DNA from: Promicromonospora iranensis
GTDB lineage: Bacteria; Actinomycetota; Actinomycetes; Actinomycetales; Cellulomonadaceae
DNA: 64,000 bases
Direction of reading: 5' to 3'
NCBI RefSeq assembly: GCF_028994805.1
Contig: NZ_JAJQQP010000008.1
Location: forward strand, 230,534 to 294,533
Shown: in pieces, positions 1-64,000 of the stretch
Layout of the letters: each line of letters opens with the position of its first letter
How positions within the stretch are numbered: position 1 is the stretch's first letter
Translations under genes and position numbers: made by a program
Notes under the pieces: model-generated
Seen by the model: the letters and a program-made list of their open reading frames with translations, nothing else
Told to the model about the DNA's origin: nothing
Database searches by the model: none

Positions 1-684
1 TGGCCGGCCAACCGGGTGGCGCTCCCCGTGCTCTCCCGCGTCCACGACGACCCGCCGCGCTACCGCGAGTTCCTGCTCTTCGGCCAGACGATCCTGCTGC
101 ACACGATCGTCCCCGCGCTGATGCTGGCGGCCGCCCTGGCGGGACCGGTCGTCGAGGTGGTGCTCGGTGAGCGGTGGTCGGCCGCTGCCCCGGCCTTCGC
201 GATCCTGGCGGTCGGCGGCGTGTTCGAGGCCGCCAACTTCGCTCCGAACTGGGTGTTCCAGTCGTCCGGGCGCACCGGTGCGCTCCTGCGGTTCACGCTG
301 GTGACCCGGCCGGTGGTGCTGCTCGCCATCGGCGGCGGCAGCTTCTTCGGCATGACCGGCGCCGCGCTCGGCTACGCGGCGTCGACCGCGGTGGTGTGGC
401 CGCTGGGCCTCTGGTGGGTCAGCAGGGCCACCGAGGCGCCGGCGCGGGCGCTGTTCTGGAACGGTGCCCGGGCCTTCGTGAGCCACGGCGCCGCCGCCGG
501 GGTCGCGGGGCTGGTCGCCCGCCTGCTGACCGACCTGAGCCCGTGGCTCGTCCTCGTCGTCGGGATCCTCGTGTGGGCCGCGGTCCTCGCACTGCAGGCA
601 CTGCTGTGGCGCAGGCTGCGGTCGGACCTGGGGGTGCTGCGGCGCGGTGCGCGCCTGCTCTCGCGGAAGGGCACCGGCTCGTGA
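1..684 (+). CDS. Polysaccharide flippase (MATE/Wzx-like), C-terminal part
   Basis: The frame is open from base 1, so the gene starts left of the window; 227 residues remain. They are hydrophobic, with about five membrane segments in the C-terminal half, small Gly/Ala-rich helices and a basic tail (RRGARLLSRK). The pattern fits the multidrug/oligosaccharidyl-lipid/polysaccharide (MOP) exporters that move lipid-linked repeat units across the membrane. Family assignment rests on composition, a VLGERW-type loop between helices, and position at the head of a polysaccharide locus; no catalytic motif exists to confirm it. The following glycosyltransferase begins about 50 bp downstream, so co-transcription is likely. 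An O-antigen ligase or other multi-TM protein cannot be fully excluded from this fragment. Confidence 0.65.
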   Translation, partial: WPANRVALPVLSRVHDDPPRYREFLLFGQTILLHTIVPALMLAAALAGPVVEVVLGERWSAAAPAFAILAVGGVFEAANFAPNWVFQSSGRTGALLRFTLVTRPVVLLAIGGGSFFGMTGAALGYAASTAVVWPLGLWWVSRATEAPARALFWNGARAFVSHGAAAGVAGLVARLLTDLSPWLVLVVGILVWAAVLALQALLWRRLRSDLGVLRRGARLLSRKGTGS

Positions 685-733
685 CACCCCGGCTCGTGAC
701 AGCACCACTCGTGACAGCACCAGGAGGGCGCTC

Positions 734-1870
734 GTGAACGCAGGGACCAGGGTGACCCTGGTGTGGCTCGAGGGCGCGGCCGAGTCGGCCGCCGCCGGCG
801 TGCACCTGGACGGGACGCTGAGACGCCTCGCCGCCCTCGGGATCCGGCCCGACCGGGTGGTCGCCCGGCGCGGGCGGTCCGGCGGGCGGTTCTCCCGGCT
901 CGCCCGGCTGCTGCTGGACTCGGTGCGACAGCCTCGGCGCGGCGTCGTCGTCGTGCGCTGGCACCCGTTCGCGCTGCCCGCCCTGGTCGCGGCGCGGCTG
1001 CGCGGCGGGGCGTCCGTCGTCTGCGCCCAGGGTGTCCTGGCCGAGGTCGAGGCCGTCCACCCCTGGATCGGCCGCTCCCGGCTCATGCGATGGCTCGCCC
1101 TGCGTCCGCTCGTCGTGGCGGACCGGGTGGTCGCACCCTCCGCGGGCATCGCGCGCTGGGTGGTCCAGGTGACGGGCCGGCCCGCCCACGAGGTGACGGT
1201 CCTGGAGAACGGTGCCGACGTCGCCCTGTTCGCCGCAGCGCGGCGCGACCCGGAGCAGCCGCCCTACGGCGTGTTCGTCGGGAACCTCGCACCGTGGCAG
1301 GGGATCGGCGACCTCGTGTCCGCCGTGCGGCAGGTCGCCTGGCCGGACGGGCTGCGGCTCGTCGTGGTCGGCGACGGCGTCGAGCGCGAGCAGGTTCTCG
1401 AGGCTCGCGACGCCGGCGTCGAGTGGCGGGGCACCCTGGACCGGGCCGACGTCGCACGCGTGCTGGGCGGGGCGACGCTCGCCTTCGCCACGCGGGGCGC
1501 CGTCACGGCGAGCGCACAGGGCACCTCACCGTTCAAGGTGATCGAGGCCGCGGCCGCGGGCCTGCCGGTGGTGGCGACCGACGTGCCGGGGCAGGCCGAG
1601 GTGGTGCGCGACCTCGGCAACGGCGTGGTGGTGCCACCCGGCGACCCGGCCGCGCTCGCCGCGGCGGTGGCCCGGCTCATCGCGGACGACGGCTACCGCG
1701 ACCGGCTACGGCAGAGCGCCGTCGAGCGGGTCGCCGCGTACGACTGGACAGCGGGGAGCGAACGGCTCGGTGCGGTGGTCGATGCCGCCGCACGCGCCGT
1801 CGGCCGCGCACGCTGGGGCCTGGGACGCCCCGCCGACTCGACGACGGAAGGACTGGTGGACACGCGATGA
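734..1870 (+). CDS. Glycosyltransferase family 4 (group 1)
   Basis: A 378-residue GT-B glycosyltransferase predicted to transfer a sugar from a nucleotide donor to the growing lipid-linked repeat unit at the cytoplasmic face. The N-terminal Rossmann half reads VTLVWLEGAAES; the C-terminal half holds the donor site around residues 263-290 (GTSPFKVIEAAAAGLP, then ATDVPGQAE) preceded by GVFVGNLAPWQG and RLVVVGDGVE, all standard GT4 landmarks. The GTG at 734 is chosen because AGGAGGG lies at 722-728; an upstream in-frame ATG at 647 would overlap the preceding gene and lacks such a site. The stop overlaps the next start by ATGA, indicating translational coupling. Sugar specificity cannot be read from sequence. 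Confidence 0.85.
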   Translation: MNAGTRVTLVWLEGAAESAAAGVHLDGTLRRLAALGIRPDRVVARRGRSGGRFSRLARLLLDSVRQPRRGVVVVRWHPFALPALVAARLRGGASVVCAQGVLAEVEAVHPWIGRSRLMRWLALRPLVVADRVVAPSAGIARWVVQVTGRPAHEVTVLENGADVALFAAARRDPEQPPYGVFVGNLAPWQGIGDLVSAVRQVAWPDGLRLVVVGDGVEREQVLEARDAGVEWRGTLDRADVARVLGGATLAFATRGAVTASAQGTSPFKVIEAAAAGLPVVATDVPGQAEVVRDLGNGVVVPPGDPAALAAAVARLIADDGYRDRLRQSAVERVAAYDWTAGSERLGAVVDAAARAVGRARWGLGRPADSTTEGLVDTR

Positions 1871-2493
1871 CCCACGACACGACGGACGACACGAGAAACG
1901 GTACGAGGGACGGCACCGGCAGCACCGCGAGCACCGGCAGCAGCGACGGCGCGGCGCACGGTACCGCCGCGCCAGGGCCCCTGGGCCTCTTCGCGGACCT
2001 CCCGGCCAACCGGACCAGCGACGACCCCCGCCGCCCCGGCACCGCCGGTGTGCTGCCGACGGTCCTCACCCTGCGTTTCCTCGCGGTCCTCCTGTACCGC
2101 CTCTCCGCGCGGGCGGGCAGCTCCGTCCCGTTGCTCGGCTCGGTGGTCAAGCAGGTCAACCACGCGATCACGGGTGCGGACATCGCCTGGTCGGCGCGCA
2201 TCGGGCCGGGGCTGGTGCTGTGGCACCCGACCGGTGTCGTCATCGGCGCCGGTGTGGTCATCGGCCGCGACGCCCGCGTGCAGCAGGGCATCACGCTGGG
2301 CGCCGCACGGTCGCGTACCGGGGTGGACGGCGACCCCGTGCTCGGTGACGACGTCTACGTCGGCGCGGGCGCGCGCGTCCTCGGGCCGGTCCGTGTCGGC
2401 GACCGGGCACGGGTCGGGGCCAACGCCGTCGTGCTCGCCGACGTCCCGGACGGCGCGTCCGCCGTGGGGGTGCCTGCCCGGGTCGTTCCCTGA
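1867..2493 (+). CDS. Serine acetyltransferase-like O-acetyltransferase (left-handed beta-helix)
   Basis: A 208-residue protein. The first ~45 residues are Thr/Ser/Gly-rich and probably disordered; a helical segment follows, then hexapeptide repeats typical of the left-handed beta-helix fold (IGPGLVLWHPTGVVIGAG, VIGRDARVQQGITLGA, VLGDDVYVGAGARVLG, VRVGDRARVGANAVVLADV, VPARVV end). The WHPTGVVIG segment corresponds to the CysE/WcaB active-site histidine region. Because it overlaps the upstream glycosyltransferase by 4 nt and sits in a polysaccharide locus, acetylation of the repeat unit (WcaB/colanic-acid type) is more likely than cysteine synthesis. The ATG lies within the upstream stop (ATGA). 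Start uncertainty is small, since the low-complexity N-terminus has few alternatives. Confidence 0.8.
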   Translation: MTHDTTDDTRNGTRDGTGSTASTGSSDGAAHGTAAPGPLGLFADLPANRTSDDPRRPGTAGVLPTVLTLRFLAVLLYRLSARAGSSVPLLGSVVKQVNHAITGADIAWSARIGPGLVLWHPTGVVIGAGVVIGRDARVQQGITLGAARSRTGVDGDPVLGDDVYVGAGARVLGPVRVGDRARVGANAVVLADVPDGASAVGVPARVVP

Positions 2494-2511
2494 CGACCCG
2501 GGGTCACGCGG

Positions 2512-4290
2512 CTACCGGTGGCCCAGCCCGTTCCGGCTGGTCGTCGTGCGGTCCGAGACGCGGATCGTCTGCAGCTGGCTGGTGGGGGCGAGGCCCGAGC
2601 GCGGTCCCATGGCCTGGACCGGCGCCCAGACCGGGGCGACCCGCGGGGGCCGGGGCTCGGCGCCGTGCCGCGCGGGAAGGCCGTTCGCCGGCCCGCGGTC
2701 GGTCGTGGGAGCGCCGAGCGGGATGCGCTCGACGGGCTCGGCGGTCGGGCCGGGCCGGGCGGGCTGCACGGGCTGCAACGGGTGGGCGATCGAGACCGGT
2801 TCCGTCGAGCGCCGGGCCGGTGCGGGGTCCGTCGACCGGGGGACCGCCGTCGGCTCCTGGACGGGCGTGGGCCGCGCCGGCTTCCTCCTGAGGGGACCGC
2901 GGATCTTCTTGCCGGGCTTGCCGTCGGTGTCGTCGGTCCGCGGCTGGTACTCGTAGCCGTAGCTCGCGCCGTAGGCGTCCTCCCCGCGGCCCACCTTGTT
3001 CAGGACGATCCCGAGCACCCGGGCGCTGACGGCGGACAGGTTCGCCAGCGACTGCCGTAGCTGCTCGCGGCGGATCTGGCCGGCGCCCACGACCATGAGC
3101 ACGCCGCTGGTCATCCGGGCGATCAGTGCGGCGTCGGTGACGGGCTGCAGCGGCGGGGTGTCGATGATGACGTAGTCGAACTGCTCGCTCAGCTCCTCGA
3201 TCAGCCGGGCCATCGTCTTCGAGCCGACGAGCTCGGCGGGGTTCGGCGGGACGGCGCCCGACGGGATGACGAACAGGCCGGCCGAGCCCCACGGCTGGAC
3301 GACGTCGTCGACGGTGGCCCGCTGGATGAGGAGCGTCGTGAGCCCCACCGACCCCTCGATGCCGAGGTAGCCGGCGACCGAGGGCCTGCGCAGGTCGGCG
3401 TCGATCAGGAGGACCTTCGCGTCCGCGTCGGCGAGCGTGATGGCGAGGTTGATGGCGGACGTCGTCTTGCCCTCGTTCGGCACCGACGAGGTGACGACGA
3501 GCGCCTGCGGGCCGCCGTCCAGGTCGAGGAACTGCAGGTTCGTCCGCAGCCGCCGGAACGCCTCGGACCGCGTGTGGTAGGGGCTCGTCTGGACGACCAG
3601 CGGGTTCTGCTTCGCCTCGTCGTCCATGGTGATGGTCCCGATGACCGCTGAGTCGGTGACGGCGCGCAGGTCCTGCTCCGACCGCACCCGGGTGTCGGCG
3701 ATCTCGCGCAGGACGGCGAGGGCGATCCCGAGCGCCGTGGCCAGGAGGAAGCCCACCAGGACGAGCACGGGGATGTTCGGGTAGCTCGCGGAGCCCGGGG
3801 TGACGGCCTCGCGGACGAGCTGCAGCTGGACCGGGGAGTCGCCGGTCCGCTGCGGCGTCTCCAGCTCGTCGACGCGTTCCGCGAGGCTCTCGGCGACCGT
3901 GTTCGCGATCCGTGCGGCCTCGGTCGGGTCGGCGTCGGTGGCGGTGATGTCGACGAGGACCGTGTCGGTCACCGGGCTCGCCTGGACCCGTGAGCCGAGC
4001 TCGCCCGGGGTCGTGTCGAGGCCGAGCTCTTCGATCACCGGGTCGAGCACCTGCGGGCTCCGCACCAGGTTGGCGTACGACACGACCCGGCGCTGGACAT
4101 AGGTGGTCCCTGTGGCCAGCTCGGACGTCGACTCCGCGCCGTGGAACGACACGAATACCTGGGAGGAGGTCGTGTACATCGGTGTCCGCGTGAATGCGAA
4201 CAGGCTGGCCAGCACGATTCCGGCAAGCGCGATAGCGGTGACAGGAACCCAGTGCTGACGGATGATCCGGAGGTATTCGGTAACGTTCAA
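2512..4290 (-). CDS. Wzz chain-length determinant fused to bacterial tyrosine kinase (BY-kinase)
   Basis: A 592-residue membrane regulator of exopolysaccharide chain length and export. From the TTG at 4290 (AGGGGAA Shine-Dalgarno just upstream) the order is: TM1 about 16-34, extracellular Wzz region about 40-170, TM2 about 174-194, then the cytoplasmic kinase with Walker A about 268-277 (SSVPNEGKTT), Walker A' 294-302 (LLIDADLRR) and Walker B 374-380 (VIIDTPP). A tyrosine cluster at Y440, Y444, Y446 and Y448 matches the autophosphorylation tail of BY-kinases. Unusually, a further ~140-residue Pro/Arg/Thr-rich tail follows the cluster. It is divergent from the downstream glycosyltransferase gene. 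Longer starts up to 4557 would run across the divergent promoter region and have no ribosome site. Confidence 0.93.
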   Translation of the reverse strand: MNVTEYLRIIRQHWVPVTAIALAGIVLASLFAFTRTPMYTTSSQVFVSFHGAESTSELATGTTYVQRRVVSYANLVRSPQVLDPVIEELGLDTTPGELGSRVQASPVTDTVLVDITATDADPTEAARIANTVAESLAERVDELETPQRTGDSPVQLQLVREAVTPGSASYPNIPVLVLVGFLLATALGIALAVLREIADTRVRSEQDLRAVTDSAVIGTITMDDEAKQNPLVVQTSPYHTRSEAFRRLRTNLQFLDLDGGPQALVVTSSVPNEGKTTSAINLAITLADADAKVLLIDADLRRPSVAGYLGIEGSVGLTTLLIQRATVDDVVQPWGSAGLFVIPSGAVPPNPAELVGSKTMARLIEELSEQFDYVIIDTPPLQPVTDAALIARMTSGVLMVVGAGQIRREQLRQSLANLSAVSARVLGIVLNKVGRGEDAYGASYGYEYQPRTDDTDGKPGKKIRGPLRRKPARPTPVQEPTAVPRSTDPAPARRSTEPVSIAHPLQPVQPARPGPTAEPVERIPLGAPTTDRGPANGLPARHGAEPRPPRVAPVWAPVQAMGPRSGLAPTSQLQTIRVSDRTTTSRNGLGHR

Positions 4291-4495
4291 CGCGTTCCCC
4301 TGATGATGCACGATCGTTTGGTTTCGGTCGGCCGAGAAGCGCGCCGATCTGCCTCGCACAGATTCGTATACTGGGTCCGTTCCCGCGCCTACCTGCGCTT
4401 CCGTTGGTAATCTAACTGACGTTCGGTTGAAGCGCGCCCGCTGGGATTTATGTCCTTTTCGGGGCGAAATCTGAGGACGCCACGGAGGGCCGCAG
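4291..4495. promoter_or_regulatory. Divergent promoter region of the polysaccharide locus
   Basis: This 205-bp gap separates the Wzz/kinase gene (leftward) from a glycosyltransferase gene (rightward) and is clearly more AT-rich than its surroundings (for example around 4355-4375 and 4405-4460). Shine-Dalgarno sequences for both genes are visible at its edges (AGGGGAA on the minus strand, GGAGGG at 4484-4489). I could not settle on convincing -35/-10 pairs, so only the region is marked. Confidence 0.5.
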
Positions 4496-5536
4496 TTGCG
4501 AATTCTGCATGTCACGGACCGGTATTCCGGGGGCGTCGGTCGCGCGATCGACCGCATTACCGAACTGGTTCCCGAGGCCGAACATCATCTGTTGTCCACC
4601 GGCATCGAGAGCACGGACGGGCGTGGTGTCTACCGCGGCACCGCCCGGCTCCCGGACGGGACCGCGGCGCGCGTGCAGGCGGTCCGCCGGACGGTCGACC
4701 AGCTGGCGCCCGACGTCGTGCACGCGCACTCGAGCTGGGCCGGGCTGTACACGCGGGTACGGAGACTGCCGGTCCCCGTCGTCTACCAGCCGCACTGCTA
4801 CTACTTCGAGCGGCCGAACCTCGTGGGGCCGGTGCGCCGCTCCGTGCGCCTCCTGGAGCGGGCGCTGGCCGCGAACGGCTCCGTCGTCGCGGCGGTGAGC
4901 CCGCGCGAGGAGCTCCTCGCCCGGTCCATGGGCGTGCGCGACGTGGTGCGCATCCCCAACGCGCCGTCGTCGGCGGCGGTCCGGGAGGCGGGGGCGCGGT
5001 CCGGCACGCCTGCGGGCAGCCACCGCACCGTCACGATGGTCGGCCGGGTCGTCGCCCAGAAGGACCCACGGTTCTTCGCGGAGACCGCGCGGGTCGCCCA
5101 GCAGCTCGGCCTCGGGCTCTCCTTCCGCTGGCTGGGCGACGGCGACCAGACCCTCGTCCGTGAGCTGAGGGACGCGGGCGTCGAGGTGACCGGCTGGCTC
5201 ACCGCCGACGACGTCATGCGCCAGATGGCGGCCTCCGACGTCTACCTGCACTGCGCCTCGTACGAGGGGTTCCCCATCAGCGTGCTCGACGCCGCCCGGG
5301 TCGGTCTGCCGACCATCGTGCGCGAGATCCCGGCGTTCGAGGGGGCGCGCCTCACCGCCGTCGGGTCACCGGCGGAGGCCGCCGTCGCCGCGCACGCCGC
5401 CGTCGTGGACCCGGGGCGGCGGCTCCGCATGATCGAGTCGGGCGACCGGCTCGTCGGCGAGATGGACGAGTCGGCCCTGCACGACGGCGTCGTCACGGCG
5501 TACGCGATGGCCACCGGAGGGGCCCTGGTGTCGTGA
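4496..5536 (+). CDS. Glycosyltransferase family 4
   Basis: A 346-residue GT-B glycosyltransferase. It begins MRILHVTDRYSGGVGRAI, the typical N-terminal strand plus glycine loop of GT4 enzymes, and has the C-terminal donor-site region YEGFPISVLDAARVGLPTI followed by VREIPAFEG near residue 280. VGRVVAQKDPRFF corresponds to the hinge strand that starts the second Rossmann domain. The TTG start at 4496 is supported by GGAGGG 7-8 nt upstream. The stop overlaps the next gene's GTG start (GTGA). It is predicted to be a cytoplasmic repeat-unit assembly enzyme working with the following membrane polymerase candidate and GT2. Confidence 0.88.
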   Translation: MRILHVTDRYSGGVGRAIDRITELVPEAEHHLLSTGIESTDGRGVYRGTARLPDGTAARVQAVRRTVDQLAPDVVHAHSSWAGLYTRVRRLPVPVVYQPHCYYFERPNLVGPVRRSVRLLERALAANGSVVAAVSPREELLARSMGVRDVVRIPNAPSSAAVREAGARSGTPAGSHRTVTMVGRVVAQKDPRFFAETARVAQQLGLGLSFRWLGDGDQTLVRELRDAGVEVTGWLTADDVMRQMAASDVYLHCASYEGFPISVLDAARVGLPTIVREIPAFEGARLTAVGSPAEAAVAAHAAVVDPGRRLRMIESGDRLVGEMDESALHDGVVTAYAMATGGALVS

Positions 5537-6693
5537 CGGCCGCCCGGGTCGCCGCCCTGCGCGAGGTCGACCACGATCGCGCGATCAAGCAGCTGCTCGT
5601 GGCGCTGTTCCTGGTCGGCAGCGCGTGCTACGTGCTGCTGGGCAGCCCGTTCGTCCCGGAGCGGTTCCTGTACGACAGCAAGAAGATCGCGACGATCGCC
5701 GGCGGCTACCAGGGCTACGACTCGGACAAGTCGTTCAGCACGGTCGGCACCATCTACCGCGAGCTGGGCCTCGCCGACCAGCCGATGTGGGCGGGGCTGC
5801 TCGGCTACCTGCTGTTCGTGGCGGTGCTGCTCGTCTCGCTGCGCGACAGGCTCGGGAACGCGGGGCTCCTGTCGCTCGCACTCCTCGCCGGCACGACGGT
5901 GCTCGCCGTCGTGTATGTGGGCACCTACTCCAAGGACGTGTTCGTGCTCCCGATCGCGCTGATCGCCCTGTGGCGCCGCCGCGGGATCTGGCCGGAGGTC
6001 GTGCTCGTCGGCGCCATGGCGTACTACGCGCACGAGTTCCGCGACTACTGGTACCTGGTCATCGGCGGCTACATCGGGTTCCGGGTGGTCATGGCCCGGC
6101 GGTTCTCGGTGCGCAGGATGATCGGCGCGGCGCTGGCGGCGCTCGTCGTCCTCTCCGTCGTCTTCCAGAACTACCTCGGGGTGGAGCTGGACTTCTACCG
6201 GACCAAGGTCAACGAGGTCCGGATCGGCGACGTCGACACGCGCACCCTGATCGAGCCGTTCTTCGATCTGGAGGGTCCGGTCGGCAGCTTCCTCAACTCG
6301 GCGATCGTGCTCCTGACGTTCGCGGTACCGCTGCCGCTCATCGTCCGGCTCTCGCCGTACTACCTGCTGGTCGCTGCCTTCCTGGTGGTCCTGTGGTTCA
6401 TGTTCGCCCGAGCGGTGCACCTGTCGTCGGCCGAGTCGCGGACCGACCCGCGCTGGGCGCGGCTGGTGGCGCTGGTCCTGGGCCTGACCGTGGTGCAGAG
6501 CGTGTTCGAGCCCGACTACGGGTCGTACGTGCGACACCTGACGCCGCTGCTGCCGCTGATGCTGGCGGTCATCCTGTGGCGCTCGCCCGCCTCCGCCGCA
6601 CCGGCTCCCGAGACGGAGGCCGAGACTCCGGCCGAGGATGCGGCCCGTACCCCGGTCGAGACCTCGGCCCGGACCTGGGTCGAGACGCGATGA
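5533..6693 (+). CDS. Multi-TM protein, putative polysaccharide polymerase (Wzy-like)
   Basis: A 386-residue integral membrane protein with roughly nine hydrophobic segments and a hydrophilic, negatively charged Glu/Ala/Thr-rich C-terminal tail of about 40 residues. The loop KVNEVRIGDVDTRTLIEP and the late motif FEPDYGSYVRHLTPLLP resemble EpsG/Wzy-type polymerases, which are recognised mainly by topology and locus position. It is flanked on both sides by glycosyltransferases with 4-nt stop-start overlaps, and no other polymerase candidate exists in the locus seen here. That makes repeat-unit polymerisation at the outer face of the membrane the best guess. The family is too divergent for certainty without profile search. 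Confidence 0.6.
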   Translation: MTAARVAALREVDHDRAIKQLLVALFLVGSACYVLLGSPFVPERFLYDSKKIATIAGGYQGYDSDKSFSTVGTIYRELGLADQPMWAGLLGYLLFVAVLLVSLRDRLGNAGLLSLALLAGTTVLAVVYVGTYSKDVFVLPIALIALWRRRGIWPEVVLVGAMAYYAHEFRDYWYLVIGGYIGFRVVMARRFSVRRMIGAALAALVVLSVVFQNYLGVELDFYRTKVNEVRIGDVDTRTLIEPFFDLEGPVGSFLNSAIVLLTFAVPLPLIVRLSPYYLLVAAFLVVLWFMFARAVHLSSAESRTDPRWARLVALVLGLTVVQSVFEPDYGSYVRHLTPLLPLMLAVILWRSPASAAPAPETEAETPAEDAARTPVETSARTWVETR

Positions 6694-7541
6694 GACCGCC
6701 CGTCTACTCCGTGGTGATCCCCTGCCGGGACGGGGCGGCGACGCTCGGCAGGCAGCTGGAGGCCCTCGCCGGCCAGGACTTCGGCGGTGGCTTCGAGGTG
6801 GTCGTCGCGGACAACGGCTCGCGGGACGGGAGCCGCGGAATCGTCGAGTCGTTCGCCCGGACGGACCGGCGCTTCCGGTGCGTCGACGCCGGCGCGAGGC
6901 CGGGTATCAACCACGCGCGCAACGTCGGGGTGTCGCACGCCAAGGGCGACTTCGTGCTCCTGTGCGACGCCGACGACGTCGTCACCCCGGGCTGGATCTC
7001 GGCGATGGACCGCGCACGCCGGTCGGGGGCCGCCTGCGTCGGGGGAGTCGTCGAGCGGCGGCTGCCCGACGAGACGGTGGTCGCCACCGACCCCGGCGTC
7101 TACACCCACCTCTGGCAGGTCCCGCGCCCGATCGGCGCGAACTGCGGCTTCGCCCTGGCCGCGTACGCCGCCGTCGGCGGGTTCGACGAGTCCCTGCTCG
7201 GGGGCGGCGACGAGTCCGACTTCTTCTACCGCGCCCACCTCGCGGGGTACCGCACGCAGGCGGTTCCCGACGCCGTCGTCGTCTACTACGAGCGCGACGG
7301 CCTGCGCGCCCTGGCCCGGCAGCACTTCCGGTACGGCCGCCAGTCCGTGCGGATCTACCAGCGGTTCCGGGCCGCGGGCCTGCCCCGGCTGCCCGTGTGG
7401 CGCGTGCCGGCCACGGTGGCCGGCGGGCTCGCGCGGACGCTCTCGCGCGACCCGCTCGTGCGCCGGCGCGGGGTCAAGCGGCTCGCGGTGACGGCCGGCC
7501 GTGTGGCGGGGAGCCTGGCGGACCGCACGCTCTTCGTCTGA
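6690..7541 (+). CDS. Glycosyltransferase family 2
   Basis: A 283-residue GT-A enzyme. It begins MRPPVYSVVIPCRDGAATL, followed by VVVADNGSRDGS (nucleotide binding) and LLCDADDVVTPGW, whose DAD corresponds to the DxD metal site. A second acidic motif, FDESLLGGGDESDFFYRA, fits the ED catalytic-base region of GT2 enzymes. The basic C-terminal ~60 residues may contact the membrane. The ATG overlaps the preceding stop (ATGA). It closes the rightward glycosyltransferase operon; the next two genes run the opposite way and end 46 bp downstream. Confidence 0.88.
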   Translation: MRPPVYSVVIPCRDGAATLGRQLEALAGQDFGGGFEVVVADNGSRDGSRGIVESFARTDRRFRCVDAGARPGINHARNVGVSHAKGDFVLLCDADDVVTPGWISAMDRARRSGAACVGGVVERRLPDETVVATDPGVYTHLWQVPRPIGANCGFALAAYAAVGGFDESLLGGGDESDFFYRAHLAGYRTQAVPDAVVVYYERDGLRALARQHFRYGRQSVRIYQRFRAAGLPRLPVWRVPATVAGGLARTLSRDPLVRRRGVKRLAVTAGRVAGSLADRTLFV

Positions 7542-7587
7542 GGCTCCTCGCTCCCCGGTGCGTCGCACGGCGCCTGCCGGCCGGTCT

Positions 7588-8547
7588 TCAGCTCGCGGTG
7601 TCCGGCGAGCCCCAGAGCATGCCCGCGACGCTCTGCCGGACGCCGTGCGGCACGACCTCGGTGGGCACCATGCGAGCGATCCGCCGGGCGGGCGACGCCG
7701 CGATCTTGCGGTGGACGTAGGGATACAGCGCGCGCAGCCGGTCGAACTCGGCGCGGGTCCCGGCGTCGTCGTGCTCGGGAAGGGCGTCGAGCGCTGCCCA
7801 CGTGTCGTCGGCCAGCGCACGCAGCGGTGCGGGGACGGGCACGTCCTGCCAGGTGACGTCGACCCGGTGCAGCGTCGGGTCGATGAACGCGTCGACCTGT
7901 TCCACCGCTGCCGTGTCGTCCGGGTCGACCATCGGCAGGTCGAGCGCGGCGGCCGCGCCGAACACCGGCTCGTCCCAGTCGTGGATCAGGTCGCGGTAGC
8001 GCACGAAGGCCCGGGGCGTCGCCCGGGTGGCGAGCTCGGTCCCCAGCATCAGGTTGATCCACCCCGACACCCGGTCGACCAGCCCGCGGCCCTTGTAGTA
8101 GGCGGCCTTGCTGCCCACCACCTCGGTGGGCTGGCGCAGCATCGTGATGCACGACGCCGCCGCTCCCGCCGACGCGGCGGCCTCCAGCCAGGCCTCGAGG
8201 AACCAGAGCAGGCGCGGGTCCTTGATGACGAGGTCACCGTGCTCCTTGACCTGGGCGCCGAGCCAGCCCCGGATCTGGCTGCGTGCGTCCCCCTCGACGC
8301 TCGCCCGGTCGACGAGGTGCCAGGCGATGGGGCGCGGGTCCGACGTCTGCACGTCGGCCGACCGCAGCATGCCGTTGTGGAAGTCCACCACCCACTGGGG
8401 CTCGGAGAAGCCGCGCGGGTTGGAGGCGTCCGGGGCCACCTCGGGGCCGGGGACGTGCAGCCCGAACTCGCGCAGCACCCCGGCGAGGGTGCTCGTGCCG
8501 CTACGGCCGGAGCCGGTGACGTAGACGACGCGGGTGAGGCCGCTCAT
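7588..8547 (-). CDS. Sulfotransferase (P-loop) family protein
   Basis: A 319-residue protein starting MSGLTRVVYVTGSGRSGTSTL. GSGRSGTST is the 5'-phosphosulfate loop of PAPS-dependent sulfotransferases and TMLRQPTEVVGSKAAYY is a plausible 3'-phosphate-binding segment (the usual R-x-P-x5-S spacing). It would transfer sulfate from PAPS to an acceptor, here perhaps a sugar of the locus polymer. The ATG at 8547 overlaps the stop of the upstream sulfotransferase by 4 nt, so the pair is translationally coupled. The neighbouring paralogue and polysaccharide genes argue for carbohydrate sulfation, but the acceptor cannot be deduced and some members of this fold have other roles. Confidence 0.8.
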   Translation of the reverse strand: MSGLTRVVYVTGSGRSGTSTLAGVLREFGLHVPGPEVAPDASNPRGFSEPQWVVDFHNGMLRSADVQTSDPRPIAWHLVDRASVEGDARSQIRGWLGAQVKEHGDLVIKDPRLLWFLEAWLEAAASAGAAASCITMLRQPTEVVGSKAAYYKGRGLVDRVSGWINLMLGTELATRATPRAFVRYRDLIHDWDEPVFGAAAALDLPMVDPDDTAAVEQVDAFIDPTLHRVDVTWQDVPVPAPLRALADDTWAALDALPEHDDAGTRAEFDRLRALYPYVHRKIAASPARRIARMVPTEVVPHGVRQSVAGMLWGSPDTAS

Positions 8548-9500
8548 CGGGTGTCGGCCGTCAGGATCGCCGGTGAGCCGTGCACGACCGGGGCCCAGGG
8601 GGCCGCCTCGTCCAGCGTGCTCAGGTCGTACCCGTGCGCCCGGATCCGGTCCCCGAGGTGCTCGTTGACCACGTTGCGGTAGCGGGGGAGCAGGGCGGCG
8701 TCGGTGACGTCGCGGAGCAGGTCGGCGCGGGGTGTGCCGCGCCGCGACCCGAGGTTCCCGACGTGGCTGCGGACCCGCCCCGCCAGCTGCCCGCGTCCTC
8801 CGGTCCGCCACAGCTCGGCATAGCGGTTGCTGCGTCCGGCGTCGACGGCGTCGACCGCGGCGGCGTCGAGCTCGATGTCCAGGAACTCCGCTACCCGGCC
8901 GAGCTCCCGCGCGGGTTCACGCATCAGGTGCTCGTACCGCAGCACGAGCAGGTTCTCGATGTGCAGGGCGTCCTCGGCGAACACGTCGTGCGCGTGCACC
9001 CAGTGCTCGACGAGCCGGGGGAAACCGTAGGTGAACCGGCCGCGGGTGCGCGTCGCCCACTTGCGCACGGCCAGCGCCTGCACCACGGGGTGCCGCGTCA
9101 CGACGATGAAGCGGGACTTCGGGAAGATCTCCTGGAAGTAGCGCATCTTCGTCAGGTTCGGCGGGGACTTCTCGACGAGCACCGTGCTGTCGAGGTCCCA
9201 GTAGGGCGACCAGCTCGCCCAGAGCCGCGCGCCGGCGTCGGGCACCCGCTGTGCGTCCTCCTCGGTCAGGTGCGCCTGCGTGTGAAACGACCATTCGGAC
9301 GTATTGCCTAAGCCGCCGACATAGGTGTCCTGAATATGTTGCCCCTCGTCCATGACGGCTCCCGTTCCGGTCAATCCGGACGCATTCGGGCTTGAACCGA
9401 TAATCCGGGCGACAAGGGTGGTTCCGCTGCGATGAAGTCCACCGACAAAGGTGATGCGGTGGTCGTTCCAGGGCGTGCTGCTCGTGCTCGTACCGGACAT
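8544..9500 (-). CDS. Sulfotransferase family protein
   Basis: A 318-residue paralogue of the following gene. After a short polar leader comes RITFVGGLHRSGTTLVARII, carrying the PAPS phosphosulfate loop (GGLHRSGTT), then LVEKSPPN and RFIVVTRHPVVQALAVRKW, the 3'-phosphate-binding region with its R-x-P motif. This set of motifs is characteristic of PF13469/PF00685-type sulfotransferases. It is the promoter-proximal gene of a two-gene leftward operon, facing the divergent acyltransferase gene across a 180-bp gap. Sulfation of the exopolysaccharide or a lipid-linked intermediate is inferred from context only. No PAPS-synthesis genes are visible in the window. Confidence 0.85.
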   Translation of the reverse strand: MSGTSTSSTPWNDHRITFVGGLHRSGTTLVARIIGSSPNASGLTGTGAVMDEGQHIQDTYVGGLGNTSEWSFHTQAHLTEEDAQRVPDAGARLWASWSPYWDLDSTVLVEKSPPNLTKMRYFQEIFPKSRFIVVTRHPVVQALAVRKWATRTRGRFTYGFPRLVEHWVHAHDVFAEDALHIENLLVLRYEHLMREPARELGRVAEFLDIELDAAAVDAVDAGRSNRYAELWRTGGRGQLAGRVRSHVGNLGSRRGTPRADLLRDVTDAALLPRYRNVVNEHLGDRIRAHGYDLSTLDEAAPWAPVVHGSPAILTADTR

Positions 9501-9680
9501 CGGGAAACCTCAGCTGGTCGGCTGGAAAAGGGTGCTGGGTGCCCCGCAAAAATATGCGATGAATGTGCCGCGTGCGACCCGAATCGTCCGAGCGCCGCGC
9601 CATTCCCGAACTGCGGGACGGCGGCCGTCACCCCAGGATGGTGCCGCACCGCCGCACGGGCATATCACGGGGGAAGAGCC

Positions 9681-11771
9681 ATGGCAGTGAGCGCAGTCCG
9701 GCCGACCGGACCAGCCCGGCCTGCCTCGGCCGGCACGCCGGAGCGGGGGCCGACGGGCTTCCGGGCGGATGTCCAGGGGCTCCGGGCGGTGGCGGTCCTC
9801 GCGGTCATCGCCGACCATGTGGTCGGCTGGCCGGGCGGCGGCTTCGTGGGCGTCGACGTGTTCTTCGTGATCTCGGGCTTCCTCATCACCGGGCTCCTGC
9901 TGCGGGAGTACGAGCGGACCGGGACCATCTCGTTCTCCGCCTTCTACGTGCGCCGTGCGAAGCGGATCCTGCCCGCGGCGGTGCTCGTCCTGCTGGTGAC
10001 GGTCTGTGCGGCGTTCGCCCTGCTCGGCGCCGGACGCTTCCGGGGCGTCGTGGGCGACGCCCTCTTCTCGTTCTTCTTCCTCGGCAACTGGCACTTCGCG
10101 CGGCAGGGGGTCGACTACTTCCAGGAGTCGATGCCGCCGTCCCCGCTCCAGCACTACTGGTCGCTGGCGGTCGAGGAGCAGTTCTACCTGGTGTGGCCAT
10201 GGCTGCTGCTGGGTCTCCTGGTCGTCGGCGGGCGCCGCCTCGGGTGGCGGCGCTCGCACGCCCGGCCGGTCGCGGGCGCGGCGGTGGCCGTGCTGACCGT
10301 GGCCTCCCTGGGCTGGGGGCTCGCGGAGACCGCGGCGCAGCCCACCTGGTCGTACTTCACCACGTCGTCGCGCGCCTGGGAGCTGGGCGTCGGCGCGTTC
10401 GTCGCCGTCCTGTCGACGCGGCTGGGCATCACCTCGGCGGTGGCACGGACGGTGCTGGCCTGGCTGGGCCTGGCCGGCATCGTGCTGGCGGTCCTGATCA
10501 CCCCCGCCGGGCCGGGGTTCCCCGTGCCGTGGGCGCTCCTGCCGGTGCTGTCGGCCGCCCTCGTCATCGCGGCAGGCGTGGGCGGCCCGGTGGCGCTCTG
10601 GCCGCTCACGCACCGGGTGAGCCAGTACCTGGGCGAGATCTCCTACAGCCTGTACCTGTGGCACTTTCCCGTGGCGGTGCTGCTGCTCGCCTTCGTGCCG
10701 CAGGGCTCGGCGGTCTACCTCGTGGTCGCGCTGGCGCTCACGCTCGTGCTGTCGGCCGCGTCGTACCGCTGGCTCGAGGCACCGGCACGGCACGCGGCGT
10801 GGTTCCGGCGGCGCGGGGCGCGCGCCCGGCTCGCGCCGCGGTCGGGGTGGTACCGGTTCGCGGGGGCCAGCGCCGTCGTCGTGCTGCTCGGTGCCGGCGG
10901 CTCGGCGGCAGGCGGGGCGGCCGCCCCGCCTGCCCTCCCGGTGCCCGACGTCGTCCTGGCCGGTCACACCCCGGACGACCCGTCCGACTGCGTGGGCGCC
11001 GCCGCGCTCGACCCCCGGCACGACTGCGCGCTGAGCACCGGTCCGGCCGTCGTGCCCGACCCGGCGGACGCCTCGTTCGACACGGGCGGGGCCTTCAACT
11101 GCTACGCGTACCAGGGTGAGCCGCTGCGGACCTGCACCTTCGGCAGCGACCGGCCGACGGCGACCCGGGTGGCCGTGGTCGGTGACAGCCATGCCGCGCA
11201 GCTGGTGCCGATGCTGAGGCCCCAGCTCGACGCCGCCGGCTGGCGGCTCGACACGTACGTCGGGAACGGGTGCCGGTGGCACCTCGTGGCGTCCGACCGG
11301 ACGTGCCCCGGGCTGCCGAAGATCCAGGAGGCGCTGCAGGACGGCGGGTACGACGTGGTCGTGACGACGTCCTCCCGCGCTCACGGCGAGGTGGCCCGCG
11401 CCGCCTACGTCGACGCCATGCGGCCCGTCGCGGAGGACGGGGCCGAGGTCGTGGTGCTGGAGGACAACCCTGACGCCGACGCCGAGGCCGCGCGGTGTGT
11501 CGCGGCGGTGACCTTCTCGGTGGACGACGGATGCGGGACGTCGTCCGCCCGGGCGCTCGCCGAGCCGGACCCGCTCGTCGCCGCGGCACGCGAGGTGCCG
11601 GGCGCGCACGTGGTGGACCTGACCGACCTCTACTGCACGGCGGGCAGCTGCCCGTCGGTGATCGGCAACGTGGTGGTGTACCGGGACACCGGCGGCCACA
11701 TCACCGGGACCTGGGCCAGGACGCTCGGACCGTACGCGGTCGAGCGGATCCGCGCGGCGCTCGCGGAGTGA
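9681..11771 (+). CDS. Acyltransferase-3 family protein with C-terminal SGNH domain (OafA/YrhL type)
   Basis: A 696-residue polysaccharide acetyl/acyltransferase. The N-terminal ~370 residues form about ten membrane helices and begin with the diagnostic FRADVQGLRAVAVLAVIADH, then GGGFVGVDVFFVISGFLIT and YVRRAKRILPA. After a linker an extracytoplasmic SGNH-hydrolase-like domain carries the nucleophile motif GDSH (D502-S503) and a late GGH near residue 673. Membrane AT3 domains pass acyl groups across the membrane; the SGNH domain completes transfer to the glycan outside. The ATG at 9681 has GGGGGAAGAG immediately upstream. It is the first of two such proteins in this locus, arguing for a heavily acylated polymer or wall glycan. 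Confidence 0.93.
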   Translation: MAVSAVRPTGPARPASAGTPERGPTGFRADVQGLRAVAVLAVIADHVVGWPGGGFVGVDVFFVISGFLITGLLLREYERTGTISFSAFYVRRAKRILPAAVLVLLVTVCAAFALLGAGRFRGVVGDALFSFFFLGNWHFARQGVDYFQESMPPSPLQHYWSLAVEEQFYLVWPWLLLGLLVVGGRRLGWRRSHARPVAGAAVAVLTVASLGWGLAETAAQPTWSYFTTSSRAWELGVGAFVAVLSTRLGITSAVARTVLAWLGLAGIVLAVLITPAGPGFPVPWALLPVLSAALVIAAGVGGPVALWPLTHRVSQYLGEISYSLYLWHFPVAVLLLAFVPQGSAVYLVVALALTLVLSAASYRWLEAPARHAAWFRRRGARARLAPRSGWYRFAGASAVVVLLGAGGSAAGGAAAPPALPVPDVVLAGHTPDDPSDCVGAAALDPRHDCALSTGPAVVPDPADASFDTGGAFNCYAYQGEPLRTCTFGSDRPTATRVAVVGDSHAAQLVPMLRPQLDAAGWRLDTYVGNGCRWHLVASDRTCPGLPKIQEALQDGGYDVVVTTSSRAHGEVARAAYVDAMRPVAEDGAEVVVLEDNPDADAEAARCVAAVTFSVDDGCGTSSARALAEPDPLVAAAREVPGAHVVDLTDLYCTAGSCPSVIGNVVVYRDTGGHITGTWARTLGPYAVERIRAALAE

Positions 11772-11774
11772 GCC

Positions 11775-14036
11775 TCAGACCTCGAACGTCGCGGTGACCG
11801 ACCCGCCCCGCGTGCCGCCCACGTCGACCAGGAGCGAGATGCCCGGCTGCAGACGCTCGACGGTGACCCGCCCGTCGGCGCGGACCAGCCGCTTCGCCGG
11901 GCGCGCGACCGTGACCCGGAGTCCGTGCTCGAGCTGCTGCGTCGGATCGGCCACCGCGACGGTCAGCTGCGTCCCGTCCTGGGTCAGCAGGATCGCGGCC
12001 GGCCGGTCGCACGACACGCCACCGGTCTCCGGCGCCCCCGTCGCCCACACGTTCAGCGCCGTCGTGCCGTCACGGCGCACCGCCTGGACGAGCGGCCCGT
12101 TCGCGAGCACCTCCGTGCGCGGTGCGGCGGCGTACGCGGCCGTCCCCTCCGGCGTCGCACCGGGCAGGAGCACGTACCCGTAGCGGGCGTCCACGGGATC
12201 GACACCGTGCTCCAGCCAGAGGGTCGCGAAGCTGTTCGTCCGCACCGTCCGGTCCCGGTGCACGGCGCTCCTGTTGATCTCCGACCAGCGGCCCGTGCGG
12301 CGCTCGCGGAGCAGGGACAGCCGCTGGCCCGTCCGGAACACGTACCCGATGCCGGTTCCCGGCGTGGCGCCCGAGAGGTGGGCCCAGCCGGGGCCGTCGG
12401 CCGTGACCGCGGGCGTGCCACCCGTGGGAGGCACCTGCCGCCCGTCGACGACGAGCTGCTGGCCCTCGGGGTCCAGGAGCCTCCGGTTGTCCACGACGGT
12501 CTCCACGGGGCGGCCGGACGACGAGGCGATGCCCGCGCCGAGCGCGACCACCTCGTCGTCGAGCAGGAACCACGACTTCTGGCCCGTCGCCCCGGGCATG
12601 CCCTGGTCGTCGGGGTGGCGGAACGCCATGCCGACCGCCGCGCTGCTGCCCACCGCGACGCCGCCCACCCAGTGCTTGTCGCTGCGGAAACCCGCCCCGG
12701 CGGAGGCGGCGGGCGTGCCGGCCGCGACGGTCGTACCGGCGATCCGCGCGGCGTCGACGGTCGGCCAGTAGTGGTCGTCGTACTGGGACCCGGCGGCGTC
12801 GTACAGGTAGTACGCGCCGCTGCCGCTGTACCAGCCGCGCCGGTTCTCGGCGCCGATCGACTCGTAGCTCGCGATCCGCGCCGACGACATCGCCACCGCC
12901 ACCGTGAACGCCGGACGCCGGTGCACCACCCGGTCCATCGCGGGAAAGACGGTGGTCCCCACGGGCGGGGCGAGCGGCTCGACGCCCGCGCCCCCGGCCT
13001 GCGCACCGGACGCGTAGGCGGCCAGGCCCCTCCACCGCCGGGCGCGGTCCCCGTCCGTCGCCCGGGACAGCAGGCGCAGGGCCGACGCCGCCGCCCGCCC
13101 GGCGTCGTGGTCCTGCGCCGAGACCCGCGCGATGTTGCGGCCCCGGACCGGCCCCATGACGGCGCCGGCGTGCAGCCAGGGGGCCAGCCCTTCGTCGACC
13201 CAGGTCAGGAGGTTGTCCACGGGTGTGCCGGAGAGCTGCCAGGGGGTGTCGCGCAGGAGGGCGAGCACCGACGCCGCCGACGTCAGGAGCGAGAGCCCGT
13301 AGCCACCCGAGTAGGGGTGCACGTCGTGCTGGAGGAACGACCCGTCCGGGCGGATCCCGTCGCCGGACGTCACGAGCCGGAAGGCCGGCGTGATGCCGCG
13401 GAGCGCCGAGGTGAGCGACTCCTCGTCGTCGAGCAGGAGCGCGCGCTCGGCGACCACCCGCGCCGTCCAGACGCGGTTCGCCGCGGCGTACGCGGGTGCG
13501 GGCGTGTGCGCCTTCACCGCCGCCATGTACCGCTCGAGCCGGTCGGCGCCGAGGTCGTCGTACAGCAGCATGGACGTCGCCGTGAGCTGCAGCGGGATGC
13601 CGATCTCGCGGTCCCACCAGTTGCCGGACCGCCGCGTGTGCTCGTTGTACCGGGTCTCGTGGAGGTGGTCGAGGGCGGTCAGGAGGACGTCGCGGACCTC
13701 CTCGTCGTGCTCGTAGCGGGACCCCGGCGTGGCGTAGGCGCGGGCGATCGACCGGAGCCGTTCGTAGCTGAGGCGCAGACCGATGGTGCGTTCCCCTCCG
13801 CTCAGCGCCAGGTCGGACCAGGTCTGGTCCGGTGTGAGCACGCCGAGCAGGCGTCCGGCCAGTGCGTCGACGTCGTCGACCGCCGCCCCGGTGAGCTGGT
13901 CCAGCCACCGGCCGCGGACGTTCCGGAACGGCTGGGTGCGGTCGAGGACGGTGTCCCACGCGGCCAGGCCACCGACCACGAGGACCGAGGCGCCGAGCGC
14001 GATCCCGCCGATCCGCAGCGCCTGTCGCCGGGTCAC
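11775..14036 (-). CDS. Polysaccharide lyase family 8 (hyaluronate/chondroitin/xanthan lyase-like), Tat-exported
   Basis: From the GTG at 14036 the product is 753 residues. The start MTRRQALRIGG followed by a hydrophobic stretch to about residue 27 is a twin-arginine signal. The alpha/alpha-toroid domain contains GNWWDREIGIP near 139-148, N187 in ANRVW, and GSFLQHDVHPYSGGYG with H237 and Y246. The 9-residue His-Tyr spacing and the Asn about 50 residues earlier match the Asn/His/Tyr catalytic set of PL8. The beta-sandwich half follows (VVHRRPAFTVAVAMSSARI). The enzyme should cleave uronic-acid polysaccharides by beta-elimination outside the cell. A strong AAGGAGA at about 14158-14164 precedes an in-frame CTG at 14150, so a longer start is possible. 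Substrate is unknown; self-polymer trimming is attractive. Confidence 0.88.
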   Translation of the reverse strand: MTRRQALRIGGIALGASVLVVGGLAAWDTVLDRTQPFRNVRGRWLDQLTGAAVDDVDALAGRLLGVLTPDQTWSDLALSGGERTIGLRLSYERLRSIARAYATPGSRYEHDEEVRDVLLTALDHLHETRYNEHTRRSGNWWDREIGIPLQLTATSMLLYDDLGADRLERYMAAVKAHTPAPAYAAANRVWTARVVAERALLLDDEESLTSALRGITPAFRLVTSGDGIRPDGSFLQHDVHPYSGGYGLSLLTSAASVLALLRDTPWQLSGTPVDNLLTWVDEGLAPWLHAGAVMGPVRGRNIARVSAQDHDAGRAAASALRLLSRATDGDRARRWRGLAAYASGAQAGGAGVEPLAPPVGTTVFPAMDRVVHRRPAFTVAVAMSSARIASYESIGAENRRGWYSGSGAYYLYDAAGSQYDDHYWPTVDAARIAGTTVAAGTPAASAGAGFRSDKHWVGGVAVGSSAAVGMAFRHPDDQGMPGATGQKSWFLLDDEVVALGAGIASSSGRPVETVVDNRRLLDPEGQQLVVDGRQVPPTGGTPAVTADGPGWAHLSGATPGTGIGYVFRTGQRLSLLRERRTGRWSEINRSAVHRDRTVRTNSFATLWLEHGVDPVDARYGYVLLPGATPEGTAAYAAAPRTEVLANGPLVQAVRRDGTTALNVWATGAPETGGVSCDRPAAILLTQDGTQLTVAVADPTQQLEHGLRVTVARPAKRLVRADGRVTVERLQPGISLLVDVGGTRGGSVTATFEV

Positions 14037-14267
14037 CGCCCGCTCGCCCTGTTCGCCCGGGCCGGTCCGGCTCTGCCCGGTCCGGCTCCGGTCGGTATCA
14101 CTCTGCTCGGTCTCGCCCGGCGGTGGGTGCGGGGCGGGTTGCGTGGCCAGGTTCGTCTCTCCTTCGGTCCTACGGGTCGGCGGGAGGTCTGGACCATGGT
14201 GGCCGCACCTGGGCGCCGGTGCGCGCTGGGGTAGCTTCCGGGCATTCCGTACCGCCGTGATCGCCGG

Positions 14268-14273
14268 TATTGT
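14268..14273 (+). promoter_or_regulatory. Candidate -10 box (TATTGT) for CAP lipoprotein gene
   Basis: TATTGT fits the TANNNT -10 consensus and ends 8 nt before the GTG at 14282, compatible with a leaderless or near-leaderless mRNA. No Shine-Dalgarno precedes that GTG. The alternative TTG start at 14270 would lie inside this box, which argues for the GTG. Confidence 0.35.
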
Positions 14274-14281
14274 CCGGACTT

Positions 14282-15124
14282 GTGTCCCCAGCGCGCAGTA
14301 CGACGTCGTCCGCGGCCCGGCCAGGGCGTGCCCTGCGCGGGGCGGTCGCCCGCGTGCTCCTCGCGGCCGGCGTGGCCACCAGCCTGACGGCGTGCGCGGG
14401 CCTGCTCGCCCCCGGCGCCGAGCCGATGCCCGCGCCCGGGATCGCCCCAGGGGTGGTGGCCGAGGCGGTGCCCGTCGAGCTGGCCCCCGCCCCGCGACCC
14501 ACCTCGGTGGGCTCGATCCAGGGCAAGCACGAGCAGGAGTCGGCCGTGGTGGACGTGCAGCCGGCACCGAGCGGCTCGGCGTCGCGCGGAGCGGACCGCA
14601 GGCCGGCTCCCGGCGCGGGCGACGACGCCGGACCGGGCGGCTCCGGAGACGCGGGAGACCCCGGCGAGGCTGGTGGCGGACCCGGCGGGGAGCCCGGCGG
14701 CGGTGCCGGCGGGGGAGGGGACGACGGCGGGGCCGAGCCGGACCTGACCGACTCGGTGCAGTACGCCGCCGCCCTGGAGGCCGCGGTCAACGACCATCGT
14801 GCCGCCAACGGCCTGGCCGCCCTGGCCCACGACACCTGCGCCTACGACGTGGCGCTCGAGCGCGCCCAGGCGCTGATCGGGCAAGAGCTGGCGCACGCGC
14901 CGCTCGACCCGATCTTCCAGACCTGCCCCACCTCGGCGGTCGCGGAGAACCTGGCCAAGGGCGGATGGACACCGCCAGAGGCGGCACAGGGCTGGATGGA
15001 CTCCGAGGGACACCGCGCCAACATCCTGAACGGCGGCCTGACCCGTGGCGCCGTCGCCTGCGTGCCGGACGGCGGGGACCCCGCAGCGCCCGTCATGATC
15101 TGCGCCCACGTGTTCCTGGGCTGA
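14282..15124 (+). CDS. CAP-domain (SCP/PR-1-like) lipoprotein
   Basis: A 280-residue exported protein. The N-terminal signal ends in a lipobox (SLTAC, Cys about residue 35), so it should be lipid-anchored. A ~130-residue Pro/Gly/Ala/Asp-rich linker with GGGPGGEPGGG-type repeats leads to a C-terminal CAP domain of about 125 residues (YAAALEAAVNDHRAANGLAAL, AENLAKGGW, GWMDSEGHRANILN, CAHVFLG). The AEN and GHRxNIL blocks are classic CAP motifs. Six Cys in the domain suggest disulfides. It lies immediately beside a second CAP lipoprotein, an apparent tandem duplication, and diverges from the PL8 lyase. CAP proteins are extracellular and of varied or unknown biochemical function; a cell-surface role is all that can be inferred. 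Confidence 0.85.
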   Translation: MSPARSTTSSAARPGRALRGAVARVLLAAGVATSLTACAGLLAPGAEPMPAPGIAPGVVAEAVPVELAPAPRPTSVGSIQGKHEQESAVVDVQPAPSGSASRGADRRPAPGAGDDAGPGGSGDAGDPGEAGGGPGGEPGGGAGGGGDDGGAEPDLTDSVQYAAALEAAVNDHRAANGLAALAHDTCAYDVALERAQALIGQELAHAPLDPIFQTCPTSAVAENLAKGGWTPPEAAQGWMDSEGHRANILNGGLTRGAVACVPDGGDPAAPVMICAHVFLG

Positions 15125-15243
15125 GCCACTGACCGCTCCGCACCGAGCCCTCTGCACGCACCCAGCGCGTCGCGGGGCGGCGACCGTGTACGGCGTGGCG
15201 CCTCCGGTTGTGGCCTCCGGGTGCGCGGTGTCGAATCGACGTC

Positions 15244-15792
15244 GTGCTCCGCGCCCTGACCCGTCTCGCGATCCCGGTCCTGATCGCTGCCGTGCTGCTC
15301 ACCGCCTGCTCGACCGGACGGGACACCGGTCCGCGCGGACCCGAGGCGACGCGCGAGGCGACGCCCGCGCCCGAGGCGACCTGGACGCCGTCCGACAGCG
15401 TGGACCTCGCCGACCCGGAGCAGTACGCGGCGGCCCTGGAGGACGGCGTGAACGCGGCCCGTGCCCAGCGGGACGTGCCGGAGCTGGAGCATGACGACTG
15501 CCTCGTGGCCGTCGCCATCGACCGGGCGGGGGCGCTGGTCGGTGAGCCGAGGCTGACGCACGCCCCGCTGCCGCCCGTGCAGCAGAGCTGCCCGGGCGGC
15601 ACGCTCGCCGCGGAGAACCTCAGCCGGACCGCGCGCCCGCCCCAGGACGTCGTGCAGGCCTGGCTCGACTCGCCCTCGCACCGGGACAACCTCGTGAACG
15701 CCGACCTGCGGCGCGGTGCGATCGGGTGCGTGCGGGACGGCGGAACCGCTGCGGCACCCGTGCTGACGTGCTCCCACGTGTTCCTCGGTTGA
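15244..15792 (+). CDS. CAP-domain lipoprotein (tandem paralogue)
   Basis: A 182-residue shorter paralogue of the preceding gene. The signal peptide from the GTG at 15244 (MLRALTRLAIPVLIAAVLL) ends in the lipobox LLTAC. A short Pro/Thr/Ala linker precedes the CAP domain (EQYAAALEDGVNAARAQRDV, AENLSRTARPPQDVVQAW, SHRDNLVNADLRRGAIGC, CSHVFLG end). Both paralogues end with near-identical C(A/S)HVFLG tails, supporting recent duplication with linker shrinkage. No clear Shine-Dalgarno is visible; 119 bp separate it from the upstream gene. Its TGA stop is the first triplet of a dispersed 89-bp repeat. Confidence 0.83.
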   Translation: MLRALTRLAIPVLIAAVLLTACSTGRDTGPRGPEATREATPAPEATWTPSDSVDLADPEQYAAALEDGVNAARAQRDVPELEHDDCLVAVAIDRAGALVGEPRLTHAPLPPVQQSCPGGTLAAENLSRTARPPQDVVQAWLDSPSHRDNLVNADLRRGAIGCVRDGGTAAAPVLTCSHVFLG

Positions 15793-15878
15793 GCCGTAGG
15801 CGCAGCGCAGGGTGCGGTCCGAGGCACGGGGCACACGCCTGGGGCGGAAGCGCAGGCTCGACCGACAGCAGCACAGCC
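15790..15878 (+). repeat. Stop-codon-linked 89-bp dispersed repeat, copy A
   Basis: This copy aligns without gaps to copies at 34791-34703 (minus) and 48051-48139. It begins with the TGA stop of the CAP lipoprotein (TGAGCC) and is followed at exactly +89 by another TGA. Conserved blocks include CGCAGGGTGCGG near position 18, CCGAGG near 30 and CGCAGGCTC near 62. An overlapping frame from the TTG at 15789 is open for 30 codons (MSRRRSAGCGPR beginning) and ends at the second TGA. Confidence 0.8.
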
Positions 15879-15977
15879 TGACTCTCCCCACACCCTCCTC
15901 CATACCCGGTCAACGCCACCGGATGTGCCGGTTATGGTGTGAGCCGCGCACCCGTCCGGAACGACCGCAGGAGAAAA

Positions 15978-18065
15978 ATGGCGCAGGCGACGACCGCCGT
16001 CGACCGGACCACCGGACCGTCGCCGGAACCGCACGGACCCGGGATCGACACGACACCTGGCGCCCCGGGTGCCGGCCACGCGTTCCGCACCGACATCAAC
16101 GGGCTCCGTGCCGTCGCCGTGCTCGCCGTCGTCGTCTTCCACGCGGGGATCACGATCCCCGGCGGGTTCACCGGGGTCGACGTCTTCTACGTGATCTCCG
16201 GCTACCTCATCAGCTCGCTGCTGCTGCGGGAGGTGGACCGCTCCGGGAGCGTCGACCTCGTCGAGTTCTGGACCCGCCGCATGCGGCGTCTCGTGCCGGC
16301 GCTCGCGCTCGTCGTCGCGGTCACGCTGCTCGCCAGCGTCCTGGTCCTGTCCCCGCTGGTCTGGGGGCGCCTCGCCTGGCACGGGGCGTCGGCCATGCTG
16401 TTCGTCTCCAACCTGCTGTTCCCGTACCAGGGCCAGAACTATTTCTCCGACGCCGTCACCCCGAGCCCCTACCTGCACACCTGGTCGCTCGGCATCGAGG
16501 AGCAGTTCTACATCTTCTGGCCGCTGCTCATCCTGCTGGCGGTCGCGGTGGCCCGGCGCACCCGCGTGCCGGCCCGGCGCATGCTGCAGCTCCTGTTCGC
16601 CGGTACGTTCGTCGTGTCGCTCGCGACCTCCGTCTGGCTCACGGCGACCGCCCCCGACTGGGCCTTCTACGTGCTGCCGACCCGCGCCTGGGAGTTCGCG
16701 GGCGCCGCGCTCGTCGCGACCCTGCCCTGGGGCCGGCTCGCCGAGGTCTCCCGCCTGCGGCCCCGCCTGCTCCGGGCGCTGCTGGGCACCGCAGGGTTCG
16801 TGCTGCTGGCGCTCTCCTTCGCGCTCGTGCGCGAGACCGACCCGTTCCCCGGCACCGTCGCCCTGCTGCCCGTGGGCGGCACGCTGCTGGTGCTCGCCGC
16901 GGGCAGCATCCCCGCGGCAGGCACCTGGGTGGACCGGGTGCTCGGCCTGCCCGCCCTGCAGCGGATCGGTGACGTCTCCTACTCCTGGTACCTCTGGCAC
17001 TGGCCGTTCGTGGTGCTCACCACGGCAGCGGTGCAGGACGACGCGATCTGGATCAAGGTGCTCGCCACGCTCGCCGCGCTCGGCGCCGCGGTCGCCACCT
17101 ACCGCTGGGTCGAGAACCCGATCCGGTTCAGCGGGGCCATGCGGTCGTGGCGCCGCACCGCCGCGGTCACCGTCACCATCGGGCTCGCCGTGGGCACCCT
17201 GACCGTCGGCACCCGCGTCGCGACCGGGATCGTGCTGGACCAGGAGCCGTACGCGACGGCGGTCGAGGCCAGCGCCGAGCCCGAGCCGTACGGGTGCGCC
17301 GAGACCACCGAGACGACGTCGGGCGTCAAGGTGTGCCTCCTGGGCGACGTCTCCGCCACCACGACCGTGCTGCTCCTCGGCGACTCGCACGCCATGCACT
17401 GGATCCCCGCGTTCGACGCCGCGGCGACCGACGCGGGCCTGCGCCTCGCCGTCCGCTGGCGGCACGGCTGCCCCGTAGCCCAGGTCGATGTCCAGCAGCC
17501 CTCCGAACGCGGGTCGTGCGCCGAGTTCCAGAGCGAGTCCCTGCGGATCGTCGACGAGCTGCGCCCCGACGCCGTCGTCGTCAGCCAGGCGCAGATCTAT
17601 GCCGACCGCATGCAGCACGCCGACGGCAGCCGGATGACCGACGACGAGGTGAGCAGCACCTGGGAGAGCGCGAACGAGACGCTGTTCGCGCGCCTCACGG
17701 CCGTCACGCCGGACGTGGTGGCGGTCAAGGACAACCCGCGGATCGACGTCGACCCGCTCGAGTGCCTCACTCGACCCCTGGCCGGTCTCGGCGACTGCAG
17801 CATGCCGCGCGCGGAAGCCGACCGCTCCAACGGGGACCTGCCCGGGATCAGTGCGCGCGTCTGGACGAAGTACGGTGTCCCCACCTGGGACGGCGTCTGG
17901 TCGGAGACGTGCGACGCGAACACCTGCTTCGTCGGCGACATCGACCACCCCGTGTACCGGGACTACCACCATCTCAGCGTCGACTACGTGCTGACCCGCG
18001 TGCGGTCCGTGGAGCAGATGCTCCAGGCCACCGTCCGCGGCACGCCGTCAAGCACCGTCGGGTAA
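15978..18065 (+). CDS. Acyltransferase-3 family protein with C-terminal SGNH domain (second copy)
   Basis: A 695-residue paralogue of the acyltransferase at 9681. After a ~35-residue polar leader, the AT3 domain begins FRTDINGLRAVAVLAVVVFH and continues GGFTGVDVFYVISGYLI and RRMRRLVPALA; about ten membrane helices follow, including SYSWYLWHWPFVVL. The extracytoplasmic SGNH domain has GDSH (D469-S470) and the late DxxH pair D662/H665 (RDYHHLS), so the catalytic triad looks intact. The ATG at 15978 is preceded by CAGGAG 6-7 nt upstream. It is predicted to acylate an extracytoplasmic glycan such as the exopolysaccharide or peptidoglycan. The downstream permease begins only 19 bp later, so the two may share a transcript. 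Confidence 0.93.
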   Translation: MAQATTAVDRTTGPSPEPHGPGIDTTPGAPGAGHAFRTDINGLRAVAVLAVVVFHAGITIPGGFTGVDVFYVISGYLISSLLLREVDRSGSVDLVEFWTRRMRRLVPALALVVAVTLLASVLVLSPLVWGRLAWHGASAMLFVSNLLFPYQGQNYFSDAVTPSPYLHTWSLGIEEQFYIFWPLLILLAVAVARRTRVPARRMLQLLFAGTFVVSLATSVWLTATAPDWAFYVLPTRAWEFAGAALVATLPWGRLAEVSRLRPRLLRALLGTAGFVLLALSFALVRETDPFPGTVALLPVGGTLLVLAAGSIPAAGTWVDRVLGLPALQRIGDVSYSWYLWHWPFVVLTTAAVQDDAIWIKVLATLAALGAAVATYRWVENPIRFSGAMRSWRRTAAVTVTIGLAVGTLTVGTRVATGIVLDQEPYATAVEASAEPEPYGCAETTETTSGVKVCLLGDVSATTTVLLLGDSHAMHWIPAFDAAATDAGLRLAVRWRHGCPVAQVDVQQPSERGSCAEFQSESLRIVDELRPDAVVVSQAQIYADRMQHADGSRMTDDEVSSTWESANETLFARLTAVTPDVVAVKDNPRIDVDPLECLTRPLAGLGDCSMPRAEADRSNGDLPGISARVWTKYGVPTWDGVWSETCDANTCFVGDIDHPVYRDYHHLSVDYVLTRVRSVEQMLQATVRGTPSSTVG

Positions 18066-18084
18066 CGAAGGGCAACATCGGACC

Positions 18085-19548
18085 ATGGCTCACGACCAGG
18101 CCCAGGCGCGCGGCGCCGTCGACCGGTTCTTCAAGATCAGCGAACGCGGGTCCACGGTGTGGACGGAGGTACGCGGCGGGCTCGTCACCTTCTTCACGAT
18201 GAGCTACATCGTCGTGCTGAACCCGCTCATCCTGGGCAGGGTGCCCGACGGCACCGGTGAGTACCTGGGCGGCGGCACCGGGGTGGGCGACGTCGCGGCC
18301 ATCGCCGCGGCGACCGCACTGGTCGCCGGCGTCATGTCCATCCTCATGGGCGTGGTCGCGAACTTCCCGCTGGCGCTCGCGGCGGGGCTCGGCCTGAACG
18401 CCGTCGTCGCCTTCTCGGTGGCGGCCCTGCCGGGCATGACCTGGGCCGATGCCATGGGCATCGTCGTGCTGGAGGGCCTGGTCATCCTGGTCCTGGTGGT
18501 CACGGGCTTCCGGGAGGCCGTGTTCCGGGCCGTGCCGCGCGAGCTCAAGATCGCGATCAGCGTGGGCATCGGCCTGTTCATCACGTTCATCGGTGTCTAC
18601 GACGCCGGCTTCGTGCGCATCCCCGCCTCGCTGGCCACGCCCACGGAGCTCGGCATGGGCGGCTCGCTCGGGGCCTGGCCGCTGTTCGTGTTCGCGTTCG
18701 GTGTGCTGCTGGCCGCCGTCCTCATGGTGCGCAAGGTGCGTGGCGGCATCCTCATCGCGATCGTGGCCTCGACCGTGCTCGCCGTGGTCATCGAGGCCGT
18801 GGCGCAGATCGGCGACCGCACCGACGACAACCCGGAAGGCTGGTCGCTCAACGTCCCGGCACTGCCCGACAAGGTGGTGGCGCTGCCCGACTTCTCGCTC
18901 ATCGGGCAGTTCTCGCTGTTCGGGTCGTTCGAGAAGATCGGCCCGATCGCCGTCATCCTGCTGGTGTTCACGCTCCTCATCGCCGACTTCTTCGACACGA
19001 TGGGCACCATGGTCGCCATCGGCGGCGAGGCCGGGCTGCTCGACGAGAAGGGCAACCCGCCGCGCACCACCCAGATCCTGGTCGTCGACTCGCTGGCCGC
19101 CGTGGCGGGCGGCGCCGGCTCGGTCTCCTCGAACACCGCGTACGTCGAGTCGGCGTCCGGCGTGGGCGACGGCGCCCGCACCGGTCTGGCCGCCGTCACG
19201 ACGGGTGTGGCGTTCCTCCTGACGACCTTCCTGGCGCCGCTCGTCACCGTGGTGCCGCACGAGGCGGCCACGCCCGCGCTGGTGATCGTCGGGTTCCTCA
19301 TGGTCGTCCAGGTGACGGGCATCGACTGGAAGAACCTCGAGGTGGCGATCCCCGCGTTCCTCACGATGGTGCTCATGCCGTTCGCGTACTCGATCACCGT
19401 GGGCATCGGGGCCGGCGTGATCTCGTACGTGCTGCTCAAGATCGCCGTGGGCAAGGCCGGCAAGGTGCACCCGCTGCTGTGGGTGGCGGCGGTGCTGTTC
19501 CTCCTCTACTTCCTGCTGGGCCCGATCCGCTCGGCGGTAGGGATCTAG
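18085..19548 (+). CDS. NCS2-family purine permease (AzgA/PbuG-like)
   Basis: A 487-residue membrane transporter for adenine, guanine or hypoxanthine, normally proton-coupled. It begins with the diagnostic region EVRGGLVTFFTMSYIVVLNP; further AzgA-type landmarks are ALAAGLGLNAVVAF, LIADFFDTMGTMVAIGGEAG and GGAGSVSSNTAYVESASGVG, which form the substrate-binding repeats. About thirteen hydrophobic segments and the length fit the family. The gene starts 19 bp after the acyltransferase, with a modest GGGCAACA upstream. It converges on the MFS gene and their 3' ends overlap by 4 nt (CTAG shared). Exact purine specificity is not predictable here. Confidence 0.93.
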   Translation: MAHDQAQARGAVDRFFKISERGSTVWTEVRGGLVTFFTMSYIVVLNPLILGRVPDGTGEYLGGGTGVGDVAAIAAATALVAGVMSILMGVVANFPLALAAGLGLNAVVAFSVAALPGMTWADAMGIVVLEGLVILVLVVTGFREAVFRAVPRELKIAISVGIGLFITFIGVYDAGFVRIPASLATPTELGMGGSLGAWPLFVFAFGVLLAAVLMVRKVRGGILIAIVASTVLAVVIEAVAQIGDRTDDNPEGWSLNVPALPDKVVALPDFSLIGQFSLFGSFEKIGPIAVILLVFTLLIADFFDTMGTMVAIGGEAGLLDEKGNPPRTTQILVVDSLAAVAGGAGSVSSNTAYVESASGVGDGARTGLAAVTTGVAFLLTTFLAPLVTVVPHEAATPALVIVGFLMVVQVTGIDWKNLEVAIPAFLTMVLMPFAYSITVGIGAGVISYVLLKIAVGKAGKVHPLLWVAAVLFLLYFLLGPIRSAVGI

Positions 19549-20849
19549 GCCGCCAGGGCCTGGCTCTTCGGCTCCGGCTCCAGGTCCGGATAGGTCACCT
19601 GGAGGTACGGCCGGGGGATACGGTGCGAGCGGGAGAGCCGGGCGCGCACACGCACGTGCCACGTCCGGTATGCCCACACGGTCGCGATCACGGCCACCAG
19701 CAGTGTCGCCACGGCGCCGACCAGCACCGCGTACCGGGGTCCGAACGTCTCGCCGATCCAGCCCACCACTGGTGACCCGAGGGGTGTGGTGCCGAGCAGG
19801 ACCATCACGTAGATCGACATGACACGGCCGCGGAGCTCCGGGGCCACCGACAGCTGGATCGCGGCGTTCGCCGAGGTCAGCATGGTCAGGGACGCGAAGC
19901 CGACGGGGATGCACATCAGCAGGTAGCCGAGGTAGGTCGGCATGAGCGCCTGGATCCCCATGGCGATCGCGAACGCGAAGGCTGCGCCCAGCACGAGGCG
20001 TACGCGCGGACGCTCCCGCCGGGCGGCCAGGAGCGCTCCGGCGAGCGAGCCGATCGCGAGGACCGACCCGAGGATGCCGTACTCGCTCGCGCCCCGGCCG
20101 AACTCGACGCGCGCCATCATGGCCGACGTCAGCTGGAAGTTCAGGCCGAACGTCGAGACCACGCCCATCACGACCATGATCACGACGATGTCGCTGCGGC
20201 CGCGGATGTAGGCGAGACCCTCGCGGATCTGCCCCTTGGCGCGCGAGGCGATGGGCAGGGCGTGCAGGTCGCGCATCCGGGTGAGCGAGATGATGACGGC
20301 ACCGAACGCGATGCCGTTGATGATGAACACCCATCCGGTGCCGACGGCGGCGATGAGCAGACCTGCCACACCGGGCCCGATGAGCCGCGCGGCGTTGAAG
20401 TTCGTCGAGTTGAGCCCGACGGCGTTCGCCAGCCGGGTGGTCGGGACCAGCTGGGCGACGAAGGTCTGGCGCACGGGGCCGTCGATCGCACTCACGATGC
20501 CCAGCAGGGTCGCGAACACGTAGACGTGCCACAGCTCGGCCGCGCCGGACAGCACCAGCACACCGAGCCCGAGGCCCAGCACGCCCATGCCGCCCTGCGT
20601 GAACATCAGGAGCTTGCGGCGGTCGACACGGTCAGCGAGCAGACCTGCCCAGGCGGACAGGAAGATGTGGGGGATGAACTGCAGCGCGGTGACGATACCG
20701 ACGGCGACACCGGAGTTGTTGGTCAGCAGGGTCAGCACGACCCAGTCCTGCGCCACGCGCTGCATCCAGGTGCCGATGTTGGCGACGAGAGCGCTGGCGA
20801 ACCAGAGGCGGTAGTTGCGGTACTTCAGGCTGGCGAAAGTTGCGCTCAT
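19545..20849 (-). CDS. MFS transporter (EntS/DHA-like exporter)
   Basis: A 434-residue major facilitator with twelve predicted helices. It begins MSATFASLKYRNYRLWFASAL and has AGLLADRVDRRKLLM, the typical loop 2-3 motif A (G-x-L-A-D-R-x-x-R-R), plus MRDLHALPIASRAKGQI in the central cytoplasmic loop. Related proteins export drugs or siderophores. It is the second gene of a leftward operon with the MarR regulator (4-nt overlap), the common arrangement for an efflux pump controlled by a ligand-responsive repressor. The substrate is unknown. The 3' end overlaps the convergent purine permease. Confidence 0.9.
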   Translation of the reverse strand: MSATFASLKYRNYRLWFASALVANIGTWMQRVAQDWVVLTLLTNNSGVAVGIVTALQFIPHIFLSAWAGLLADRVDRRKLLMFTQGGMGVLGLGLGVLVLSGAAELWHVYVFATLLGIVSAIDGPVRQTFVAQLVPTTRLANAVGLNSTNFNAARLIGPGVAGLLIAAVGTGWVFIINGIAFGAVIISLTRMRDLHALPIASRAKGQIREGLAYIRGRSDIVVIMVVMGVVSTFGLNFQLTSAMMARVEFGRGASEYGILGSVLAIGSLAGALLAARRERPRVRLVLGAAFAFAIAMGIQALMPTYLGYLLMCIPVGFASLTMLTSANAAIQLSVAPELRGRVMSIYVMVLLGTTPLGSPVVGWIGETFGPRYAVLVGAVATLLVAVIATVWAYRTWHVRVRARLSRSHRIPRPYLQVTYPDLEPEPKSQALAA

Positions 20850-21289
20850 CGAGCGGCGATCCTGATGAGGAGCTCACTGGCTCCTGCGAGGATCTCTCTC
20901 TCCTCTCCGGTCAGGGCGGACAGCTGTTTGGTGAGCCAGGCGTCCCGGCGACGACGGGTCTCGGCGACCTCGCGTGCGCCGGCGGTGGTGAGCCGGACGA
21001 CCACCTGGCGGCGGTCCGTCGCATGCTCCACCTTCTCGACGAGACCGAGCTCCGCGAGGGTGTTCACGGCCCGGGTCATCGACGGCGGCCGAACGCGCTC
21101 GTGCTCGGCGAGGGAACCGGGGGACATCTCGCCGTGCTTGTGCAGCACCGTCAGGATCCCGAACTGGCCCTCGGGGAGGTCGGCCTCACCGCGCTCGGCA
21201 CGCAGCCGACGGGAGACCCGGGTCAGGGCGACGCGGAGGTCGCCGCCGACGGTGGCCGGGCTTCGGCTGGATCTGCGGGAGCTCGACAC
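20846..21289 (-). CDS. MarR-family transcriptional regulator
   Basis: A 147-residue winged-helix regulator. The HTH spans about residues 45-85 (GQFGILTVLHKHGEMSPGSL, RVRPPSMTRAVNTLAELGLV) and the wing contains the signature DRRQVVVRLT. N- and C-terminal helices would form the dimer interface. The GTG at 21289 has no Shine-Dalgarno but lies 6 nt after a TAGAAT -10 box, so the mRNA is probably leaderless. A perfect TTAGC/GCTAA dyad overlaps the promoter, consistent with autorepression of the marR-MFS operon. The inducing ligand is unknown. Confidence 0.93.
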   Translation of the reverse strand: MSSSRRSSRSPATVGGDLRVALTRVSRRLRAERGEADLPEGQFGILTVLHKHGEMSPGSLAEHERVRPPSMTRAVNTLAELGLVEKVEHATDRRQVVVRLTTAGAREVAETRRRRDAWLTKQLSALTGEEREILAGASELLIRIAAR

Positions 21290-21295
21290 CGCACC

Positions 21296-21319
21296 ATTCT
21301 AGGTCATTAGCCTTGCTAA
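21296..21319 (-). promoter_or_regulatory. marR promoter -10 and MarR operator
   Basis: On the minus strand TAGAAT (21301-21296) ends 6 nt before the marR GTG. Just upstream, overlapping the -35/-10 spacer, lies TTAGCAAGGCTAA (21319-21307): perfect 5-bp inverted arms around a 3-bp centre. Size and placement suit a MarR dimer blocking RNA polymerase; binding itself is inferred. Confidence 0.6.
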
Positions 21320-21358
21320 CGGTACGTGGGTGCGGTCACACAGCAACCCGGAGAACAG

Positions 21359-21395
21359 CGGAGCGCCCGACCCCACGAGGGGGCCGGGCGCTCCG
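21359..21395 (-). terminator. Hairpin terminator after the MHYT gene
   Basis: Perfect 11-bp GC-rich arms (CGGAGCGCCCG and its complement) enclose a 15-nt loop, 20 bp downstream of the MHYT-gene stop. No strong U-run follows, as is common in high-GC actinobacteria. Confidence 0.55.
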
Positions 21396-21414
21396 CCGAT
21401 GCTGCTGCCGAGCG

Positions 21415-22266
21415 TCAGAGCGCGCGGTGTGTCTGCGCGAACTGACCGGGACCCGGCTGCAGGTCCTGCTGGACGTTCTCGAACCGCTGGCCCTGCTCGC
21501 TGTGCGCCTTGAGCCGGTTCTCGAACTCGGCCTGCGTGCGCAGCTCGTCCTCGGTGGGCCAGAGACCGATGCCGAGGATGAGCAGGAAGGTCACGACACT
21601 GACCGCCATGACGAGCGGCACGAGCAGCTGCATCGTCGAAGCGCCGGCGGGCACGTTGTTGACCGGATTGATCACGGAGACCCCGGCCATGCCGGTGTAG
21701 TGCATGCCGGTCACGGCAAGCCCCATCACTAGCGTGGCCACGATCGTGGCGAGAGTTCCGCGGATGTGCACGGTGCACCAGAGCGCGGCGGTGGCCGCGA
21801 CGATGGCGATGATCACCGAGGCGACGACGTAGACCGGGTTGTAGACGACCTCCGCGGACATCTGCATCGCTTCCATGCCCATGTAGTGCATGGCCGCGAC
21901 GCCGGCGCCCGCGAGGGCGCCGCCGACGAGCATCGCGGGCAGCTTGCGCTTGCCCAGCTCGGTGATGAAGAGGCCCGCACCCACCACGACGATGGCGATC
22001 GCCGCGCTGAGGAGGGTCTGGGGTACGTCGTACCTGATGTTCACGCTGGAAGCGGAGAAACCCAGCATGGCGACGAAGTGCATCACCCAGATGCCGGTAC
22101 CGCCGAGGGCAATGGCGCCGAAGACGAGCCACGCCGCGCGCGTGCCGCCCGAGGCTGCTCGGGCGCGAGACGTGCATGCGAGGCCCGTCGCTGCGCCGGT
22201 GCACGAGATCGCGTACGCCAGCAACGGCGTCACGATCCCGAATGTGAAGTGGTCGATCACTGGCAT
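21415..22266 (-). CDS. MHYT-domain integral membrane sensor protein
   Basis: A 283-residue membrane protein with seven hydrophobic segments. It contains three copies of the MHYT signature: WVMHFVAM near residue 60, AAMHYMGM near 125 and VTGMHYTGMAG near 190. This domain is proposed to coordinate copper ions and sense oxygen, CO or NO. Unlike many MHYT proteins it carries no GGDEF, EAL or kinase output domain; the C-terminal ~55 residues are a soluble Gln/Glu-rich tail. It is transcribed alone between serC and marR and followed by a hairpin terminator. The signal sensed and any partner are unknown. Confidence 0.9.
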   Translation of the reverse strand: MPVIDHFTFGIVTPLLAYAISCTGAATGLACTSRARAASGGTRAAWLVFGAIALGGTGIWVMHFVAMLGFSASSVNIRYDVPQTLLSAAIAIVVVGAGLFITELGKRKLPAMLVGGALAGAGVAAMHYMGMEAMQMSAEVVYNPVYVVASVIIAIVAATAALWCTVHIRGTLATIVATLVMGLAVTGMHYTGMAGVSVINPVNNVPAGASTMQLLVPLVMAVSVVTFLLILGIGLWPTEDELRTQAEFENRLKAHSEQGQRFENVQQDLQPGPGQFAQTHRAL

Positions 22267-22385
22267 GGTGTCAGAACAGCCCCTCGAATGGTTCCCTAGG
22301 TTGCCGAAACGTTACAGAGTCCCCCCGGCTCGGACAATAGGCTGAACTCGCCGACCAAGGGATATTGCGGACGTGATCGTGCTGG

Positions 22386-23495
22386 TCAGACAGCCTCGAC
22401 CACGTAGTCGACACAGGCGGTGAGTGCTGCGACGTCGTCCGGGTCGACCGAGGGAAACATACCGACGCGGATCTGGTTGCGCCCCAGCTTCCGGTACGCG
22501 AAGACGTCCTGGACGCCGTTGGCGCTCAGTTCCTCGATGACACGGCCGGCGTCGATCTCCTCGGCCAGGTCGATGGTGCCGACCACCGTGGACCGCTCTT
22601 CGGGCCGCGCGACGAACGGCGCCGCCCAGTCCCGGGACGCGGCCCAGGAGTACAGGATCTCGGCGGACGTCGCGCAGCGCTTCGTCGACCACTCGAGGCC
22701 GCCCTGGGCGATCAGCCACTCCACCTGGTCGGCGAGGAGGAGGAGCGTCGCGACGGCGGGGGTGTTGAGCGTCTGGTCCTGGCGCGAGTTCTGGATCGCC
22801 GTCGTGAGCGACAGGAACTCCGGCACCCAGCGCCCCGAGCCCTCGACCTGCGCGGCCCGCTCTACGGCGGCGGGGGAGAGGACGGCGAGCCACAGCCCGC
22901 CGTCGGCGGCGAAGGCCTTCTGCGGGGCGAAGTAGTAGGCGTCGGTCTGGGCAAGGTCGACGGGCAGGGCGCCGGCCCCGGACGTCGCGTCCGTGAGCAC
23001 GACGGCGCCGTCGGCCCCTGCCGGGCGCAGCACCGGGGCCATCGCGCCTGTGGAGGTCTCGTTGTGCGGGGTGGCGTAGGTGTCCACGTCGGCGGCGGCC
23101 TCGAGATAGGCGACGCTGCCCGGCTCCGCCGAGACCACCTGGGACGGCTCGAGGAACGGGGCGCGCGACGTCGCGGTGGCGAACTTGCCGCCGAACTCGC
23201 CGAACGCCGCGTGCTGCGCCTTGCGCTCCACGAGGCACAGCGTGGCGACGTCCCAGAACGCGGTGGAGCCACCGTTGCCCAGCGCCACCTCGTACCCGTC
23301 GGGCGCGCCGAGCAGCTCCGTGACACCCTCACGAATGCGGCGCACCAGGTCCTTCACCGGGGGGCGCCGGTGTGACGTTCCCAGCACGTGCGCGTTCGCC
23401 ACGAGATGATCGACCTGTCCCGGGCGCACCTTGGAGGGGCCGGAGCCGAAACGGCCATCGGTGGGCAGCAGCTGTGTCGGGATAGTCAGTGGCAC
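22386..23495 (-). CDS. serC: Phosphoserine aminotransferase (mycobacterial type)
   Basis: A 369-residue PLP enzyme converting 3-phosphohydroxypyruvate and glutamate to O-phosphoserine in serine synthesis. The N-terminal FGSGPSKVRPGQV and LGTSHRRPPVKDLV are hallmarks of the actinobacterial SerC subgroup; VLTDATSGAGALPVD and DAYYFAPQKAFAADGG contain the cofactor Asp and Schiff-base Lys. It begins with GTG at 23495 and lacks a Shine-Dalgarno; a TAGTCT -10 box ends 6 nt upstream, suggesting a leaderless mRNA. It is divergent from an IdeR-like regulator, an arrangement seen in related actinobacteria. Confidence 0.95.
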   Translation of the reverse strand: MPLTIPTQLLPTDGRFGSGPSKVRPGQVDHLVANAHVLGTSHRRPPVKDLVRRIREGVTELLGAPDGYEVALGNGGSTAFWDVATLCLVERKAQHAAFGEFGGKFATATSRAPFLEPSQVVSAEPGSVAYLEAAADVDTYATPHNETSTGAMAPVLRPAGADGAVVLTDATSGAGALPVDLAQTDAYYFAPQKAFAADGGLWLAVLSPAAVERAAQVEGSGRWVPEFLSLTTAIQNSRQDQTLNTPAVATLLLLADQVEWLIAQGGLEWSTKRCATSAEILYSWAASRDWAAPFVARPEERSTVVGTIDLAEEIDAGRVIEELSANGVQDVFAYRKLGRNQIRVGMFPSVDPDDVAALTACVDYVVEAV

Positions 23496-23501
23496 AGAAC
23501 T

Positions 23502-23507
23502 AGACTA
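23502..23507 (-). promoter_or_regulatory. Leaderless -10 box of serC (TAGTCT)
   Basis: TAGTCT on the minus strand matches TANNNT and lies exactly 6 nt before the serC GTG, placing the transcription start at or next to the start codon. Confidence 0.5.
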
Positions 23508-23578
23508 GAACCTGGGCCGACGCCCGGGCCGCACGTGTCCAGGGCGACCGGGCGGCTGCGCGCACGACGGGAGCTGAC

Positions 23579-24295
23579 GTGACGGATCTGATCGACACCA
23601 CCGAGATGTACCTCAAGACGATCTACGAGCTCGACGAGGAGGGCATCACGCCCTTGCGCGCGCGCATCGCGGAACGCCTGGGGCATTCGGGCCCCACGGT
23701 GTCGCAGACGGTCGCGCGCATGGAGCGCGACGGGCTGGTGATCGTCACGGGCGACCGGCACCTCGAGCTCACCGAGCTGGGCCAGGACAAGGCGATGCGC
23801 GTGATGCGCAAGCACCGGCTCGCCGAGCGCCTGCTCACCGACGTGATCAAGCTCGACTGGGAGCACGTGCACGTCGAGGCCTGCCGCTGGGAGCACGTGA
23901 TGAGCGACCTCGTCGAGAAGCGCCTGGTGGGCCTGCTCGACCACCCGCACCACGACCCGTACGGCAACCCGATCCCCGGCCTGTCGGAGCTCGGTGAGGC
24001 CTACACGGACGTGCCGTTCCTGACCGGCGTGATCTCGCTGCCCGCGGCGTTCGAGGCGGCGGCGAAGAAGGGTGTCAAGGGCGAGCCGCTCGCGGCCTCG
24101 CTCACCCGCATCGCGGAGCCGCTGCAGACGGACATCGAGCTGCTCGCCCGCCTGTCCGAGGCAGGGCTGGTGCCCGGCTCCCGGATCACCGCCGAGCACA
24201 GCGACGGGACCTACACGGTCACCGTCGACGGCTCGAGCACGGCGCTCGAGCTGGGCGAGGACCTGGCGCGCCACCTCTTTGTCGCGACGGCCTGA
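23579..24295 (+). CDS. Metal-dependent transcriptional repressor (DtxR/IdeR family)
   Basis: A 238-residue iron- or manganese-responsive repressor. The N-terminal winged HTH is followed by the dimerisation/metal domain and a C-terminal SH3-like FeoA domain (about 165-235). All family metal ligands are present at canonical positions: M10, H79, E83, H98, C102, E105 and H106 (ACRWEHVMSD, MRKHRLAERLL). The C102 form and the full-length SH3 domain match IdeR/DtxR rather than MntR, so Fe(II) is the likely corepressor. The GTG at 23579 follows GGGAG. A ~60-bp GC repeat tract lies directly downstream. Targets are not visible in the window, although serC is divergent. Confidence 0.94.
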   Translation: MTDLIDTTEMYLKTIYELDEEGITPLRARIAERLGHSGPTVSQTVARMERDGLVIVTGDRHLELTELGQDKAMRVMRKHRLAERLLTDVIKLDWEHVHVEACRWEHVMSDLVEKRLVGLLDHPHHDPYGNPIPGLSELGEAYTDVPFLTGVISLPAAFEAAAKKGVKGEPLAASLTRIAEPLQTDIELLARLSEAGLVPGSRITAEHSDGTYTVTVDGSSTALELGEDLARHLFVATA

Positions 24296-24323
24296 GCGCG
24301 CCCGAGCGCGCCCGAGCGCGCCC
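24294..24323 (+). repeat. Three tandem 10-bp repeats (GAGCGCGCCC)
   Basis: GAGCGCGCCC occurs three times in a row starting at the stop of the IdeR-like gene, followed by degenerate units to about 24350. It can fold on itself and may help termination, but no clean terminator is present. Confidence 0.6.
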
Positions 24324-24486
24324 GACGCGACGGTCCCGAGCGCGTCCCGAGTCGTCCCTTTTGTCGGAAAGACGAAGCCGCACTTCCGACACGTCGTGGC
24401 AGTCGTTGCCGGAACGTGACATTGAGGGTGAGGTCCGGTACGTTCAGACCGCTCCCACGGAGCTATTCGTGGGGGTCCTCGGACGG

Positions 24487-24655
24487 ACGCCGAACTCTGT
24501 CACCGGCCGAGGTCCCAAGACGACCGCATGACAGAGGCGGGGGACCCACCAACGGGCGCCAGGGCGCGTCCTCGGGGTGAAGCCGGATCATTCTTCGGGA
24601 TGGGACGGCCGGGTGATTTCTCCCACCCGAACCCGACAGCTGACCTCGAAGGCGT
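24487..24655 (+). ncRNA. c-di-AMP riboswitch (ydaO/yuaA class)
   Basis: This leader carries the conserved blocks of the ydaO-yuaA class in order: CGCCGAACTCTG at the 5' side, GGGGGACCCACC near 24540, CGGGGTGAAGCCGGA near 24573, then CCCGAACCCGACAGCTGACC and TCGAAGGCG at the 3' end. Helix P1 pairs 24487-24491 with 24651-24655. In actinobacteria this class usually precedes cell-wall hydrolase genes and turns expression down when c-di-AMP is high. It ends 17 bp before an NlpC/P60 gene, exactly that context. The preceding 24296-24486 stretch has no gene; a small CCCACG/CGTGGG hairpin lies at about 24456-24475. Confidence 0.92.
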
Positions 24656-24672
24656 ACAAGGAGAGGTACTAC

Positions 24673-25473
24673 GTGACTGCACGTACGACTCGCGCTCGCC
24701 ATCGGGCGGCGCGACGACCAGTGACTCCGCTCACCGAGTTTGCCCAGAACGCCGCGGTCGGACGCCGCACCGCGGTCGCCGCCGCCGGTGGCGCACTTCT
24801 TGTCTCGACCTTCGGTGGCGCGATGGCCGCCCAGGCCGCCCCGGTCGAGACCGGCCACGCGAAGATGAACTCGGTCGACCTCAACGCGCTGACGACGCAG
24901 GCCCGCGAGGCGCTGTCCAACGCGCCGGTCGTCTCGGTCGCCCCCGACGCAGAGCTCACCGTGGAGAAGACCGCGGTCTCCGTGGTCTCCGCCGCCGAGA
25001 ACGAGGACTACCAGGCAGAGCTCGCCGCTGCTGAGGCCGAGAAGGCAGCCGAGGCTGCCGCCGCCGAGGCTGCGGAGGCGGCCGAGGCCGCTGCCGCCAC
25101 TGTCTCCACCGCCACCTCCGTCGACGTTCCCGCGTCGGCGATCGGCAACTCCGTGATCTCGATCGCGAGCCGCTACGTCGGCGTGCCGTACGTCTCCGGT
25201 GGTGCCAGCCCGAGCGGCATGGACTGCTCCGGCTTCACCCAGTACGTCTACGGTCAGCTCGGTATCGACCTGCCGCACTCGTCGTCGGCGCAGCCGGGCT
25301 ACGGCACCCAGGTGCCGGCGTCCGAGGCGCAGCCGGGCGACCTGATGTGGACCCCCGGCCACGTCTCGATCTACGCCGGTGGCAACACCATGATCGACGC
25401 GTCCAAGCCGGGCACCGTCGTCGACTTCCGCACCATCTGGCAGTCGAACCCCACCTTCATCCGCATGGGCTGA
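24673..25473 (+). CDS. NlpC/P60 cell-wall endopeptidase
   Basis: A 266-residue secreted peptidoglycan hydrolase. From the GTG at 24673 (AAGGAGAGG about 7 nt upstream) the N-terminus is basic, with a hydrophobic signal around residues 38-57 ending MAAQAAP. A Glu/Ala-rich helical stretch (about 110-145) probably forms a coiled coil or spacer. The C-terminal NlpC/P60 domain begins near 155 (SIASRYVGVPYVSGGASP) with the catalytic Cys in GMDCSGFTQYVY, His in PGHVSIYAGG, and a polar third residue in TMIDASKPG. It should cleave stem peptides during growth. Expression is probably gated by the c-di-AMP riboswitch. A strong hairpin terminator lies 24 bp downstream. Confidence 0.94.
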   Translation: MTARTTRARHRAARRPVTPLTEFAQNAAVGRRTAVAAAGGALLVSTFGGAMAAQAAPVETGHAKMNSVDLNALTTQAREALSNAPVVSVAPDAELTVEKTAVSVVSAAENEDYQAELAAAEAEKAAEAAAAEAAEAAEAAAATVSTATSVDVPASAIGNSVISIASRYVGVPYVSGGASPSGMDCSGFTQYVYGQLGIDLPHSSSAQPGYGTQVPASEAQPGDLMWTPGHVSIYAGGNTMIDASKPGTVVDFRTIWQSNPTFIRMG

Positions 25474-25497
25474 CCACACCCACGCAGGACCACACAG

Positions 25498-25532
25498 CAG
25501 AGCGCCTGCCCGGTGATCGGGCGGGCGCTCTG
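25498..25532 (+). terminator. Intrinsic terminator after the NlpC/P60 gene
   Basis: Fifteen-bp arms (one G-T pair) with a 5-nt loop GTGAT: CAGAGCGCCTGCCCG pairs with CGGGCGGGCGCTCTG. A short CTTTGCCATCTTTCT tract follows. Confidence 0.85.
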
Positions 25533-25635
25533 CTTTGCCATCTTTCTGTCGTCGGTTTGCCACCGGTTACCCATAACGCGCGCGCCGCCGGTAGCGTTGG
25601 AGTGCAATGGTGCACTGCCGAAGAAAGGGCTGGCG

Positions 25636-26598
25636 ATGACGCGATCCGAGGTCGTACTGGTCGGGGTGGACGGATCGGCCGCGAGCCTGCATGCGCTGGA
25701 CTGGGCTACCGCCTACGCGCATCGCGTGGGCTGGTCGCTGCACATCGTGTGCAGCTATTCACTGCCGTCGTTCACCGCGGCGTCGCTCGACGGCGGGTAC
25801 GCCGCCCTCGACGACACCACGATCCAGGAAGGTGCCAAGTCGGTCCTGGTCGAGGCGGAGGCCCGGGTGGCCGACGCCGGCGTGCGCGCCACCACGGAGG
25901 TCGCCACCGGTGACGCCGCGGGCGTGCTCGTGGAGCTGTCCGGTGACTACGGGCTCGCGGTCGTCGGGACGCGCGGCAAGGGTGGGTTCACGGAGCGGCT
26001 GCTGGGCACCGTGTCGTCCGCGCTGCCCGCGCACGCGCGCTGCCCGGTCGTCGTGGTCCCGCTGCGCACCGAGGCGAACCGGGGCGTCTCCTGGAACACG
26101 CCGGGCTCCGGTGCGGACACCGAGACGAGCGCGGTGGCGCCCGGTGCGGCCGAGATCCGTGAGGTGCGCCGCATCGTCGTGGGCGTGGACGGTTCCCCGC
26201 AGGCCGAGCGGGCGCTGCAGTACGCGATCCTGCAGGCCAACGCGTGGGGCGCGGAGCTGACCGCCGTCACCGGCGTGCCCGTGGGGAACGCGGGGATGCT
26301 GGCATGGCTGCCGTCCAACATCGACCGCGAGCAGGTCCTCGCCGACATCGGCGCCGGCATGGACGTCCTGGTCGACCGGTACGAGGCGGAGAACCCCGGC
26401 CTGCGGATCCGGCGGATCGTGCTGGACGGTACCGGTGCGGAGCTGCTGACGGAGTTCTCGACGGCGTCGGACCTGGTGGTCCTGGGTTCGCGCGGCCGGG
26501 GCGGATTCCGGGGGCTGTTGCTGGGCTCCACGAGCCAGGCGGTGCTCCACCACGCGGCGTGCCCGGTACTCGTGGTCAACAAGCACTGCACGGACTGA
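25636..26598 (+). CDS. Universal stress protein, two tandem Usp domains
   Basis: A 320-residue cytoplasmic protein with two UspA-type domains (about 5-145 and 170-318). Each begins with a hydrophobic strand and Asp (VVLVGVDGSAAS; IVVGVDGSPQAER) and contains the ATP-binding loop G-x2-G-x9-G(S/T): VGTRGKGGFTERLLGTVSS and LGSRGRGGFRGLLLGSTSQ. Tandem Usps of this kind are linked to dormancy, hypoxia and stress in actinobacteria. The ATG at 25636 follows GAAAGGG. A TAGCGT -10-like box at 25592-25597 may mark the promoter. The gene ends against a long inverted repeat shared with the convergent aminotransferase. Confidence 0.93.
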   Translation: MTRSEVVLVGVDGSAASLHALDWATAYAHRVGWSLHIVCSYSLPSFTAASLDGGYAALDDTTIQEGAKSVLVEAEARVADAGVRATTEVATGDAAGVLVELSGDYGLAVVGTRGKGGFTERLLGTVSSALPAHARCPVVVVPLRTEANRGVSWNTPGSGADTETSAVAPGAAEIREVRRIVVGVDGSPQAERALQYAILQANAWGAELTAVTGVPVGNAGMLAWLPSNIDREQVLADIGAGMDVLVDRYEAENPGLRIRRIVLDGTGAELLTEFSTASDLVVLGSRGRGGFRGLLLGSTSQAVLHHAACPVLVVNKHCTD

Positions 26599-26602
26599 CC
26601 GC

Positions 26603-26672
26603 CGAGGTAGTCATCTGGCGAGGTAGTCACCCGATCGCCGCTGGGCGACTACCTCGCCAGATGACTACCTCG
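26603..26672. terminator. 26-bp perfect inverted repeat between convergent genes
   Basis: Arms 26603-26628 and 26647-26672 are perfectly complementary, with an 18-nt loop. Each arm itself contains CGAGGTAGTC twice (26603 and 26619), so alternative pairings exist. It lies 4 bp after the usp stop and 8 bp from the aminotransferase stop, consistent with a bidirectional terminator lacking U-tracts. Confidence 0.75.
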
Positions 26673-26680
26673 CGGTGGTT

Positions 26681-27961
26681 CTACTTCGGTGAGGTGGCTT
26701 CGGCGGCCGCGAGCAGCACGCAGGTCGCGACACCGTCCATCGCCGTGCGCACCTCGTCCAGCGGGGGCATCGACGGCGCGAGGCGCACGTTCTTGTTTTC
26801 GGGGTCCTTGCCGTACGGGTGGGTGGCGCCCGCCGGCGTGAGGGCGATCCCCGCCTCCTTGGCCAGCTGGACCACCCGCGACGCGGTGCCCGGTGTCACG
26901 TCGAGCGACACGAAGTAGCCGCCCTTGGGCTCGGTCCACGACGCGACGCCGTACCCGCCCAGGCGCTCGGTCAGGATCTGCACCACTGCCTCGAACTTCG
27001 GCGCCAGGATGGCGCGGTGCTTGCGCATGTGCTCGCGCACACCGTCGGCCGAGCCGAAGAACATCGCGTGCCGCAGGTGGTTGAGCTTGTCCGGGCCGAT
27101 GGACGCCGCCGACAGGTGCTTCTTGTACCAGGCGATGTTGGCGGGTGAGCTACCGAGGAACGCGACGCCCGAGCCCGCGAACGTGACCTTGGACGTGGAG
27201 GCGAACAGGATCACCCGGTCGGGGTTGCCCGCCTCGGCCGCGAGGGCGATGGCGTTCGGGCTGGTCACCTCGTCGTCGGTCAGGTGGTGCACCGCGTACG
27301 CGTTGTCCCACATGATGCGGAAGTCCGGTGCCGCAGTGGGCATCGAGACCAGTGCACGGGCGACGTCGTCGGCGATCACCGCGCCGTCCGGGTTCGAGTA
27401 GGTGGGGACGACCCACATGCCCTTGATGGTGGGGTCCGACGCGACGAGCGCGGCCACGGCCTCGGCGTCCGGGCCGTCCGGTGTCATCGGGACGGGGACC
27501 ATCTCGATGCCGAGGGACTCGCAGATCGTGAAGTGGCGGTCGTAGCCCGGCACGGGGCAGATCCAGCGCACCTTCTCCTCGCGCGCCCACGGCTTCGGCG
27601 ACTCGGGGAAGCCGAACAGCTCGGCGAACGCGACGACGTCGTGCATGAGCGTGAGCGACGCGTTGCCACCCGCGAGGAGCTGCTCGACCGGCACGTCGAG
27701 CAGCTCGGCGAAGATGCGCCGGATCGCCGGTCCGCCGTCGAGCCCGCCGTAGTTGCGGGCGTCCGTGCCCGTCTCGTCGGCGTGGACGCCCACTCCGGGC
27801 AGGGCCAGCATGGGCTCGGCGAGATCGAGCTGCTCGGCCGACGGCTTGCCGCGCGTCAGGTCGAGCTTCAGCCCCTTGGCCTGAAGCTCGGCGTAGGCCT
27901 GCTGCAGCTCGTGGAGGGCGGGGAGCGTTGCGGTGGTGTGGGACGACGTCGTAGTGGTCAC
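26681..27961 (-). CDS. Class I aminotransferase, AspT-like (subgroup Ic aspartate aminotransferase)
   Basis: A 426-residue PLP enzyme. Motifs include LDLTRGKPSAEQLDLAEP near the N-terminus, RNYGGLDGGPAIRRIFAELL, PVPGYDRHFTICE, VVPTYSNPDGAVI and ILFASTSKVTFAGSGVAFLG, whose Lys is the Schiff-base residue. This set matches the aspartate aminotransferase subgroup typified by Corynebacterium AspT rather than classic AspC. The GTG at 27961 gives the family's length; no strong Shine-Dalgarno is seen, but it begins only 16 bp after the upstream aminotransferase gene, so coupled translation is plausible. It links oxaloacetate/glutamate with aspartate/2-oxoglutarate. Confidence 0.88.
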   Translation of the reverse strand: MTTTTSSHTTATLPALHELQQAYAELQAKGLKLDLTRGKPSAEQLDLAEPMLALPGVGVHADETGTDARNYGGLDGGPAIRRIFAELLDVPVEQLLAGGNASLTLMHDVVAFAELFGFPESPKPWAREEKVRWICPVPGYDRHFTICESLGIEMVPVPMTPDGPDAEAVAALVASDPTIKGMWVVPTYSNPDGAVIADDVARALVSMPTAAPDFRIMWDNAYAVHHLTDDEVTSPNAIALAAEAGNPDRVILFASTSKVTFAGSGVAFLGSSPANIAWYKKHLSAASIGPDKLNHLRHAMFFGSADGVREHMRKHRAILAPKFEAVVQILTERLGGYGVASWTEPKGGYFVSLDVTPGTASRVVQLAKEAGIALTPAGATHPYGKDPENKNVRLAPSMPPLDEVRTAMDGVATCVLLAAAEATSPK

Positions 27962-27977
27962 CCCCGGGAGCCTACGC

Positions 27978-29468
27978 TCAGCCGGCGGTCGGTGACAGTT
28001 CGGAGCGCTCGTCCTTGCCTTCCGCGGCGGCCTCGATGTCGGCGACGTCGGCCGTGCCCGCGGGGGCGTCGTCGGCCGTGCCGAGGTCTTCGCCCAGGTC
28101 ATCGGCGGGCTCGTCGCCGAAGGCGGCGTCCGCCACGGCGGAGGTCTCCTCGCCGGACGACTCCTCGCCGGAGGTCTCCTCGCCAGATGTGGTGTCCGCA
28201 GCAGCGACCGTCGCCGCGTTCGCCGCCTCGTTCGAGGCCGCGGCCGAGCGCTCGCCACGGAGTGCGACCAGGGACTCCTCGAGGATGTCCAGCGCCATCT
28301 CCAGCTCGGGCTGGACGATCGACAGGGGCGGTGACAGCCGGATCGTCTCGGTGCGCGCTTCCTTGGCGAGCACCCCGCGCTCCAGCAGCGCCTCGCAGAG
28401 CTCGCGCCCGGTACCGAGCGCGGGGTCCAGGTCGATGCCGGCCCACAGCCCGACCGTGCGGGCCTCCGTCAGCAGGCCCCGTTCGACGAGCGCGTCGAGC
28501 CGTTCCGCGAGCACCTTGCCCGACGCCGCGGCCCTGGCCTGGTACTGCCCCGTCGAGAGCAGGTCGAGCGCCGCGACGCCGACCGCGCACGCCAGCGGGT
28601 TGCCGCCGAACGTCGAACCGTGCGTGCCGGCGGTCAGGACGCCGAGGATCTCGGGCTTGCCGACCACCGCGGAGACGGGGACGATCCCGCCGCCGAGCGC
28701 CTTGCCCAGACAGACCAGGTCGGGCTGCACGTCCCAGAGCTCGCAGGCGAGGGTGGTGCCGGTGCGGCCGAGCCCGGACTGGACCTCGTCGGCGACGAGG
28801 GCGATGTCCTGCGTCGTGGTGAGCTCGCGCAGGCCAGGCCAGAACTCCTCCGGCGGGACCACGACCCCTGCCTCGCCCTGCACCGGCTCCATGAGGACGG
28901 CCACCGTGGTGTCGTCCACGGCGTCGGCCACCGCGTTCAGATCGCCGAACGGGACCTGCCGGAAGCCCGGCGCGAAGGGCCCGAACCCGTCCCGCGTGGT
29001 CGGGTGGTCCGAGAGGCCGGCGAGCGTGGTGGTGCGGCCGTGGAAGTTGCCGGCGGCGACGATGACCGTCGCCTGGTCCTCAGGCACGCCGCGCACGTCG
29101 TAGCCCCACTTGCGGACCGCCTTGATCGCGGTCTCCACGGCTTCCGCGCCGGTGTTCATCGGCACCACGAGGCTGTCCTCGCCACCGGTGGTCAACGGCC
29201 CCACCACCTCGACGAGCCGCTGCGCGAACTCCTCCAGCCGGTCATGGTCGAACGCACGGGACGTGAGCGTGACCTGGCGCAGCTGCGTCATCGCCGCCGC
29301 GACCAGGCCTTGGTGCAGGTGCCCGAAGTTCAGGGCCGAGTAGCCCGACAGGAAGTCGAGGAACTCGTTGCCGTCCGTGTCCCATACATGCGTACCGTGA
29401 GCCCGCGCGATCGTGATCGGCAGTGGATGGTACGTCGGGGCGAGTGCGCCGTGCGTCGTGTCCGCCAT
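27978..29468 (-). CDS. rocD: Ornithine aminotransferase-like class III aminotransferase with acidic C-terminal extension
   Basis: A 496-residue PLP enzyme. Residues 1-400 match ornithine-oxo-acid aminotransferase: VWDTDGNEFLDFLSGYSALN, NTGAEAVETAIKAVRKWGY, NFHGRTTTLAGLSDHP, ALVADEVQSGLGRTG and CLGKALGGGIVPVSA (Schiff-base Lys). It would convert ornithine to glutamate semialdehyde. The last ~95 residues are an unusual acidic, Ala/Ser/Glu-rich tail (TTSGEETSGEESSGEETS) built from repeated short codon units around 28140-28190; usual RocD proteins end near residue 400-410. The ATG at 29468 is favoured because upstream sequence in frame is Arg/Pro-rich noncoding. The AspT-like gene follows in an apparent operon. 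Confidence 0.88.
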   Translation of the reverse strand: MADTTHGALAPTYHPLPITIARAHGTHVWDTDGNEFLDFLSGYSALNFGHLHQGLVAAAMTQLRQVTLTSRAFDHDRLEEFAQRLVEVVGPLTTGGEDSLVVPMNTGAEAVETAIKAVRKWGYDVRGVPEDQATVIVAAGNFHGRTTTLAGLSDHPTTRDGFGPFAPGFRQVPFGDLNAVADAVDDTTVAVLMEPVQGEAGVVVPPEEFWPGLRELTTTQDIALVADEVQSGLGRTGTTLACELWDVQPDLVCLGKALGGGIVPVSAVVGKPEILGVLTAGTHGSTFGGNPLACAVGVAALDLLSTGQYQARAAASGKVLAERLDALVERGLLTEARTVGLWAGIDLDPALGTGRELCEALLERGVLAKEARTETIRLSPPLSIVQPELEMALDILEESLVALRGERSAAASNEAANAATVAAADTTSGEETSGEESSGEETSAVADAAFGDEPADDLGEDLGTADDAPAGTADVADIEAAAEGKDERSELSPTAG

Positions 29469-29536
29469 GCCCCGCAGCCTAGAGCGGGTCCCAGGATCCC
29501 GCCGAGCAAGTGCATATATGGGCTGCCCGGCGGCGC

Positions 29537-30316
29537 CTACTTGTGCTCGATGACGCGCGGGAAGTTCTCCGGGGGAGCGCCGAACGCGATACGGGACTGT
29601 CCGATCACCGTGTGCCCGAGCGCGCGCGCACCGACCCAGCCGACGACCGCGCCGACGCCGAACGGCAGGATGCGGCCCAGCATCAGGCTGCCCTGCTTGG
29701 CCACCTGCTTCTGGATGAACCGGTGGGTGAGCGCCTTGTTGACGCGGTGCAGGGTGGTGCGCGGCATGCTCGTGAGCAGCACCTTGCCCCATGCCACGCC
29801 CGAGCCGCCGATGGCGTTCTCGACGTCCTGCGCGCCCTGGTCGCCGAGCACCGTGGCCAGGAGCAGCGCCCGGCGGCGCGGCACGTCCTGGACATCGATG
29901 CCGTGCACGTCCGCCACCGCGAGGGAGAACGCGGCGGACGACGCGAAGAACGTCGCCACGTCGCTCGTGGACAGTGCCACGCTCGCTGCCGTGCCCACGG
30001 CAGGGATCGCCGCGGCCGCGCCGACGGCGGTGCCCGTGGTCTGGATCACCCGCAGGTACTCCTTCTCCAGGAGCCGGATGACCTCCGCCGGGCTGGCGTC
30101 GGGGTTACGTGCCCGCACCTTGTCCACATGCTTGTGGATGGTCGCGGACGGGATGGTGACGGCCCTGCCGACCAGGTGGTCCAGCGGGCTCTCCGGCTTG
30201 TAGTTGACCCAGTCTGCGGGCGTTACCTCGAGAGAGTTGTCCGGCTTGAGCACCGCGTCGCCCGGTGCCGACCGGTCGTCGGGGCCTCGCGCCGTCAGCT
30301 TCTTGTCATCGGCCAT
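29537..30316 (-). CDS. EcsC-like conserved protein
   Basis: A 259-residue protein resembling the EcsC family of unknown biochemical function. After a polar N-terminus there is a long helical region (SATIHKHVDKVRARNPDASP, VIRLLEKEYLRV), then a glycine/alanine-rich hydrophobic segment (TGTAVGAAAAIPAVGTAASV) and VNKALTHRFIQKQVAKQGS. The second half has GRILPFGVGAVVGWVGARA, another amphipathic or membrane-associated stretch characteristic of the family. It begins 1 bp after the upstream osmC stop, so both are one operon. Function unknown; a membrane-peripheral role is inferred only from hydrophobicity. Confidence 0.65.
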   Translation of the reverse strand: MADDKKLTARGPDDRSAPGDAVLKPDNSLEVTPADWVNYKPESPLDHLVGRAVTIPSATIHKHVDKVRARNPDASPAEVIRLLEKEYLRVIQTTGTAVGAAAAIPAVGTAASVALSTSDVATFFASSAAFSLAVADVHGIDVQDVPRRRALLLATVLGDQGAQDVENAIGGSGVAWGKVLLTSMPRTTLHRVNKALTHRFIQKQVAKQGSLMLGRILPFGVGAVVGWVGARALGHTVIGQSRIAFGAPPENFPRVIEHK

Positions 30317-30317
30317 G

Positions 30318-30791
30318 TCAGCCCTCCGTCGGCTGCTCGAACTGCGCGTCCGGGACCTGGGCGCCCGCCTTGAGCGTGCGGCCCACCGTGCATGTCTTGT
30401 CGATCGACCGCTGCGCGATGGTGAGGAGCTTCTCGCGGTCCTCGTCGTCGAGCATGGACAGGTCGATCTCGAACTTCTCCGTGAGCACCGGGTACCGGTC
30501 CTCGGCCATGTCCTTCGGGTCCTCGACCCGGATGGTGGTCTTGTAGTCGTCGCCGAGCCGGCGTGCGAACGCCCTGTCGCTGCTCATCCCCGCGCACGCG
30601 GCGAGCGCGATCTTCAGCAGCTCACCCGGCGTGAACACGGCACCCGCATCGGCGGGGCCGATGTCGACGCGCGCGCCGCGGGCCGAGAAGCCCGTGTAGG
30701 TGCGTATGCCGTTGCGCTCCACCCAGAGCGGGTCCGTGGGCGAGGGGGTTGCTGCGCTCGTGGCGCTCGGGGTGGTGGTCTGCTCCGTCAT
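30318..30791 (-). CDS. OsmC-family peroxiredoxin/hydroperoxide reductase
   Basis: A 157-residue OsmC/Ohr-fold protein. The segment FTPGELLKIALAACAGMSSDRAFARR carries the first redox Cys in the conserved helix, and DKTCTVGRTL the second Cys near residue 135, the arrangement used for reducing organic hydroperoxides. The N-terminal ~25 residues are Thr/Ser/Pro-rich. The ATG at 30791 is preceded by GGAAGGA about 9 nt upstream. It is followed directly by the EcsC-like gene. The physiological reductant (lipoyl- or mycothiol-dependent) is unknown. Confidence 0.88.
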   Translation of the reverse strand: MTEQTTTPSATSAATPSPTDPLWVERNGIRTYTGFSARGARVDIGPADAGAVFTPGELLKIALAACAGMSSDRAFARRLGDDYKTTIRVEDPKDMAEDRYPVLTEKFEIDLSMLDDEDREKLLTIAQRSIDKTCTVGRTLKAGAQVPDAQFEQPTEG

Positions 30792-30938
30792 GAGGATCAT
30801 CCTTCCACTGGTCACCGACACGGTCACGGAGCGAGGCCCCGCGCGTCCCGGTCGGTCGGACTAGTGCACAACGCGAACGCGGCCTGTGACGTTCCCGTTC
30901 GCCGCGCAGGGTGGCGCCGGCGCTGCGACGATCTGCTC

Positions 30939-31559
30939 ATGGCGCAGAACCCGAGCGACAAGCCTGAGGCGGCCGGCCCACCGCCCGGGGGCACATCCCC
31001 GGCCGGCCCGACGCCCTCCGGCCCGCCCCCGGCCGGCCCGCCCCCGGCCGGCGCGCGGTGGAGGCCGAGCTGGCGCGATGCCCTGAAGCGGGTGCTCGGC
31101 GTCGTCGCCGTGATCGTCGTGGTCTGGCTGCTCTACCTGTTCCTGTCGGCCTTCCTGCCGCGCTGGTGGGCGCAGGTCATCGGCAACGCGGTGGACGGGT
31201 CGTTCGCCGCCGGTGCCTGGTGGGGCATCGTGACCGGGGCGGTGTTCACGGTGGTCCCGGTCCTGTTCCTCGCGCAGGCGGCGCTGCCGAGGCGGTCGTG
31301 GCAGCTCCGGCTCGGCTTCGTCGTGCTGGCCGTGCTGTTCGCGATCCCGAACCTCCTCACGCTCGGGATCGCGCTGGGCACGTCGTCCGCGGCCCACGCC
31401 GGCGAACGGATCCTCGACGTCGACGGGCCGGCGTTCCGCGGCGGGACCGCGTGGGGCGCGGTGATCGGGGGTGTCGTCGCGGCGGTGATCGTGACCATGA
31501 GCGTGCTGTACCGGCGCCGCGGCGACCAGCTCAAGCAGTTCCGGGCGAAGCAGAACTGA
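30939..31559 (+). CDS. Hypothetical four-TM membrane protein with proline-rich N-terminus
   Basis: A 206-residue protein. Residues 1-45 are Pro/Gly-rich with PPPAG repeats, probably a flexible cytoplasmic segment. Four membrane spans follow (VLGVVAVIVVVWLLYLFL; GIVTGAVFTVVPVLFLA; LRLGFVVLAVLFAIPNLL; GAVIGGVVAAVIVTMSV), ending in RRRGDQLKQFRAKQN. Positive charge after the last span and the N-terminal sequence suggest both ends inside. I do not recognise a family or function. It lies just upstream of thyA in the same direction with a 61-bp gap, but thyA has its own promoter-like box. Confidence 0.75.
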   Translation: MAQNPSDKPEAAGPPPGGTSPAGPTPSGPPPAGPPPAGARWRPSWRDALKRVLGVVAVIVVVWLLYLFLSAFLPRWWAQVIGNAVDGSFAAGAWWGIVTGAVFTVVPVLFLAQAALPRRSWQLRLGFVVLAVLFAIPNLLTLGIALGTSSAAHAGERILDVDGPAFRGGTAWGAVIGGVVAAVIVTMSVLYRRRGDQLKQFRAKQN

Positions 31560-31608
31560 TGGCCCGACGTCGGCTCGCGTGCCATCCGGTCCACCGGGAC
31601 GCTCGACG

Positions 31609-31614
31609 TAGGGT
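31609..31614 (+). promoter_or_regulatory. Leaderless -10 box of thyA (TAGGGT)
   Basis: TAGGGT ends exactly 6 nt before the thyA ATG and no Shine-Dalgarno is present, the same geometry seen at serC, marR and the ROK gene. Confidence 0.5.
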
Positions 31615-31620
31615 TGTCGC

Positions 31621-32424
31621 ATGACCGAGATCGCCACCCCGTACGAGGACCTGCTGCGCGACGTGCTCGAGAACGGGACCCACAAGGGCGACCGGACCGG
31701 CACGGGGACGCGCAGCGTGTTCGGGCGGCAGATCCGGTACGACCTGGCCGAGGGCTTTCCGCTGATCACCACCAAGAAGGTGCACCTCAAGTCGGTGGTG
31801 TACGAGCTGCTGTGGTTCCTCCGTGGTGACTCCAACGTCCGTTGGCTGCAGGAGCGCGGGGTCAAGATCTGGGACGACTGGGCCGACGAGTCGGGCGAGC
31901 TCGGCCCCGTCTACGGCGTCCAGTGGCGCTCCTGGCCCACGCCCGACGGCGGGCAGGTGGACCAGATCGCGAAGGTGGTCGAGCAGATCCGCACCGACCC
32001 GGACTCGCGGCGGCACATCGTGACGGCGTGGAACCCGGCCGAGGTGGACGACATGGCCCTGCCGCCGTGCCACGCCCTGTTCCAGTTCTACGTCGCCGAC
32101 GGCAAGCTCAGCTGCCAGCTGTACCAGCGATCGGCGGACCTGTTCCTCGGGGTGCCGTTCAACATCGCCTCCTACGCCCTGCTCACGCAGATGGTCGCGG
32201 CGCAGACCGGGCTCGAGGTCGGGGAGTTCGTGTGGACCGGTGGTGACTGCCACATCTACGACAACCACGTGGAGCAGGTGCGCACGCAGCTCGAGCGCGA
32301 CCCGTACCCGTATCCCTCGCTGCGGCTCGCACCACGGGAGTCGATCTTCGACTACGAGTTCGAGGACGTCGAGGTGCTCGGTTACGTCTCGCACCCCACC
32401 ATCAAGGCACCGATCGCCGTCTGA
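31621..32424 (+). CDS. thyA: Thymidylate synthase
   Basis: A 267-residue enzyme making dTMP from dUMP using methylenetetrahydrofolate. Signature segments are [45 protein letters not shown] and [12 protein letters not shown], with catalytic Cys about residue 150, followed by [20 protein letters not shown]. Length and motifs are complete. The stop overlaps the folA start by one nt (TGATG), coupling synthesis with the enzyme that regenerates tetrahydrofolate. Confidence 0.98.
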
Positions 32425-32930
32425 TGATCGGACTCATCTGGGCACAGGCACGTGACGGAGCCGGCCGGCCGGTGATCGGTGCGGGCGGCGACATCCCCTG
32501 GCGCGTCCCCGAGGACTTCGCCCACTTCAAGCGCACCACGGCGGGACACCCGGTCGTGATGGGCCGGCTCACCTGGGAGTCGCTGCCCAAGCGCCCGCTG
32601 CCCGGCCGCACCAACATCGTCGTCTCCTCGCGCGGCCCGTACGGCGTGCCGGACGCCGACGCGGTCCCGGCAGCGACCATCGGCGAGGCGCTCCAGATCG
32701 CGGCCGACGCACCGGGCGGCGACGAGATCTGGGTCATCGGCGGCTCGCAGGTCTACAGCGAGGCGCTCCCGGTCGCCGACGCGCTGGAGGTGTCCGAGAT
32801 CAACACGGAGGTCGAGGGCGACGTGTTCGCCCCCGAGATCGGCCCCGAGTGGACGGTCACCTCGTCGACCGGGTGGACGACGTCGTCATCGGGGCTCCGG
32901 TTCCGGCACCTCACCTACCGGCGCCGCTGA
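32424..32930 (+). CDS. folA: Dihydrofolate reductase
   Basis: A 168-residue enzyme reducing dihydrofolate, the by-product of ThyA. It begins [19 protein letters not shown] with the conserved IPWRVPEDFAHFKRTTAGHP (catalytic Asp/Glu region, here E in PEDF), VVMGRLTWESLP, NIVVSSR and IWVIGGSQVYSEALP, all DHFR landmarks. It is translationally coupled to thyA. Its 3' end overlaps the distal part of a small broken reading frame on the other strand. Confidence 0.97.
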   Translation: MIGLIWAQARDGAGRPVIGAGGDIPWRVPEDFAHFKRTTAGHPVVMGRLTWESLPKRPLPGRTNIVVSSRGPYGVPDADAVPAATIGEALQIAADAPGGDEIWVIGGSQVYSEALPVADALEVSEINTEVEGDVFAPEIGPEWTVTSSTGWTTSSSGLRFRHLTYRRR

Positions 32931-33167
32931 GCCCCGTGCGCCTGCCCGGGACGTCCGCGCACGCAGGTCGCCCGCCAGCAGCAGGAGGACGGGGACCAGC
33001 GCCAGGCTGAACCCGCTCGCCGGTCCCAGGAGGACGAGTCAGAGCCCGAGCCAGCCGGGCCAGTACGGACTGCTGGTGAAGACGACGTGCACGACGGCGA
33101 TGACGATCATCAGGATGCCTCCGGCGCGGGTGAGTCCGGAGCCGGGGGCTCTCATCGAGGTGTTCAT
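32886..33167 (-). pseudogene. Small membrane-protein gene interrupted by in-frame TGA
   Basis: From the ATG at 33167 the frame encodes a short leader and one membrane helix (GGILMIVIAVVHVVF, then SSPYWPGWLGL) and hits TGA at 33041-33039. The same frame continues without another stop, encoding a second hydrophobic helix (LVLLGPASGFSLALVPVLL) followed by an Arg-rich end, down to a TGA at 32888-32886 inside the folA 3' end. The post-stop part has normal coding character, so this looks like a recent nonsense mutation or a remnant with internal deletion. The intact ancestor would be a small two- to four-helix membrane protein. The rest of the 32931-33276 interval shows nothing else. Confidence 0.5.
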
Positions 33168-33276
33168 GTGCCCCAGCGTTGCCGCCGAACCGGCCCGCAT
33201 CTCTCCCCTGACCAGGTGAACCGCCTCGCCCGCACGGGTGAGCTCTGACACCTGGCCGGCTCGACGGCCGCCGACC

Positions 33277-34695
33277 TCAGAGCGCTGGACGGTAGCCGGC
33301 GCGGAAGTTCCACCCGTGGTCGGCGGTCTCGCCGAACAGCTGTGACTGGACGGTCAGGGTGCCGCCCGACGCCCAGGCGAGTCGGGTGCGCCAGGTCGTC
33401 AGGTGGTCGCCGAACAGCGAGCAGCGCACGTCCAGCGTGTCCTCACCGGTCCATCCGGCCGTGATGACGGCGGGCCGGTCCTCGATCACCGTCCGGACAG
33501 GGCCGTCGAACCGCAGCTCCACGTCCCAGCGGGCCGCGCTTCGGCCATCGGTACCGGTCAGGCCGCCGACGCTGGTCAGCCGGCCGCCGCCGCCGTCCAG
33601 CGACAGCACGAGCTCGGCGGGCCCGGGCCCGTCGGCGGCCTTCGCGTAGTGCTCGGCGACGGGCCGGGCGTGCGCGGCGGCATGACGAGGCGCCGGCCAG
33701 GCCAGCTCGACGGTGGTGACGGCGGTGCTGGGCCGGTCCGGGGTACCGGCGTCGAGCCGGTGGACGAGCGGGTCCACCAGCAGGCCGAGCACGTCGTCGA
33801 GGAAGCGGTCACCGGTCGGGCAGGCCTGGTAGTCCGCGGTGACCACCACCGCGAGCCCTCGTTCGGGGTTGCCGTACACGAGCTGGCCGCCGAGCCCGAA
33901 CATCAGCCACCATCCCGGACGGGGGACCCAGAGCTGGTAGCCGTAGCCGCCGCGCAGCGCGGCGGCGGAGCTCTGCAGGGCGGTGTCCGCCTGAGGGCTC
34001 GTCGCGGCGCGGAGGTAGTCGGGCGGCAGCAGCCGGGCGCCGTCGTGCACGCCGTCGGAGAGCAGGAGGTGCGCCAGACGCAGCAGGTCGCGTGGGGTGC
34101 AGATCAGTCCCGAGCCGCCGTGGGCGATGCCCTCCGGTCCGGTGAGGAACCGCAGGTCGGGGCCGATGCCCAGCGGGTCGAACAGGCGCGGGCGCAGGTA
34201 GTCCGGGAGCGACGTGCCCGACAAGCGTTCCACGAGGGCGGCCAGCACGTAGGAACCGCTGGTGTCGTAGGTGAAGACGGTGCCCGGCGGGTGCGTCGGC
34301 GGCACCCGGAAGTACGACTCCAGCCAGGCGCCGTCCGTGCGCTGGTACGTGGTCGACTGGTGCGGGCCGCGCATGGCGAGCATGTGCCGGATCGTCGTCG
34401 CCTCGAGCCACGGATGCACCGGGCCCATCTCGGGGAAGTGGCGCACTATCGGGTCGTCGAGGCTCAGTGCGCCCTCGTCCGCGAGCAGCCCGACAGCCAG
34501 GCCCGTGACCGTCTTGGACACCGAGTACATCCGCTGTGGCGTGTCCAGCCCGGCCGGCTCGCTGACGGCTTGCGCGACGGTCTCACCGCGGACGCTCACC
34601 TGGACGGTGTGCAGCGCGATGTCGAGCGCGGACGACCGGCGCGCGAGCGCGCCGATCAGACCTGCCAGGGACGTGCTGTCAGGATGCGCGGGCAC
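33277..34695 (-). CDS. Serine hydrolase of the beta-lactamase/penicillin-binding (class C-like) fold
   Basis: A 472-residue protein of the PF00144 family. The nucleophile motif SxxK is SVSKTVTG near residue 58, the second motif begins YDTSGSYVL (Tyr near 150), and the third-motif region is probably FGLGGQLVYG. RPRLFDPLGIG, GLICTPRDLLRLAHLL and GYGYQLWVPRPGWW are typical companions. The last ~130 residues form a separate lipocalin-like beta-rich domain. There is no signal peptide, so it is likely cytoplasmic: an esterase, amidase or peptidase rather than a secreted beta-lactamase. The GTG at 34695 lies 93 bp after the xylB stop, just beyond an 89-bp repeat copy, so its expression may be linked to the xylose genes. 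Confidence 0.85.
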   Translation of the reverse strand: MPAHPDSTSLAGLIGALARRSSALDIALHTVQVSVRGETVAQAVSEPAGLDTPQRMYSVSKTVTGLAVGLLADEGALSLDDPIVRHFPEMGPVHPWLEATTIRHMLAMRGPHQSTTYQRTDGAWLESYFRVPPTHPPGTVFTYDTSGSYVLAALVERLSGTSLPDYLRPRLFDPLGIGPDLRFLTGPEGIAHGGSGLICTPRDLLRLAHLLLSDGVHDGARLLPPDYLRAATSPQADTALQSSAAALRGGYGYQLWVPRPGWWLMFGLGGQLVYGNPERGLAVVVTADYQACPTGDRFLDDVLGLLVDPLVHRLDAGTPDRPSTAVTTVELAWPAPRHAAAHARPVAEHYAKAADGPGPAELVLSLDGGGGRLTSVGGLTGTDGRSAARWDVELRFDGPVRTVIEDRPAVITAGWTGEDTLDVRCSLFGDHLTTWRTRLAWASGGTLTVQSQLFGETADHGWNFRAGYRPAL

Positions 34696-34702
34696 CGGCT
34701 CA

Positions 34703-34791
34703 GGCTCTCCTCGTGTCGCATGAGTCTGCGGTTCCGCTCAGGGCGCGTGCCTCGTTCCTCGGCCCGCACCCTGCGCCGCACCTCTGGCTCA
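34703..34791 (-). repeat. Stop-codon-linked 89-bp dispersed repeat, copy B
   Basis: Read on the minus strand, it begins with the xylB stop (TGAGCC at 34791) and a second TGAGCC starts exactly 89 nt later at 34702, just before the serine hydrolase start. It aligns gap-free with copies A and C. An ATG at 34792 overlapping the xylB stop opens a 30-codon frame ([12 protein letters not shown] beginning) that ends at the second TGA. Confidence 0.8.
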
Positions 34792-36282
34792 TGCGAGGTC
34801 GCGCACCGCGGCGTACTGCTCGCGGATCACCGGCCGCGGGTCGGCGGCGAGCGTCGTGGCGATCGTCGTGGACCACGCCGGAGCCGCGGCGTCCGGGTCG
34901 GCCGCGGCTGCCAGGACCCAGGCTGCCTGGCGCGCGGCACCGTCGGCCACGTACTCGCCGGGCTCGGGGATGCCGATCGGCAGGCCGAAGACCTGCGGGG
35001 CGATCTGCTGCACGGCCGGCGACTGCGCCGCGCCGCCGATCAGCATCACGCGGTCCACCGAGACGCCCTGCGCGCGCAGGGCGTCGAGACCGTCCGCGAG
35101 CCCGCACAGCATGCCCTCGATGTAGGCGCGCGCCAGGTGCGCACGGGTCGACGTGGCGAGGCGGATGCCGTGCAGGGTGCCGGTGGCGGAGGGTCGGTTG
35201 GGCGTGCGCTCGCCCTCCAGGTACGGCACGAGCACGAGGCCGTCGGACCCGGGCGGGGCCTGCAGTGCGAGCTCGGCCAGGCCGTCGAAGTCGACGTCGA
35301 GCACCTCGCGGGCGGCGTCCAGGACCCGTGCCGCGTTGAGCGTGACGGCGAGCATGAGGGCGTTGCCCGTCGCGTCGGCGAAACCGTTGATCGCGCCCGA
35401 CCCGTCGGCGGTGCGCTTCGGCGCGACGGCCGAGACCACGCCCGAGGTCCCGATCGAGATGGCGATGTCGCCGGACGTCATGCCGAGCCCGAGGGACGCC
35501 CCAGCGTTGTCGCCGGCGCCCGGCCCGACGAGGCAGCCGTTCGAGCCGAGGGACGTGGCGGTCGCCCCGCCCGCGACGGCCGGGTGCGCGACGGCGCCCG
35601 CCTCGGCGACCCCGACCACGCGCGGCAGCACGACGTCGGTCCGCCCCAGGGCACGTTCGAGCAGGTCAGGCCGGTACTGACCCGCGGAGGCGTCGTAGTA
35701 CCCGGTGCCGGACGCGTCCGACCGGTCGGTGAACAGCTTGTCCAGCTGCGGCCCGAGCGGGGCAGTCGGGTCGCCTGCGGGGCCGTAGCCCGCGATGCGC
35801 CAGGACAGCCAGTCGTGCGGCAGCGCGACGGCGGCGACCTTGGCGGCGTTCTCCGGCTCGTTGTCGCGCAGCCAGCGCAGCTTCGTGACGGTCAGCGACG
35901 CGACGAGCACGGAGCCGACGGCGTCGGCCCAGGCCTGGGCACCGGCCTCGCGGCTACCGTCGCCCAGCTCGCTGATCAGCGCCTCCGCCGACGGCGCCGA
36001 GCGGTTGTCGTTCCACAGCAGCGCGGGCCGGATGACGTTGCCGTCGGCGTCCAGGACGACCATGCCGTGCTGCTGACCACCCACGGAGAGCGCAGCGACG
36101 TCGGCCAGGCCACCGGCCGCTGCAGCCGCCTCCTTGAAGGCGTCCCACCAGTGCTGCGGGTCCACCTCCGTGCCGTCCGGATGCTTGGCGGAACCGGTCC
36201 GGACCAGCGCGCCGGTCTCGGCGTCGCGGACGACGATCTTGCAGGACTGCGTGGACGTGTCCACGCCGGCGACGAGGGGCAT
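34789..36282 (-). CDS. xylB: Xylulokinase
   Basis: A 497-residue FGGY-family kinase phosphorylating D-xylulose to xylulose 5-phosphate. The N-terminal phosphate loop is [28 protein letters not shown] holds the sugar-binding region, [15 protein letters not shown] and [11 protein letters not shown] the FGGY signatures and ATP site, and [15 protein letters not shown] the adenosine motif. It is second in the xylA-xylB operon; the gap between the two carries a 21-bp perfect hairpin that may lower xylB expression relative to xylA. The gene ends in copy B of the 89-bp repeat. Confidence 0.96.
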
Positions 36283-36345
36283 CGGTGCTCCAGAAGATGT
36301 GGGAAGGGACCGGCGGCCACGCTACCGCGCGCCGCACAAGACACG

Positions 36346-36404
36346 TTGAGTGCTGGCTATTTGTTGGTCTTCCCGGGCCGGGACAACAAATAGCCAGCAC
36401 TCAA
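36346..36404 (-). terminator. 21-bp perfect hairpin in the xylA-xylB gap
   Basis: Arms 36346-36366 and 36384-36404 are perfectly complementary and unusually AT-containing for this genome (TTGAGTGCTGGCTATTTGTTG). The 17-nt loop holds a nested TCCCGG/CCGGGA. It lies 10 bp after the xylA stop and 63 bp before the xylB start and may act as attenuator or mRNA-end protector. Confidence 0.65.
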
Positions 36405-36414
36405 GGTGAGGGGG

Positions 36415-37569
36415 TCAGCCGATCAGGTGCTTCAGCGCGAGCTGGTGGAGGCGGACCAGGCCGTAGTCCTTCTCGGCCAGCGCGTCGACGTCGGGGTCGG
36501 CCTCGGCGAGGAAGGAGTCGAACGTCTCGCCCTCGGCGAGGGTCGACCGGCCCAGCTCGAAGATCCCCGCGTGCTCGAACGCGGCCTGCACCTCGGCGTC
36601 GGCACGGTACGCCGCGGCCTTGGCCGCGAGCATGTCGTAGGTCTCCATGTTGGCCTTGGCCGACTCCCACACGCCGTCGAGGTACTCGGTGCGCGACGGC
36701 TTGTAGTCGAAGTGGCGCGGGCCCTCGTAGCGGGGGCCGCCGTTCGGGAAGCCGTTCTCCAGCAGGTCCACCGTGAAGAACGCCGACAGCAGGTCGCCGT
36801 GGCCGAACACGAGGTCCTGGTCGTAGCGCGGCCCGTGCTGACCGTTCAGGTCGATGTGGAACAGCTTGCCCAGGTGCAGGGCCAGGGCGATGCCGTGCGT
36901 GTAGTTGAGGCCGGCCATCTGCTCGTGGCCCGTCTCCGGGTTGAGGCCCACGATGTCGCCGTTGTCGAGCGAGTCGATCAGCGCGATGGCGTGGCCGATC
37001 GTCGGCAGGAAGATGTCGCCGCGGGGCTCGTTGGGCTTGGGCTCCAGGGCGATCTTGAGCCCGTAGCCCTTCTCCTTGATGTACGAGGCGACGGTGTCGA
37101 TGCCCTCGGCGTAGCGCGCGTGCGCCGCGTTGAGGTCCTTCGAGTTGTCGTACTCGGTGCCCTCGCGGCCACCCCACATGACGAACGTGGAGGCGCCCAT
37201 GTCGGCGGCCAGGTCCACGTTGCGCAGCACCTTGCGCAGGCCGAAGCGGCGCACGTCGCGGTTGTTGGAGGTGAACGCGCCGTCCTTGAAGACGGGGTGC
37301 GTGAACGTGTTGGTCGTGACCATCTCGCAGACCATGCCGGTGTCGGCGGCGGCCTGCTTGACGGAGTCGATCTGCTTCTGACGCTCGGCGTCGTCCGCGC
37401 CGAAGGGGTAGACGTCGTTGTCGTGGAACGTGAAGCCCCAGGCGCCGAGGTCCGCGAGCTTGCGGACGGACTCGGCGGGGTCGAGCTCGGGGCGGGTCGC
37501 CGTGCCGAACGGGTCGGCAGCGGGCCAGCCGATGGTCCACAGGCCGAACGAGTACTTGATGTCGCTCAC
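36415..37569 (-). CDS. xylA: Xylose isomerase
   Basis: A 384-residue TIM-barrel enzyme of the short actinobacterial class I, converting D-xylose to D-xylulose with two divalent metals. Landmarks: [25 protein letters not shown] with catalytic H49 and D52, [30 protein letters not shown] (metal Glu), [13 protein letters not shown] and [16 protein letters not shown] (metal Asp/His). The GTG at 37569 is preceded by GAGGAGACCCC. It is first gene of the xylAB operon, divergent from a ROK regulator; a promoter TTGACT-16-TAATAG is visible. Confidence 0.98.
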
Positions 37570-37612
37570 GGGGTCTCCTCATCGAGGCGGCCCCGACGTG
37601 CGGCGCCGCTTT

Positions 37613-37655
37613 TGTTGTACGAATGAACTATTACCCGGGGCTCGGCTACAGTCAA
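37613..37655 (-). promoter_or_regulatory. xylA promoter with candidate operator; overlaps the ROK-gene promoter
   Basis: On the minus strand, -35 TTGACT (37655-37650), a 16-bp spacer and -10 TAATAG (37633-37628) drive xylA. On the plus strand TACAGT (37647-37652) sits 6 nt before the ROK GTG, so it overlaps the xylA -35. An imperfect GTT-N9-AAC dyad at 37613-37627, right after the xylA -10, is a candidate operator. Binding by the ROK protein is inferred. Confidence 0.55.
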
Positions 37656-37658
37656 GGC

Positions 37659-38888
37659 GTGACCACCGCCGGGACCGCACGCGAGACCACCACGCGGACG
37701 GGCCCTGGTGCGGCCCGCCAGCACACCCTGCGCGAACGCAACCTGGAGCTCGTTGCGCGCGCCGTGTACGAGGTGCCCGAACCACTCTCGCGCGCAGGCG
37801 TGGCCGCCGCGACCGGCTTGGCCCGGGCGACGGTGTCGACGCTGGTGGACCAGCTGGTGGCCGCCGGACTCGTCCGGGAGCTGCCCGCCGTGACCGGCGG
37901 ACGCGCGGGCCGGCCCGCGGTGCCGCTCGTCCCGGCGCCCCGCTCCGTCGTCGGCCTGGGGCTCGAGGTGAACGTGGACTACCTCGGCGCGCGTGTGCTC
38001 GATCTCACCGGTGAGGTCGTGTCGGAGCAGGTGGTTCCCGGCGCTCTCCACGACAGCGACCCGACCGTGGTGCTGGGTCGGCTCGGCGCGCTCGCCCGCG
38101 AGGTGTCCGACGGTGTCGCGGCGTCCGGCATGACGGTCGCCGGCGCACGTCTCGCGCTGCCCGGCCTGGTCGACCCGCGCACCGGGCTCCTGGAGGTGGC
38201 ACCCAACCTCGGCTGGTCGTCGCTCGACCCGGTCCCGCTGCTCGGGCTGGGCGACCTCGGCGTCCGGATCGCGAACGAGGCCAAGCTCGCCGCGCTCGCG
38301 GAGCTGGCCGGCGGTTCGGACGTCGCGGCGCCCGACTCCTTCATCTTCGTGTCGGGCGACGTCGGCATCGGCGCGGCCATCGTCGTCGACCGCGCGCTGT
38401 TCCTGGGGGAGCGGGGATGGAACGGCGAGATCGGGCACGTCGTGGTCGACCCCGCCGGACCGCGCTGCTCGTGCGGAGCATTCGGCTGCCTGGAGCAGTA
38501 CGCGGGCAAGGAGGCGATGATGCGCGCGGCCGGGCTGCCGCTGGACTCGGCCCTGAGCGCGCTCATCACCCGCCTCACGGAGGCGGGTGATGCCGGGCGG
38601 CCGGCTGACGGCAGGCGCACCCTGCCGGCCGGGCGCGCGCTCGGCTCCGCCCTCGCCGACTTCGTCAACCTGCTCGACGTCTCCACCATCGTGCTGGGCG
38701 GCGCCTACACCGAGCTGCTGCCGTGGCTCCGGGCCGACGTCGAGGAGGTGCTCGCCGACCGGGTGCTCTCCGCGCCGTTCGTCGACCTGGACGTCCGTGC
38801 AGCCCAGGCGGGGCCGCACGCGGCGCTGACGGGTGGTGCGCGGGAGGTGCTGCAGGCGGTGCTCGCCGACCCTGCCGCCTGGGTCTGA
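37659..38888 (+). CDS. ROK-family transcriptional regulator (XylR-like)
   Basis: A 409-residue repressor with an N-terminal winged HTH (about 20-85; LSRAGVAAATGLARATVSTL) and a C-terminal sugar-kinase-fold ROK domain. The zinc-binding consensus CSCGAFGCLE and the GEIGHVVVDPAGPRC signature are present, as is GDVGIGAAIVV. ROK regulators bind sugars through this domain; being divergent from xylAB, it most likely represses them and responds to xylose or a derivative. The GTG at 37659 has a TACAGT -10 box 6 nt upstream and no Shine-Dalgarno, suggesting a leaderless mRNA. An ATG 36 nt upstream would lie within the promoter. Confidence 0.92.
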   Translation: MTTAGTARETTTRTGPGAARQHTLRERNLELVARAVYEVPEPLSRAGVAAATGLARATVSTLVDQLVAAGLVRELPAVTGGRAGRPAVPLVPAPRSVVGLGLEVNVDYLGARVLDLTGEVVSEQVVPGALHDSDPTVVLGRLGALAREVSDGVAASGMTVAGARLALPGLVDPRTGLLEVAPNLGWSSLDPVPLLGLGDLGVRIANEAKLAALAELAGGSDVAAPDSFIFVSGDVGIGAAIVVDRALFLGERGWNGEIGHVVVDPAGPRCSCGAFGCLEQYAGKEAMMRAAGLPLDSALSALITRLTEAGDAGRPADGRRTLPAGRALGSALADFVNLLDVSTIVLGGAYTELLPWLRADVEEVLADRVLSAPFVDLDVRAAQAGPHAALTGGAREVLQAVLADPAAWV

Positions 38889-39044
38889 CTCAGGGCGCAG
38901 ATCGCGGTCCGGCGCGGCAAGATAAACCTCTGGGATAGACGTCAGGTCGAATTGTTGGCAGCATGCCTGCCCATTGGCCCGGTACGAGAGGGGATATCGG
39001 GCCGATAAGAATCCGCCCAGTTCCCCCGCGAGGAGGCGTTGTCT

Positions 39045-40727
39045 GTGCTGGATTCACTCGCCAAGCGGCTCGGGCTCAAGACGGACCCGGTGATCTTCTT
39101 CTCCGCGGCCGGGCTCATGGTCGTCTTCCTGTTGCTGCTGGTCGTCTTCCCGGGCCCTATCGGGGAGCTGTTCACCGCGGGCCGGACCTGGGTGGTGACC
39201 CGGCTGGGATGGTTCTTCATCCTCGGTGTGACCGTCTGGGTGTTGTTTCTGGTCTACCTGGCCATCAGCAAGTACGGCAGCGTGCGGCTCGGCGGTGACC
39301 ACGAGCGGCCCAAGTACTCCAACGTCTCGTGGTTCACCATGCTTTTCGCCGGTGGTATCGGCACCATCCTGATGTATTGGGGCGTCGCCGAGCCGATCAA
39401 CCATTTCGCTTCCGCGCCGCGCGGCGCCGTGCCTTTCTCGGCTCAGGCGGCGAACGACGCGATGAGCATCTCGATCTACCATCTCGGCCTGCACACGTGG
39501 GCGATCTTCACGCTGCCCGGCCTCGCCTTCGGGTACTTCATCTACCGGCACAAGCTGCCGCTCCGGGTCAGCTCCGTGTTCTACCCGTTCCTCAAGGAGC
39601 GCATCTACGGGCCGATCGGCAAGACGATCGACGTCTTCGCGATCCTCGGCACGCTCTTCGGCGTCGCCGTGTCGATCGGTCTGGGCACGCAGCAGATCAA
39701 CACCGGGCTGGCGGATCTGACGGCGATCCCGAACGGGGTGGTGCCCAAGGTGATCATCATCTGCATCCTCACCGGCATCGCGGTGACCTCGATCGTCGCG
39801 GGCCTCGACAAGGGCGTGAAGACGCTGTCGAACATCAACATCGGCATGGCTGTCGCGCTGATGCTCTTCGTGCTGTTCGCCGGGTCCACGGTCTTCCTGC
39901 TGCGCGAGATCATCGAGACCATCGGGCTCTACGCGCAGAACATCGTGCCGCTCGCCTTCTGGAACGACGCGCTGGCCCCCTTCACCACCGACGAGGGCTG
40001 GGGCTGGCAGGGCGGCTGGACCGTCTTCTACTGGGCGTGGACCGTGACCTGGGCGCCGTTCATGGGGATCTTCCTGGCGCGCATCTCCCGTGGCCGCACG
40101 ATCCGGGAGTTCGTCGGTGGCGTGCTGCTCGCACCGTCGCTCTTCACGCTGGTCTGGTTCGCGATCTTCGGCTGGTCGGCCATGGAGCTGGACGGCATCG
40201 GCTCCGCTGCGGACGCTGCCCACCCGATCACCGAGGCGGTGATGGAGAACCCCGCCACGGCGATGTTCACCTTCTTCGAACAGCTGCTCGGGGTGGGTGG
40301 CCTGGCCACGTTCGTCTCTGGCCTGGTGGTCGTGATCGTGGCCATCTTCTTCGCCACGTCGTCCGACTCGGCCTCGCTGGTCGTGGACATGCTCTGCACC
40401 GGGAACGAGGACTCCGGGCCGGTTCGTCAGCGTGTGTTCTGGGGCGTGTCGGAGGGCGCCGTCGCCATCGCGCTGATCGTGCTGGCGGGCGAGACCGGGC
40501 TGGTCGCGCTGCAGCAGGTGATCACGGTGATCGGCCTGCCCATCTTCATCCTGATGTTCCTGGCGATGTTCGCGCTCTGGCGCGGTCTGTCCACGGAGAA
40601 GTTCGTGACCATCCGGCTGCCGATCTCCGGCTCGAAGGTGGAGACCCTGCAGCCGGAGGCCGAGGGCGTGCGGACCCGGATCAGCCGATCGACGCCTCGT
40701 CCGGTGCGTCGATCGGGCCAAGAGTGA
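39045..40727 (+). CDS. BCCT-family transporter (betaine/choline/ectoine type)
   Basis: A 560-residue secondary transporter with twelve membrane helices. The family signature region is present: GWTVFYWAWTVTWAPFMGIF then ARISRGRTIREFV; GGIGTILMYWGVAEPINHF forms the first core helices, and the Trp-rich box FYWAWTVTW is the substrate site of trimethylammonium/ectoine carriers. The GTG at 39045 has AGGAGG at 39031-39036 with 8-nt spacing; the in-frame TTG at 39039 would be only 2 nt away. Its 3' end overlaps the convergent GntR gene by 47 bp. With the Ehu-like ABC genes nearby, compatible-solute uptake is likely. Confidence 0.92.
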   Translation: MLDSLAKRLGLKTDPVIFFSAAGLMVVFLLLLVVFPGPIGELFTAGRTWVVTRLGWFFILGVTVWVLFLVYLAISKYGSVRLGGDHERPKYSNVSWFTMLFAGGIGTILMYWGVAEPINHFASAPRGAVPFSAQAANDAMSISIYHLGLHTWAIFTLPGLAFGYFIYRHKLPLRVSSVFYPFLKERIYGPIGKTIDVFAILGTLFGVAVSIGLGTQQINTGLADLTAIPNGVVPKVIIICILTGIAVTSIVAGLDKGVKTLSNINIGMAVALMLFVLFAGSTVFLLREIIETIGLYAQNIVPLAFWNDALAPFTTDEGWGWQGGWTVFYWAWTVTWAPFMGIFLARISRGRTIREFVGGVLLAPSLFTLVWFAIFGWSAMELDGIGSAADAAHPITEAVMENPATAMFTFFEQLLGVGGLATFVSGLVVVIVAIFFATSSDSASLVVDMLCTGNEDSGPVRQRVFWGVSEGAVAIALIVLAGETGLVALQQVITVIGLPIFILMFLAMFALWRGLSTEKFVTIRLPISGSKVETLQPEAEGVRTRISRSTPRPVRRSGQE

Positions 40728-41457
40728 TCTCCGGTGCGTCGGCAGGCTCCTCGAACGTCTCGACGGCCTCGTCCTCCCGGCCCAGGAGCCGCGCGACGGC
40801 GCCGTCGAGCGTCTCGACGATGGCCTTGACGAGGCCGGGCTCGTCCCGTGCCTCGAGGCGTTCGACGATCACGGCGTGCGCGTCCGCCGTGTCCTTGCGC
40901 ACCACGTACTCGTCGGACACGGTGAACGTGGCCATCCGCACCTCGACGATCAGGGTGGTCATCCAGCGCGTGAGCCACGGGTTGCCGGCCGCCGCGACGA
41001 GCGCCCAGTGCAGGTTGAGGTCGGCGCCGCCGATCCGGCGGGCGTCACCGGTGCCGTTCGCGGCGACCAGCTCGTCGTGGGCTCGACGGACGCCGGCGAT
41101 CGCCGCGGCGTCGCCGGAGCGCACGAGCTGGCGGGCGGCCGTGACCTCCACCGACCGGCGCGCCTCGTAGAGAGCGGGGAGCCGTTCCCGGCCGATGGTG
41201 GCCACGCGCATGCCGCGTCCTGGCGTCGCGACGAGCAGGCCTTCCTGGACCAGCCGCTGCGCGGCCTCGCGCAGCGGGCCACGGCTCACCCCGAGCTGCG
41301 CCGCGACGTCCACCTCACGGATCGGCGAGCCGACGGCGAGCACTCCCGCGTAGACCGCGTTGCGCAGCTCCGCCTGGATCAGGTCGACGGTCGAGGGACG
41401 CGTCACACGTGAGAACGACGGGGCGGTCGTCAGGGTGGCCCGCGACGGGTGGGACAT
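40681..41457 (-). CDS. GntR-family regulator, FadR subfamily (FCD domain)
   Basis: A 258-residue regulator with an N-terminal winged HTH (about 22-90; SPIREVDVAAQLGVSRGPLR, then EGLLVATPGRGMRV) and a C-terminal all-helical FCD ligand domain with metal-site His residues (NLHWALVAAAGN, DAHAVIVERLEARD). The C-terminal ~35 residues are acidic and are encoded in the 47-bp overlap with the BCCT gene. The ATG at 41457 follows GGAAGGAG. It is divergent from the ABC importer; a perfect ATTGT/ACAAT dyad lies between them, so it probably controls the importer and itself. The ligand may be a transported solute or its catabolite. Confidence 0.92.
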   Translation of the reverse strand: MSHPSRATLTTAPSFSRVTRPSTVDLIQAELRNAVYAGVLAVGSPIREVDVAAQLGVSRGPLREAAQRLVQEGLLVATPGRGMRVATIGRERLPALYEARRSVEVTAARQLVRSGDAAAIAGVRRAHDELVAANGTGDARRIGGADLNLHWALVAAAGNPWLTRWMTTLIVEVRMATFTVSDEYVVRKDTADAHAVIVERLEARDEPGLVKAIVETLDGAVARLLGREDEAVETFEEPADAPEITLGPIDAPDEASIG

Positions 41458-41574
41458 CGGTGCTCCTTCCGTGAGCGCACGTCGATGACGACATCATCCC
41501 CGGTGCGCGGACAGCGTGGTGGCGAGGTCCAGGGCGGCGAGGTCCGGGGCGGCGCCGGCCGGGTGAACTTGCAG

Positions 41575-41586
41575 ATTGTAGACAAT
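41575..41586. promoter_or_regulatory. Candidate GntR operator (ATTGTAGACAAT)
   Basis: Perfect 5-bp inverted arms ATTGT/ACAAT around AG, in the 244-bp gap between the GntR gene and ehuB. A related half-site AGATTGTCTGAAC occurs 27 bp downstream. Both lie in a locally AT-rich patch likely to hold the divergent promoters. Confidence 0.55.
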
Positions 41587-41701
41587 ACTAATGTCGAACG
41601 CTAGATTGTCTGAACGTCGGTGGCGCGCTACGGTGCCATTCGTCCGTGAACTCCAGCCCACCCAGGCTTTGCCAGATCCGCCGGGTGGCGTGAAGGGAAC
41701 C

Positions 41702-42643
41702 ATGTCTACTTCAAGCGTCCGCCCGCTTCGCAGAGCCGTATTCGCCGCAGGGTCAGCACTCACCCTCGTTGCGCTGGCCGCGTGCTCGTCGACAGCCCCC
41801 GATGCCGGCGGTGGTGACGGTGCCAGCACGCTCGAGCAGCTCCAGGAGGAGGGCACCGTCACCGTCGCGTTCAACGGCGAGCGTCCCTACAGCTACGAGG
41901 ACGCCGGCGACCTCACCGGCGCCACCATCGCCCTCGACCGCGAGATCTTCGGCGCGCTCGGCGTCGACGAGGTCGAAGGTGTCCAGACCGAGTGGAACTC
42001 GCTCATCCCGGGCCTGACCGCCGGCCGGTACGACACCGTCAGCGCGGGCATGTCCATCCTGCCCGAGCGTTGCGAGCAGGCGCTCTTCTCCGAGCCCGAG
42101 ATCATGTACACCACCGCGTTCATGGTGCCGGAGGGCAACCCGGACAACCTGACGGACATGCAGTCCGCCAAGGACGCCGGCGTGAAGCTCGCCGTCCTGA
42201 GCGGTGCGATCGAGGAGGGCTATTCCGACTCGCTCGACATCGAGACCATCGCGGTGGGTACCCCGCAGGACGCTCTCGACGCCGTCACGTCCGGTCGTGC
42301 CGACGCCTCCGCGCTGACCGCCATCTCGCTGAACACCCTGGTCGAGCAGACGGACGCCCCGGTGGAGGTCACCGAGTCGTTCGTGGCCGTGATCGACGGT
42401 GTGCCGCAGATCGGCGCGGGCGCCGAAGCCTTCCCGCTGGGCGAGGAGGAGCTGCGCGACGCCTACAACGAGGAGCTCGCGAAGATCGTCTCGGACGAGG
42501 AGCGCTGGCTCGAGATCGTGGGCCCGTTCGGGTTCACCGCGGCCGAGCGTCCCGTCGAGGGTCTGACCACCGAGAAGCTCTGCGAGGGTGACCTCGAGAC
42601 GCTGGCCGAGGAGCTGGCTCCGGAGCTCGGCCTGGACGGCTGA
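41702..42643 (+). CDS. ehuB: Ectoine/hydroxyectoine-type ABC importer, substrate-binding lipoprotein
   Basis: A 313-residue periplasmic-binding-protein family 3 lipoprotein. The signal (PLRRAVFAAGSALTLVALAAC) ends in a lipobox, Cys about residue 26. The mature part has NGERPYSYEDAGDLTGATIA, EWNSLIPGLTAGRYDTVSAGMS and SEPEIMYTTAFMV, typical of EhuB-like and polar amino-acid receptors. The ATG at 41702 is preceded by GAAGGGA. It is the first of four genes with the order receptor, permease, permease, ATPase. The Ehu assignment comes from permease and ATPase features and the neighbouring BCCT carrier; another polar amino acid remains possible. Confidence 0.8.
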   Translation: MSTSSVRPLRRAVFAAGSALTLVALAACSSTAPDAGGGDGASTLEQLQEEGTVTVAFNGERPYSYEDAGDLTGATIALDREIFGALGVDEVEGVQTEWNSLIPGLTAGRYDTVSAGMSILPERCEQALFSEPEIMYTTAFMVPEGNPDNLTDMQSAKDAGVKLAVLSGAIEEGYSDSLDIETIAVGTPQDALDAVTSGRADASALTAISLNTLVEQTDAPVEVTESFVAVIDGVPQIGAGAEAFPLGEEELRDAYNEELAKIVSDEERWLEIVGPFGFTAAERPVEGLTTEKLCEGDLETLAEELAPELGLDG

Positions 42644-42651
42644 CCGAGCAC

Positions 42652-43434
42652 GTGTCGGAAAACCTTGAGACCTTCGCCGGACTGCTGCCGCAGTTCGGCG
42701 AAGGCATCCTCGTCACGCTCCAGCTCACTCTCGGCGGCGCGATCCTCGCACTGCTCGTCGCGTTCGTCCTGGGGCTCGGCGCGCGCGCACGCACTCGGTG
42801 GGCGAGCGTGCCGTCCCGTGTGGTCATGGAGTTCTTCCGCGGCACCTCGCTCGTCGTGCAGATCTTCTGGCTCTTCTACGTGCTGCCGCTCCCGCCGTTC
42901 TACGTGGAGCTCGACCCGATGGCCTGCGGGATCATCGCGCTCGGGCTCAACTACGGTGCGTACGCCTCCGAGGTCGTGCGCGGTTCGATCAACTCGGTCC
43001 ACAAGGGCCAGTGGGAGGCGGCGACCGCTCTTGACCTCGGCCCCGTGCACCGCCTGCGCCGGGTGATCCTGCCCCAGGCGTGGCCCCTGATGATCCCGAT
43101 GTTCACCAACCTGCTCATCCAGCTGGTCAAGGGATCCGCGCTGGCGGCGTACATCACGCTCCACGACCTCAACTTCATGATCGTGGAGCTGCGCAGGGGA
43201 ACGACCGACACGGTGTTCTCCTACACCGTGGGTCTGCTGCTCTACTTCGCGATCGCCTATGCGCTCACGCTGCTCATGAACGCGCTCGAGGCGCGGGCGA
43301 AGAACAAGGTCGGACAGGGGCCGTCGCTGCGTGAGATCTTGCGCGTGGCTCCCGTTCAGACCCGCGCCGAGGTGGGCACGCCGAAGCCGATGGTCACCAG
43401 CCAGCTGCCGCCTACGTCGAAGGGTGGTGTCTGA
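42652..43434 (+). CDS. ehuC: Ectoine-type ABC importer permease 1
   Basis: A 260-residue inner-membrane permease with five to six helices. The HisM-type leader GILVTLQLTLGGAILALLVA and FFRGTSLVVQIFWLFYVLP are followed by the ATPase-contact (EAA) loop GQWEAATALDLGPVHRLRRV. A 40-residue polar tail follows the last helix. The GTG at 42652 is 8 bp after the receptor stop. The TGA overlaps the ATG of permease 2 (TGATG), so stoichiometric translation is expected. Confidence 0.85.
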   Translation: MSENLETFAGLLPQFGEGILVTLQLTLGGAILALLVAFVLGLGARARTRWASVPSRVVMEFFRGTSLVVQIFWLFYVLPLPPFYVELDPMACGIIALGLNYGAYASEVVRGSINSVHKGQWEAATALDLGPVHRLRRVILPQAWPLMIPMFTNLLIQLVKGSALAAYITLHDLNFMIVELRRGTTDTVFSYTVGLLLYFAIAYALTLLMNALEARAKNKVGQGPSLREILRVAPVQTRAEVGTPKPMVTSQLPPTSKGGV

Positions 43435-44078
43435 TGGATACCGAGTTCTGGAGCTGGGAGCACGCCATCGCCGTGCTGCCCGAGCTGCTCCGTGGCCTGC
43501 AGATCACGATCCTCGCGACGGTGGTCGGCATGGTCATCGCCTCGATCCTCGGTCTGGTCGTCGCCATCGTGCGCCGCTCGCGCATGCGGGTGGTCACCTT
43601 CCCGGTCGGCTTCCTGGTCGAGTTCATCCGGTCCACGCCGCTGCTGGTGCAGCTCGTCTTCGCGAACCTGCTGTTCACGCAGTTCCCGTCGCTGGCCATC
43701 GGCTGTGTCGTGCTCGGCGTCCACTACGCGACGTACATGTCGGAGGTGTACCGCGCGGGCATCGACGCGGTGCCGAAGGGGCAGTGGGAAGCGTCGATCG
43801 CGCTGGATCTTCCGCGCTCGCGCACCTGGCGGGCCGTCGTGCTGCCGCAGGCGATCCGCAACACCCTGCCGGGCCTCGGGAACTACGCGATCTCCATGTT
43901 CAAGGAGACGCCGTTCCTCGCCTTCATCTACGTCGTCGAGATGTACGCGGCCGCCCAGGCGTACGGCGGCTCGAACTTCCGCTACATGGAGGCGATCACG
44001 ATGGTCGGCCTGCTGTTCCTGCTGGTGAGCTACCCGACCTCGCTGCTCGTCCGCCGATTGGAGAACCGCCTTGCCTGA
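43434..44078 (+). CDS. ehuD: Ectoine-type ABC importer permease 2
   Basis: A 214-residue permease. It begins with the WSWEHAIAVLPELLRGLQIT pattern of EhuD-like proteins, has FIRSTPLLVQLVFANLLF, and an EAA loop GQWEASIALDLPRSRTWRAV. LPGLGNYAISMFKETPFLAF is a strong EhuD landmark. It overlaps the upstream permease by one nt and the ATPase by 8 nt. Together the two permeases form the heterodimeric channel. Confidence 0.86.
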   Translation: MDTEFWSWEHAIAVLPELLRGLQITILATVVGMVIASILGLVVAIVRRSRMRVVTFPVGFLVEFIRSTPLLVQLVFANLLFTQFPSLAIGCVVLGVHYATYMSEVYRAGIDAVPKGQWEASIALDLPRSRTWRAVVLPQAIRNTLPGLGNYAISMFKETPFLAFIYVVEMYAAAQAYGGSNFRYMEAITMVGLLFLLVSYPTSLLVRRLENRLA

Positions 44079-44850
44079 GAATGACACCACCCCTGCGATC
44101 CAGTTCCAGGGGGTCGTCAAGCGCTTCGGCGACAACGTCGTTCTCGACGGCCTGGACTTCACCGTCGCCCAGGGCGACCGGGTGACCCTGATCGGTCCGT
44201 CGGGCTCCGGCAAGACGACCATCCTGCGCCTGCTCATGACGCTGGAGGAGGCGAACGACGGCCTCATCTACATCGACGGCGACCCGTACACGCACGAGAT
44301 GCGCGGCGACAAGCGGGTAGCCATCCCGGACAAGCGGCGCAGCCTCGTGCGGCGCCGGGTCGGGATGGTCTTCCAGCAGTTCAACCTGTTCCCCAACATG
44401 ACGGTGCTGGAGAACATCATCGAGGCGCCGATCCACGTGCTCGGCAAGTCCAAGGCGGAGGCGATCGCCATCGCCGAGGAGCTCCTGGACAAGGTCGGCC
44501 TGTCGGACAAGCGGGACGAGCGCCCGAACAAGCTGTCCGGCGGGCAGCAGCAGCGTGTGGCCATCGCGCGGGCGCTTGCCATGGAGCCCGAGATCCTGCT
44601 GCTCGACGAGGTGACCTCGGCGCTGGACCCGGAGCTCGTCGCCGACGTGCTCGGTGTGCTCCGGAACATCGCCGAGACCACGGACATCACGATGCTGATC
44701 GTCACGCACGAGATGCAGTTCGCCCGGGAGGTCTCCAACCGGGTGCTGATGTTCGACAAGGGAAAGATCATCGAGGAGGCCGACCCCGAGACGATCTTCA
44801 CGTCGCCGGCCCACGAGCGGACCCAGGAGTTCCTCCGCGCGATCCTCTGA
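44071..44850 (+). CDS. ehuA: Ectoine-type ABC importer ATPase
   Basis: A 259-residue ATP-binding subunit with complete motifs: Walker A GPSGSGKTTI, Q-loop VFQQFNLFPNMTV, signature LSGGQQQRVAIARALAMEP, Walker B LLLDEVTSALDPEL and H-loop VTHEMQFAREV. A lysine/arginine-rich insertion between Walker A and the Q-loop (KRVAIPDKRRSLVRRRVG) resembles EhuA proteins. The TTG at 44071 has TTGGAGAA about 8 nt upstream and lies inside the permease gene's end. An imperfect 22-bp hairpin follows the stop and closes the operon. Confidence 0.9.
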   Translation: MPENDTTPAIQFQGVVKRFGDNVVLDGLDFTVAQGDRVTLIGPSGSGKTTILRLLMTLEEANDGLIYIDGDPYTHEMRGDKRVAIPDKRRSLVRRRVGMVFQQFNLFPNMTVLENIIEAPIHVLGKSKAEAIAIAEELLDKVGLSDKRDERPNKLSGGQQQRVAIARALAMEPEILLLDEVTSALDPELVADVLGVLRNIAETTDITMLIVTHEMQFAREVSNRVLMFDKGKIIEEADPETIFTSPAHERTQEFLRAIL

Positions 44851-44865
44851 CCGTCCACCCGCTGT

Positions 44866-44930
44866 AGGACGACCCCTGCACACTGCACGCGACACGCCGA
44901 TGGCGGGCTGCAGAGTGGAGGGGTCGTTCT
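44866..44930 (+). terminator. Long imperfect hairpin closing the ehu operon
   Basis: Arms 44866-44887 and 44909-44930 pair over 22 bp with three mismatches (core ACGACCCCT / AGGGGTCGT), 15 bp after the ATPase stop and before a convergent tRNA gene. No U-tract. Confidence 0.6.
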
Positions 44931-44965
44931 GTCGAGGAGCGCCAAGGGGCGCGTCCTGCGAGAGG

Positions 44966-45038
44966 TGCGCCTGGGCAGACTCGAACTGCCGACACCCGCT
45001 TTAGGAGAGCGGTGCTCTATCCACTGAGCTACAGGCGC
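44966..45038 (-). tRNA. tRNA-Arg (anticodon CCT)
   Basis: Read on the minus strand, 73 nt fold as a full cloverleaf: acceptor GCGCCTG/CAGGCGC, D-arm with TAGCTCAGTGGATAGAGCA, anticodon stem CCGCT/AGCGG with loop CTCCTAA (anticodon CCT, reading AGG), and T-loop TTCGAGT. Discriminator A is present; CCA is not encoded (CC then T). Confidence 0.97.
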
Positions 45039-45149
45039 TCACGCCTCTCCCCGGGGGAGGGGCGCGTCCGGTGTCGGGCAGTGCCCGGGCCGGCGCACAC
45101 AGCCTAGCGTCAGCCCGGCCCCGTGCGCGAAGTCCGACCTTCGACAGCG

Positions 45150-45178
45150 TTGTCACATTTTGGCAACATGGGTGACAA
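45150..45178. promoter_or_regulatory. Inverted repeat upstream of the opp-type operon
   Basis: TTGTCAC and GTGACAA form perfect 7-bp arms separated by 15 bp, about 100 bp upstream of the substrate-binding protein gene, followed by a TTGACG (-35-like) at 45182. It is a candidate regulator site; no partner is identified. Confidence 0.35.
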
Positions 45179-45281
45179 ACCTTGACGTGTCCGCCAATAG
45201 GGCAGAACGATGCTCAGCAACCCGGTGCGACGGCGCACCGGGTCCGCACGACGGCCGTGCGGGTGGACGAGAGGATCAATG

Positions 45282-47054
45282 ATGTTCCTTCGACAGACCA
45301 GGTCTCGGGGCACGTTGGCCCTGGCGACGGCCGCGGTGACCGGATTGCTGCTGGCAGGCTGCTCCGGCGGCGGTGGGAGCGCACCCACGGAAGCGCCCAA
45401 CCCGTACGCGACAGCCGAGGGAATGGATTCGGCGACCGAGCTCGTGGGTGAGTACCCCCGCGAGGAGACGCTCTTCACGAGCGGCACCCAGTGGGGACCG
45501 CCGTCGTCGTGGAACCCGATCCCCGGTGCCGGCGGTGCGACCGGCCTGGGCGGTCTGCTCTACGAACCGCTGTTCCAGTTCGACCCGATCACCCTCGAGC
45601 TGAAGCCCTGGCTCGCCGAGGGCGGCGAGTGGACCGGCGACGACACCTACGAGCTCACCCTCCGTGAGGGCCTGACGTGGCAGGACGGCGAGACGCTCGA
45701 CGCCGACGACGTGGCCTTCACCGCGGAGCTCGGCAAGGTCGACGCCGTGCCGTGGAGCAACCTGTGGACCTGGCTGGACAAGGTGGAGGCCACGAGCCCC
45801 ACCACCGTGGAGTTCACGTTCTCCGACCCCCGCTACCAGGAGTGGGACAACTGGCTCTACACCACCATGATCCTGCCGGAGCACATCATGGGTGAGTGGT
45901 CGGACGACGAGCTGCTGTCCAACCCGAACGAGGACCCGATCGGGTCCGGGGCGTTCAAGTTCTCCGCCGTCGGGCAGGACCGCATGGTCTGGGAGCGCAA
46001 CGACGACTGGTGGGCCAAGAGCGAGCTCGGCCTGGAGATGCCGATGAAGTACATCGTCGACGTCGTGAACACCTCCAACGAGGTGGCGCTCGGCCTGATG
46101 CTGTCCGGCAGCCTCGACCTGAGCAACAACTTCCTGCCCGGCGTCAACACGCTCGCCGACTCCGGCCAGGTCAGCACCTACTACGACGGCGAGCCGTACA
46201 TGCTGGCGGCAGCCTCGGCGAACCTGATCCCGAACCAGACGCGGGCACCGATGGACGACGTCGACTTCCGGCAGGCGCTGGCGCGCTCGATCGACGTCGA
46301 CAAGATCGTCGCGAACGCCTACGGCGGCCTGGTGTCGAAGGCTCACCCGTCCGGCCTCGTGCCGGCGTTCGAGGAGTACTACGACGAGGACGTCGCCGCC
46401 GAGCACGGCTATACGTTCGACGCGGAGGAGGCCAAGTCGATCCTGGCCGACGCCGGGTACGAGGACACCGACGGTGACGGGTTCGTCGAGACGCCCGACG
46501 GCGAGACGATCGACCTCAAGCTGATCGTCCCGGCCGGCTGGACCGACTGGATGGAGTCGGCGCGCGTCATCGCGGAGGACGCCTCCGCGGTCGGTATCAA
46601 GGTCACCGCCGACTTCCCCGACGCGGGCGCCGTCGACGACGCACGGGCCACCGGCGACTTCGACCTGCTCATCAACGGCAACGCGGGTATCAGCAACACG
46701 CCGTGGACCTACTACAACTACGCGTTCTACCAGCCCGTCCAGGAGCAGATGCTGGCCGGTAACTTCGGCCGCTACGAGGACGAGGAAGCCTGGGACCTGG
46801 TGCAGGACCTGTCCCGGACCGAGAGCGGCACACCGGAGTTCTCCGAGACGCTCTCCCAGGTCCAGGAGAAGTTCATGACCGACCTGCCCGCCATCCCGCT
46901 CTGGTACAACGGCGCGTGGGCCCAGTACAACGAGTCGCAGTGGACGAACTGGCCCACGGAGGGGCGTGAGGACGCCTACTTCCCCGTGATGTGGAACGGG
47001 TACGTGCAGATGGGTGGTCTCAACACGCTGCTCGCCCTCGAACCGGCCTCCTGA
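45282..47054 (+). CDS. Family-5 extracellular solute-binding lipoprotein (peptide/oligosaccharide ABC importer)
   Basis: A 590-residue DppA/OppA-type receptor. The signal RGTLALATAAVTGLLLAGC ends in a lipobox. The mature domain has LYEPLFQFDPITLELKPWLA, YELTLREGLTWQDGETLDAD, AFTAELGKV, FRQALARSIDVDKIV and a late PAIPLWYNGAWAQYN, all family-5 landmarks. The ATG at 45282 follows GAGAGGA by 6 nt; an adjacent ATG at 45279 is possible. It heads a complete five-gene operon. Family-5 systems in plant-biomass degraders often import cello- or xylo-oligosaccharides, so either oligosaccharides or peptides may be the substrate. Confidence 0.9.
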   Translation: MFLRQTRSRGTLALATAAVTGLLLAGCSGGGGSAPTEAPNPYATAEGMDSATELVGEYPREETLFTSGTQWGPPSSWNPIPGAGGATGLGGLLYEPLFQFDPITLELKPWLAEGGEWTGDDTYELTLREGLTWQDGETLDADDVAFTAELGKVDAVPWSNLWTWLDKVEATSPTTVEFTFSDPRYQEWDNWLYTTMILPEHIMGEWSDDELLSNPNEDPIGSGAFKFSAVGQDRMVWERNDDWWAKSELGLEMPMKYIVDVVNTSNEVALGLMLSGSLDLSNNFLPGVNTLADSGQVSTYYDGEPYMLAAASANLIPNQTRAPMDDVDFRQALARSIDVDKIVANAYGGLVSKAHPSGLVPAFEEYYDEDVAAEHGYTFDAEEAKSILADAGYEDTDGDGFVETPDGETIDLKLIVPAGWTDWMESARVIAEDASAVGIKVTADFPDAGAVDDARATGDFDLLINGNAGISNTPWTYYNYAFYQPVQEQMLAGNFGRYEDEEAWDLVQDLSRTESGTPEFSETLSQVQEKFMTDLPAIPLWYNGAWAQYNESQWTNWPTEGREDAYFPVMWNGYVQMGGLNTLLALEPAS

Positions 47055-47057
47055 CGT

Positions 47058-48053
47058 ATGCGCGGATATCTCGCACGCAAGACCCTGGTCTACGGCCTGA
47101 CCTTCGTCGTAGCGGTCACGCTGAACTGGCTGATCCCCCGGCTCATGCCGGGGGATCCGGTTCAGCGGATGGTGGCGCGCGCCGCCGTCCAGCACCCCGA
47201 GACGATCGCGTCGATGACCGACTACTACGAGCGCACCTTCGGTCTGGACCTGCCGGTCTGGCAGCAGTACCTGAACTACTGGGCTGCGCTGTTCCGCGGT
47301 GACCTGGGCACCAGCGTGTGGCTGTTCCCCGCGCCGGTGAGCCAGGTCGTGCTCGACGCCGTCCCGTACACGCTGGGCATCATGATCCCGGCCATCCTGC
47401 TCAGCTGGGTGGTCGGCAACAGCGTGGGCGCGATGGCGGCGCGCAGCCGCTGGCTCGACAACGTGGCCCTGCCCATCGGGTACCTGATCACCGCCATGCC
47501 GTACATGTGGCTCGCGATCCTGCTCGCGTGGGGCTTCGGCGTGGCGCTCGGCTGGTTCCCCGTGGCCGGCGGATACGACTTCGGCCTGGTGCCGCAGTGG
47601 TCGTGGTCGTTCGCCCTGGACCTGCTGCAGCACTGGGTGCTGCCGTTCCTGTCACTGTTCCTGGTGGCGCTCGGCGGCTGGGCGATCGGTATGCGGAACC
47701 TGATCATCTACGAGCTCGAGTCGGACTACTCGAACTACCTCGCCGCGCTCGGCGCGCCGAAGCGGCTCATCCGGAAGTACGCGTTCCGCAACGCGATGCT
47801 GCCGCAGATCACCGGACTCGCGCTGCAGCTCGGCACCATCCTGGGCGGTGCCCTGGTGACCGAGATCGTGTTCGCCTACCCGGGGCTGGGCAGGCTCGTA
47901 CTGTCCGCCATCCAGAACCAGGACTTCTTCCTGCTGCAGGGCACCCTGCTGTTCGTGGTGATCGGCGTGCTCCTGGCCAACTTCGTGATCGACATCGTCT
48001 ACGTGCTGGTCGACCCCCGCACGCGGACCGGACTGACGGGGGCGACCGCATGA
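47058..48053 (+). CDS. Opp/Dpp-type ABC permease (OppB-like)
   Basis: A 331-residue permease with six helices. The N-terminal KTLVYGLTFVVAVTLNWLIP and RLMPGDPVQRMV are typical of this class; the large exoplasmic loop contains YERTFGLDLPVWQQYLNYW and the EAA loop is NYLAALGAPKRLIRKYAFRNAM. TEIVFAYPGLGRLVLSAIQN is diagnostic of OppB-like proteins. The ATG lies 3 bp after the receptor stop. Its TGA stop forms the first bases of repeat copy C, which separates it from the next permease gene by 105 bp. Confidence 0.92.
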   Translation: MRGYLARKTLVYGLTFVVAVTLNWLIPRLMPGDPVQRMVARAAVQHPETIASMTDYYERTFGLDLPVWQQYLNYWAALFRGDLGTSVWLFPAPVSQVVLDAVPYTLGIMIPAILLSWVVGNSVGAMAARSRWLDNVALPIGYLITAMPYMWLAILLAWGFGVALGWFPVAGGYDFGLVPQWSWSFALDLLQHWVLPFLSLFLVALGGWAIGMRNLIIYELESDYSNYLAALGAPKRLIRKYAFRNAMLPQITGLALQLGTILGGALVTEIVFAYPGLGRLVLSAIQNQDFFLLQGTLLFVVIGVLLANFVIDIVYVLVDPRTRTGLTGATA

Positions 48054-48139
48054 GCCGAAGGCGCAGCGGAGGGTGGGGGCCGAGGTACGAGGTGCCCGCC
48101 CGTAGCGGAGCCGCAGGCTCGTGCGGAAAGAGAACGACA
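48051..48139 (+). repeat. Stop-codon-linked 89-bp dispersed repeat, copy C
   Basis: It begins at the oppB-like TGA (TGAGCC) and ends 89 nt later, where TGAGCC recurs at 48140. A 13-bp direct repeat CATGAGCCGAAGG is present at 48049-48061 and 48138-48150, bracketing the unit as if by insertion or duplication. Removing one unit would leave GCCGAAGGAGAAAGGC between the two operon genes, an ordinary Shine-Dalgarno spacer. An ATG at 48050 opens a 30-codon frame (MSRRRSGGWGPR beginning) ending at 48142. Confidence 0.85.
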
Positions 48140-48158
48140 TGAGCCGAAGGAGAAAGGC

Positions 48159-49100
48159 ATGACGGCGACTCAACCCACGGCGGCGCCCGGGGCCGAGGCG
48201 GGCGAAACGCCCGGCGTGACCGGCCCGGTGGCGTCGGGCGGCCGCAAGGCACAGGGCGACGTGCGCGAGACCCTGTACTTCGCCCTGCGCAACCCCAAGG
48301 TGCTGATCGGTCTGGTGGTGGTGCTCGGGTTCCTGCTGCTCGGGCTGCTCGGCCCGCTGTTCCTGCGGCACGCGCCGATGGACTACGCCGGCCCGCCCAT
48401 GGCACCGCCGTCGGCGGACTTCCCGTTCGGTACGACGACGTTCGGCCAGGACGTCTTCGCGCAGTTCGTCGCGGGCCTGCGGTCCACGTTCCTCGTCGGC
48501 CTCCTGGGCGGCGGGGTGGCCGCGGTGATCGGCATGACCATCGGGTTCGTGGCCGGCTACCGCGGCGGCCTGATCGACGAGCTGCTCAACATGCTCACCA
48601 ACGTGGTGCTCGTGATCCCGGGCTTCGTGGTGCTCATCATCATCAACGCCTACCTGGGCGTGCGCAGCGTCCCGATGCAGGCGCTGTACATCGGCATCTT
48701 CACCTGGCCGTGGGTGGCGCGTGCCGTCCGCTCGCAGACCCTGTCGCTGCGGTCCCGGGACTTCATCGACCTGGCCCGGCTGTCGGGCGTGGGGGTGGGC
48801 ACGATCCTGCGGCGCGAGGTCGCGCCCAACATGTACTCCTACCTCTTCATGACGTTCGTGCTGCTGTTCGGCGGTTCCATCCTCACGGCCGCGTCGCTCG
48901 ACTTCATCGGGCTGGGACCCACCAACGCGATGTCGCTCGGCCTGATGATGAACCAGGCCGTGCAGTGGAGCGCGCTTCATCTGGGGCTGTGGTGGTGGTT
49001 CATCCCGCCCGGGCTGGGCATCACCCTCATCGTGGGCTCGCTCTACATCATGAACGTCGGCCTCGACGAGGTCTTCAACCCCAAGCTGCGGGAGATGTGA
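48159..49100 (+). CDS. Opp/Dpp-type ABC permease (OppC-like)
   Basis: A 313-residue permease. A polar, Pro/Gly/Ala-rich 35-residue leader precedes the first helix (VLIGLVVVLGFLLLGLLGPL); FPFGTTTFGQDVFAQFVAGL is the conserved OppC/DppC region (usually GTDxxGRD), and FIDLARLSGVGVGTILRREV the EAA loop. SLDFIGLGPTNAMSLGLMM is a family landmark. The ATG at 48159 follows GAAGGAGAAAGG. It pairs with the OppB-like subunit despite the intervening repeat. Confidence 0.92.
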   Translation: MTATQPTAAPGAEAGETPGVTGPVASGGRKAQGDVRETLYFALRNPKVLIGLVVVLGFLLLGLLGPLFLRHAPMDYAGPPMAPPSADFPFGTTTFGQDVFAQFVAGLRSTFLVGLLGGGVAAVIGMTIGFVAGYRGGLIDELLNMLTNVVLVIPGFVVLIIINAYLGVRSVPMQALYIGIFTWPWVARAVRSQTLSLRSRDFIDLARLSGVGVGTILRREVAPNMYSYLFMTFVLLFGGSILTAASLDFIGLGPTNAMSLGLMMNQAVQWSALHLGLWWWFIPPGLGITLIVGSLYIMNVGLDEVFNPKLREM

Positions 49101-49101
49101 C

Positions 49102-50052
49102 ATGGCCCTGGCTGTGAACGACCTCAAGGTCTGGTACCGCACCCGTCGCGGCGACGTGAAGGCCCTCGACGGCGTCACCTTCGAGGTGGCGGACGGCGAG
49201 ATCATGGGCATCGCCGGCGAGTCCGGCTGCGGCAAGACGACGCTCGGCAAGGCCCTGATCCGCCTCGACACGCGCATGAAGCACGTGGGCGGCACGGTGG
49301 TCCTCGACGACGACGAGCTGCCGCTGGCCGACGACGCCGCCATGCGCCGGCACCGTTACCGCGAGGTGTCCCTCATCCCGCAGTACGCGATGTCCGCGAT
49401 GAACCCGACCCGCAAGATCGGCCGGATGATCCGCGACCTGCTCTCCGCGCACAACGTGCGGTACACGGAGGTGCTGCCCGAGCTCGAACGGCGGCTCAAG
49501 CTCGTCGGGCTCGAGACCGACGTGCTGGGGCGCTACCCCATCGAGCTGTCCGGCGGCATGAAGCAGCGCGTCGTCCTCGTGCTGTCCACGCTGCTGAACC
49601 CGTCGCTGCTGATCGGGGACGAGGTGACGTCAGCGCTCGACGTCTCCTCGCAGAAGGCGGTGGCCCGGGCGCTCGTCGAGTTCCGCGACCACGGCTTCGT
49701 GAAGTCGATGATCGTCATCACGCACGACATCTCCGTGCTGTTCCAGGTGGCCGACACCATCCTCGTCATGTACGCCGGGCACCTCGCCGAGAAGGCCCCC
49801 GCCAAGACGATCATCAGCGCCCCCCTGCATCCCTACACCAAGATGCTCATCGGGGCGCTGCCCAAGGTCGGTGACCGGTACGAGGAGCAGCAGCTCGAGG
49901 GCATCGAGGGGCGGCCCCCGTCGCTCCTCGAGCCGCCCGCCGGGTGCCGGTTCCGCGACCGTTGCCCCCTGGCGCACGACAAGTGTGCCGAGGCGCCGCC
50001 CTTCCGCGAGGTGTCCGAGGGGCACCACGTCGCCTGCTGGGCGGTGAGCTGA
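49102..50052 (+). CDS. Opp/Dpp-type ABC ATPase (OppD-like)
   Basis: A 316-residue ATPase. Walker A is GESGCGKTTLGKALI, signature ELSGGMKQRVVLVLS, Walker B LLIGDEVTSALDVSSQ, H-loop VITHDISVLFQ. The C-terminal oligopeptide-transporter extension has HPYTKMLIGALP and four Cys-type positions for an Fe-S or metal site (GCRFRDRCPLAHDKCAE), as in OppD/DppD. It starts 1 bp after the permease stop; its own stop overlaps the OppF-like ATG by one nt. Confidence 0.94.
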   Translation: MALAVNDLKVWYRTRRGDVKALDGVTFEVADGEIMGIAGESGCGKTTLGKALIRLDTRMKHVGGTVVLDDDELPLADDAAMRRHRYREVSLIPQYAMSAMNPTRKIGRMIRDLLSAHNVRYTEVLPELERRLKLVGLETDVLGRYPIELSGGMKQRVVLVLSTLLNPSLLIGDEVTSALDVSSQKAVARALVEFRDHGFVKSMIVITHDISVLFQVADTILVMYAGHLAEKAPAKTIISAPLHPYTKMLIGALPKVGDRYEEQQLEGIEGRPPSLLEPPAGCRFRDRCPLAHDKCAEAPPFREVSEGHHVACWAVS

Positions 50053-51044
50053 TGCTGACCCTCGACAACCTCGACAAGGTCTACAAGACCGGCACCTTCG
50101 GCACGTCCGACCTGCACGCCGTACGCCAGGTCAGCCTCGACGTGCAACGCGGCGAGGTGGTGTCGCTGATCGGGGAGTCCGGCAGCGGCAAGTCGACCAT
50201 CGGCAAGATGGTGCTCCACCTGCTCGACTCCTCCGGCGGCACGATGACGTTCGACGGGCGCGACGTCACCAAGCTCGGGTTCCGCGCCCGCCGCGAGTAC
50301 TACCGCAAGGTCCAGGGCGTGTTCCAGGACCCGTTCTCGTCCTTCAACCCCATCTACAAGGTGGACCGGACGTTCGAGACCCTCCGCAGGTCGTACTTTC
50401 CCCAGGTCTCCGGCAGCGAGTGGCGCTCGCGGCTGGACGACGCGCTCGCCGCCGTGACGCTCGAGCCCGACGACATCCTCGGCAAGTTCCCGCACCAGCT
50501 GTCCGGCGGGCAGCTGCAGCGCCTGCTCATCGCACGCGCCCTGCTGCTCGACATCGAGCTGCTGGTCGCCGACGAGATCATCTCCATGCTCGACGCCTCG
50601 ACCCGCATCGACGTGCTCAACCTGCTGGGTGAGCTCAAGGGGCGTGGTCTGGGCATCCTGTTCGTCACGCACGACCTCTCGCTCGGCAACTACGTCTCCG
50701 ACCGGGTGGTCATCCTCTACAAGGGGCGCGTCGTGGAGCGGGGCGAGACGAGCGCCGTCTTCGACGACCCGCTGCACCCCTACACCCGCGACCTCCTGGC
50801 CTCGGTACCGCACCTGGACCGGACATGGGACGAGGTGGAGGCCGAGGAGGCGGAGCGCACCCAGCGCCTGGCGGGCCGCTGTCTCTACCACGAGGCGGTC
50901 ACGGCTCAGGGCCGGTCCCTGGGCGAGGAGGCGGACTCGGCGGACGGCGTGCCCGACGGCGTCGGCCTGGTCGAGTACGCACCCGGACACTTCGTGGGGT
51001 GCTTCCGCAAGGCCGCGGAGGAGAGGTGCCCGGCAGCCACGTGA
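50052..51044 (+). CDS. Opp/Dpp-type ABC ATPase (OppF-like)
   Basis: A 330-residue second ATPase of the importer. Walker A GESGSGKSTIGKMVL, signature QLSGGQLQRLLIARALLLD, Walker B LLVADEIISMLDASTRID, H-loop VTHDLSLGNYVSD, and the late HPYTRDLLASVP of this family are present. The Walker B neighbourhood (DEIISMLD) departs slightly from the usual DEPVSALD but keeps the catalytic Asp-Glu. The C-terminus carries a Cys-containing extension (GRCLYHEAV, GHFVGCFRKA). It is the last operon gene; a GC hairpin follows. Confidence 0.93.
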   Translation: MLTLDNLDKVYKTGTFGTSDLHAVRQVSLDVQRGEVVSLIGESGSGKSTIGKMVLHLLDSSGGTMTFDGRDVTKLGFRARREYYRKVQGVFQDPFSSFNPIYKVDRTFETLRRSYFPQVSGSEWRSRLDDALAAVTLEPDDILGKFPHQLSGGQLQRLLIARALLLDIELLVADEIISMLDASTRIDVLNLLGELKGRGLGILFVTHDLSLGNYVSDRVVILYKGRVVERGETSAVFDDPLHPYTRDLLASVPHLDRTWDEVEAEEAERTQRLAGRCLYHEAVTAQGRSLGEEADSADGVPDGVGLVEYAPGHFVGCFRKAAEERCPAAT

Positions 51045-51047
51045 ACG

Positions 51048-51095
51048 AGCGGAGACCGGCCGGTCGCCGGCGCCCGGCGCCCGGTCGGCTCCGCT
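51048..51095. terminator. GC-rich hairpin between convergent genes
   Basis: AGCGGAG near 51048 pairs with CTCCGCT ending 51095, and the interior is also self-complementary (CCGG-rich). It spans the 49-bp gap between the OppF-like gene and the L,D-transpeptidase gene and could terminate both. Confidence 0.55.
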
Positions 51096-52023
51096 AGGCC
51101 TCGATGAGCACCGGGACGCCGGGGTCCAGGTCGGCGAGCCGTTCGAAGTCGGTGCTCGTGAGCCGGACGCAGCCGTTGCTCACCGCCTGGCCCTGTCCGT
51201 CACCCACGTGAAGAGCCGTGGCCGCGTAGTCGGTGCCGTAGAAACCGTCCAGGGCCTCGCTCTGCATCGAGAGGAACACCGACAGGCCGGTGTTCACCGC
51301 CTCCGTGACGGTGAAGACCTGGGTGAGCCCGAGCGGCGTCGGCGTGGCCGGCGCGCCGACGGCGGCGGCGAGCTGCTCGCTGGTGCCGTCGGCGTGGTTG
51401 ACCGTCACCGTGCGGTCGGACAGGTCGACCACCACCGACCGCATCTCTCGCCTCAGCACGATGTCGCTGCCACGGAGCCAGCCCGCCGTCCCGTTGACCT
51501 TCTCGGGGTCGTGTGACGGCAGAGCACCACGTCCGTACGGGACGAGCACCTGGACCCATCCCGGCCGGCGGTCCAGCACGAGCCAGCGGGCCTCGGCGTC
51601 GTAGTAGGTCGACTCGAGAGCGAGGACCGGCGGCTCGGTCACGTCGGGGCGGATCCAGACCGGGATCCGGTCGTCCTTCGGCAACGCCACCGAGCCGGGC
51701 AGGCCCTGCAGGGACTCGGCCTCGGCCTGCGGCAGCCCGCGCGGCAGGATCTCGTCGATGCCCGGCCGGGGCAGGGAGGCCAGGGCGTAGACGGCGGGGG
51801 TCGGCGTCGGCTCCGGCGTGCTGGGGCTCGCCGACGGCGACGGGCTTGCCGACGGGGTCACGGCCGCCGCCGGCGCGGGCTCGTCGTCGGGCCGCAGACC
51901 GACCCAGAGCGCGGTCCCGAGCAGCACGACGGCGACGGCGCCCGCCACCCACGGCCAGATGCGCGCGGCAGAGCTGCTGCGCCGGTCCGGTGCCGCCGTC
52001 GGCCCGCTGTGCGTCTCCGTCAT
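51094..52023 (-). CDS. L,D-transpeptidase (YkuD domain), membrane-anchored
   Basis: A 309-residue cell-wall enzyme. An N-terminal polar segment is followed by one membrane helix (WPWVAGAVAVVLLGTALWV, about 22-40), so the protein is a type II anchored exoenzyme. A Ser/Pro/Thr-rich linker leads to a small beta-rich region and the C-terminal YkuD domain with HVGDGQGQAVSNGCVRL, catalytic H272 and C285. Such enzymes form 3-3 peptidoglycan crosslinks. The ATG at 52023 has AAGGGGA upstream. It is divergent from the four-TM/HTH protein gene. Confidence 0.93.
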   Translation of the reverse strand: MTETHSGPTAAPDRRSSSAARIWPWVAGAVAVVLLGTALWVGLRPDDEPAPAAAVTPSASPSPSASPSTPEPTPTPAVYALASLPRPGIDEILPRGLPQAEAESLQGLPGSVALPKDDRIPVWIRPDVTEPPVLALESTYYDAEARWLVLDRRPGWVQVLVPYGRGALPSHDPEKVNGTAGWLRGSDIVLRREMRSVVVDLSDRTVTVNHADGTSEQLAAAVGAPATPTPLGLTQVFTVTEAVNTGLSVFLSMQSEALDGFYGTDYAATALHVGDGQGQAVSNGCVRLTSTDFERLADLDPGVPVLIEA

Positions 52024-52169
52024 GTCATCCCCTTCATGAGGTGCCGTCCGGCAGCGGACGGTACCGGCTTGTAACACTTGTCCGATATCTTCGTGGTCGC
52101 CCGAACCTCTGCGTACCCGAACTGTTGCAGACGCAGCCGCCCGACAGCCCTCGATAAAGGAGAGATCCC

Positions 52170-53507
52170 GTGGCCCCCGCCGACCGGACGTTCCCCGTCA
52201 CGACCGTCCCGACGCGCCGTTCCCGCAGACTGGTCCTCACCGGTGCGATCTCGGTCGCCCTCATCTCGACCGGGTCTGCGTACCTGGCGATGGTCCAGTT
52301 CGGCATCGACGTACTCGCCATGAACCAGGGCACCGCGTACGCGACCGCGGGTGTCTTCGAGCTGTCTCTCGTCACCGTCGCCCTCCTGGCTCGCGAGGCC
52401 GCCCGGGACAACCGGCCCGGCGGCACCCTGCTCGCCCTGACCTGGGCCCTGTCGTCCGCGTCCGGTGTGTTCGCCGCGTGGCACGAGGCGTACATCGGCC
52501 ACCCCGCCGGTGCGGTCCTGTTCAGGTTCATCGTGCCACTGCTCGCCGCCCTCATGTGGCACCTCGCGCTGATCGGTGACCGGCACCTGGCCACCGGCAC
52601 CTCCTGGTCGGCGATGCGCCAGTCCGCGCGCATGCACGCGCTCTTCCTGACCACGGAGGACCTGTTCCGGGCACAGAGCCTGCACGACGGGTCGCGGTCC
52701 GCCCGCCGCCGGCTCGCTCGGGCCGAGGCCGGACGCCGCAGGGCGCGCTCCGTGGCCCTGCGCACCGTCCCGCCCACGGAGATGCGCGCGCAGGTCGCCG
52801 CCTGGTGCGAGGCGCTCGCCGCGGTCGGGGACGGCACCGCCGACGTCGCCCGCCTGCACCTCGCCGACCGTCAGCGGCTGACCGGCATCCTCGTGAGCGA
52901 CGAGCCTGTGGACGACCGGACGTCCGACACGTGGGCCGGCGCGCAGGACGGTGCCGCCGTCGGCGCGCCCGAGTACGAGAGCCGGGCCGTGGACGCCGTC
53001 GCCGCGGAGTTCGCCGACGGCCGCTCTGCCGCGCCGGGCCGGGACCAGGGCGCGTTCGACGGAGGTGTCCTCGACCGGGAGGGGTTCGACGAGGACCGGT
53101 TCGGCGAGGGCGTGTTCGACGAGGGCGTGTTCGACGGGGAGGCGACGCGTCGGCCCGCCCGGGTCAGCGCCGCTCACGGCACGCCGCGGCAAGGCGTGAG
53201 CGAGCGTGCTCCCGCGCCCGACGGCGATCCGGCGGAGCAGGGCGGCCCCGCGGTGCCTGTCGCGGAGCCGGCCGATGCGGCGGCCCGTGCCACGGAGAAC
53301 GTCCGGGAAGCGCTGCCCCCGCGGCGCAGACCGCGTCGTGACACGCGGCTCGGGACGCAGGACGCCGAGCGCATGATCGACCTGCGTACCAAGGGCCGCA
53401 GCGTACGGGAGGTCGCGGAGGAGGTCGGCGTCAGTGAGTCGACGGTGCGCAAGCGGCTGCGGGAGTACACGGCGACGGGATCGATCCCGATCGTGAAGGC
53501 CCGCTGA
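52170..53507 (+). CDS. DUF2637-like four-TM protein with pentapeptide repeats and C-terminal HTH
   Basis: A 445-residue protein of unusual composition. Residues 20-130 form four membrane helices resembling DUF2637/SpdB-type proteins. A helical basic region (SARRRLARAEAGRRRARSVA) and a disordered acidic stretch follow. At residues 294-324 six pentapeptide units keep Phe/Leu every fifth residue (F296, L301, F306, F311, F316, F321; GVFDE-like). The C-terminal ~45 residues are an HTH (DAERMIDLRTKGRSVREVAE, then SESTVRKRL) like resolvase or sigma region-4 HTHs. The GTG at 52170 follows AAGGAGAG. It may be a membrane-tethered DNA-binding regulator. DUF2637 proteins are also found on plasmids, but no transfer genes are nearby. 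Confidence 0.8.
   Translation: MAPADRTFPVTTVPTRRSRRLVLTGAISVALISTGSAYLAMVQFGIDVLAMNQGTAYATAGVFELSLVTVALLAREAARDNRPGGTLLALTWALSSASGVFAAWHEAYIGHPAGAVLFRFIVPLLAALMWHLALIGDRHLATGTSWSAMRQSARMHALFLTTEDLFRAQSLHDGSRSARRRLARAEAGRRRARSVALRTVPPTEMRAQVAAWCEALAAVGDGTADVARLHLADRQRLTGILVSDEPVDDRTSDTWAGAQDGAAVGAPEYESRAVDAVAAEFADGRSAAPGRDQGAFDGGVLDREGFDEDRFGEGVFDEGVFDGEATRRPARVSAAHGTPRQGVSERAPAPDGDPAEQGGPAVPVAEPADAAARATENVREALPPRRRPRRDTRLGTQDAERMIDLRTKGRSVREVAEEVGVSESTVRKRLREYTATGSIPIVKAR
53049..53141 (+). repeat. 15-bp tandem repeats encoding pentapeptides
   Basis: Six in-frame degenerate 15-bp units (GGCGTGTTCGACGAG-like) encode xxFDx/xxFGx pentapeptides inside the HTH membrane protein. The last two units are nearly identical in DNA, suggesting slippage. 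Confidence 0.65.
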
Positions 53508-53565
53508 CGACGGCCGGCGAGCCCGCCGCGCCCCGTGCCCGCCCCGTTCCTGCTCCGCCCCGTCC

Positions 53566-54795
53566 CTACTCCGCCGAGCCGGCGTGGGCGATGCTGCCCA
53601 GGGACCGCCAGATCAGGACCAGCGTGATCCCGGCGCCGACGAAGCCGAACCAGAAGGGGGCGGCCAGCCCCCACTGCTCGGCGATGACTCCGCCGAGTGC
53701 GTTGCCGAGCAGGATCCCGCCGAAGATGCTCACCATGTTGAGCGAGCTCACTCGGCCCTGGAGCTCGATCGGGGTGGCACGTTGGCGTACGGCGTTGGAG
53801 ATGGCGCCCCAGATGAAGGCATAGACGCCGAACGCGAACATCGCGACGAGGGCGCCCCAGTGGGTCGTGTTGAGGGCCAGGGCGAGGTGCCACAGCACCT
53901 CGCAGGTCAGGACCACCCGCATCAGCGTCGCGAACGGGACACGCCTCTGCAACCGGTCGAAGACGAGCGTGCTGACCAGGCCACCCACGGCTGAGGCGGT
54001 GGTCAGCAGGCCGAACTGGAGGGTGCTCATGCCGAGGTGCTCGGTCGCGTAGAGCACGAACACCCCCATGGGCGCGGCGTAGGTCACGTTGAACGTGAGG
54101 ATCGTCAGCATCAGCGTGCGCACGGCGGGGTTGCGCCATACCCAGCGCAGGCCCTCGGTGATGTCCTGGCGGAGGTGCGTGCGGGTCGCCCTCGCGGGGA
54201 CCGGAGTAACCACGATCCGCGACACCAGCAGGATCGCCAGCGTGGCCGTGACCGCCTGGACCAGGAACGGCCACGCCGCACCGGCGGCGAACAGGAAGGC
54301 GCCGAGGGGTGGCCCGGCGAGCTGGTTCGCCGTCACGAATCCGGCCATGAGCCGGGCCTGACCGATCGCGAGATCCGCCTTGGGGGTCACCATCGGCAGG
54401 AGCGTCTGGCTCGCGGAGTCGGCGAACACCTCGGCCACGCCCAGGGCGAGCATGACGACCAGGACGACGCCGATGTTGGCGGCGTCCGTGACGATGAAGG
54501 CGCACAGCGCGACGATCACTGCCGCGCGCAGCCCGTTGGCGACCATCACCATGCGGCGACGGTCCAGGCGGTCCGCCAGCGCGCCGGCCCAGAGGCCGAA
54601 CACGAGCCACGGGAGCCGCTGGAGCATCGCGGCGAGCGCGACGAGGAAGGCGCTGTCGGTCTGCGACGCGACCAGCAGAGGGCCGGCGGCGAGCGCGATG
54701 CCGTCGCCGATGTTGCTCGTCCAGGAGGACGTCACGAGCCAGCGGAACGACCGGCCCAGCCGGCGGGGGAAGACTGCCTCGACGAGTGCGCTCAC
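53566..54795 (-). CDS. MFS transporter (DHA/EntS-like)
   Basis: A 409-residue, twelve-helix major facilitator. It begins FRWLVTSSWTSNIGDGIALA, with motif A in GLWAGALADRLDRRRMVMVA, and SDSASQTLL-type loops. It resembles macrolide or siderophore exporters. The GTG at 54795 lies near a TAGACT box (9 nt upstream), so the mRNA may be nearly leaderless. No regulator is adjacent, in contrast to the MarR-linked paralogue at 19545. It converges with the HTH protein gene across 58 bp. Confidence 0.9.
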   Translation of the reverse strand: MSALVEAVFPRRLGRSFRWLVTSSWTSNIGDGIALAAGPLLVASQTDSAFLVALAAMLQRLPWLVFGLWAGALADRLDRRRMVMVANGLRAAVIVALCAFIVTDAANIGVVLVVMLALGVAEVFADSASQTLLPMVTPKADLAIGQARLMAGFVTANQLAGPPLGAFLFAAGAAWPFLVQAVTATLAILLVSRIVVTPVPARATRTHLRQDITEGLRWVWRNPAVRTLMLTILTFNVTYAAPMGVFVLYATEHLGMSTLQFGLLTTASAVGGLVSTLVFDRLQRRVPFATLMRVVLTCEVLWHLALALNTTHWGALVAMFAFGVYAFIWGAISNAVRQRATPIELQGRVSSLNMVSIFGGILLGNALGGVIAEQWGLAAPFWFGFVGAGITLVLIWRSLGSIAHAGSAE

Positions 54796-55085
54796 AAACC
54801 TACGAGTCTAGGAACGGCGTCCAGGCTTTTTTCCACCGCTCGGGCGGGGCTGGCCGAGGGGGTGATATCAGCCACGCCGGAAAGGGTGTTCCCGACATCG
54901 TGCGGGTGCTGCGAGCCGGTCCGACGGCAGAGCGCCAGCTGGATGCGTGACGGGCGGAACTCTGCGGATCAGCGCGGGGGAGTGGGGCGCCGCGAATGTT
55001 TCGACAACGTTTTAGGGTCGTACGTCCCAGCAGTTGGACGATCGTCCGACTCGGTGTTGACGTCCGCCGGGAACAGGTGCAGACT

Positions 55086-55200
55086 CTCACAAGACGGTGC
55101 GCATCGCCCGCCCCCTGCGCGGTGCGCACTGTCATACCCCGTCGGGCTCCGGCCCGTCTGCAAGAGCCCCTTCGGACCCCCTGCCGAAGGGGCTCTCTGC
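55086..55200 (+). ncRNA. Candidate small RNA resembling 6C RNA
   Basis: In the 588-bp gap 54796-55383, which has no credible gene, three consecutive hairpins occur. H1 pairs 55093-55103 with 55123-55133 (11 bp, one G-U) and has a C-rich loop with CCCCC; H2 is a small GGGC/GCCC stem near 55144-55155; H3 pairs 55163-55175 with 55184-55196 (13 perfect bp) around ACCCCCTG and looks like a terminator. Two stem-loops with C-runs in the loops is the defining feature of actinobacterial 6C RNA. A TTGACG at 55057-55062 may be its -35. The remainder of the gap (54796-55056, 55201-55371) shows nothing I can name. Confidence 0.5.
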
Positions 55201-55371
55201 ATTCCCGGAAGACGTCCGTCCGACACCCTCCTCCGCCGCCGGTTCGACGCCCCCGCCGCCGTGTCAGAACCCACGCACCCGGAGGGGCCGCGGGTCCGAC
55301 ACGCCCGGACAGTTCGGTGGACCCGGCGTGTCGCGCGGCGTGGCGTCCGACCCTTGCGGACGCCACACGGT

Positions 55372-55377
55372 TAGCGT
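55372..55377 (+). promoter_or_regulatory. Leaderless -10 box (TAGCGT) of the helicase-like gene
   Basis: TAGCGT ends 6 nt before the GTG at 55384, and no Shine-Dalgarno precedes that start. Confidence 0.45.
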
Positions 55378-55383
55378 GCTGGT

Positions 55384-58300
55384 GTGAACGCTGCACGCCG
55401 CCAGACCGCAGCCGCCTCCGAGATCTCGGCCGACCTGTCCGAGGAGCTCTCGGCCGCGCTGAACGACGAGACAGTGGACCCGGCCACCGAGCTGGCCGCG
55501 TCGGAGGCCCCGGGGTCCACACCGGACGGTGTCCGGGACCCCATGACCGAGTCGGTCGCGCGCTGGCGCGCCGGGCTGGTCCGGCTCGCCGGGGGATCCT
55601 CCCTGGCCGACGTCGGACTGCTGGGCGAGGCGGTCATCGACCTGTCGACGGCACACCCCTCGGGCGTCGCCCAGCTCTTCGCGGGCCGGCCCACGCGCCT
55701 GTCCAACCTGGTGCGCGAGGCCGGCGCGCTGCCGAGCGCCCGGCGCCGGGCGCGGGCGGTCGCCGCGCGCTCGGCCGAGCACGCGCAGCGGTACGGGGTG
55801 TCACCGACCTACCTGGCGATCGGCGTGGCCACGTGGACGGAGCGGCCGGCCACCGGCGGCAGCCCGAACGACATGGAGGCCATCACCCGGGTGCTCGGTC
55901 CGGCGAGCGCGGCTCCGGCACCCGAGCAGGACTCCGCCGACAGCCCCGCCGACGCACCGGCGCTCACCGGCTCCGTCCCGATCGTGACGCTGGCCATGCC
56001 CTCCGGTCGCGCCGCGTCGCCGTCGGACGACGACAGGGACGACGAACCGCGCGTGGTGCGCGCGCCCGTGCTGCTCCGGCCGGTCATGCTCACGCCGCGG
56101 AGCGACGGCGAGGGCGACTACGACATCACGCTCGACCCCACCGTCGAGATCAACCCGGTGGTGGCGCGGACGCTGCGTGCCCACGGCGCCCTGATCGACC
56201 CGGCGGCGCTGGCCAGGGCGACGTTCACGCTCGCCGGCTTCAACCCTTCGGACGTGCTGGATCGCGTCGCGAGCCTGGGCTCAGCGGTGCTCGGCGAGTT
56301 CCAGCTCGACCGGCGGGTCCTGGTCGGCACGTTCGTGCACCCGGGACAGGTGCTGGTCGACGACCTCGACGAGCTCGCCCCGTCGCTGGGGCAGCACGAG
56401 GTGGTCTCGGCGCTCGGTGGCGTGGACAGCTCGGTCACGCGCCTCGGGAAGGTAGAGCTCCCCGGACCCCGCGTGGGCGACGCCGACCCGGCGCACGAGC
56501 GCGGCGTCGGCGACCTGGACCCGCACCAGCGGCACGTCGTGGACGCCCTGGCCACGGGCAGCCACCTGTTCGTCGACGCTCCGGTCGGGTCGGACGTCGC
56601 AGGCACGCTGGCCGCCGTCGTCGCCGAGGCGAACGCGAGCGGCCGGTCCGTGCTGTACGTCCCGGGGCACCGCCGTGCCGCCGACGCGCTGGCCGCGCGG
56701 CTGGATTCGCTCGGCCTGGGCGGCCTGCTGCTCGACATCGCGCCGGTCCCGACCTGGCGCACCTCGACGTCGCGCCGCCTGCTGGAAGCGATGGCACCGG
56801 TCCAGGAGCGGATCGACATCGACGAGGTGGCCCGTGTGCGGGACGCGCTGATCGGCTCCCGGGCGCAGCTCGCCGGCTACATCGAGGCGCTGCACCGGGT
56901 GCGCGACCCGTGGCGGGTCTCCGCGTACGACGCCCTGCAGGCGCTGGCCCGGCTCACGTCCGAGCGGCCCGCCCCGGCCACCCGCGTGCGGCTCGACCCG
57001 GAGACGGTGCTGGCGCTGGGCGCCGAGCGCCGTGCGGAGCTCGCCGCGGACCTCGAGCGGGTGGCCGACCTGGGCGCGTTCACGCTGAAGTCCTCGTCGA
57101 GCCCCTGGTTCGGCGCGCACATCCTGACCGACGACGACGCCCGCGCCGCCCTCGCCCGCGTCACGCGCCTCGGCGAGCAGACGCTGCCCGAGCTGCGCAA
57201 GCAGATCGAGTACGTGGCGCGGGTGACCGGTCTGGTCAAGGCGGCCACCGCCCGCCAGTGGGGCGAGCAGCTCGCCATGCTGGGCGGCATGCGGGGCACG
57301 CTCGACGTGTTCCAGCCGATGGTCTTCGAGCGCACCGCCGCGGACATGGTGCAGGCCACGGCCTCCCGCCGGGACCGTGCCGAGCAGGGCGTCGAGATGG
57401 GCTGGCTGGCACGGCGCCGCCTGAAGCGGCGCGCCCGCGAGATGGTGCGCCCGGGCGTCCGGGTGCCGGACATGCACGCGGCCCTCGTCGAGGTGCAGCG
57501 GCAGCGCGAGGTGTGGCAGGCGCAGTGCCCGCGGGGCGGCTGGCCGACACTCCCCGAGGGCCTGGCCGCCGTCGAGGAGACGTACGAGGCGGTCCGGATC
57601 GACCTGGAGGCGCTCGAGCCCGTCCTGCGTTCCTCGCAGGCGGGTGGAGGGCTGCTCGACCTCGACCTGTTCGCCCTGGTCCAGCGGCTCGCCTCCCTGG
57701 CGGAGACGGAGGACGCGCTGACGCCGCTGCCCGAGCGGACCGCCGTGCTGCGCCGCCTGCGCAAGGCCGGTCTCGGCGAGCTGGTCGACGACCTCGGCGA
57801 CCGCCGCGTGGAGACCGACCTCGTGGGGCCGGAGCTGGAGCTGTCGTGGTGGTCGTCGGTGTTCGAGCAGATCCTGGCTACCGAGCCCGATCTCGCCGGG
57901 CAGGACGGCGCCGGCCTGGACGCCCTCGCCGGACGGTTCCGCGAGCTCGACCGCCGGCACGTCGCCTCCCTGTCCGCGCCGGTGCGGGCCGCGGTGCGTG
58001 CGCACCTCGGTTCGGCGATGCGCGACGAGCGGGAGGACGCCGAGGCCCTCTACGCGGAGCTCGTCGGCGGCGGACTGAGCTCGATGCGCGACCTCGTGTC
58101 GGCGCACGGCTCGACCGTGCGGCGCCTGCGGCCCACCTGGGTGTCGACGCCGACGATGGTGCCGCACCTGCTGCCCGCCGAGCGTGGTGCCGACCTGGTG
58201 ATCCTCGACGCCGTCCAGCACGTGCCGGTCGAGGTCGTCGTGCCGGCGCTGGCGCGGGGGCACCAGATCGTCGTGGTCGGCGACCCCCGGTCGGCGTCGG

Positions 58301-59424
58301 GCACCGCGGTGCGGGACCTGGCACGGCTCCTGCCGCGGGTCACGCTGCAGCCCGAGCCCGCGCGGCGGGACCCGCAGCTGACGGCACTGCTGGCCGCGCA
58401 CGGGTACGAGGGCATCATGCGGCCCGCGCCCGTGCCGCGGACCGAGGCGCTCGTGCACTTCTCGCTCGTGGACGGGACGGGGATGCCCGACCCGGTCTCC
58501 GGCACCGTCGAGTCGACGCAGGCCGAGGTGGAGCGGGTGGTCGACCTCGCGATCGAGCACGCGATGACCCGGCCCGAGGAGACCTTCGGCATCGTCACCG
58601 TCACGGCCGCGCACGCCGACCGCATCCGCGAGCGGCTGCTCGCCGAGGTGCGGGCCAACCCCGCGCTCGCACCGTTCTTCGCCGGGTCGCGGCCCGAGCC
58701 GGTGGTGGTCGCCGACGTCACGGGCGTGGCGGGCCTGGCGCGCGACACGATCGTGCTGACGCTCGGCTTCGGGCGGACGCCGCACGGCCGCGTGCTGCAC
58801 CGGTTCGGCGTGCTGGGCGAGGGCGGCGGCGACGCGATGCTGCTCGGCTCGCTGGGCGCGGCACGCAAGCGGCTGCACGTGGTGTCGTGCTTCCCGGCCT
58901 CCGACCTCGACCCGGAGCGGCTGCGCGGGCCGGGGCCGCAGATGCTGGCGAAGGTGCTGTCCTTCGCCGAGGAGCGCTCCGGGCTCGCCGACCAGGTGGA
59001 GATCGGGAACGGGGTGGACGTGGCCCGGTCCGTCGACCGCCTGGTCGTGGACCTGGGGGAGCGGCTGTGGCGCTCGGGCCTCGTGGTCGAGACCGACTAC
59101 GGCCTGCCCGGCGGCGACCGGATCCCGCTCGCGGTGGGGCACCCCGACCTCCCCGGCGAGCTGCTCGTCGCGGTCCTGACCGACGACGCCGCCTACGTGG
59201 CCGAACCCTCCATCCGCGTGCGCGACCGGCAGCTCGCGGAGCAGCTCGAGCGGCTCGGCTGGGTGGTCGCGCAGGTGTGGTCGGCCGCCGCGTTCCTGGA
59301 CCCGGACGCCGAGGCGGAGCGGGTGCGGCGCGTGGTGATGGCCGTCCGCGACGCCCGGGTGGGCGTCTCCGGCGGCGTGCCGCCGGCGGCGGAGCTGGTG
59401 GTCCCGCAGGTGCTGGACGACTGA
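55384..59424 (+). CDS. Large protein resembling a degenerate SF1 helicase fused to a nuclease-like domain
   Basis: A 1346-residue cytoplasmic protein, among the largest in the window. Its layout resembles AAA_11/AAA_12 (Upf1-like) helicases: GDLDPHQRHVVDALATGSHL then VDAPVGSDVAGTL where a Walker A should be (about 397-409), VLYVPGHRRAADALAARLD, a long helical insertion, VILDAVQHV where DEAQ/DEAS is expected (about 939-947), VVVGDPRSASGTA, and a C-terminal TFGIVTVTAAHADRIRERLL / VVVADVTGVAGLARD helicase-2-like half. The last ~110 residues resemble a Vsr/MTES_1575-type nuclease domain (ETDYGLPGGDRIPLAVGHPD, AVLTDDAAY). The GKT of Walker A, the DE of motif II and the nuclease acidic pair all look substituted, so it is predicted to be inactive or atypical. 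Function unknown. Confidence 0.75.
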   Translation: MNAARRQTAAASEISADLSEELSAALNDETVDPATELAASEAPGSTPDGVRDPMTESVARWRAGLVRLAGGSSLADVGLLGEAVIDLSTAHPSGVAQLFAGRPTRLSNLVREAGALPSARRRARAVAARSAEHAQRYGVSPTYLAIGVATWTERPATGGSPNDMEAITRVLGPASAAPAPEQDSADSPADAPALTGSVPIVTLAMPSGRAASPSDDDRDDEPRVVRAPVLLRPVMLTPRSDGEGDYDITLDPTVEINPVVARTLRAHGALIDPAALARATFTLAGFNPSDVLDRVASLGSAVLGEFQLDRRVLVGTFVHPGQVLVDDLDELAPSLGQHEVVSALGGVDSSVTRLGKVELPGPRVGDADPAHERGVGDLDPHQRHVVDALATGSHLFVDAPVGSDVAGTLAAVVAEANASGRSVLYVPGHRRAADALAARLDSLGLGGLLLDIAPVPTWRTSTSRRLLEAMAPVQERIDIDEVARVRDALIGSRAQLAGYIEALHRVRDPWRVSAYDALQALARLTSERPAPATRVRLDPETVLALGAERRAELAADLERVADLGAFTLKSSSSPWFGAHILTDDDARAALARVTRLGEQTLPELRKQIEYVARVTGLVKAATARQWGEQLAMLGGMRGTLDVFQPMVFERTAADMVQATASRRDRAEQGVEMGWLARRRLKRRAREMVRPGVRVPDMHAALVEVQRQREVWQAQCPRGGWPTLPEGLAAVEETYEAVRIDLEALEPVLRSSQAGGGLLDLDLFALVQRLASLAETEDALTPLPERTAVLRRLRKAGLGELVDDLGDRRVETDLVGPELELSWWSSVFEQILATEPDLAGQDGAGLDALAGRFRELDRRHVASLSAPVRAAVRAHLGSAMRDEREDAEALYAELVGGGLSSMRDLVSAHGSTVRRLRPTWVSTPTMVPHLLPAERGADLVILDAVQHVPVEVVVPALARGHQIVVVGDPRSASGTAVRDLARLLPRVTLQPEPARRDPQLTALLAAHGYEGIMRPAPVPRTEALVHFSLVDGTGMPDPVSGTVESTQAEVERVVDLAIEHAMTRPEETFGIVTVTAAHADRIRERLLAEVRANPALAPFFAGSRPEPVVVADVTGVAGLARDTIVLTLGFGRTPHGRVLHRFGVLGEGGGDAMLLGSLGAARKRLHVVSCFPASDLDPERLRGPGPQMLAKVLSFAEERSGLADQVEIGNGVDVARSVDRLVVDLGERLWRSGLVVETDYGLPGGDRIPLAVGHPDLPGELLVAVLTDDAAYVAEPSIRVRDRQLAEQLERLGWVVAQVWSAAAFLDPDAEAERVRRVVMAVRDARVGVSGGVPPAAELVVPQVLDD

Positions 59425-59460
59425 CGGGCCGGGCCGGGCCGGGCTCGGGCTCGGGTGAGG

Positions 59461-59537
59461 TCGGTCGGTTGGTTCAAGATCGGTCGGTTGCTATGAGATC
59501 GGTCGGTTGAATGACCGATCTCATAGCAACCGACCGA
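59461..59537. repeat. 19-bp tandem units plus 25-bp perfect hairpin
   Basis: CGGTCGGTTG recurs every 19 bp at 59462, 59481 and 59500. Arms 59480-59504 and 59513-59537 pair perfectly over 25 bp with an 8-nt loop. It lies about 35 bp downstream of the helicase-like gene and probably serves as its terminator. The module CGGTCGGTTG-4 nt-GAGATCGGTC is shared with the palindrome at 61728-61799. Confidence 0.75.
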
Positions 59538-59634
59538 AGTGAGCTGTTCGCTGTCGCCCGGGCAGACCTGAACGCGCTGGTGGCGTTTGCCACGACGTGA
59601 CCGGACGCGCGCCGCACGGGGTCACAATGGAGGA

Positions 59635-59889
59635 GTGAGCGAGCCTGTGACTCCGCCGACCGGCCCAGCGCGGCCGGCCGACCCCGTAGCGAGCACCGAC
59701 ACCCCGCGACGTCGGGGTCCTCGGCGTGCCGTGCGCCGCGGGACCGAGCGCGAGGCGGTGCTCGGTGTGAGTGCTGACGAGCGCCCGGCCGGCTGGGGCG
59801 AAGGGTCCGACGGCGGCGGTTCGGCCGAGTCCGGCCACGGCTCGAACGACGAACAGCTGCGCCGGGACGTCCCGCCGCACTGGGCCTGA
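59635..59889 (+). CDS. Small conserved-type protein with DVPPHW C-terminus
   Basis: An 84-residue hydrophilic protein, Pro/Arg-rich at the start (DTPRRRGPRRAVRRGTEREA), Gly/Ser/Asp-rich in the middle, ending NDEQLRRDVPPHWA. A DERLRxDxPPHW-type tail recurs in short actinobacterial proteins of unknown function, which is the main support for calling it a gene. The GTG at 59635 directly follows GGAGGA, a spacing that is short; the GTG at 59647 is an alternative with a longer gap. Long hairpins flank it on both sides (59480-59537 and 59914-59983), isolating it as a single-gene unit. Function unknown. Confidence 0.6.
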   Translation: MSEPVTPPTGPARPADPVASTDTPRRRGPRRAVRRGTEREAVLGVSADERPAGWGEGSDGGGSAESGHGSNDEQLRRDVPPHWA

Positions 59890-59913
59890 GGCGCGCCTGG
59901 TCGGCACTACGTC

Positions 59914-59983
59914 GGGTGATCGGTCAAAGGTCAGGTGGTCGGCAGTCCGAGCTGCCGACCACCTGACCTTTGACCGATCACCC
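59914..59983. terminator. 32-bp perfect hairpin
   Basis: Arms 59914-59945 and 59952-59983 are perfectly complementary over 32 bp with a 6-nt loop TCCGAG. It lies 24 bp after the small protein gene and 47 bp from the mscL stop on the other strand, so it may act bidirectionally. No U-tract is present. Confidence 0.75.
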
Positions 59984-60030
59984 GTGATGGGCGCCACCAT
60001 CGCAGCGCGCGCGGGTGCTGGGTTGTTGCG

Positions 60031-60456
60031 TCAGCTGGGCTGGGACGGCGACTGGGCGTCGGACTGGACGCGCAGCAGGTCGCGGATCTCGGTGAGCAGC
60101 ACGACCTCCTCGGCGGCGGCCTCCTCGACGACCTCCTCCGAGGACTTGCGCAGGGCCTTCAGCTTGTTGATCGGCAGCATCACGAAGAAGTAGATCGCGC
60201 CCGCGATCAGCACGAACATGATGAGGCTCTGGATGAACACGCCGATCGGGAACTCGGTGGACGTGCCCTGCCAGTTGGGGACGCTGAAAGCGATGCCGGT
60301 GAAGTCGGGTGCGCCGACCAGCCAGCCGATGAGCGGCATGATGAAGCCGTCGACGAGGCCCTGGATGACCCCGGAGAAGGCCGCGCCGATCACGACGGCG
60401 ACCGCGAGGTCCAGCACGTTGCCGCGCATGACGAAGTCCTTGAAACCCTGAAGCAT
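60031..60456 (-). CDS. mscL: Large-conductance mechanosensitive channel MscL
   Basis: A 141-residue osmotic-release channel subunit (homopentamer). It begins MLQGFKDFVMRGNVLDLAVA, the conserved N-terminal helix plus TM1 (VVIGAAFSGVIQGLVDGFIM, then PLIGWL), has a periplasmic loop of ~35 residues, TM2 (FIQSLIMFVLIAGAIYFFVM) and the cytoplasmic helix LLTEIRDLLRVQ. The ATG at 60456 follows AGCAGGGGA; the upstream ATG at 60489 has no such site. It is downstream of the SAF protein and FmdB genes, a common actinobacterial cluster. Confidence 0.97.
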   Translation of the reverse strand: MLQGFKDFVMRGNVLDLAVAVVIGAAFSGVIQGLVDGFIMPLIGWLVGAPDFTGIAFSVPNWQGTSTEFPIGVFIQSLIMFVLIAGAIYFFVMLPINKLKALRKSSEEVVEEAAAEEVVLLTEIRDLLRVQSDAQSPSQPS

Positions 60457-60622
60457 GTGTGTCCCCTGCTGTTGTTCACGTGTGGTCACGGGCCGCCGGG
60501 ACCGGCCCGGTCAAGGATTCTGCGGTTCGTTCGCAGCTTTCGCACCTTGAACGGACATTCTGCCGAATTACGGCACTGTTTGCCCTGCTATGCCCGTGTG
60601 CCGGCCTCCGCGGCGAACCGTC

Positions 60623-61525
60623 CTACGGTACGAGCACCGCCGTCACCGAGCCCCAGCCCGAGACCGCAGACAGCTCCGGGGCGTCCTCCGGTGTCACGGC
60701 GACGAGCGTGACAGGTCGGTCGCCGTCCGACGCCGGGCCGAGCAGGCCGCCCGCTGCCTCCGGCGTGCGCCGAGCGGGTACCGGCAGCACCAGCGCACCG
60801 CGGGCGAGGTACTGGGGTGCCCCGGTCGGGTCACCGCCCGACGTCGTCCCGGCCAGCAGGTCCACGCGGTCGCCGGGGCGCAGGAGGGCCGCGACGGCGT
60901 CGTCGGACAGGCGGACCGGCACCACGACGGTGCCGGCCGGGGCGGCGGCGGAGACGCCGTCGTCGGAGACGAGGGTCGCGTGCAGCGGTGCGCCGGCAGG
61001 CAGCCCGACGACCGTCGAGCGGCCCAGCAGTCCGCGCAGGCCGTGCATCGCGCCGGGCGGGGCGAGGTCGGCGGCGACGGCGCGCACGACGACGTCGTCC
61101 CGGGTCAGCTCGGTACCGGCCGCGACGGGGCGGGCGGTGACGGCGACGTCGATGGTCGGCGGGGGCGGTGGGCGCAGGAGGTGGACCGTCAGTGCGACCG
61201 CGAGACCGAGCACGGCGGCCGCCAGTGCGAAGCGCCAGCGCCACACGATGCGCCGCACACGCCGGAACGCCGCCGAACGGGGCCGAGGTGCACGTGGCTG
61301 ATCCGGACGGGACGGCACTGGACCGGACCGACCTGGACCGGACCGACCTGGACCTGACCGACCTGGACGAGGGCCGCCCGGGCGGGTCAGCAGGCTGCTG
61401 ATTCCCCTGGACCGGTCGGAGGGCGGAGGGGTCCCGCCGGCCCGGTCCCACGGCGTGCGCGGCGCTGTGCCGGACGGCGAGTCGTGGTGCGCGGCCGGTT
61501 CGGCGATCGTGTCGAGAAGTCCCAT
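60623..61525 (-). CDS. SAF-domain membrane protein (CpaB/RcpC-like)
   Basis: A 300-residue protein. A polar N-terminal ~100 residues include GRSGP repeats encoded by 15-bp DNA units near 61315-61375, then a basic stretch (FRRVRRIVWRWR), one membrane helix (FALAAAVLGLAVALTVHLL) and an exported SAF domain beginning IDVAVTARPVAAGTEL, TRDDVVVRAV, with ASA-like VVVPVRLSDDAVAALLRPGD. SAF proteins assist Flp pilus assembly, but no tad genes are nearby; in many actinobacteria a SAF protein simply sits between fmdB and mscL. The ATG at 61525 is the only good start after the palindrome. Its role is unknown. Confidence 0.82.
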   Translation of the reverse strand: MGLLDTIAEPAAHHDSPSGTAPRTPWDRAGGTPPPSDRSRGISSLLTRPGGPRPGRSGPGRSGPGRSGPVPSRPDQPRAPRPRSAAFRRVRRIVWRWRFALAAAVLGLAVALTVHLLRPPPPPTIDVAVTARPVAAGTELTRDDVVVRAVAADLAPPGAMHGLRGLLGRSTVVGLPAGAPLHATLVSDDGVSAAAPAGTVVVPVRLSDDAVAALLRPGDRVDLLAGTTSGGDPTGAPQYLARGALVLPVPARRTPEAAGGLLGPASDGDRPVTLVAVTPEDAPELSAVSGWGSVTAVLVP

Positions 61526-61727
61526 GCCGGTGACGTTATGGGCCAGGGGAGGGGGCGAGGCGCCGTCGTCGGGCAGCCTGTGCACGAGGTGGGGAGAACG
61601 CCACCTGTGGTCGTGCTCGCACCGTTGGCGGCCCGGTGAGCGGGTCCGCACGACAGGCCAGACGATTCCGGCGGGGCCGGGGTGACCGGGCGTGGCTCCG
61701 TGAGTTGGGTCCGCTGCCTCGGCTGTT

Positions 61728-61799
61728 CGTGACTTCGGTCGGTTGATCTGAGATCGGTCCGTCGACGGACCGATCTCAGATCAACCGACCGAAGTCACG
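61728..61799. repeat. 72-bp perfect spacerless palindrome
   Basis: Bases 61728-61763 are the exact reverse complement of 61764-61799, centred on GTCGAC with no loop. It lies in the 322-bp gap 61526-61847, about 48 bp after the fmdB stop, so on the minus strand it follows fmdB and precedes the SAF gene. No other feature is evident in that gap. It contains CGGTCGGTTG-4 nt-GAGATCGGTC, shared with the hairpin at 59480. Confidence 0.85.
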
Positions 61800-61847
61800 G
61801 CGTCCCAGCAGCAACCGACCGATCTCCGCCGCCCGCAGCCGGTCGGG

Positions 61848-62216
61848 TCAGGCCGAGGCGGCTGTCGCGGCGCTCGGCCCGCTCGACGACGAACCGGAGG
61901 ACCCGGAAGAGCTCGAAGAGCCCGACGAGGAGGATCCGGAGCTGTCCGAGGACGAGCCGCTGGACGAGCTCGAGGACGACGAGCCCGAGCCCGAGGAGGA
62001 CTCCGACGTGCCCGGCTTCACGGTGCTGGTCGTGGACGTGCTGCGCGAGTCCGTGCGGTAGAAACCGGAACCCTTGAAGGTGACGCCCACAGAGCTGAAC
62101 ACCTTTCGCAGCTTGCCCTGGCACTCGGGGCAGAGGGTCAGCGACTCGTCGCTGAACTCCTGGTGGATGTCGAACGCGTGGCCGCAGTCGGCACACCGGT
62201 ACGCGTAGGTGGGCAC
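61848..62216 (-). CDS. FmdB-family zinc-ribbon protein with poly-serine tail
   Basis: A 122-residue protein. From the GTG at 62216 (AGAGGAG with 6-nt spacing) it begins MPTYAYRCADCGHAFDIHQE; C-x2-C pairs CADC and CPEC form the zinc ribbon, followed by LRKVFSSVGVTFKGSGFYRT, the usual FmdB core. Instead of a short polar tail it has about 60 residues dominated by Ser with Gly, ending GPSAATAASA. FmdB proteins are suspected regulators, but the function is not settled. It is the first gene of the fmdB-SAF-mscL series. Confidence 0.9.
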   Translation of the reverse strand: MPTYAYRCADCGHAFDIHQEFSDESLTLCPECQGKLRKVFSSVGVTFKGSGFYRTDSRSTSTTSTVKPGTSESSSGSGSSSSSSSSGSSSDSSGSSSSGSSSSSGSSGSSSSGPSAATAASA

Positions 62217-62388
62217 GTGCACTCCTCTTGGACGTCAGGCCGGGCGGGGCGTCGCGCGCCTGCTGGAACCGGCTCTGGCACTCGGGGTTTCCGAGTGCCA
62301 ATAGTAACGGTCGAGCGGCGGGGGATAGTCCCAGGATCTCCCGAGCGTGTTCACTCGAGTGCGTTCACTCAAGCACAGGGGCGGGCGG

Positions 62389-62394
62389 TAGTCT
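62389..62394 (+). promoter_or_regulatory. Leaderless -10 box (TAGTCT) of the penicillin acylase gene
   Basis: TAGTCT ends 7 nt before the GTG at 62402 and no Shine-Dalgarno is visible. Confidence 0.45.
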
Positions 62395-62401
62395 CCACTG
62401 C

Positions 62402-64000
62402 GTGTCCGCGACCACTTCCGCCGAGCCCGTAGAGCCCGCCGAAACAGCCACCTCCGACGGTGCGCGACCCACCAAGCCACGTCGAACCCGTACCACTCGT
62501 GTCCGCCAGTTCATGGTCGGCACCGCAGTCGTCCTGGTGCTCATCCTGGTCGCACTGACGACCTTCGGCTGGCTGACGGCGCGCCGTCCGCTCCCGGAGC
62601 ACTCCGGGGAGGTGCAGGTCGAGGGACTGAGCTCGGACGTGCGCGTCAGCCGCGACGCCCAGGGCGTCCCCCAGATCTACGCGGACTCGGCCGAGGACCT
62701 CTTCCGCGCGCAGGGCTTCGTGCACGCGCAGGACCGCTTCTTCGAGATGGACTACCGCCGGCACGTGACCGCGGGTCGCATGGCCGAGCTCGTGGGCAAC
62801 AACGCGGACGCGATCCAGGCCGACATGGTCATCCGTACGTTCGGCTGGCGGCACGTCGCGGAGGAAGAGTTCAACATGCTCGACGACGCGACGCGGCAGT
62901 ACCTCCAGGCGTACGCGGACGGGGTCAACGCCTACCTCGCGAACCGCAGCCCCGCCGAGACGGCTGTCGAGTACACGGTGCTCGACGTCAGCGTCGAGGT
63001 GAACGAGCCGGAGCCGTGGGACCCGATCGACTCGCTCGCCTGGCTCAAGGCCATGGCATGGGACCTGCGCGGCAACTACCAGGACGAGCTCGACCGGGCC
63101 CTCGCCTACAGCACGATCGGCGACGCGTCGCGCGTCGCCGAGCTCTTCCCCGCGTACTCGGGCACGGGCAACGCCCCGATCCTCGACCCCGCCGAGGCGG
63201 GTGTCCCCCAGGCGACGCAGCAGAGCCAGGCGGCCCAGACGTCGTCGGACGCCGAGGACGTGTACGGCAGCCCTGACCTCGCCAAGGCCCTGGACTCGGC
63301 GCAGCGGGCGCTGGACGCGGTGCCGGTGCAGATCGCACGGGGCGAGGGCACCGGGTCGAACTCGTGGGCGGTGTCGGGCAAGTACACGGAGTCGGGCAAG
63401 CCGCTGCTCGCGAACGACCCGCACCTCGACCTCGCCGCCCCGGGCATCTGGGCGCAGGTGGGCCTGCACTGCAACGAGGTGGGCCCGGAGTGCCCGTTCG
63501 ACGTCTCCGGATTCTCCTTCTCCGGCTTCCCCGGTGTGATCATCGGGCACAACGCGGACATCTCGTGGGGCCTGACGAACATGGGCGCCGACGTCACCGA
63601 CTTCTTCATCGAGCGGGTCCGCAACGACACGTACCTGCGCGGGGCGGACAAGTGGGTCCCGATGGAGAAGGAGACGGAGGTCATCCGGGTCGACGGCGGC
63701 AGCCCGGTCGACCTGGAGGTCCGGCGGACCGTGCACGGCCCGATCGTCTCGTCCGTCATGGACGAGGCGACGATGGAAGCGGTGCGCAACTCGCCCACCG
63801 AGACCGGCACGGAGCTGGGCCAGTACGAGATCTCGCTGCAGTGGACCGCCCTCGAGCCCGGCCGCACGGCCGACGCCGTGTTCGAGATGAACCGTGCGAG
63901 GACACCGGAGGACATGAAGGCGGCCGCCGCCAAGTTCGAGGTCCCGTCGCAGAACATCGTCTTCGCCACCACCGACGGGCAGATCGGCTACCAGGCCCCG
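62402..64000 (+). CDS. Penicillin acylase family protein (Ntn hydrolase), N-terminal part
   Basis: 533 codons are present and the frame is open to the window end. A polar, basic N-terminus (KPRRTRTTRVRQF) precedes one membrane helix (about 36-57), so the enzyme is exported and anchored or processed. The alpha-chain region has GVPQIYADSAEDLFRAQGFV, HAQDRFFEMDYRRHVTAGRM and EPEPWDPIDSLAWLKAMAWD. The self-cleavage site is GTGSNSWAVSG with Ser319 as the N-terminal nucleophile of the beta chain; LLANDPHLDLAAPGIW and FSGFPGVIIGHNADISWGLT follow. The family hydrolyses amides such as acyl-homoserine lactones or beta-lactam side chains; substrate unknown. A complete protein would be about 800-900 residues. 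Confidence 0.93.
   Translation, partial: MSATTSAEPVEPAETATSDGARPTKPRRTRTTRVRQFMVGTAVVLVLILVALTTFGWLTARRPLPEHSGEVQVEGLSSDVRVSRDAQGVPQIYADSAEDLFRAQGFVHAQDRFFEMDYRRHVTAGRMAELVGNNADAIQADMVIRTFGWRHVAEEEFNMLDDATRQYLQAYADGVNAYLANRSPAETAVEYTVLDVSVEVNEPEPWDPIDSLAWLKAMAWDLRGNYQDELDRALAYSTIGDASRVAELFPAYSGTGNAPILDPAEAGVPQATQQSQAAQTSSDAEDVYGSPDLAKALDSAQRALDAVPVQIARGEGTGSNSWAVSGKYTESGKPLLANDPHLDLAAPGIWAQVGLHCNEVGPECPFDVSGFSFSGFPGVIIGHNADISWGLTNMGADVTDFFIERVRNDTYLRGADKWVPMEKETEVIRVDGGSPVDLEVRRTVHGPIVSSVMDEATMEAVRNSPTETGTELGQYEISLQWTALEPGRTADAVFEMNRARTPEDMKAAAAKFEVPSQNIVFATTDGQIGYQAP

Follow-up and report, generated by a model that had tools for sequence, protein, structure and literature searches.

Three copies of an 89-nt repeat in Promicromonospora iranensis each begin exactly at the stop codon of a gene. 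The question is whether such a repeat is directed to stop codons or held there by a function at the 3′ ends of genes. A preliminary description, made from the letters alone, proposed either a stop-codon-targeted element or a conserved 3′-UTR device. The window is the whole stretch of DNA that was analysed, 64,000 nt of contig NZ_JAJQQP010000008.1. The repeat is probably a short, MIRU-like mobile element that is non-autonomous and belongs to the Promicromonospora-Isoptericola-Xylanimonas group.

Copies, distribution and placement at TGA stops

Reading of the sequence reproduced the coordinates first reported for the three window copies: 15790–15878 (+), 34791–34703 (−) and 48051–48139 (+). The open frames were checked, and the first triplet of each copy is indeed the in-frame TGA of the preceding gene. 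The host genes had been named as a CAP lipoprotein, xylB and oppB-like; a family search assigns PF00188 to the CAP-domain protein, PF00370/PF02782 to the FGGY-type kinase and PF00528 to the BPD_transp_1 permease. In the list below, X denotes the 5 nt of the host gene directly before TGA, and X′ the 5 nt that follow the 3′ arm of the repeat.

48051–48139, +, copy 3, an 89-nt unit of hairpin plus spacer that begins at the TGA of the oppB-like gene (sequence, genome searches)
48046–48050, +, X of copy 3, CCGCA, the last 5 nt of the oppB-like gene, pairs with X′
48122–48126, +, X′ of copy 3, TGCGG, complement of X
48140–48149, +, second TGA with GCCGAAG behind copy 3, either a duplicated target or the beginning of a second, truncated unit
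48159–48162, +, ATGA opening the oppC-like gene (sequence)
15790–15878, +, copy 1, behind the CAP-domain gene
15785–15789, +, X of copy 1, TCGGT
15861–15865, +, X′ of copy 1, ACCGA, perfectly complementary to X
34703–34791, −, copy 2, behind the xylB-like FGGY kinase gene
34792–34796, −, X of copy 2, TCGCA
34716–34720, −, X′ of copy 2, TGCGA, perfectly complementary to X

Copies 1 and 3 fit a 35-nt pattern with 0 matches in 100 shuffles, and a repeat search pairs copy 1 with copy 2 over 99 nt at 78% identity. The next TGA was described as lying 89 nt after the first. This holds for all three window copies but not as a general rule: in a set of 110 copies, a TGA falls within the searched range in 88. 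It lies 89 nt on in 28 of them, 90 nt on in 38 and 88–93 nt on in 85, when the TGA closest to 89 nt is the one counted.

Searches of the genome and of relatives, suggested with the preliminary description, recovered further copies well beyond the window. DNA, pattern and covariance-model searches found at least 11 full-length copies in the P. iranensis genome, with truncated tandem units behind two of them. This number is a lower bound; the covariance-model search scored 150 candidates, and the three kinds of search recover overlapping subsets of copies. The covariance model was built from ten copies. Nine of the 11 genome copies lie at the in-frame TGA of a long frame with high GC3, one (C1) has TGG there, and one (C9) has no clear frame. 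A P. iranensis copy on contig 9 (L046) has no clear upstream frame; a P. umidemergens copy with the same X (L148) follows a frame of 206 codons.

In a family sample, 87 of 200 genomes have covariance-model matches at E≤0.01, with at most 22 candidates scored per genome. The genus Promicromonospora accounts for 12 carriers among 13 genomes at the same threshold. A phylum sample of 396 genomes was searched with strict filters and 11 candidates scored per genome; the P. iranensis genome alone matches, with no match at E≤0.001 in the other 395.

An exact core pattern applied to named genomes gave 113 stretches from Promicromonospora, Antribacter, Isoptericola and others. Eighty of these were listed, from Promicromonospora, Antribacter, Isoptericola, Myceligenerans, Xylanimonas, Xylanimicrobium and Cellulosimicrobium, and contain 122 units in 81 arrays. 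Tandem units number 2–5 in 35/81 arrays, with a unit of 88–93 nt. The core pattern begins 12 nt inside the element and is therefore blind to TGA and flanks; conservation within the core is partly built in, because the copies were gathered by it.

Two subtypes were seen. One has GAGCGCTGA at its 5′ end (L113, L120, L133, L152, L156 and L157), also lies at stop codons, and reaches five tandem units in L157. The other (L112, L119, L125 and L166) has GACGAAGG, or a sequence close to it, towards its 5′ end. Three of these four lack a TGA at the usual place, so the target rule of this subtype may differ.

Orientation and distance to the upstream stop were tabulated for the collected copies, and most start at a sense TGA stop, as first described. 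Of the 105 usable first copies in the 113 loci, 94 have a sense-strand, coding-like TGA stop at their start, and none has TAA or TAG there. In the 80 loci the figure is 66/73 usable first copies by a GC3 rule and 66/75 by a codon-model gene caller. The GC3-rule and 113-locus counts set aside first copies with <300 nt upstream or with N (8/81 and 10/115, respectively), and the codon-model count those with <150 nt upstream or with N. As background, 119/519 other coding stops in the 80 loci are TAA or TAG, and 370 of 10,011 TGA triplets outside elements were called stops (370/1,779 outside genes).

Eleven of the 105 usable first copies lie away from a coding-like stop. The codon-model caller places nine of 75 elsewhere: five are intergenic with a TGA, one is inside a sense gene, and three, the variant units L125, L150 and L166, have no TGA.

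The base preceding TGA is C in 58/66 occupied stops and A, G or T in the remaining 8. X reads TCGNC in 36/66 occupied stops versus 14/519 other coding stops. Outside elements, 25 TCGNC-TGA words (TCGNCTGA) were counted, 11 at stops, 10 within genes and 4 intergenic; the count excludes the opposite strand of the elements, where the palindrome repeats the word. A preference for TCGNC-TGA, combined with purging of gene-breaking insertions, could explain much of the stop placement (11/15 expected versus 66/75 seen, both small numbers). The stop rule alone therefore requires no link to translation. The proposal of a stop-codon-targeted element stands in that most copies are at TGA stops, and needs qualifying in that the actual site is a directional word, TCGNC-TGA.

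Genes downstream of the copies are on the opposite strand (convergent) in 34 cases and on the same strand in 32. A role in a downstream operon was dropped on this count.

Hairpin and matched foot

Each unit is an imperfect palindrome that folds, in the sense strand, as one long hairpin. The hairpin foot has 11 bp, made up of X (5 nt) and TGAGCC. Above it come three 3×3 internal loops of the GNA/GNA form, present in 70, 82 and 82 of 86 copies. Helices of 3 and 2 bp lie between these loops, and a 10-pair helix follows them. The central U·G pair of the 10-pair helix is kept in 85/86 copies, and the apical loop is GAGGAACGA in 79/86. Left out of the pair counts over the 86 copies are those that have <20/27 pairs, contain N or lack a TGA where one is expected. 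The 5′ half of the hairpin lies partly within the search pattern, so that its conservation, GNA/GNA included, is partly built in. The preliminary description missed that the unit is palindromic and that the foot of its hairpin pairs with the final codons of the upstream gene.

A covariance model had been suggested as a test of RNA structure, and a covarying structure was found. The ten P. iranensis copies contain 22 double-changed cells, a number reached in 0/500 shuffles. Mispairs, excluding the unpaired first column and the fixed U·G, comprise 43 GT versus 16 AC, or 26 versus 16 without the T of TGA. The GT excess, only modest once fixed columns are removed, weakly suggests a preference for sense-strand folding, and either RNA or single-stranded DNA may be what folds. 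No Rfam family was found at the three window copies at gathering scores, and a permissive Rfam search at four copy-bearing loci returned 8 matches, all under the gathering score.

X and X′ pair perfectly over 5 nt in 55/88 first copies at stops, with a mean of 4.55 of 5. Across 2000 permutations, the number of perfect copies averaged 8.9 and never exceeded 18. Positions −1 to −5 are paired in 86, 75, 82, 83 and 74 of 88 copies, and position −6 in 24/88, near chance. An earlier count found 41/69 perfect and position −6 paired in 16/69; it included some first copies near the locus edge (L104 among them), and the repeat with 88 copies, each with at least 300 nt upstream, agrees. Copies without a recognisable 6-bp stem are excluded from the X/X′ counts. 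Imperfect matches occur in 36/93 first copies, and 16 of these 36 have GGCGA or GGCGG as X′.

At orthologous sites X′ follows X where X differs. The nuoK-type sites have GTGGG/CCCAC and ATGGG/ACCAT (one mismatch), and at the acnA-type orthologues X′ tracks X as TCGCC/GGCGA and TGGCC/GGCCA. Gene-end copies of Antribacter soli with identical 59-nt cores also differ in their feet: L122 has TCGAC/GTCGA versus TCGGC/GCCGA in L142, and L138 has TCGAG/CTCGA versus TCGCC/GGCGA in L165. A counter-example in the same species is L131, from an identical-core pair, in which the foot is unmatched (X TCGAC with X′ GGCGA). Because spacers vary among the Antribacter copies, the cores may be identical through constraint and not through recent copying, and this weakens the case that X′ is set at insertion. 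X is repeated before the 3′ TGA in 12/35 single copies (permuted maximum 7) and in 20/33 first copies of arrays (permuted maximum 9). X′ could originate by copying at insertion, by later hairpin-templated correction or by selection.

The window also contains other palindromes and structured elements. A different motif, CGAGGTAGTCA, is present at 26603–26672 in direct and inverted copies and forms a palindrome with 30-nt arms; a close relative lies downstream of the acnA-type gene in a congener (L256). An inverted repeat at 59480–59540 and 61732–61792 has two 61-nt arms, 87% complementary and 2.2 kb apart. Inverted repeats at 61728–61799 and 59913–59984 are a palindrome with overlapping 39-nt arms and a perfect hairpin with 33-nt arms, respectively. 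A c-di-AMP riboswitch (RF00379) scores above its gathering score at 24495–24670.

Occupied and empty sites and competing readings

Orthologous sites were compared among congeners; the gene labels acnA, purB and nuoK are putative and follow our reading of the translations. The acnA-type site is filled in 4/13 congeners and empty in 9, and in 5 of the 9 empty sites X is already TCGCC. The purB-type site has 2 filled cases and 1 deletion derivative among 13 congeners, and 7 of the other 10 have CTGGAC as X. Three full copies and 2 derivatives are found at the oppB/oppC site among 13 congeners. In five congeners without the element (L233, L235, L239, L241 and L242), the oppB stop and the oppC-like start overlap as a bare ATGA, and at filled sites ATGA is present again ahead of the next gene. 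L240 has two tandem units at this site, and L234, L237 and L243 have other short inserts or remnants.

Of 30 nuoK/nuoL-type loci, 29 were readable, with 4 filled or diverged, 2 deletion derivatives and 23 empty. Within one genus, the filled loci L206 and L207 agree with the empty locus L205 for 38 nt from the (second) TGA, and TGA is thus duplicated at the nuoK-type site. The deletion derivatives (L202, L204, L236, L238 and L260) have lost the inner hairpin and kept the outer stem. An all-against-all BLAST of flanks gave mostly element-to-element matches among those listed, and none of the counts draws on it.

The mobile-element reading draws on the placement and orientation of the copies, the duplicated TGA at the nuoK-type site, presence and absence among congeners, tandem copies, the X/X′ pairing with its 5-nt edge, and covariation. 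Present-day movement, the enzyme responsible and the way in which X′ is set are more conjectural. The element would insert in one orientation, with a preference for TCGNC-TGA, and would leave TGA on both sides and, in some copies, also the preceding 5 nt. Gene-internal insertions would be lost, and survivors would sit at TGA stops. The sense strand of the inserted element would then fold into one long hairpin. X′ would come into register with X during or after insertion. Correction templated by the hairpin could achieve this, or selection could favour a paired foot because the mobilising machinery, or mRNA protection, needs one.

A tentative extension is that the element rewrites its 5-nt foot at each insertion by copying X from the host gene, and so forms a stem at any stop codon where it lands and behaves as a target-templated, self-fitting mobile hairpin. 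The folded 3′ end could, for example, self-prime extension on a staggered X-TGA overhang, which would account for the sharp 5-nt edge.

No mobilising enzyme was identified in searches of 200 family genomes for PF01797 and PF00078. Y1 transposase (PF01797) is found in 0/13 genus genomes and in 2/200 family genomes, neither with the element. Reverse transcriptase RVT_1 (PF00078) is found in 0/13 genus genomes and in 15/200 family genomes, 3 of them with elements. A retroelement origin (group II intron, retron or DGR) was dropped on the count of 0/13 for PF00078. A phage or plasmid vehicle was sought and none was found: plasmid and phage records contain no copy at E≤0.001, and viral contigs none by one exact pattern.

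The second proposal of the preliminary description, a conserved 3′-UTR device, would make the repeat mainly a functional hairpin, one that makes mRNA more stable or detects terminating ribosomes and that selection holds at stops, with spread being secondary. In its favour, the stem remains largely paired though X changes at orthologous nuoK-type and acnA-type sites, the outer stem is kept in the deletion derivatives listed above, and the U·G pair is conserved in the sense strand. However, the placement is explicable without such a device, most orthologous genes lack the element (9/13 acnA-type, 23/29 nuoK-type), and a strong site word is unexpected for a selected device. Downstream genes are also about equally convergent and codirectional (34 versus 32). 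Selection as the main cause is unlikely.

A guide role for X′ overlaps with the mobile-element reading and is proposed by analogy. The folded element would choose its target stops through pairing between X′ and the 5 nt that precede TGA. Guide pairing is known in IS200/IS605 and, as EBS/IBS, in group II introns. The sharp pairing limit at 5 nt and the X words that pre-exist at empty acnA- and purB-type sites are consistent with a guide. Position −2, however, is nearly free in X yet matched in 75/88 copies, where an inherited guide should be variant-poor. The 16/36 imperfect copies with X′ GGCGA or GGCGG give the impression of a common form that inserted at different words, and Y1 transposase and RVT_1 are absent from the genus genomes searched. 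A guide role is unlikely too. The strong hairpin directly 3′ of the stop would fit an intrinsic terminator of transcription or a chance family that resembles terminators. Either is highly improbable for a lineage-restricted repeat with precise TGA junctions, tandem units, empty sites, no T tract and 0 terminator-like sites around the three window copies.

Comparison with known systems

Read as a mobile element, the repeat was compared with other small dispersed repeats. REP elements and their RAYT enzymes are related to IS200/IS605, and REP elements are short, dispersed, imperfect palindromes near gene ends. The present repeat shares these features but, unlike REP/RAYT, has a fixed relation to TGA and to strand. 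A REP/RAYT reading was dropped, given PF01797 in 0/13 genus genomes and in 2/200 family genomes, neither with the element.

MITEs and other small dispersed hairpins are non-autonomous, short and dispersed, with tandem or truncated copies. The present repeat is like them in all these respects. It differs in its one-orientation insertion at stops and its host-matched stem foot, and no parent transposon was recognised, although the search for one was not systematic.

The TAACTGA repeats of Beggiatoaceae are intergenic heptamers, mostly just ahead of start codons (PMC4679880). They resemble the present repeat in being intergenic with stop triplets inside the unit, and they differ in being heptamers near starts, whereas the present unit is about 90 nt and lies at stops. 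In the open-access literature, judged from titles and abstract openings and with most subscription journals outside its scope, no paper was found that describes the present repeat. Genes of this bacterial family have hairpins at their 3′ ends, with a possible effect on the 3′ ends of mRNAs.

MIRUs reportedly (Supply, 1997) are short, tandem-capable and sense-oriented and lie at TGA-containing stop/start junctions. They are defined by insertion at DTGA stop/start overlaps and by a small ORF that overlaps both neighbours. A MIRU core sequence matches 144/297 genomes of a genus that we take to be Mycobacterium. Of 30 mycobacterial loci (L276–L305), 10 have a coding-like TGA stop 16–25 nt ahead of the MIRU core, and tandem units are seen as well. 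On inspection by eye, direct repeats that start with or contain TGA flank several of the MIRU copies (for example TGAAGC in L283 and CGCATGAGC in L285), which suggests a target duplication of about 5–6 nt. A review describes MIRUs as apparently mobile, inserting at start codons and having a coupled ORF (PMC12548453), and another paper gives tandem units of 46–101 bp (PMC3914561).

Like MIRUs, the present repeat is short, tandem-capable and sense-oriented and lies at TGA-containing junctions. It has the orientation of the upstream gene (94/105 first copies; 66/75 by the other caller) and forms tandem arrays (2–5 units of 88–93 nt in 35/81). The oppB/oppC site is a true ATGA case, with ATGA at the empty site and its restoration by the element.

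Unlike MIRUs, it lies mostly at CTGA (58/66) and not at DTGA. It has no significant sequence similarity to them; in local alignments of the two consensuses under two scorings, 79/1000 and 587/1000 dinucleotide shuffles score at least as high. The small ORF is not kept, with an NTG frame (89 or 92) in 32/88 copies and 10/41 tandem steps, about one third of units or less. The palindrome is much longer, and the foot is host-matched, a feature for which none was noticed in the MIRU loci on inspection by eye. Because it departs from MIRUs in sequence, in DTGA and in the small ORF, the repeat is called MIRU-like and not MIRU.

MIRU-like repeats have been used in strain typing for decades, and we know of no account of how they move. 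The present repeat provides a second MIRU-like case, without detectable sequence similarity, with many copies and clean empty sites in soil bacteria. Its stem foot, matched to the target, is a new clue to movement, and the placement at stop codons of small repeats with no known transposase becomes a testable question.
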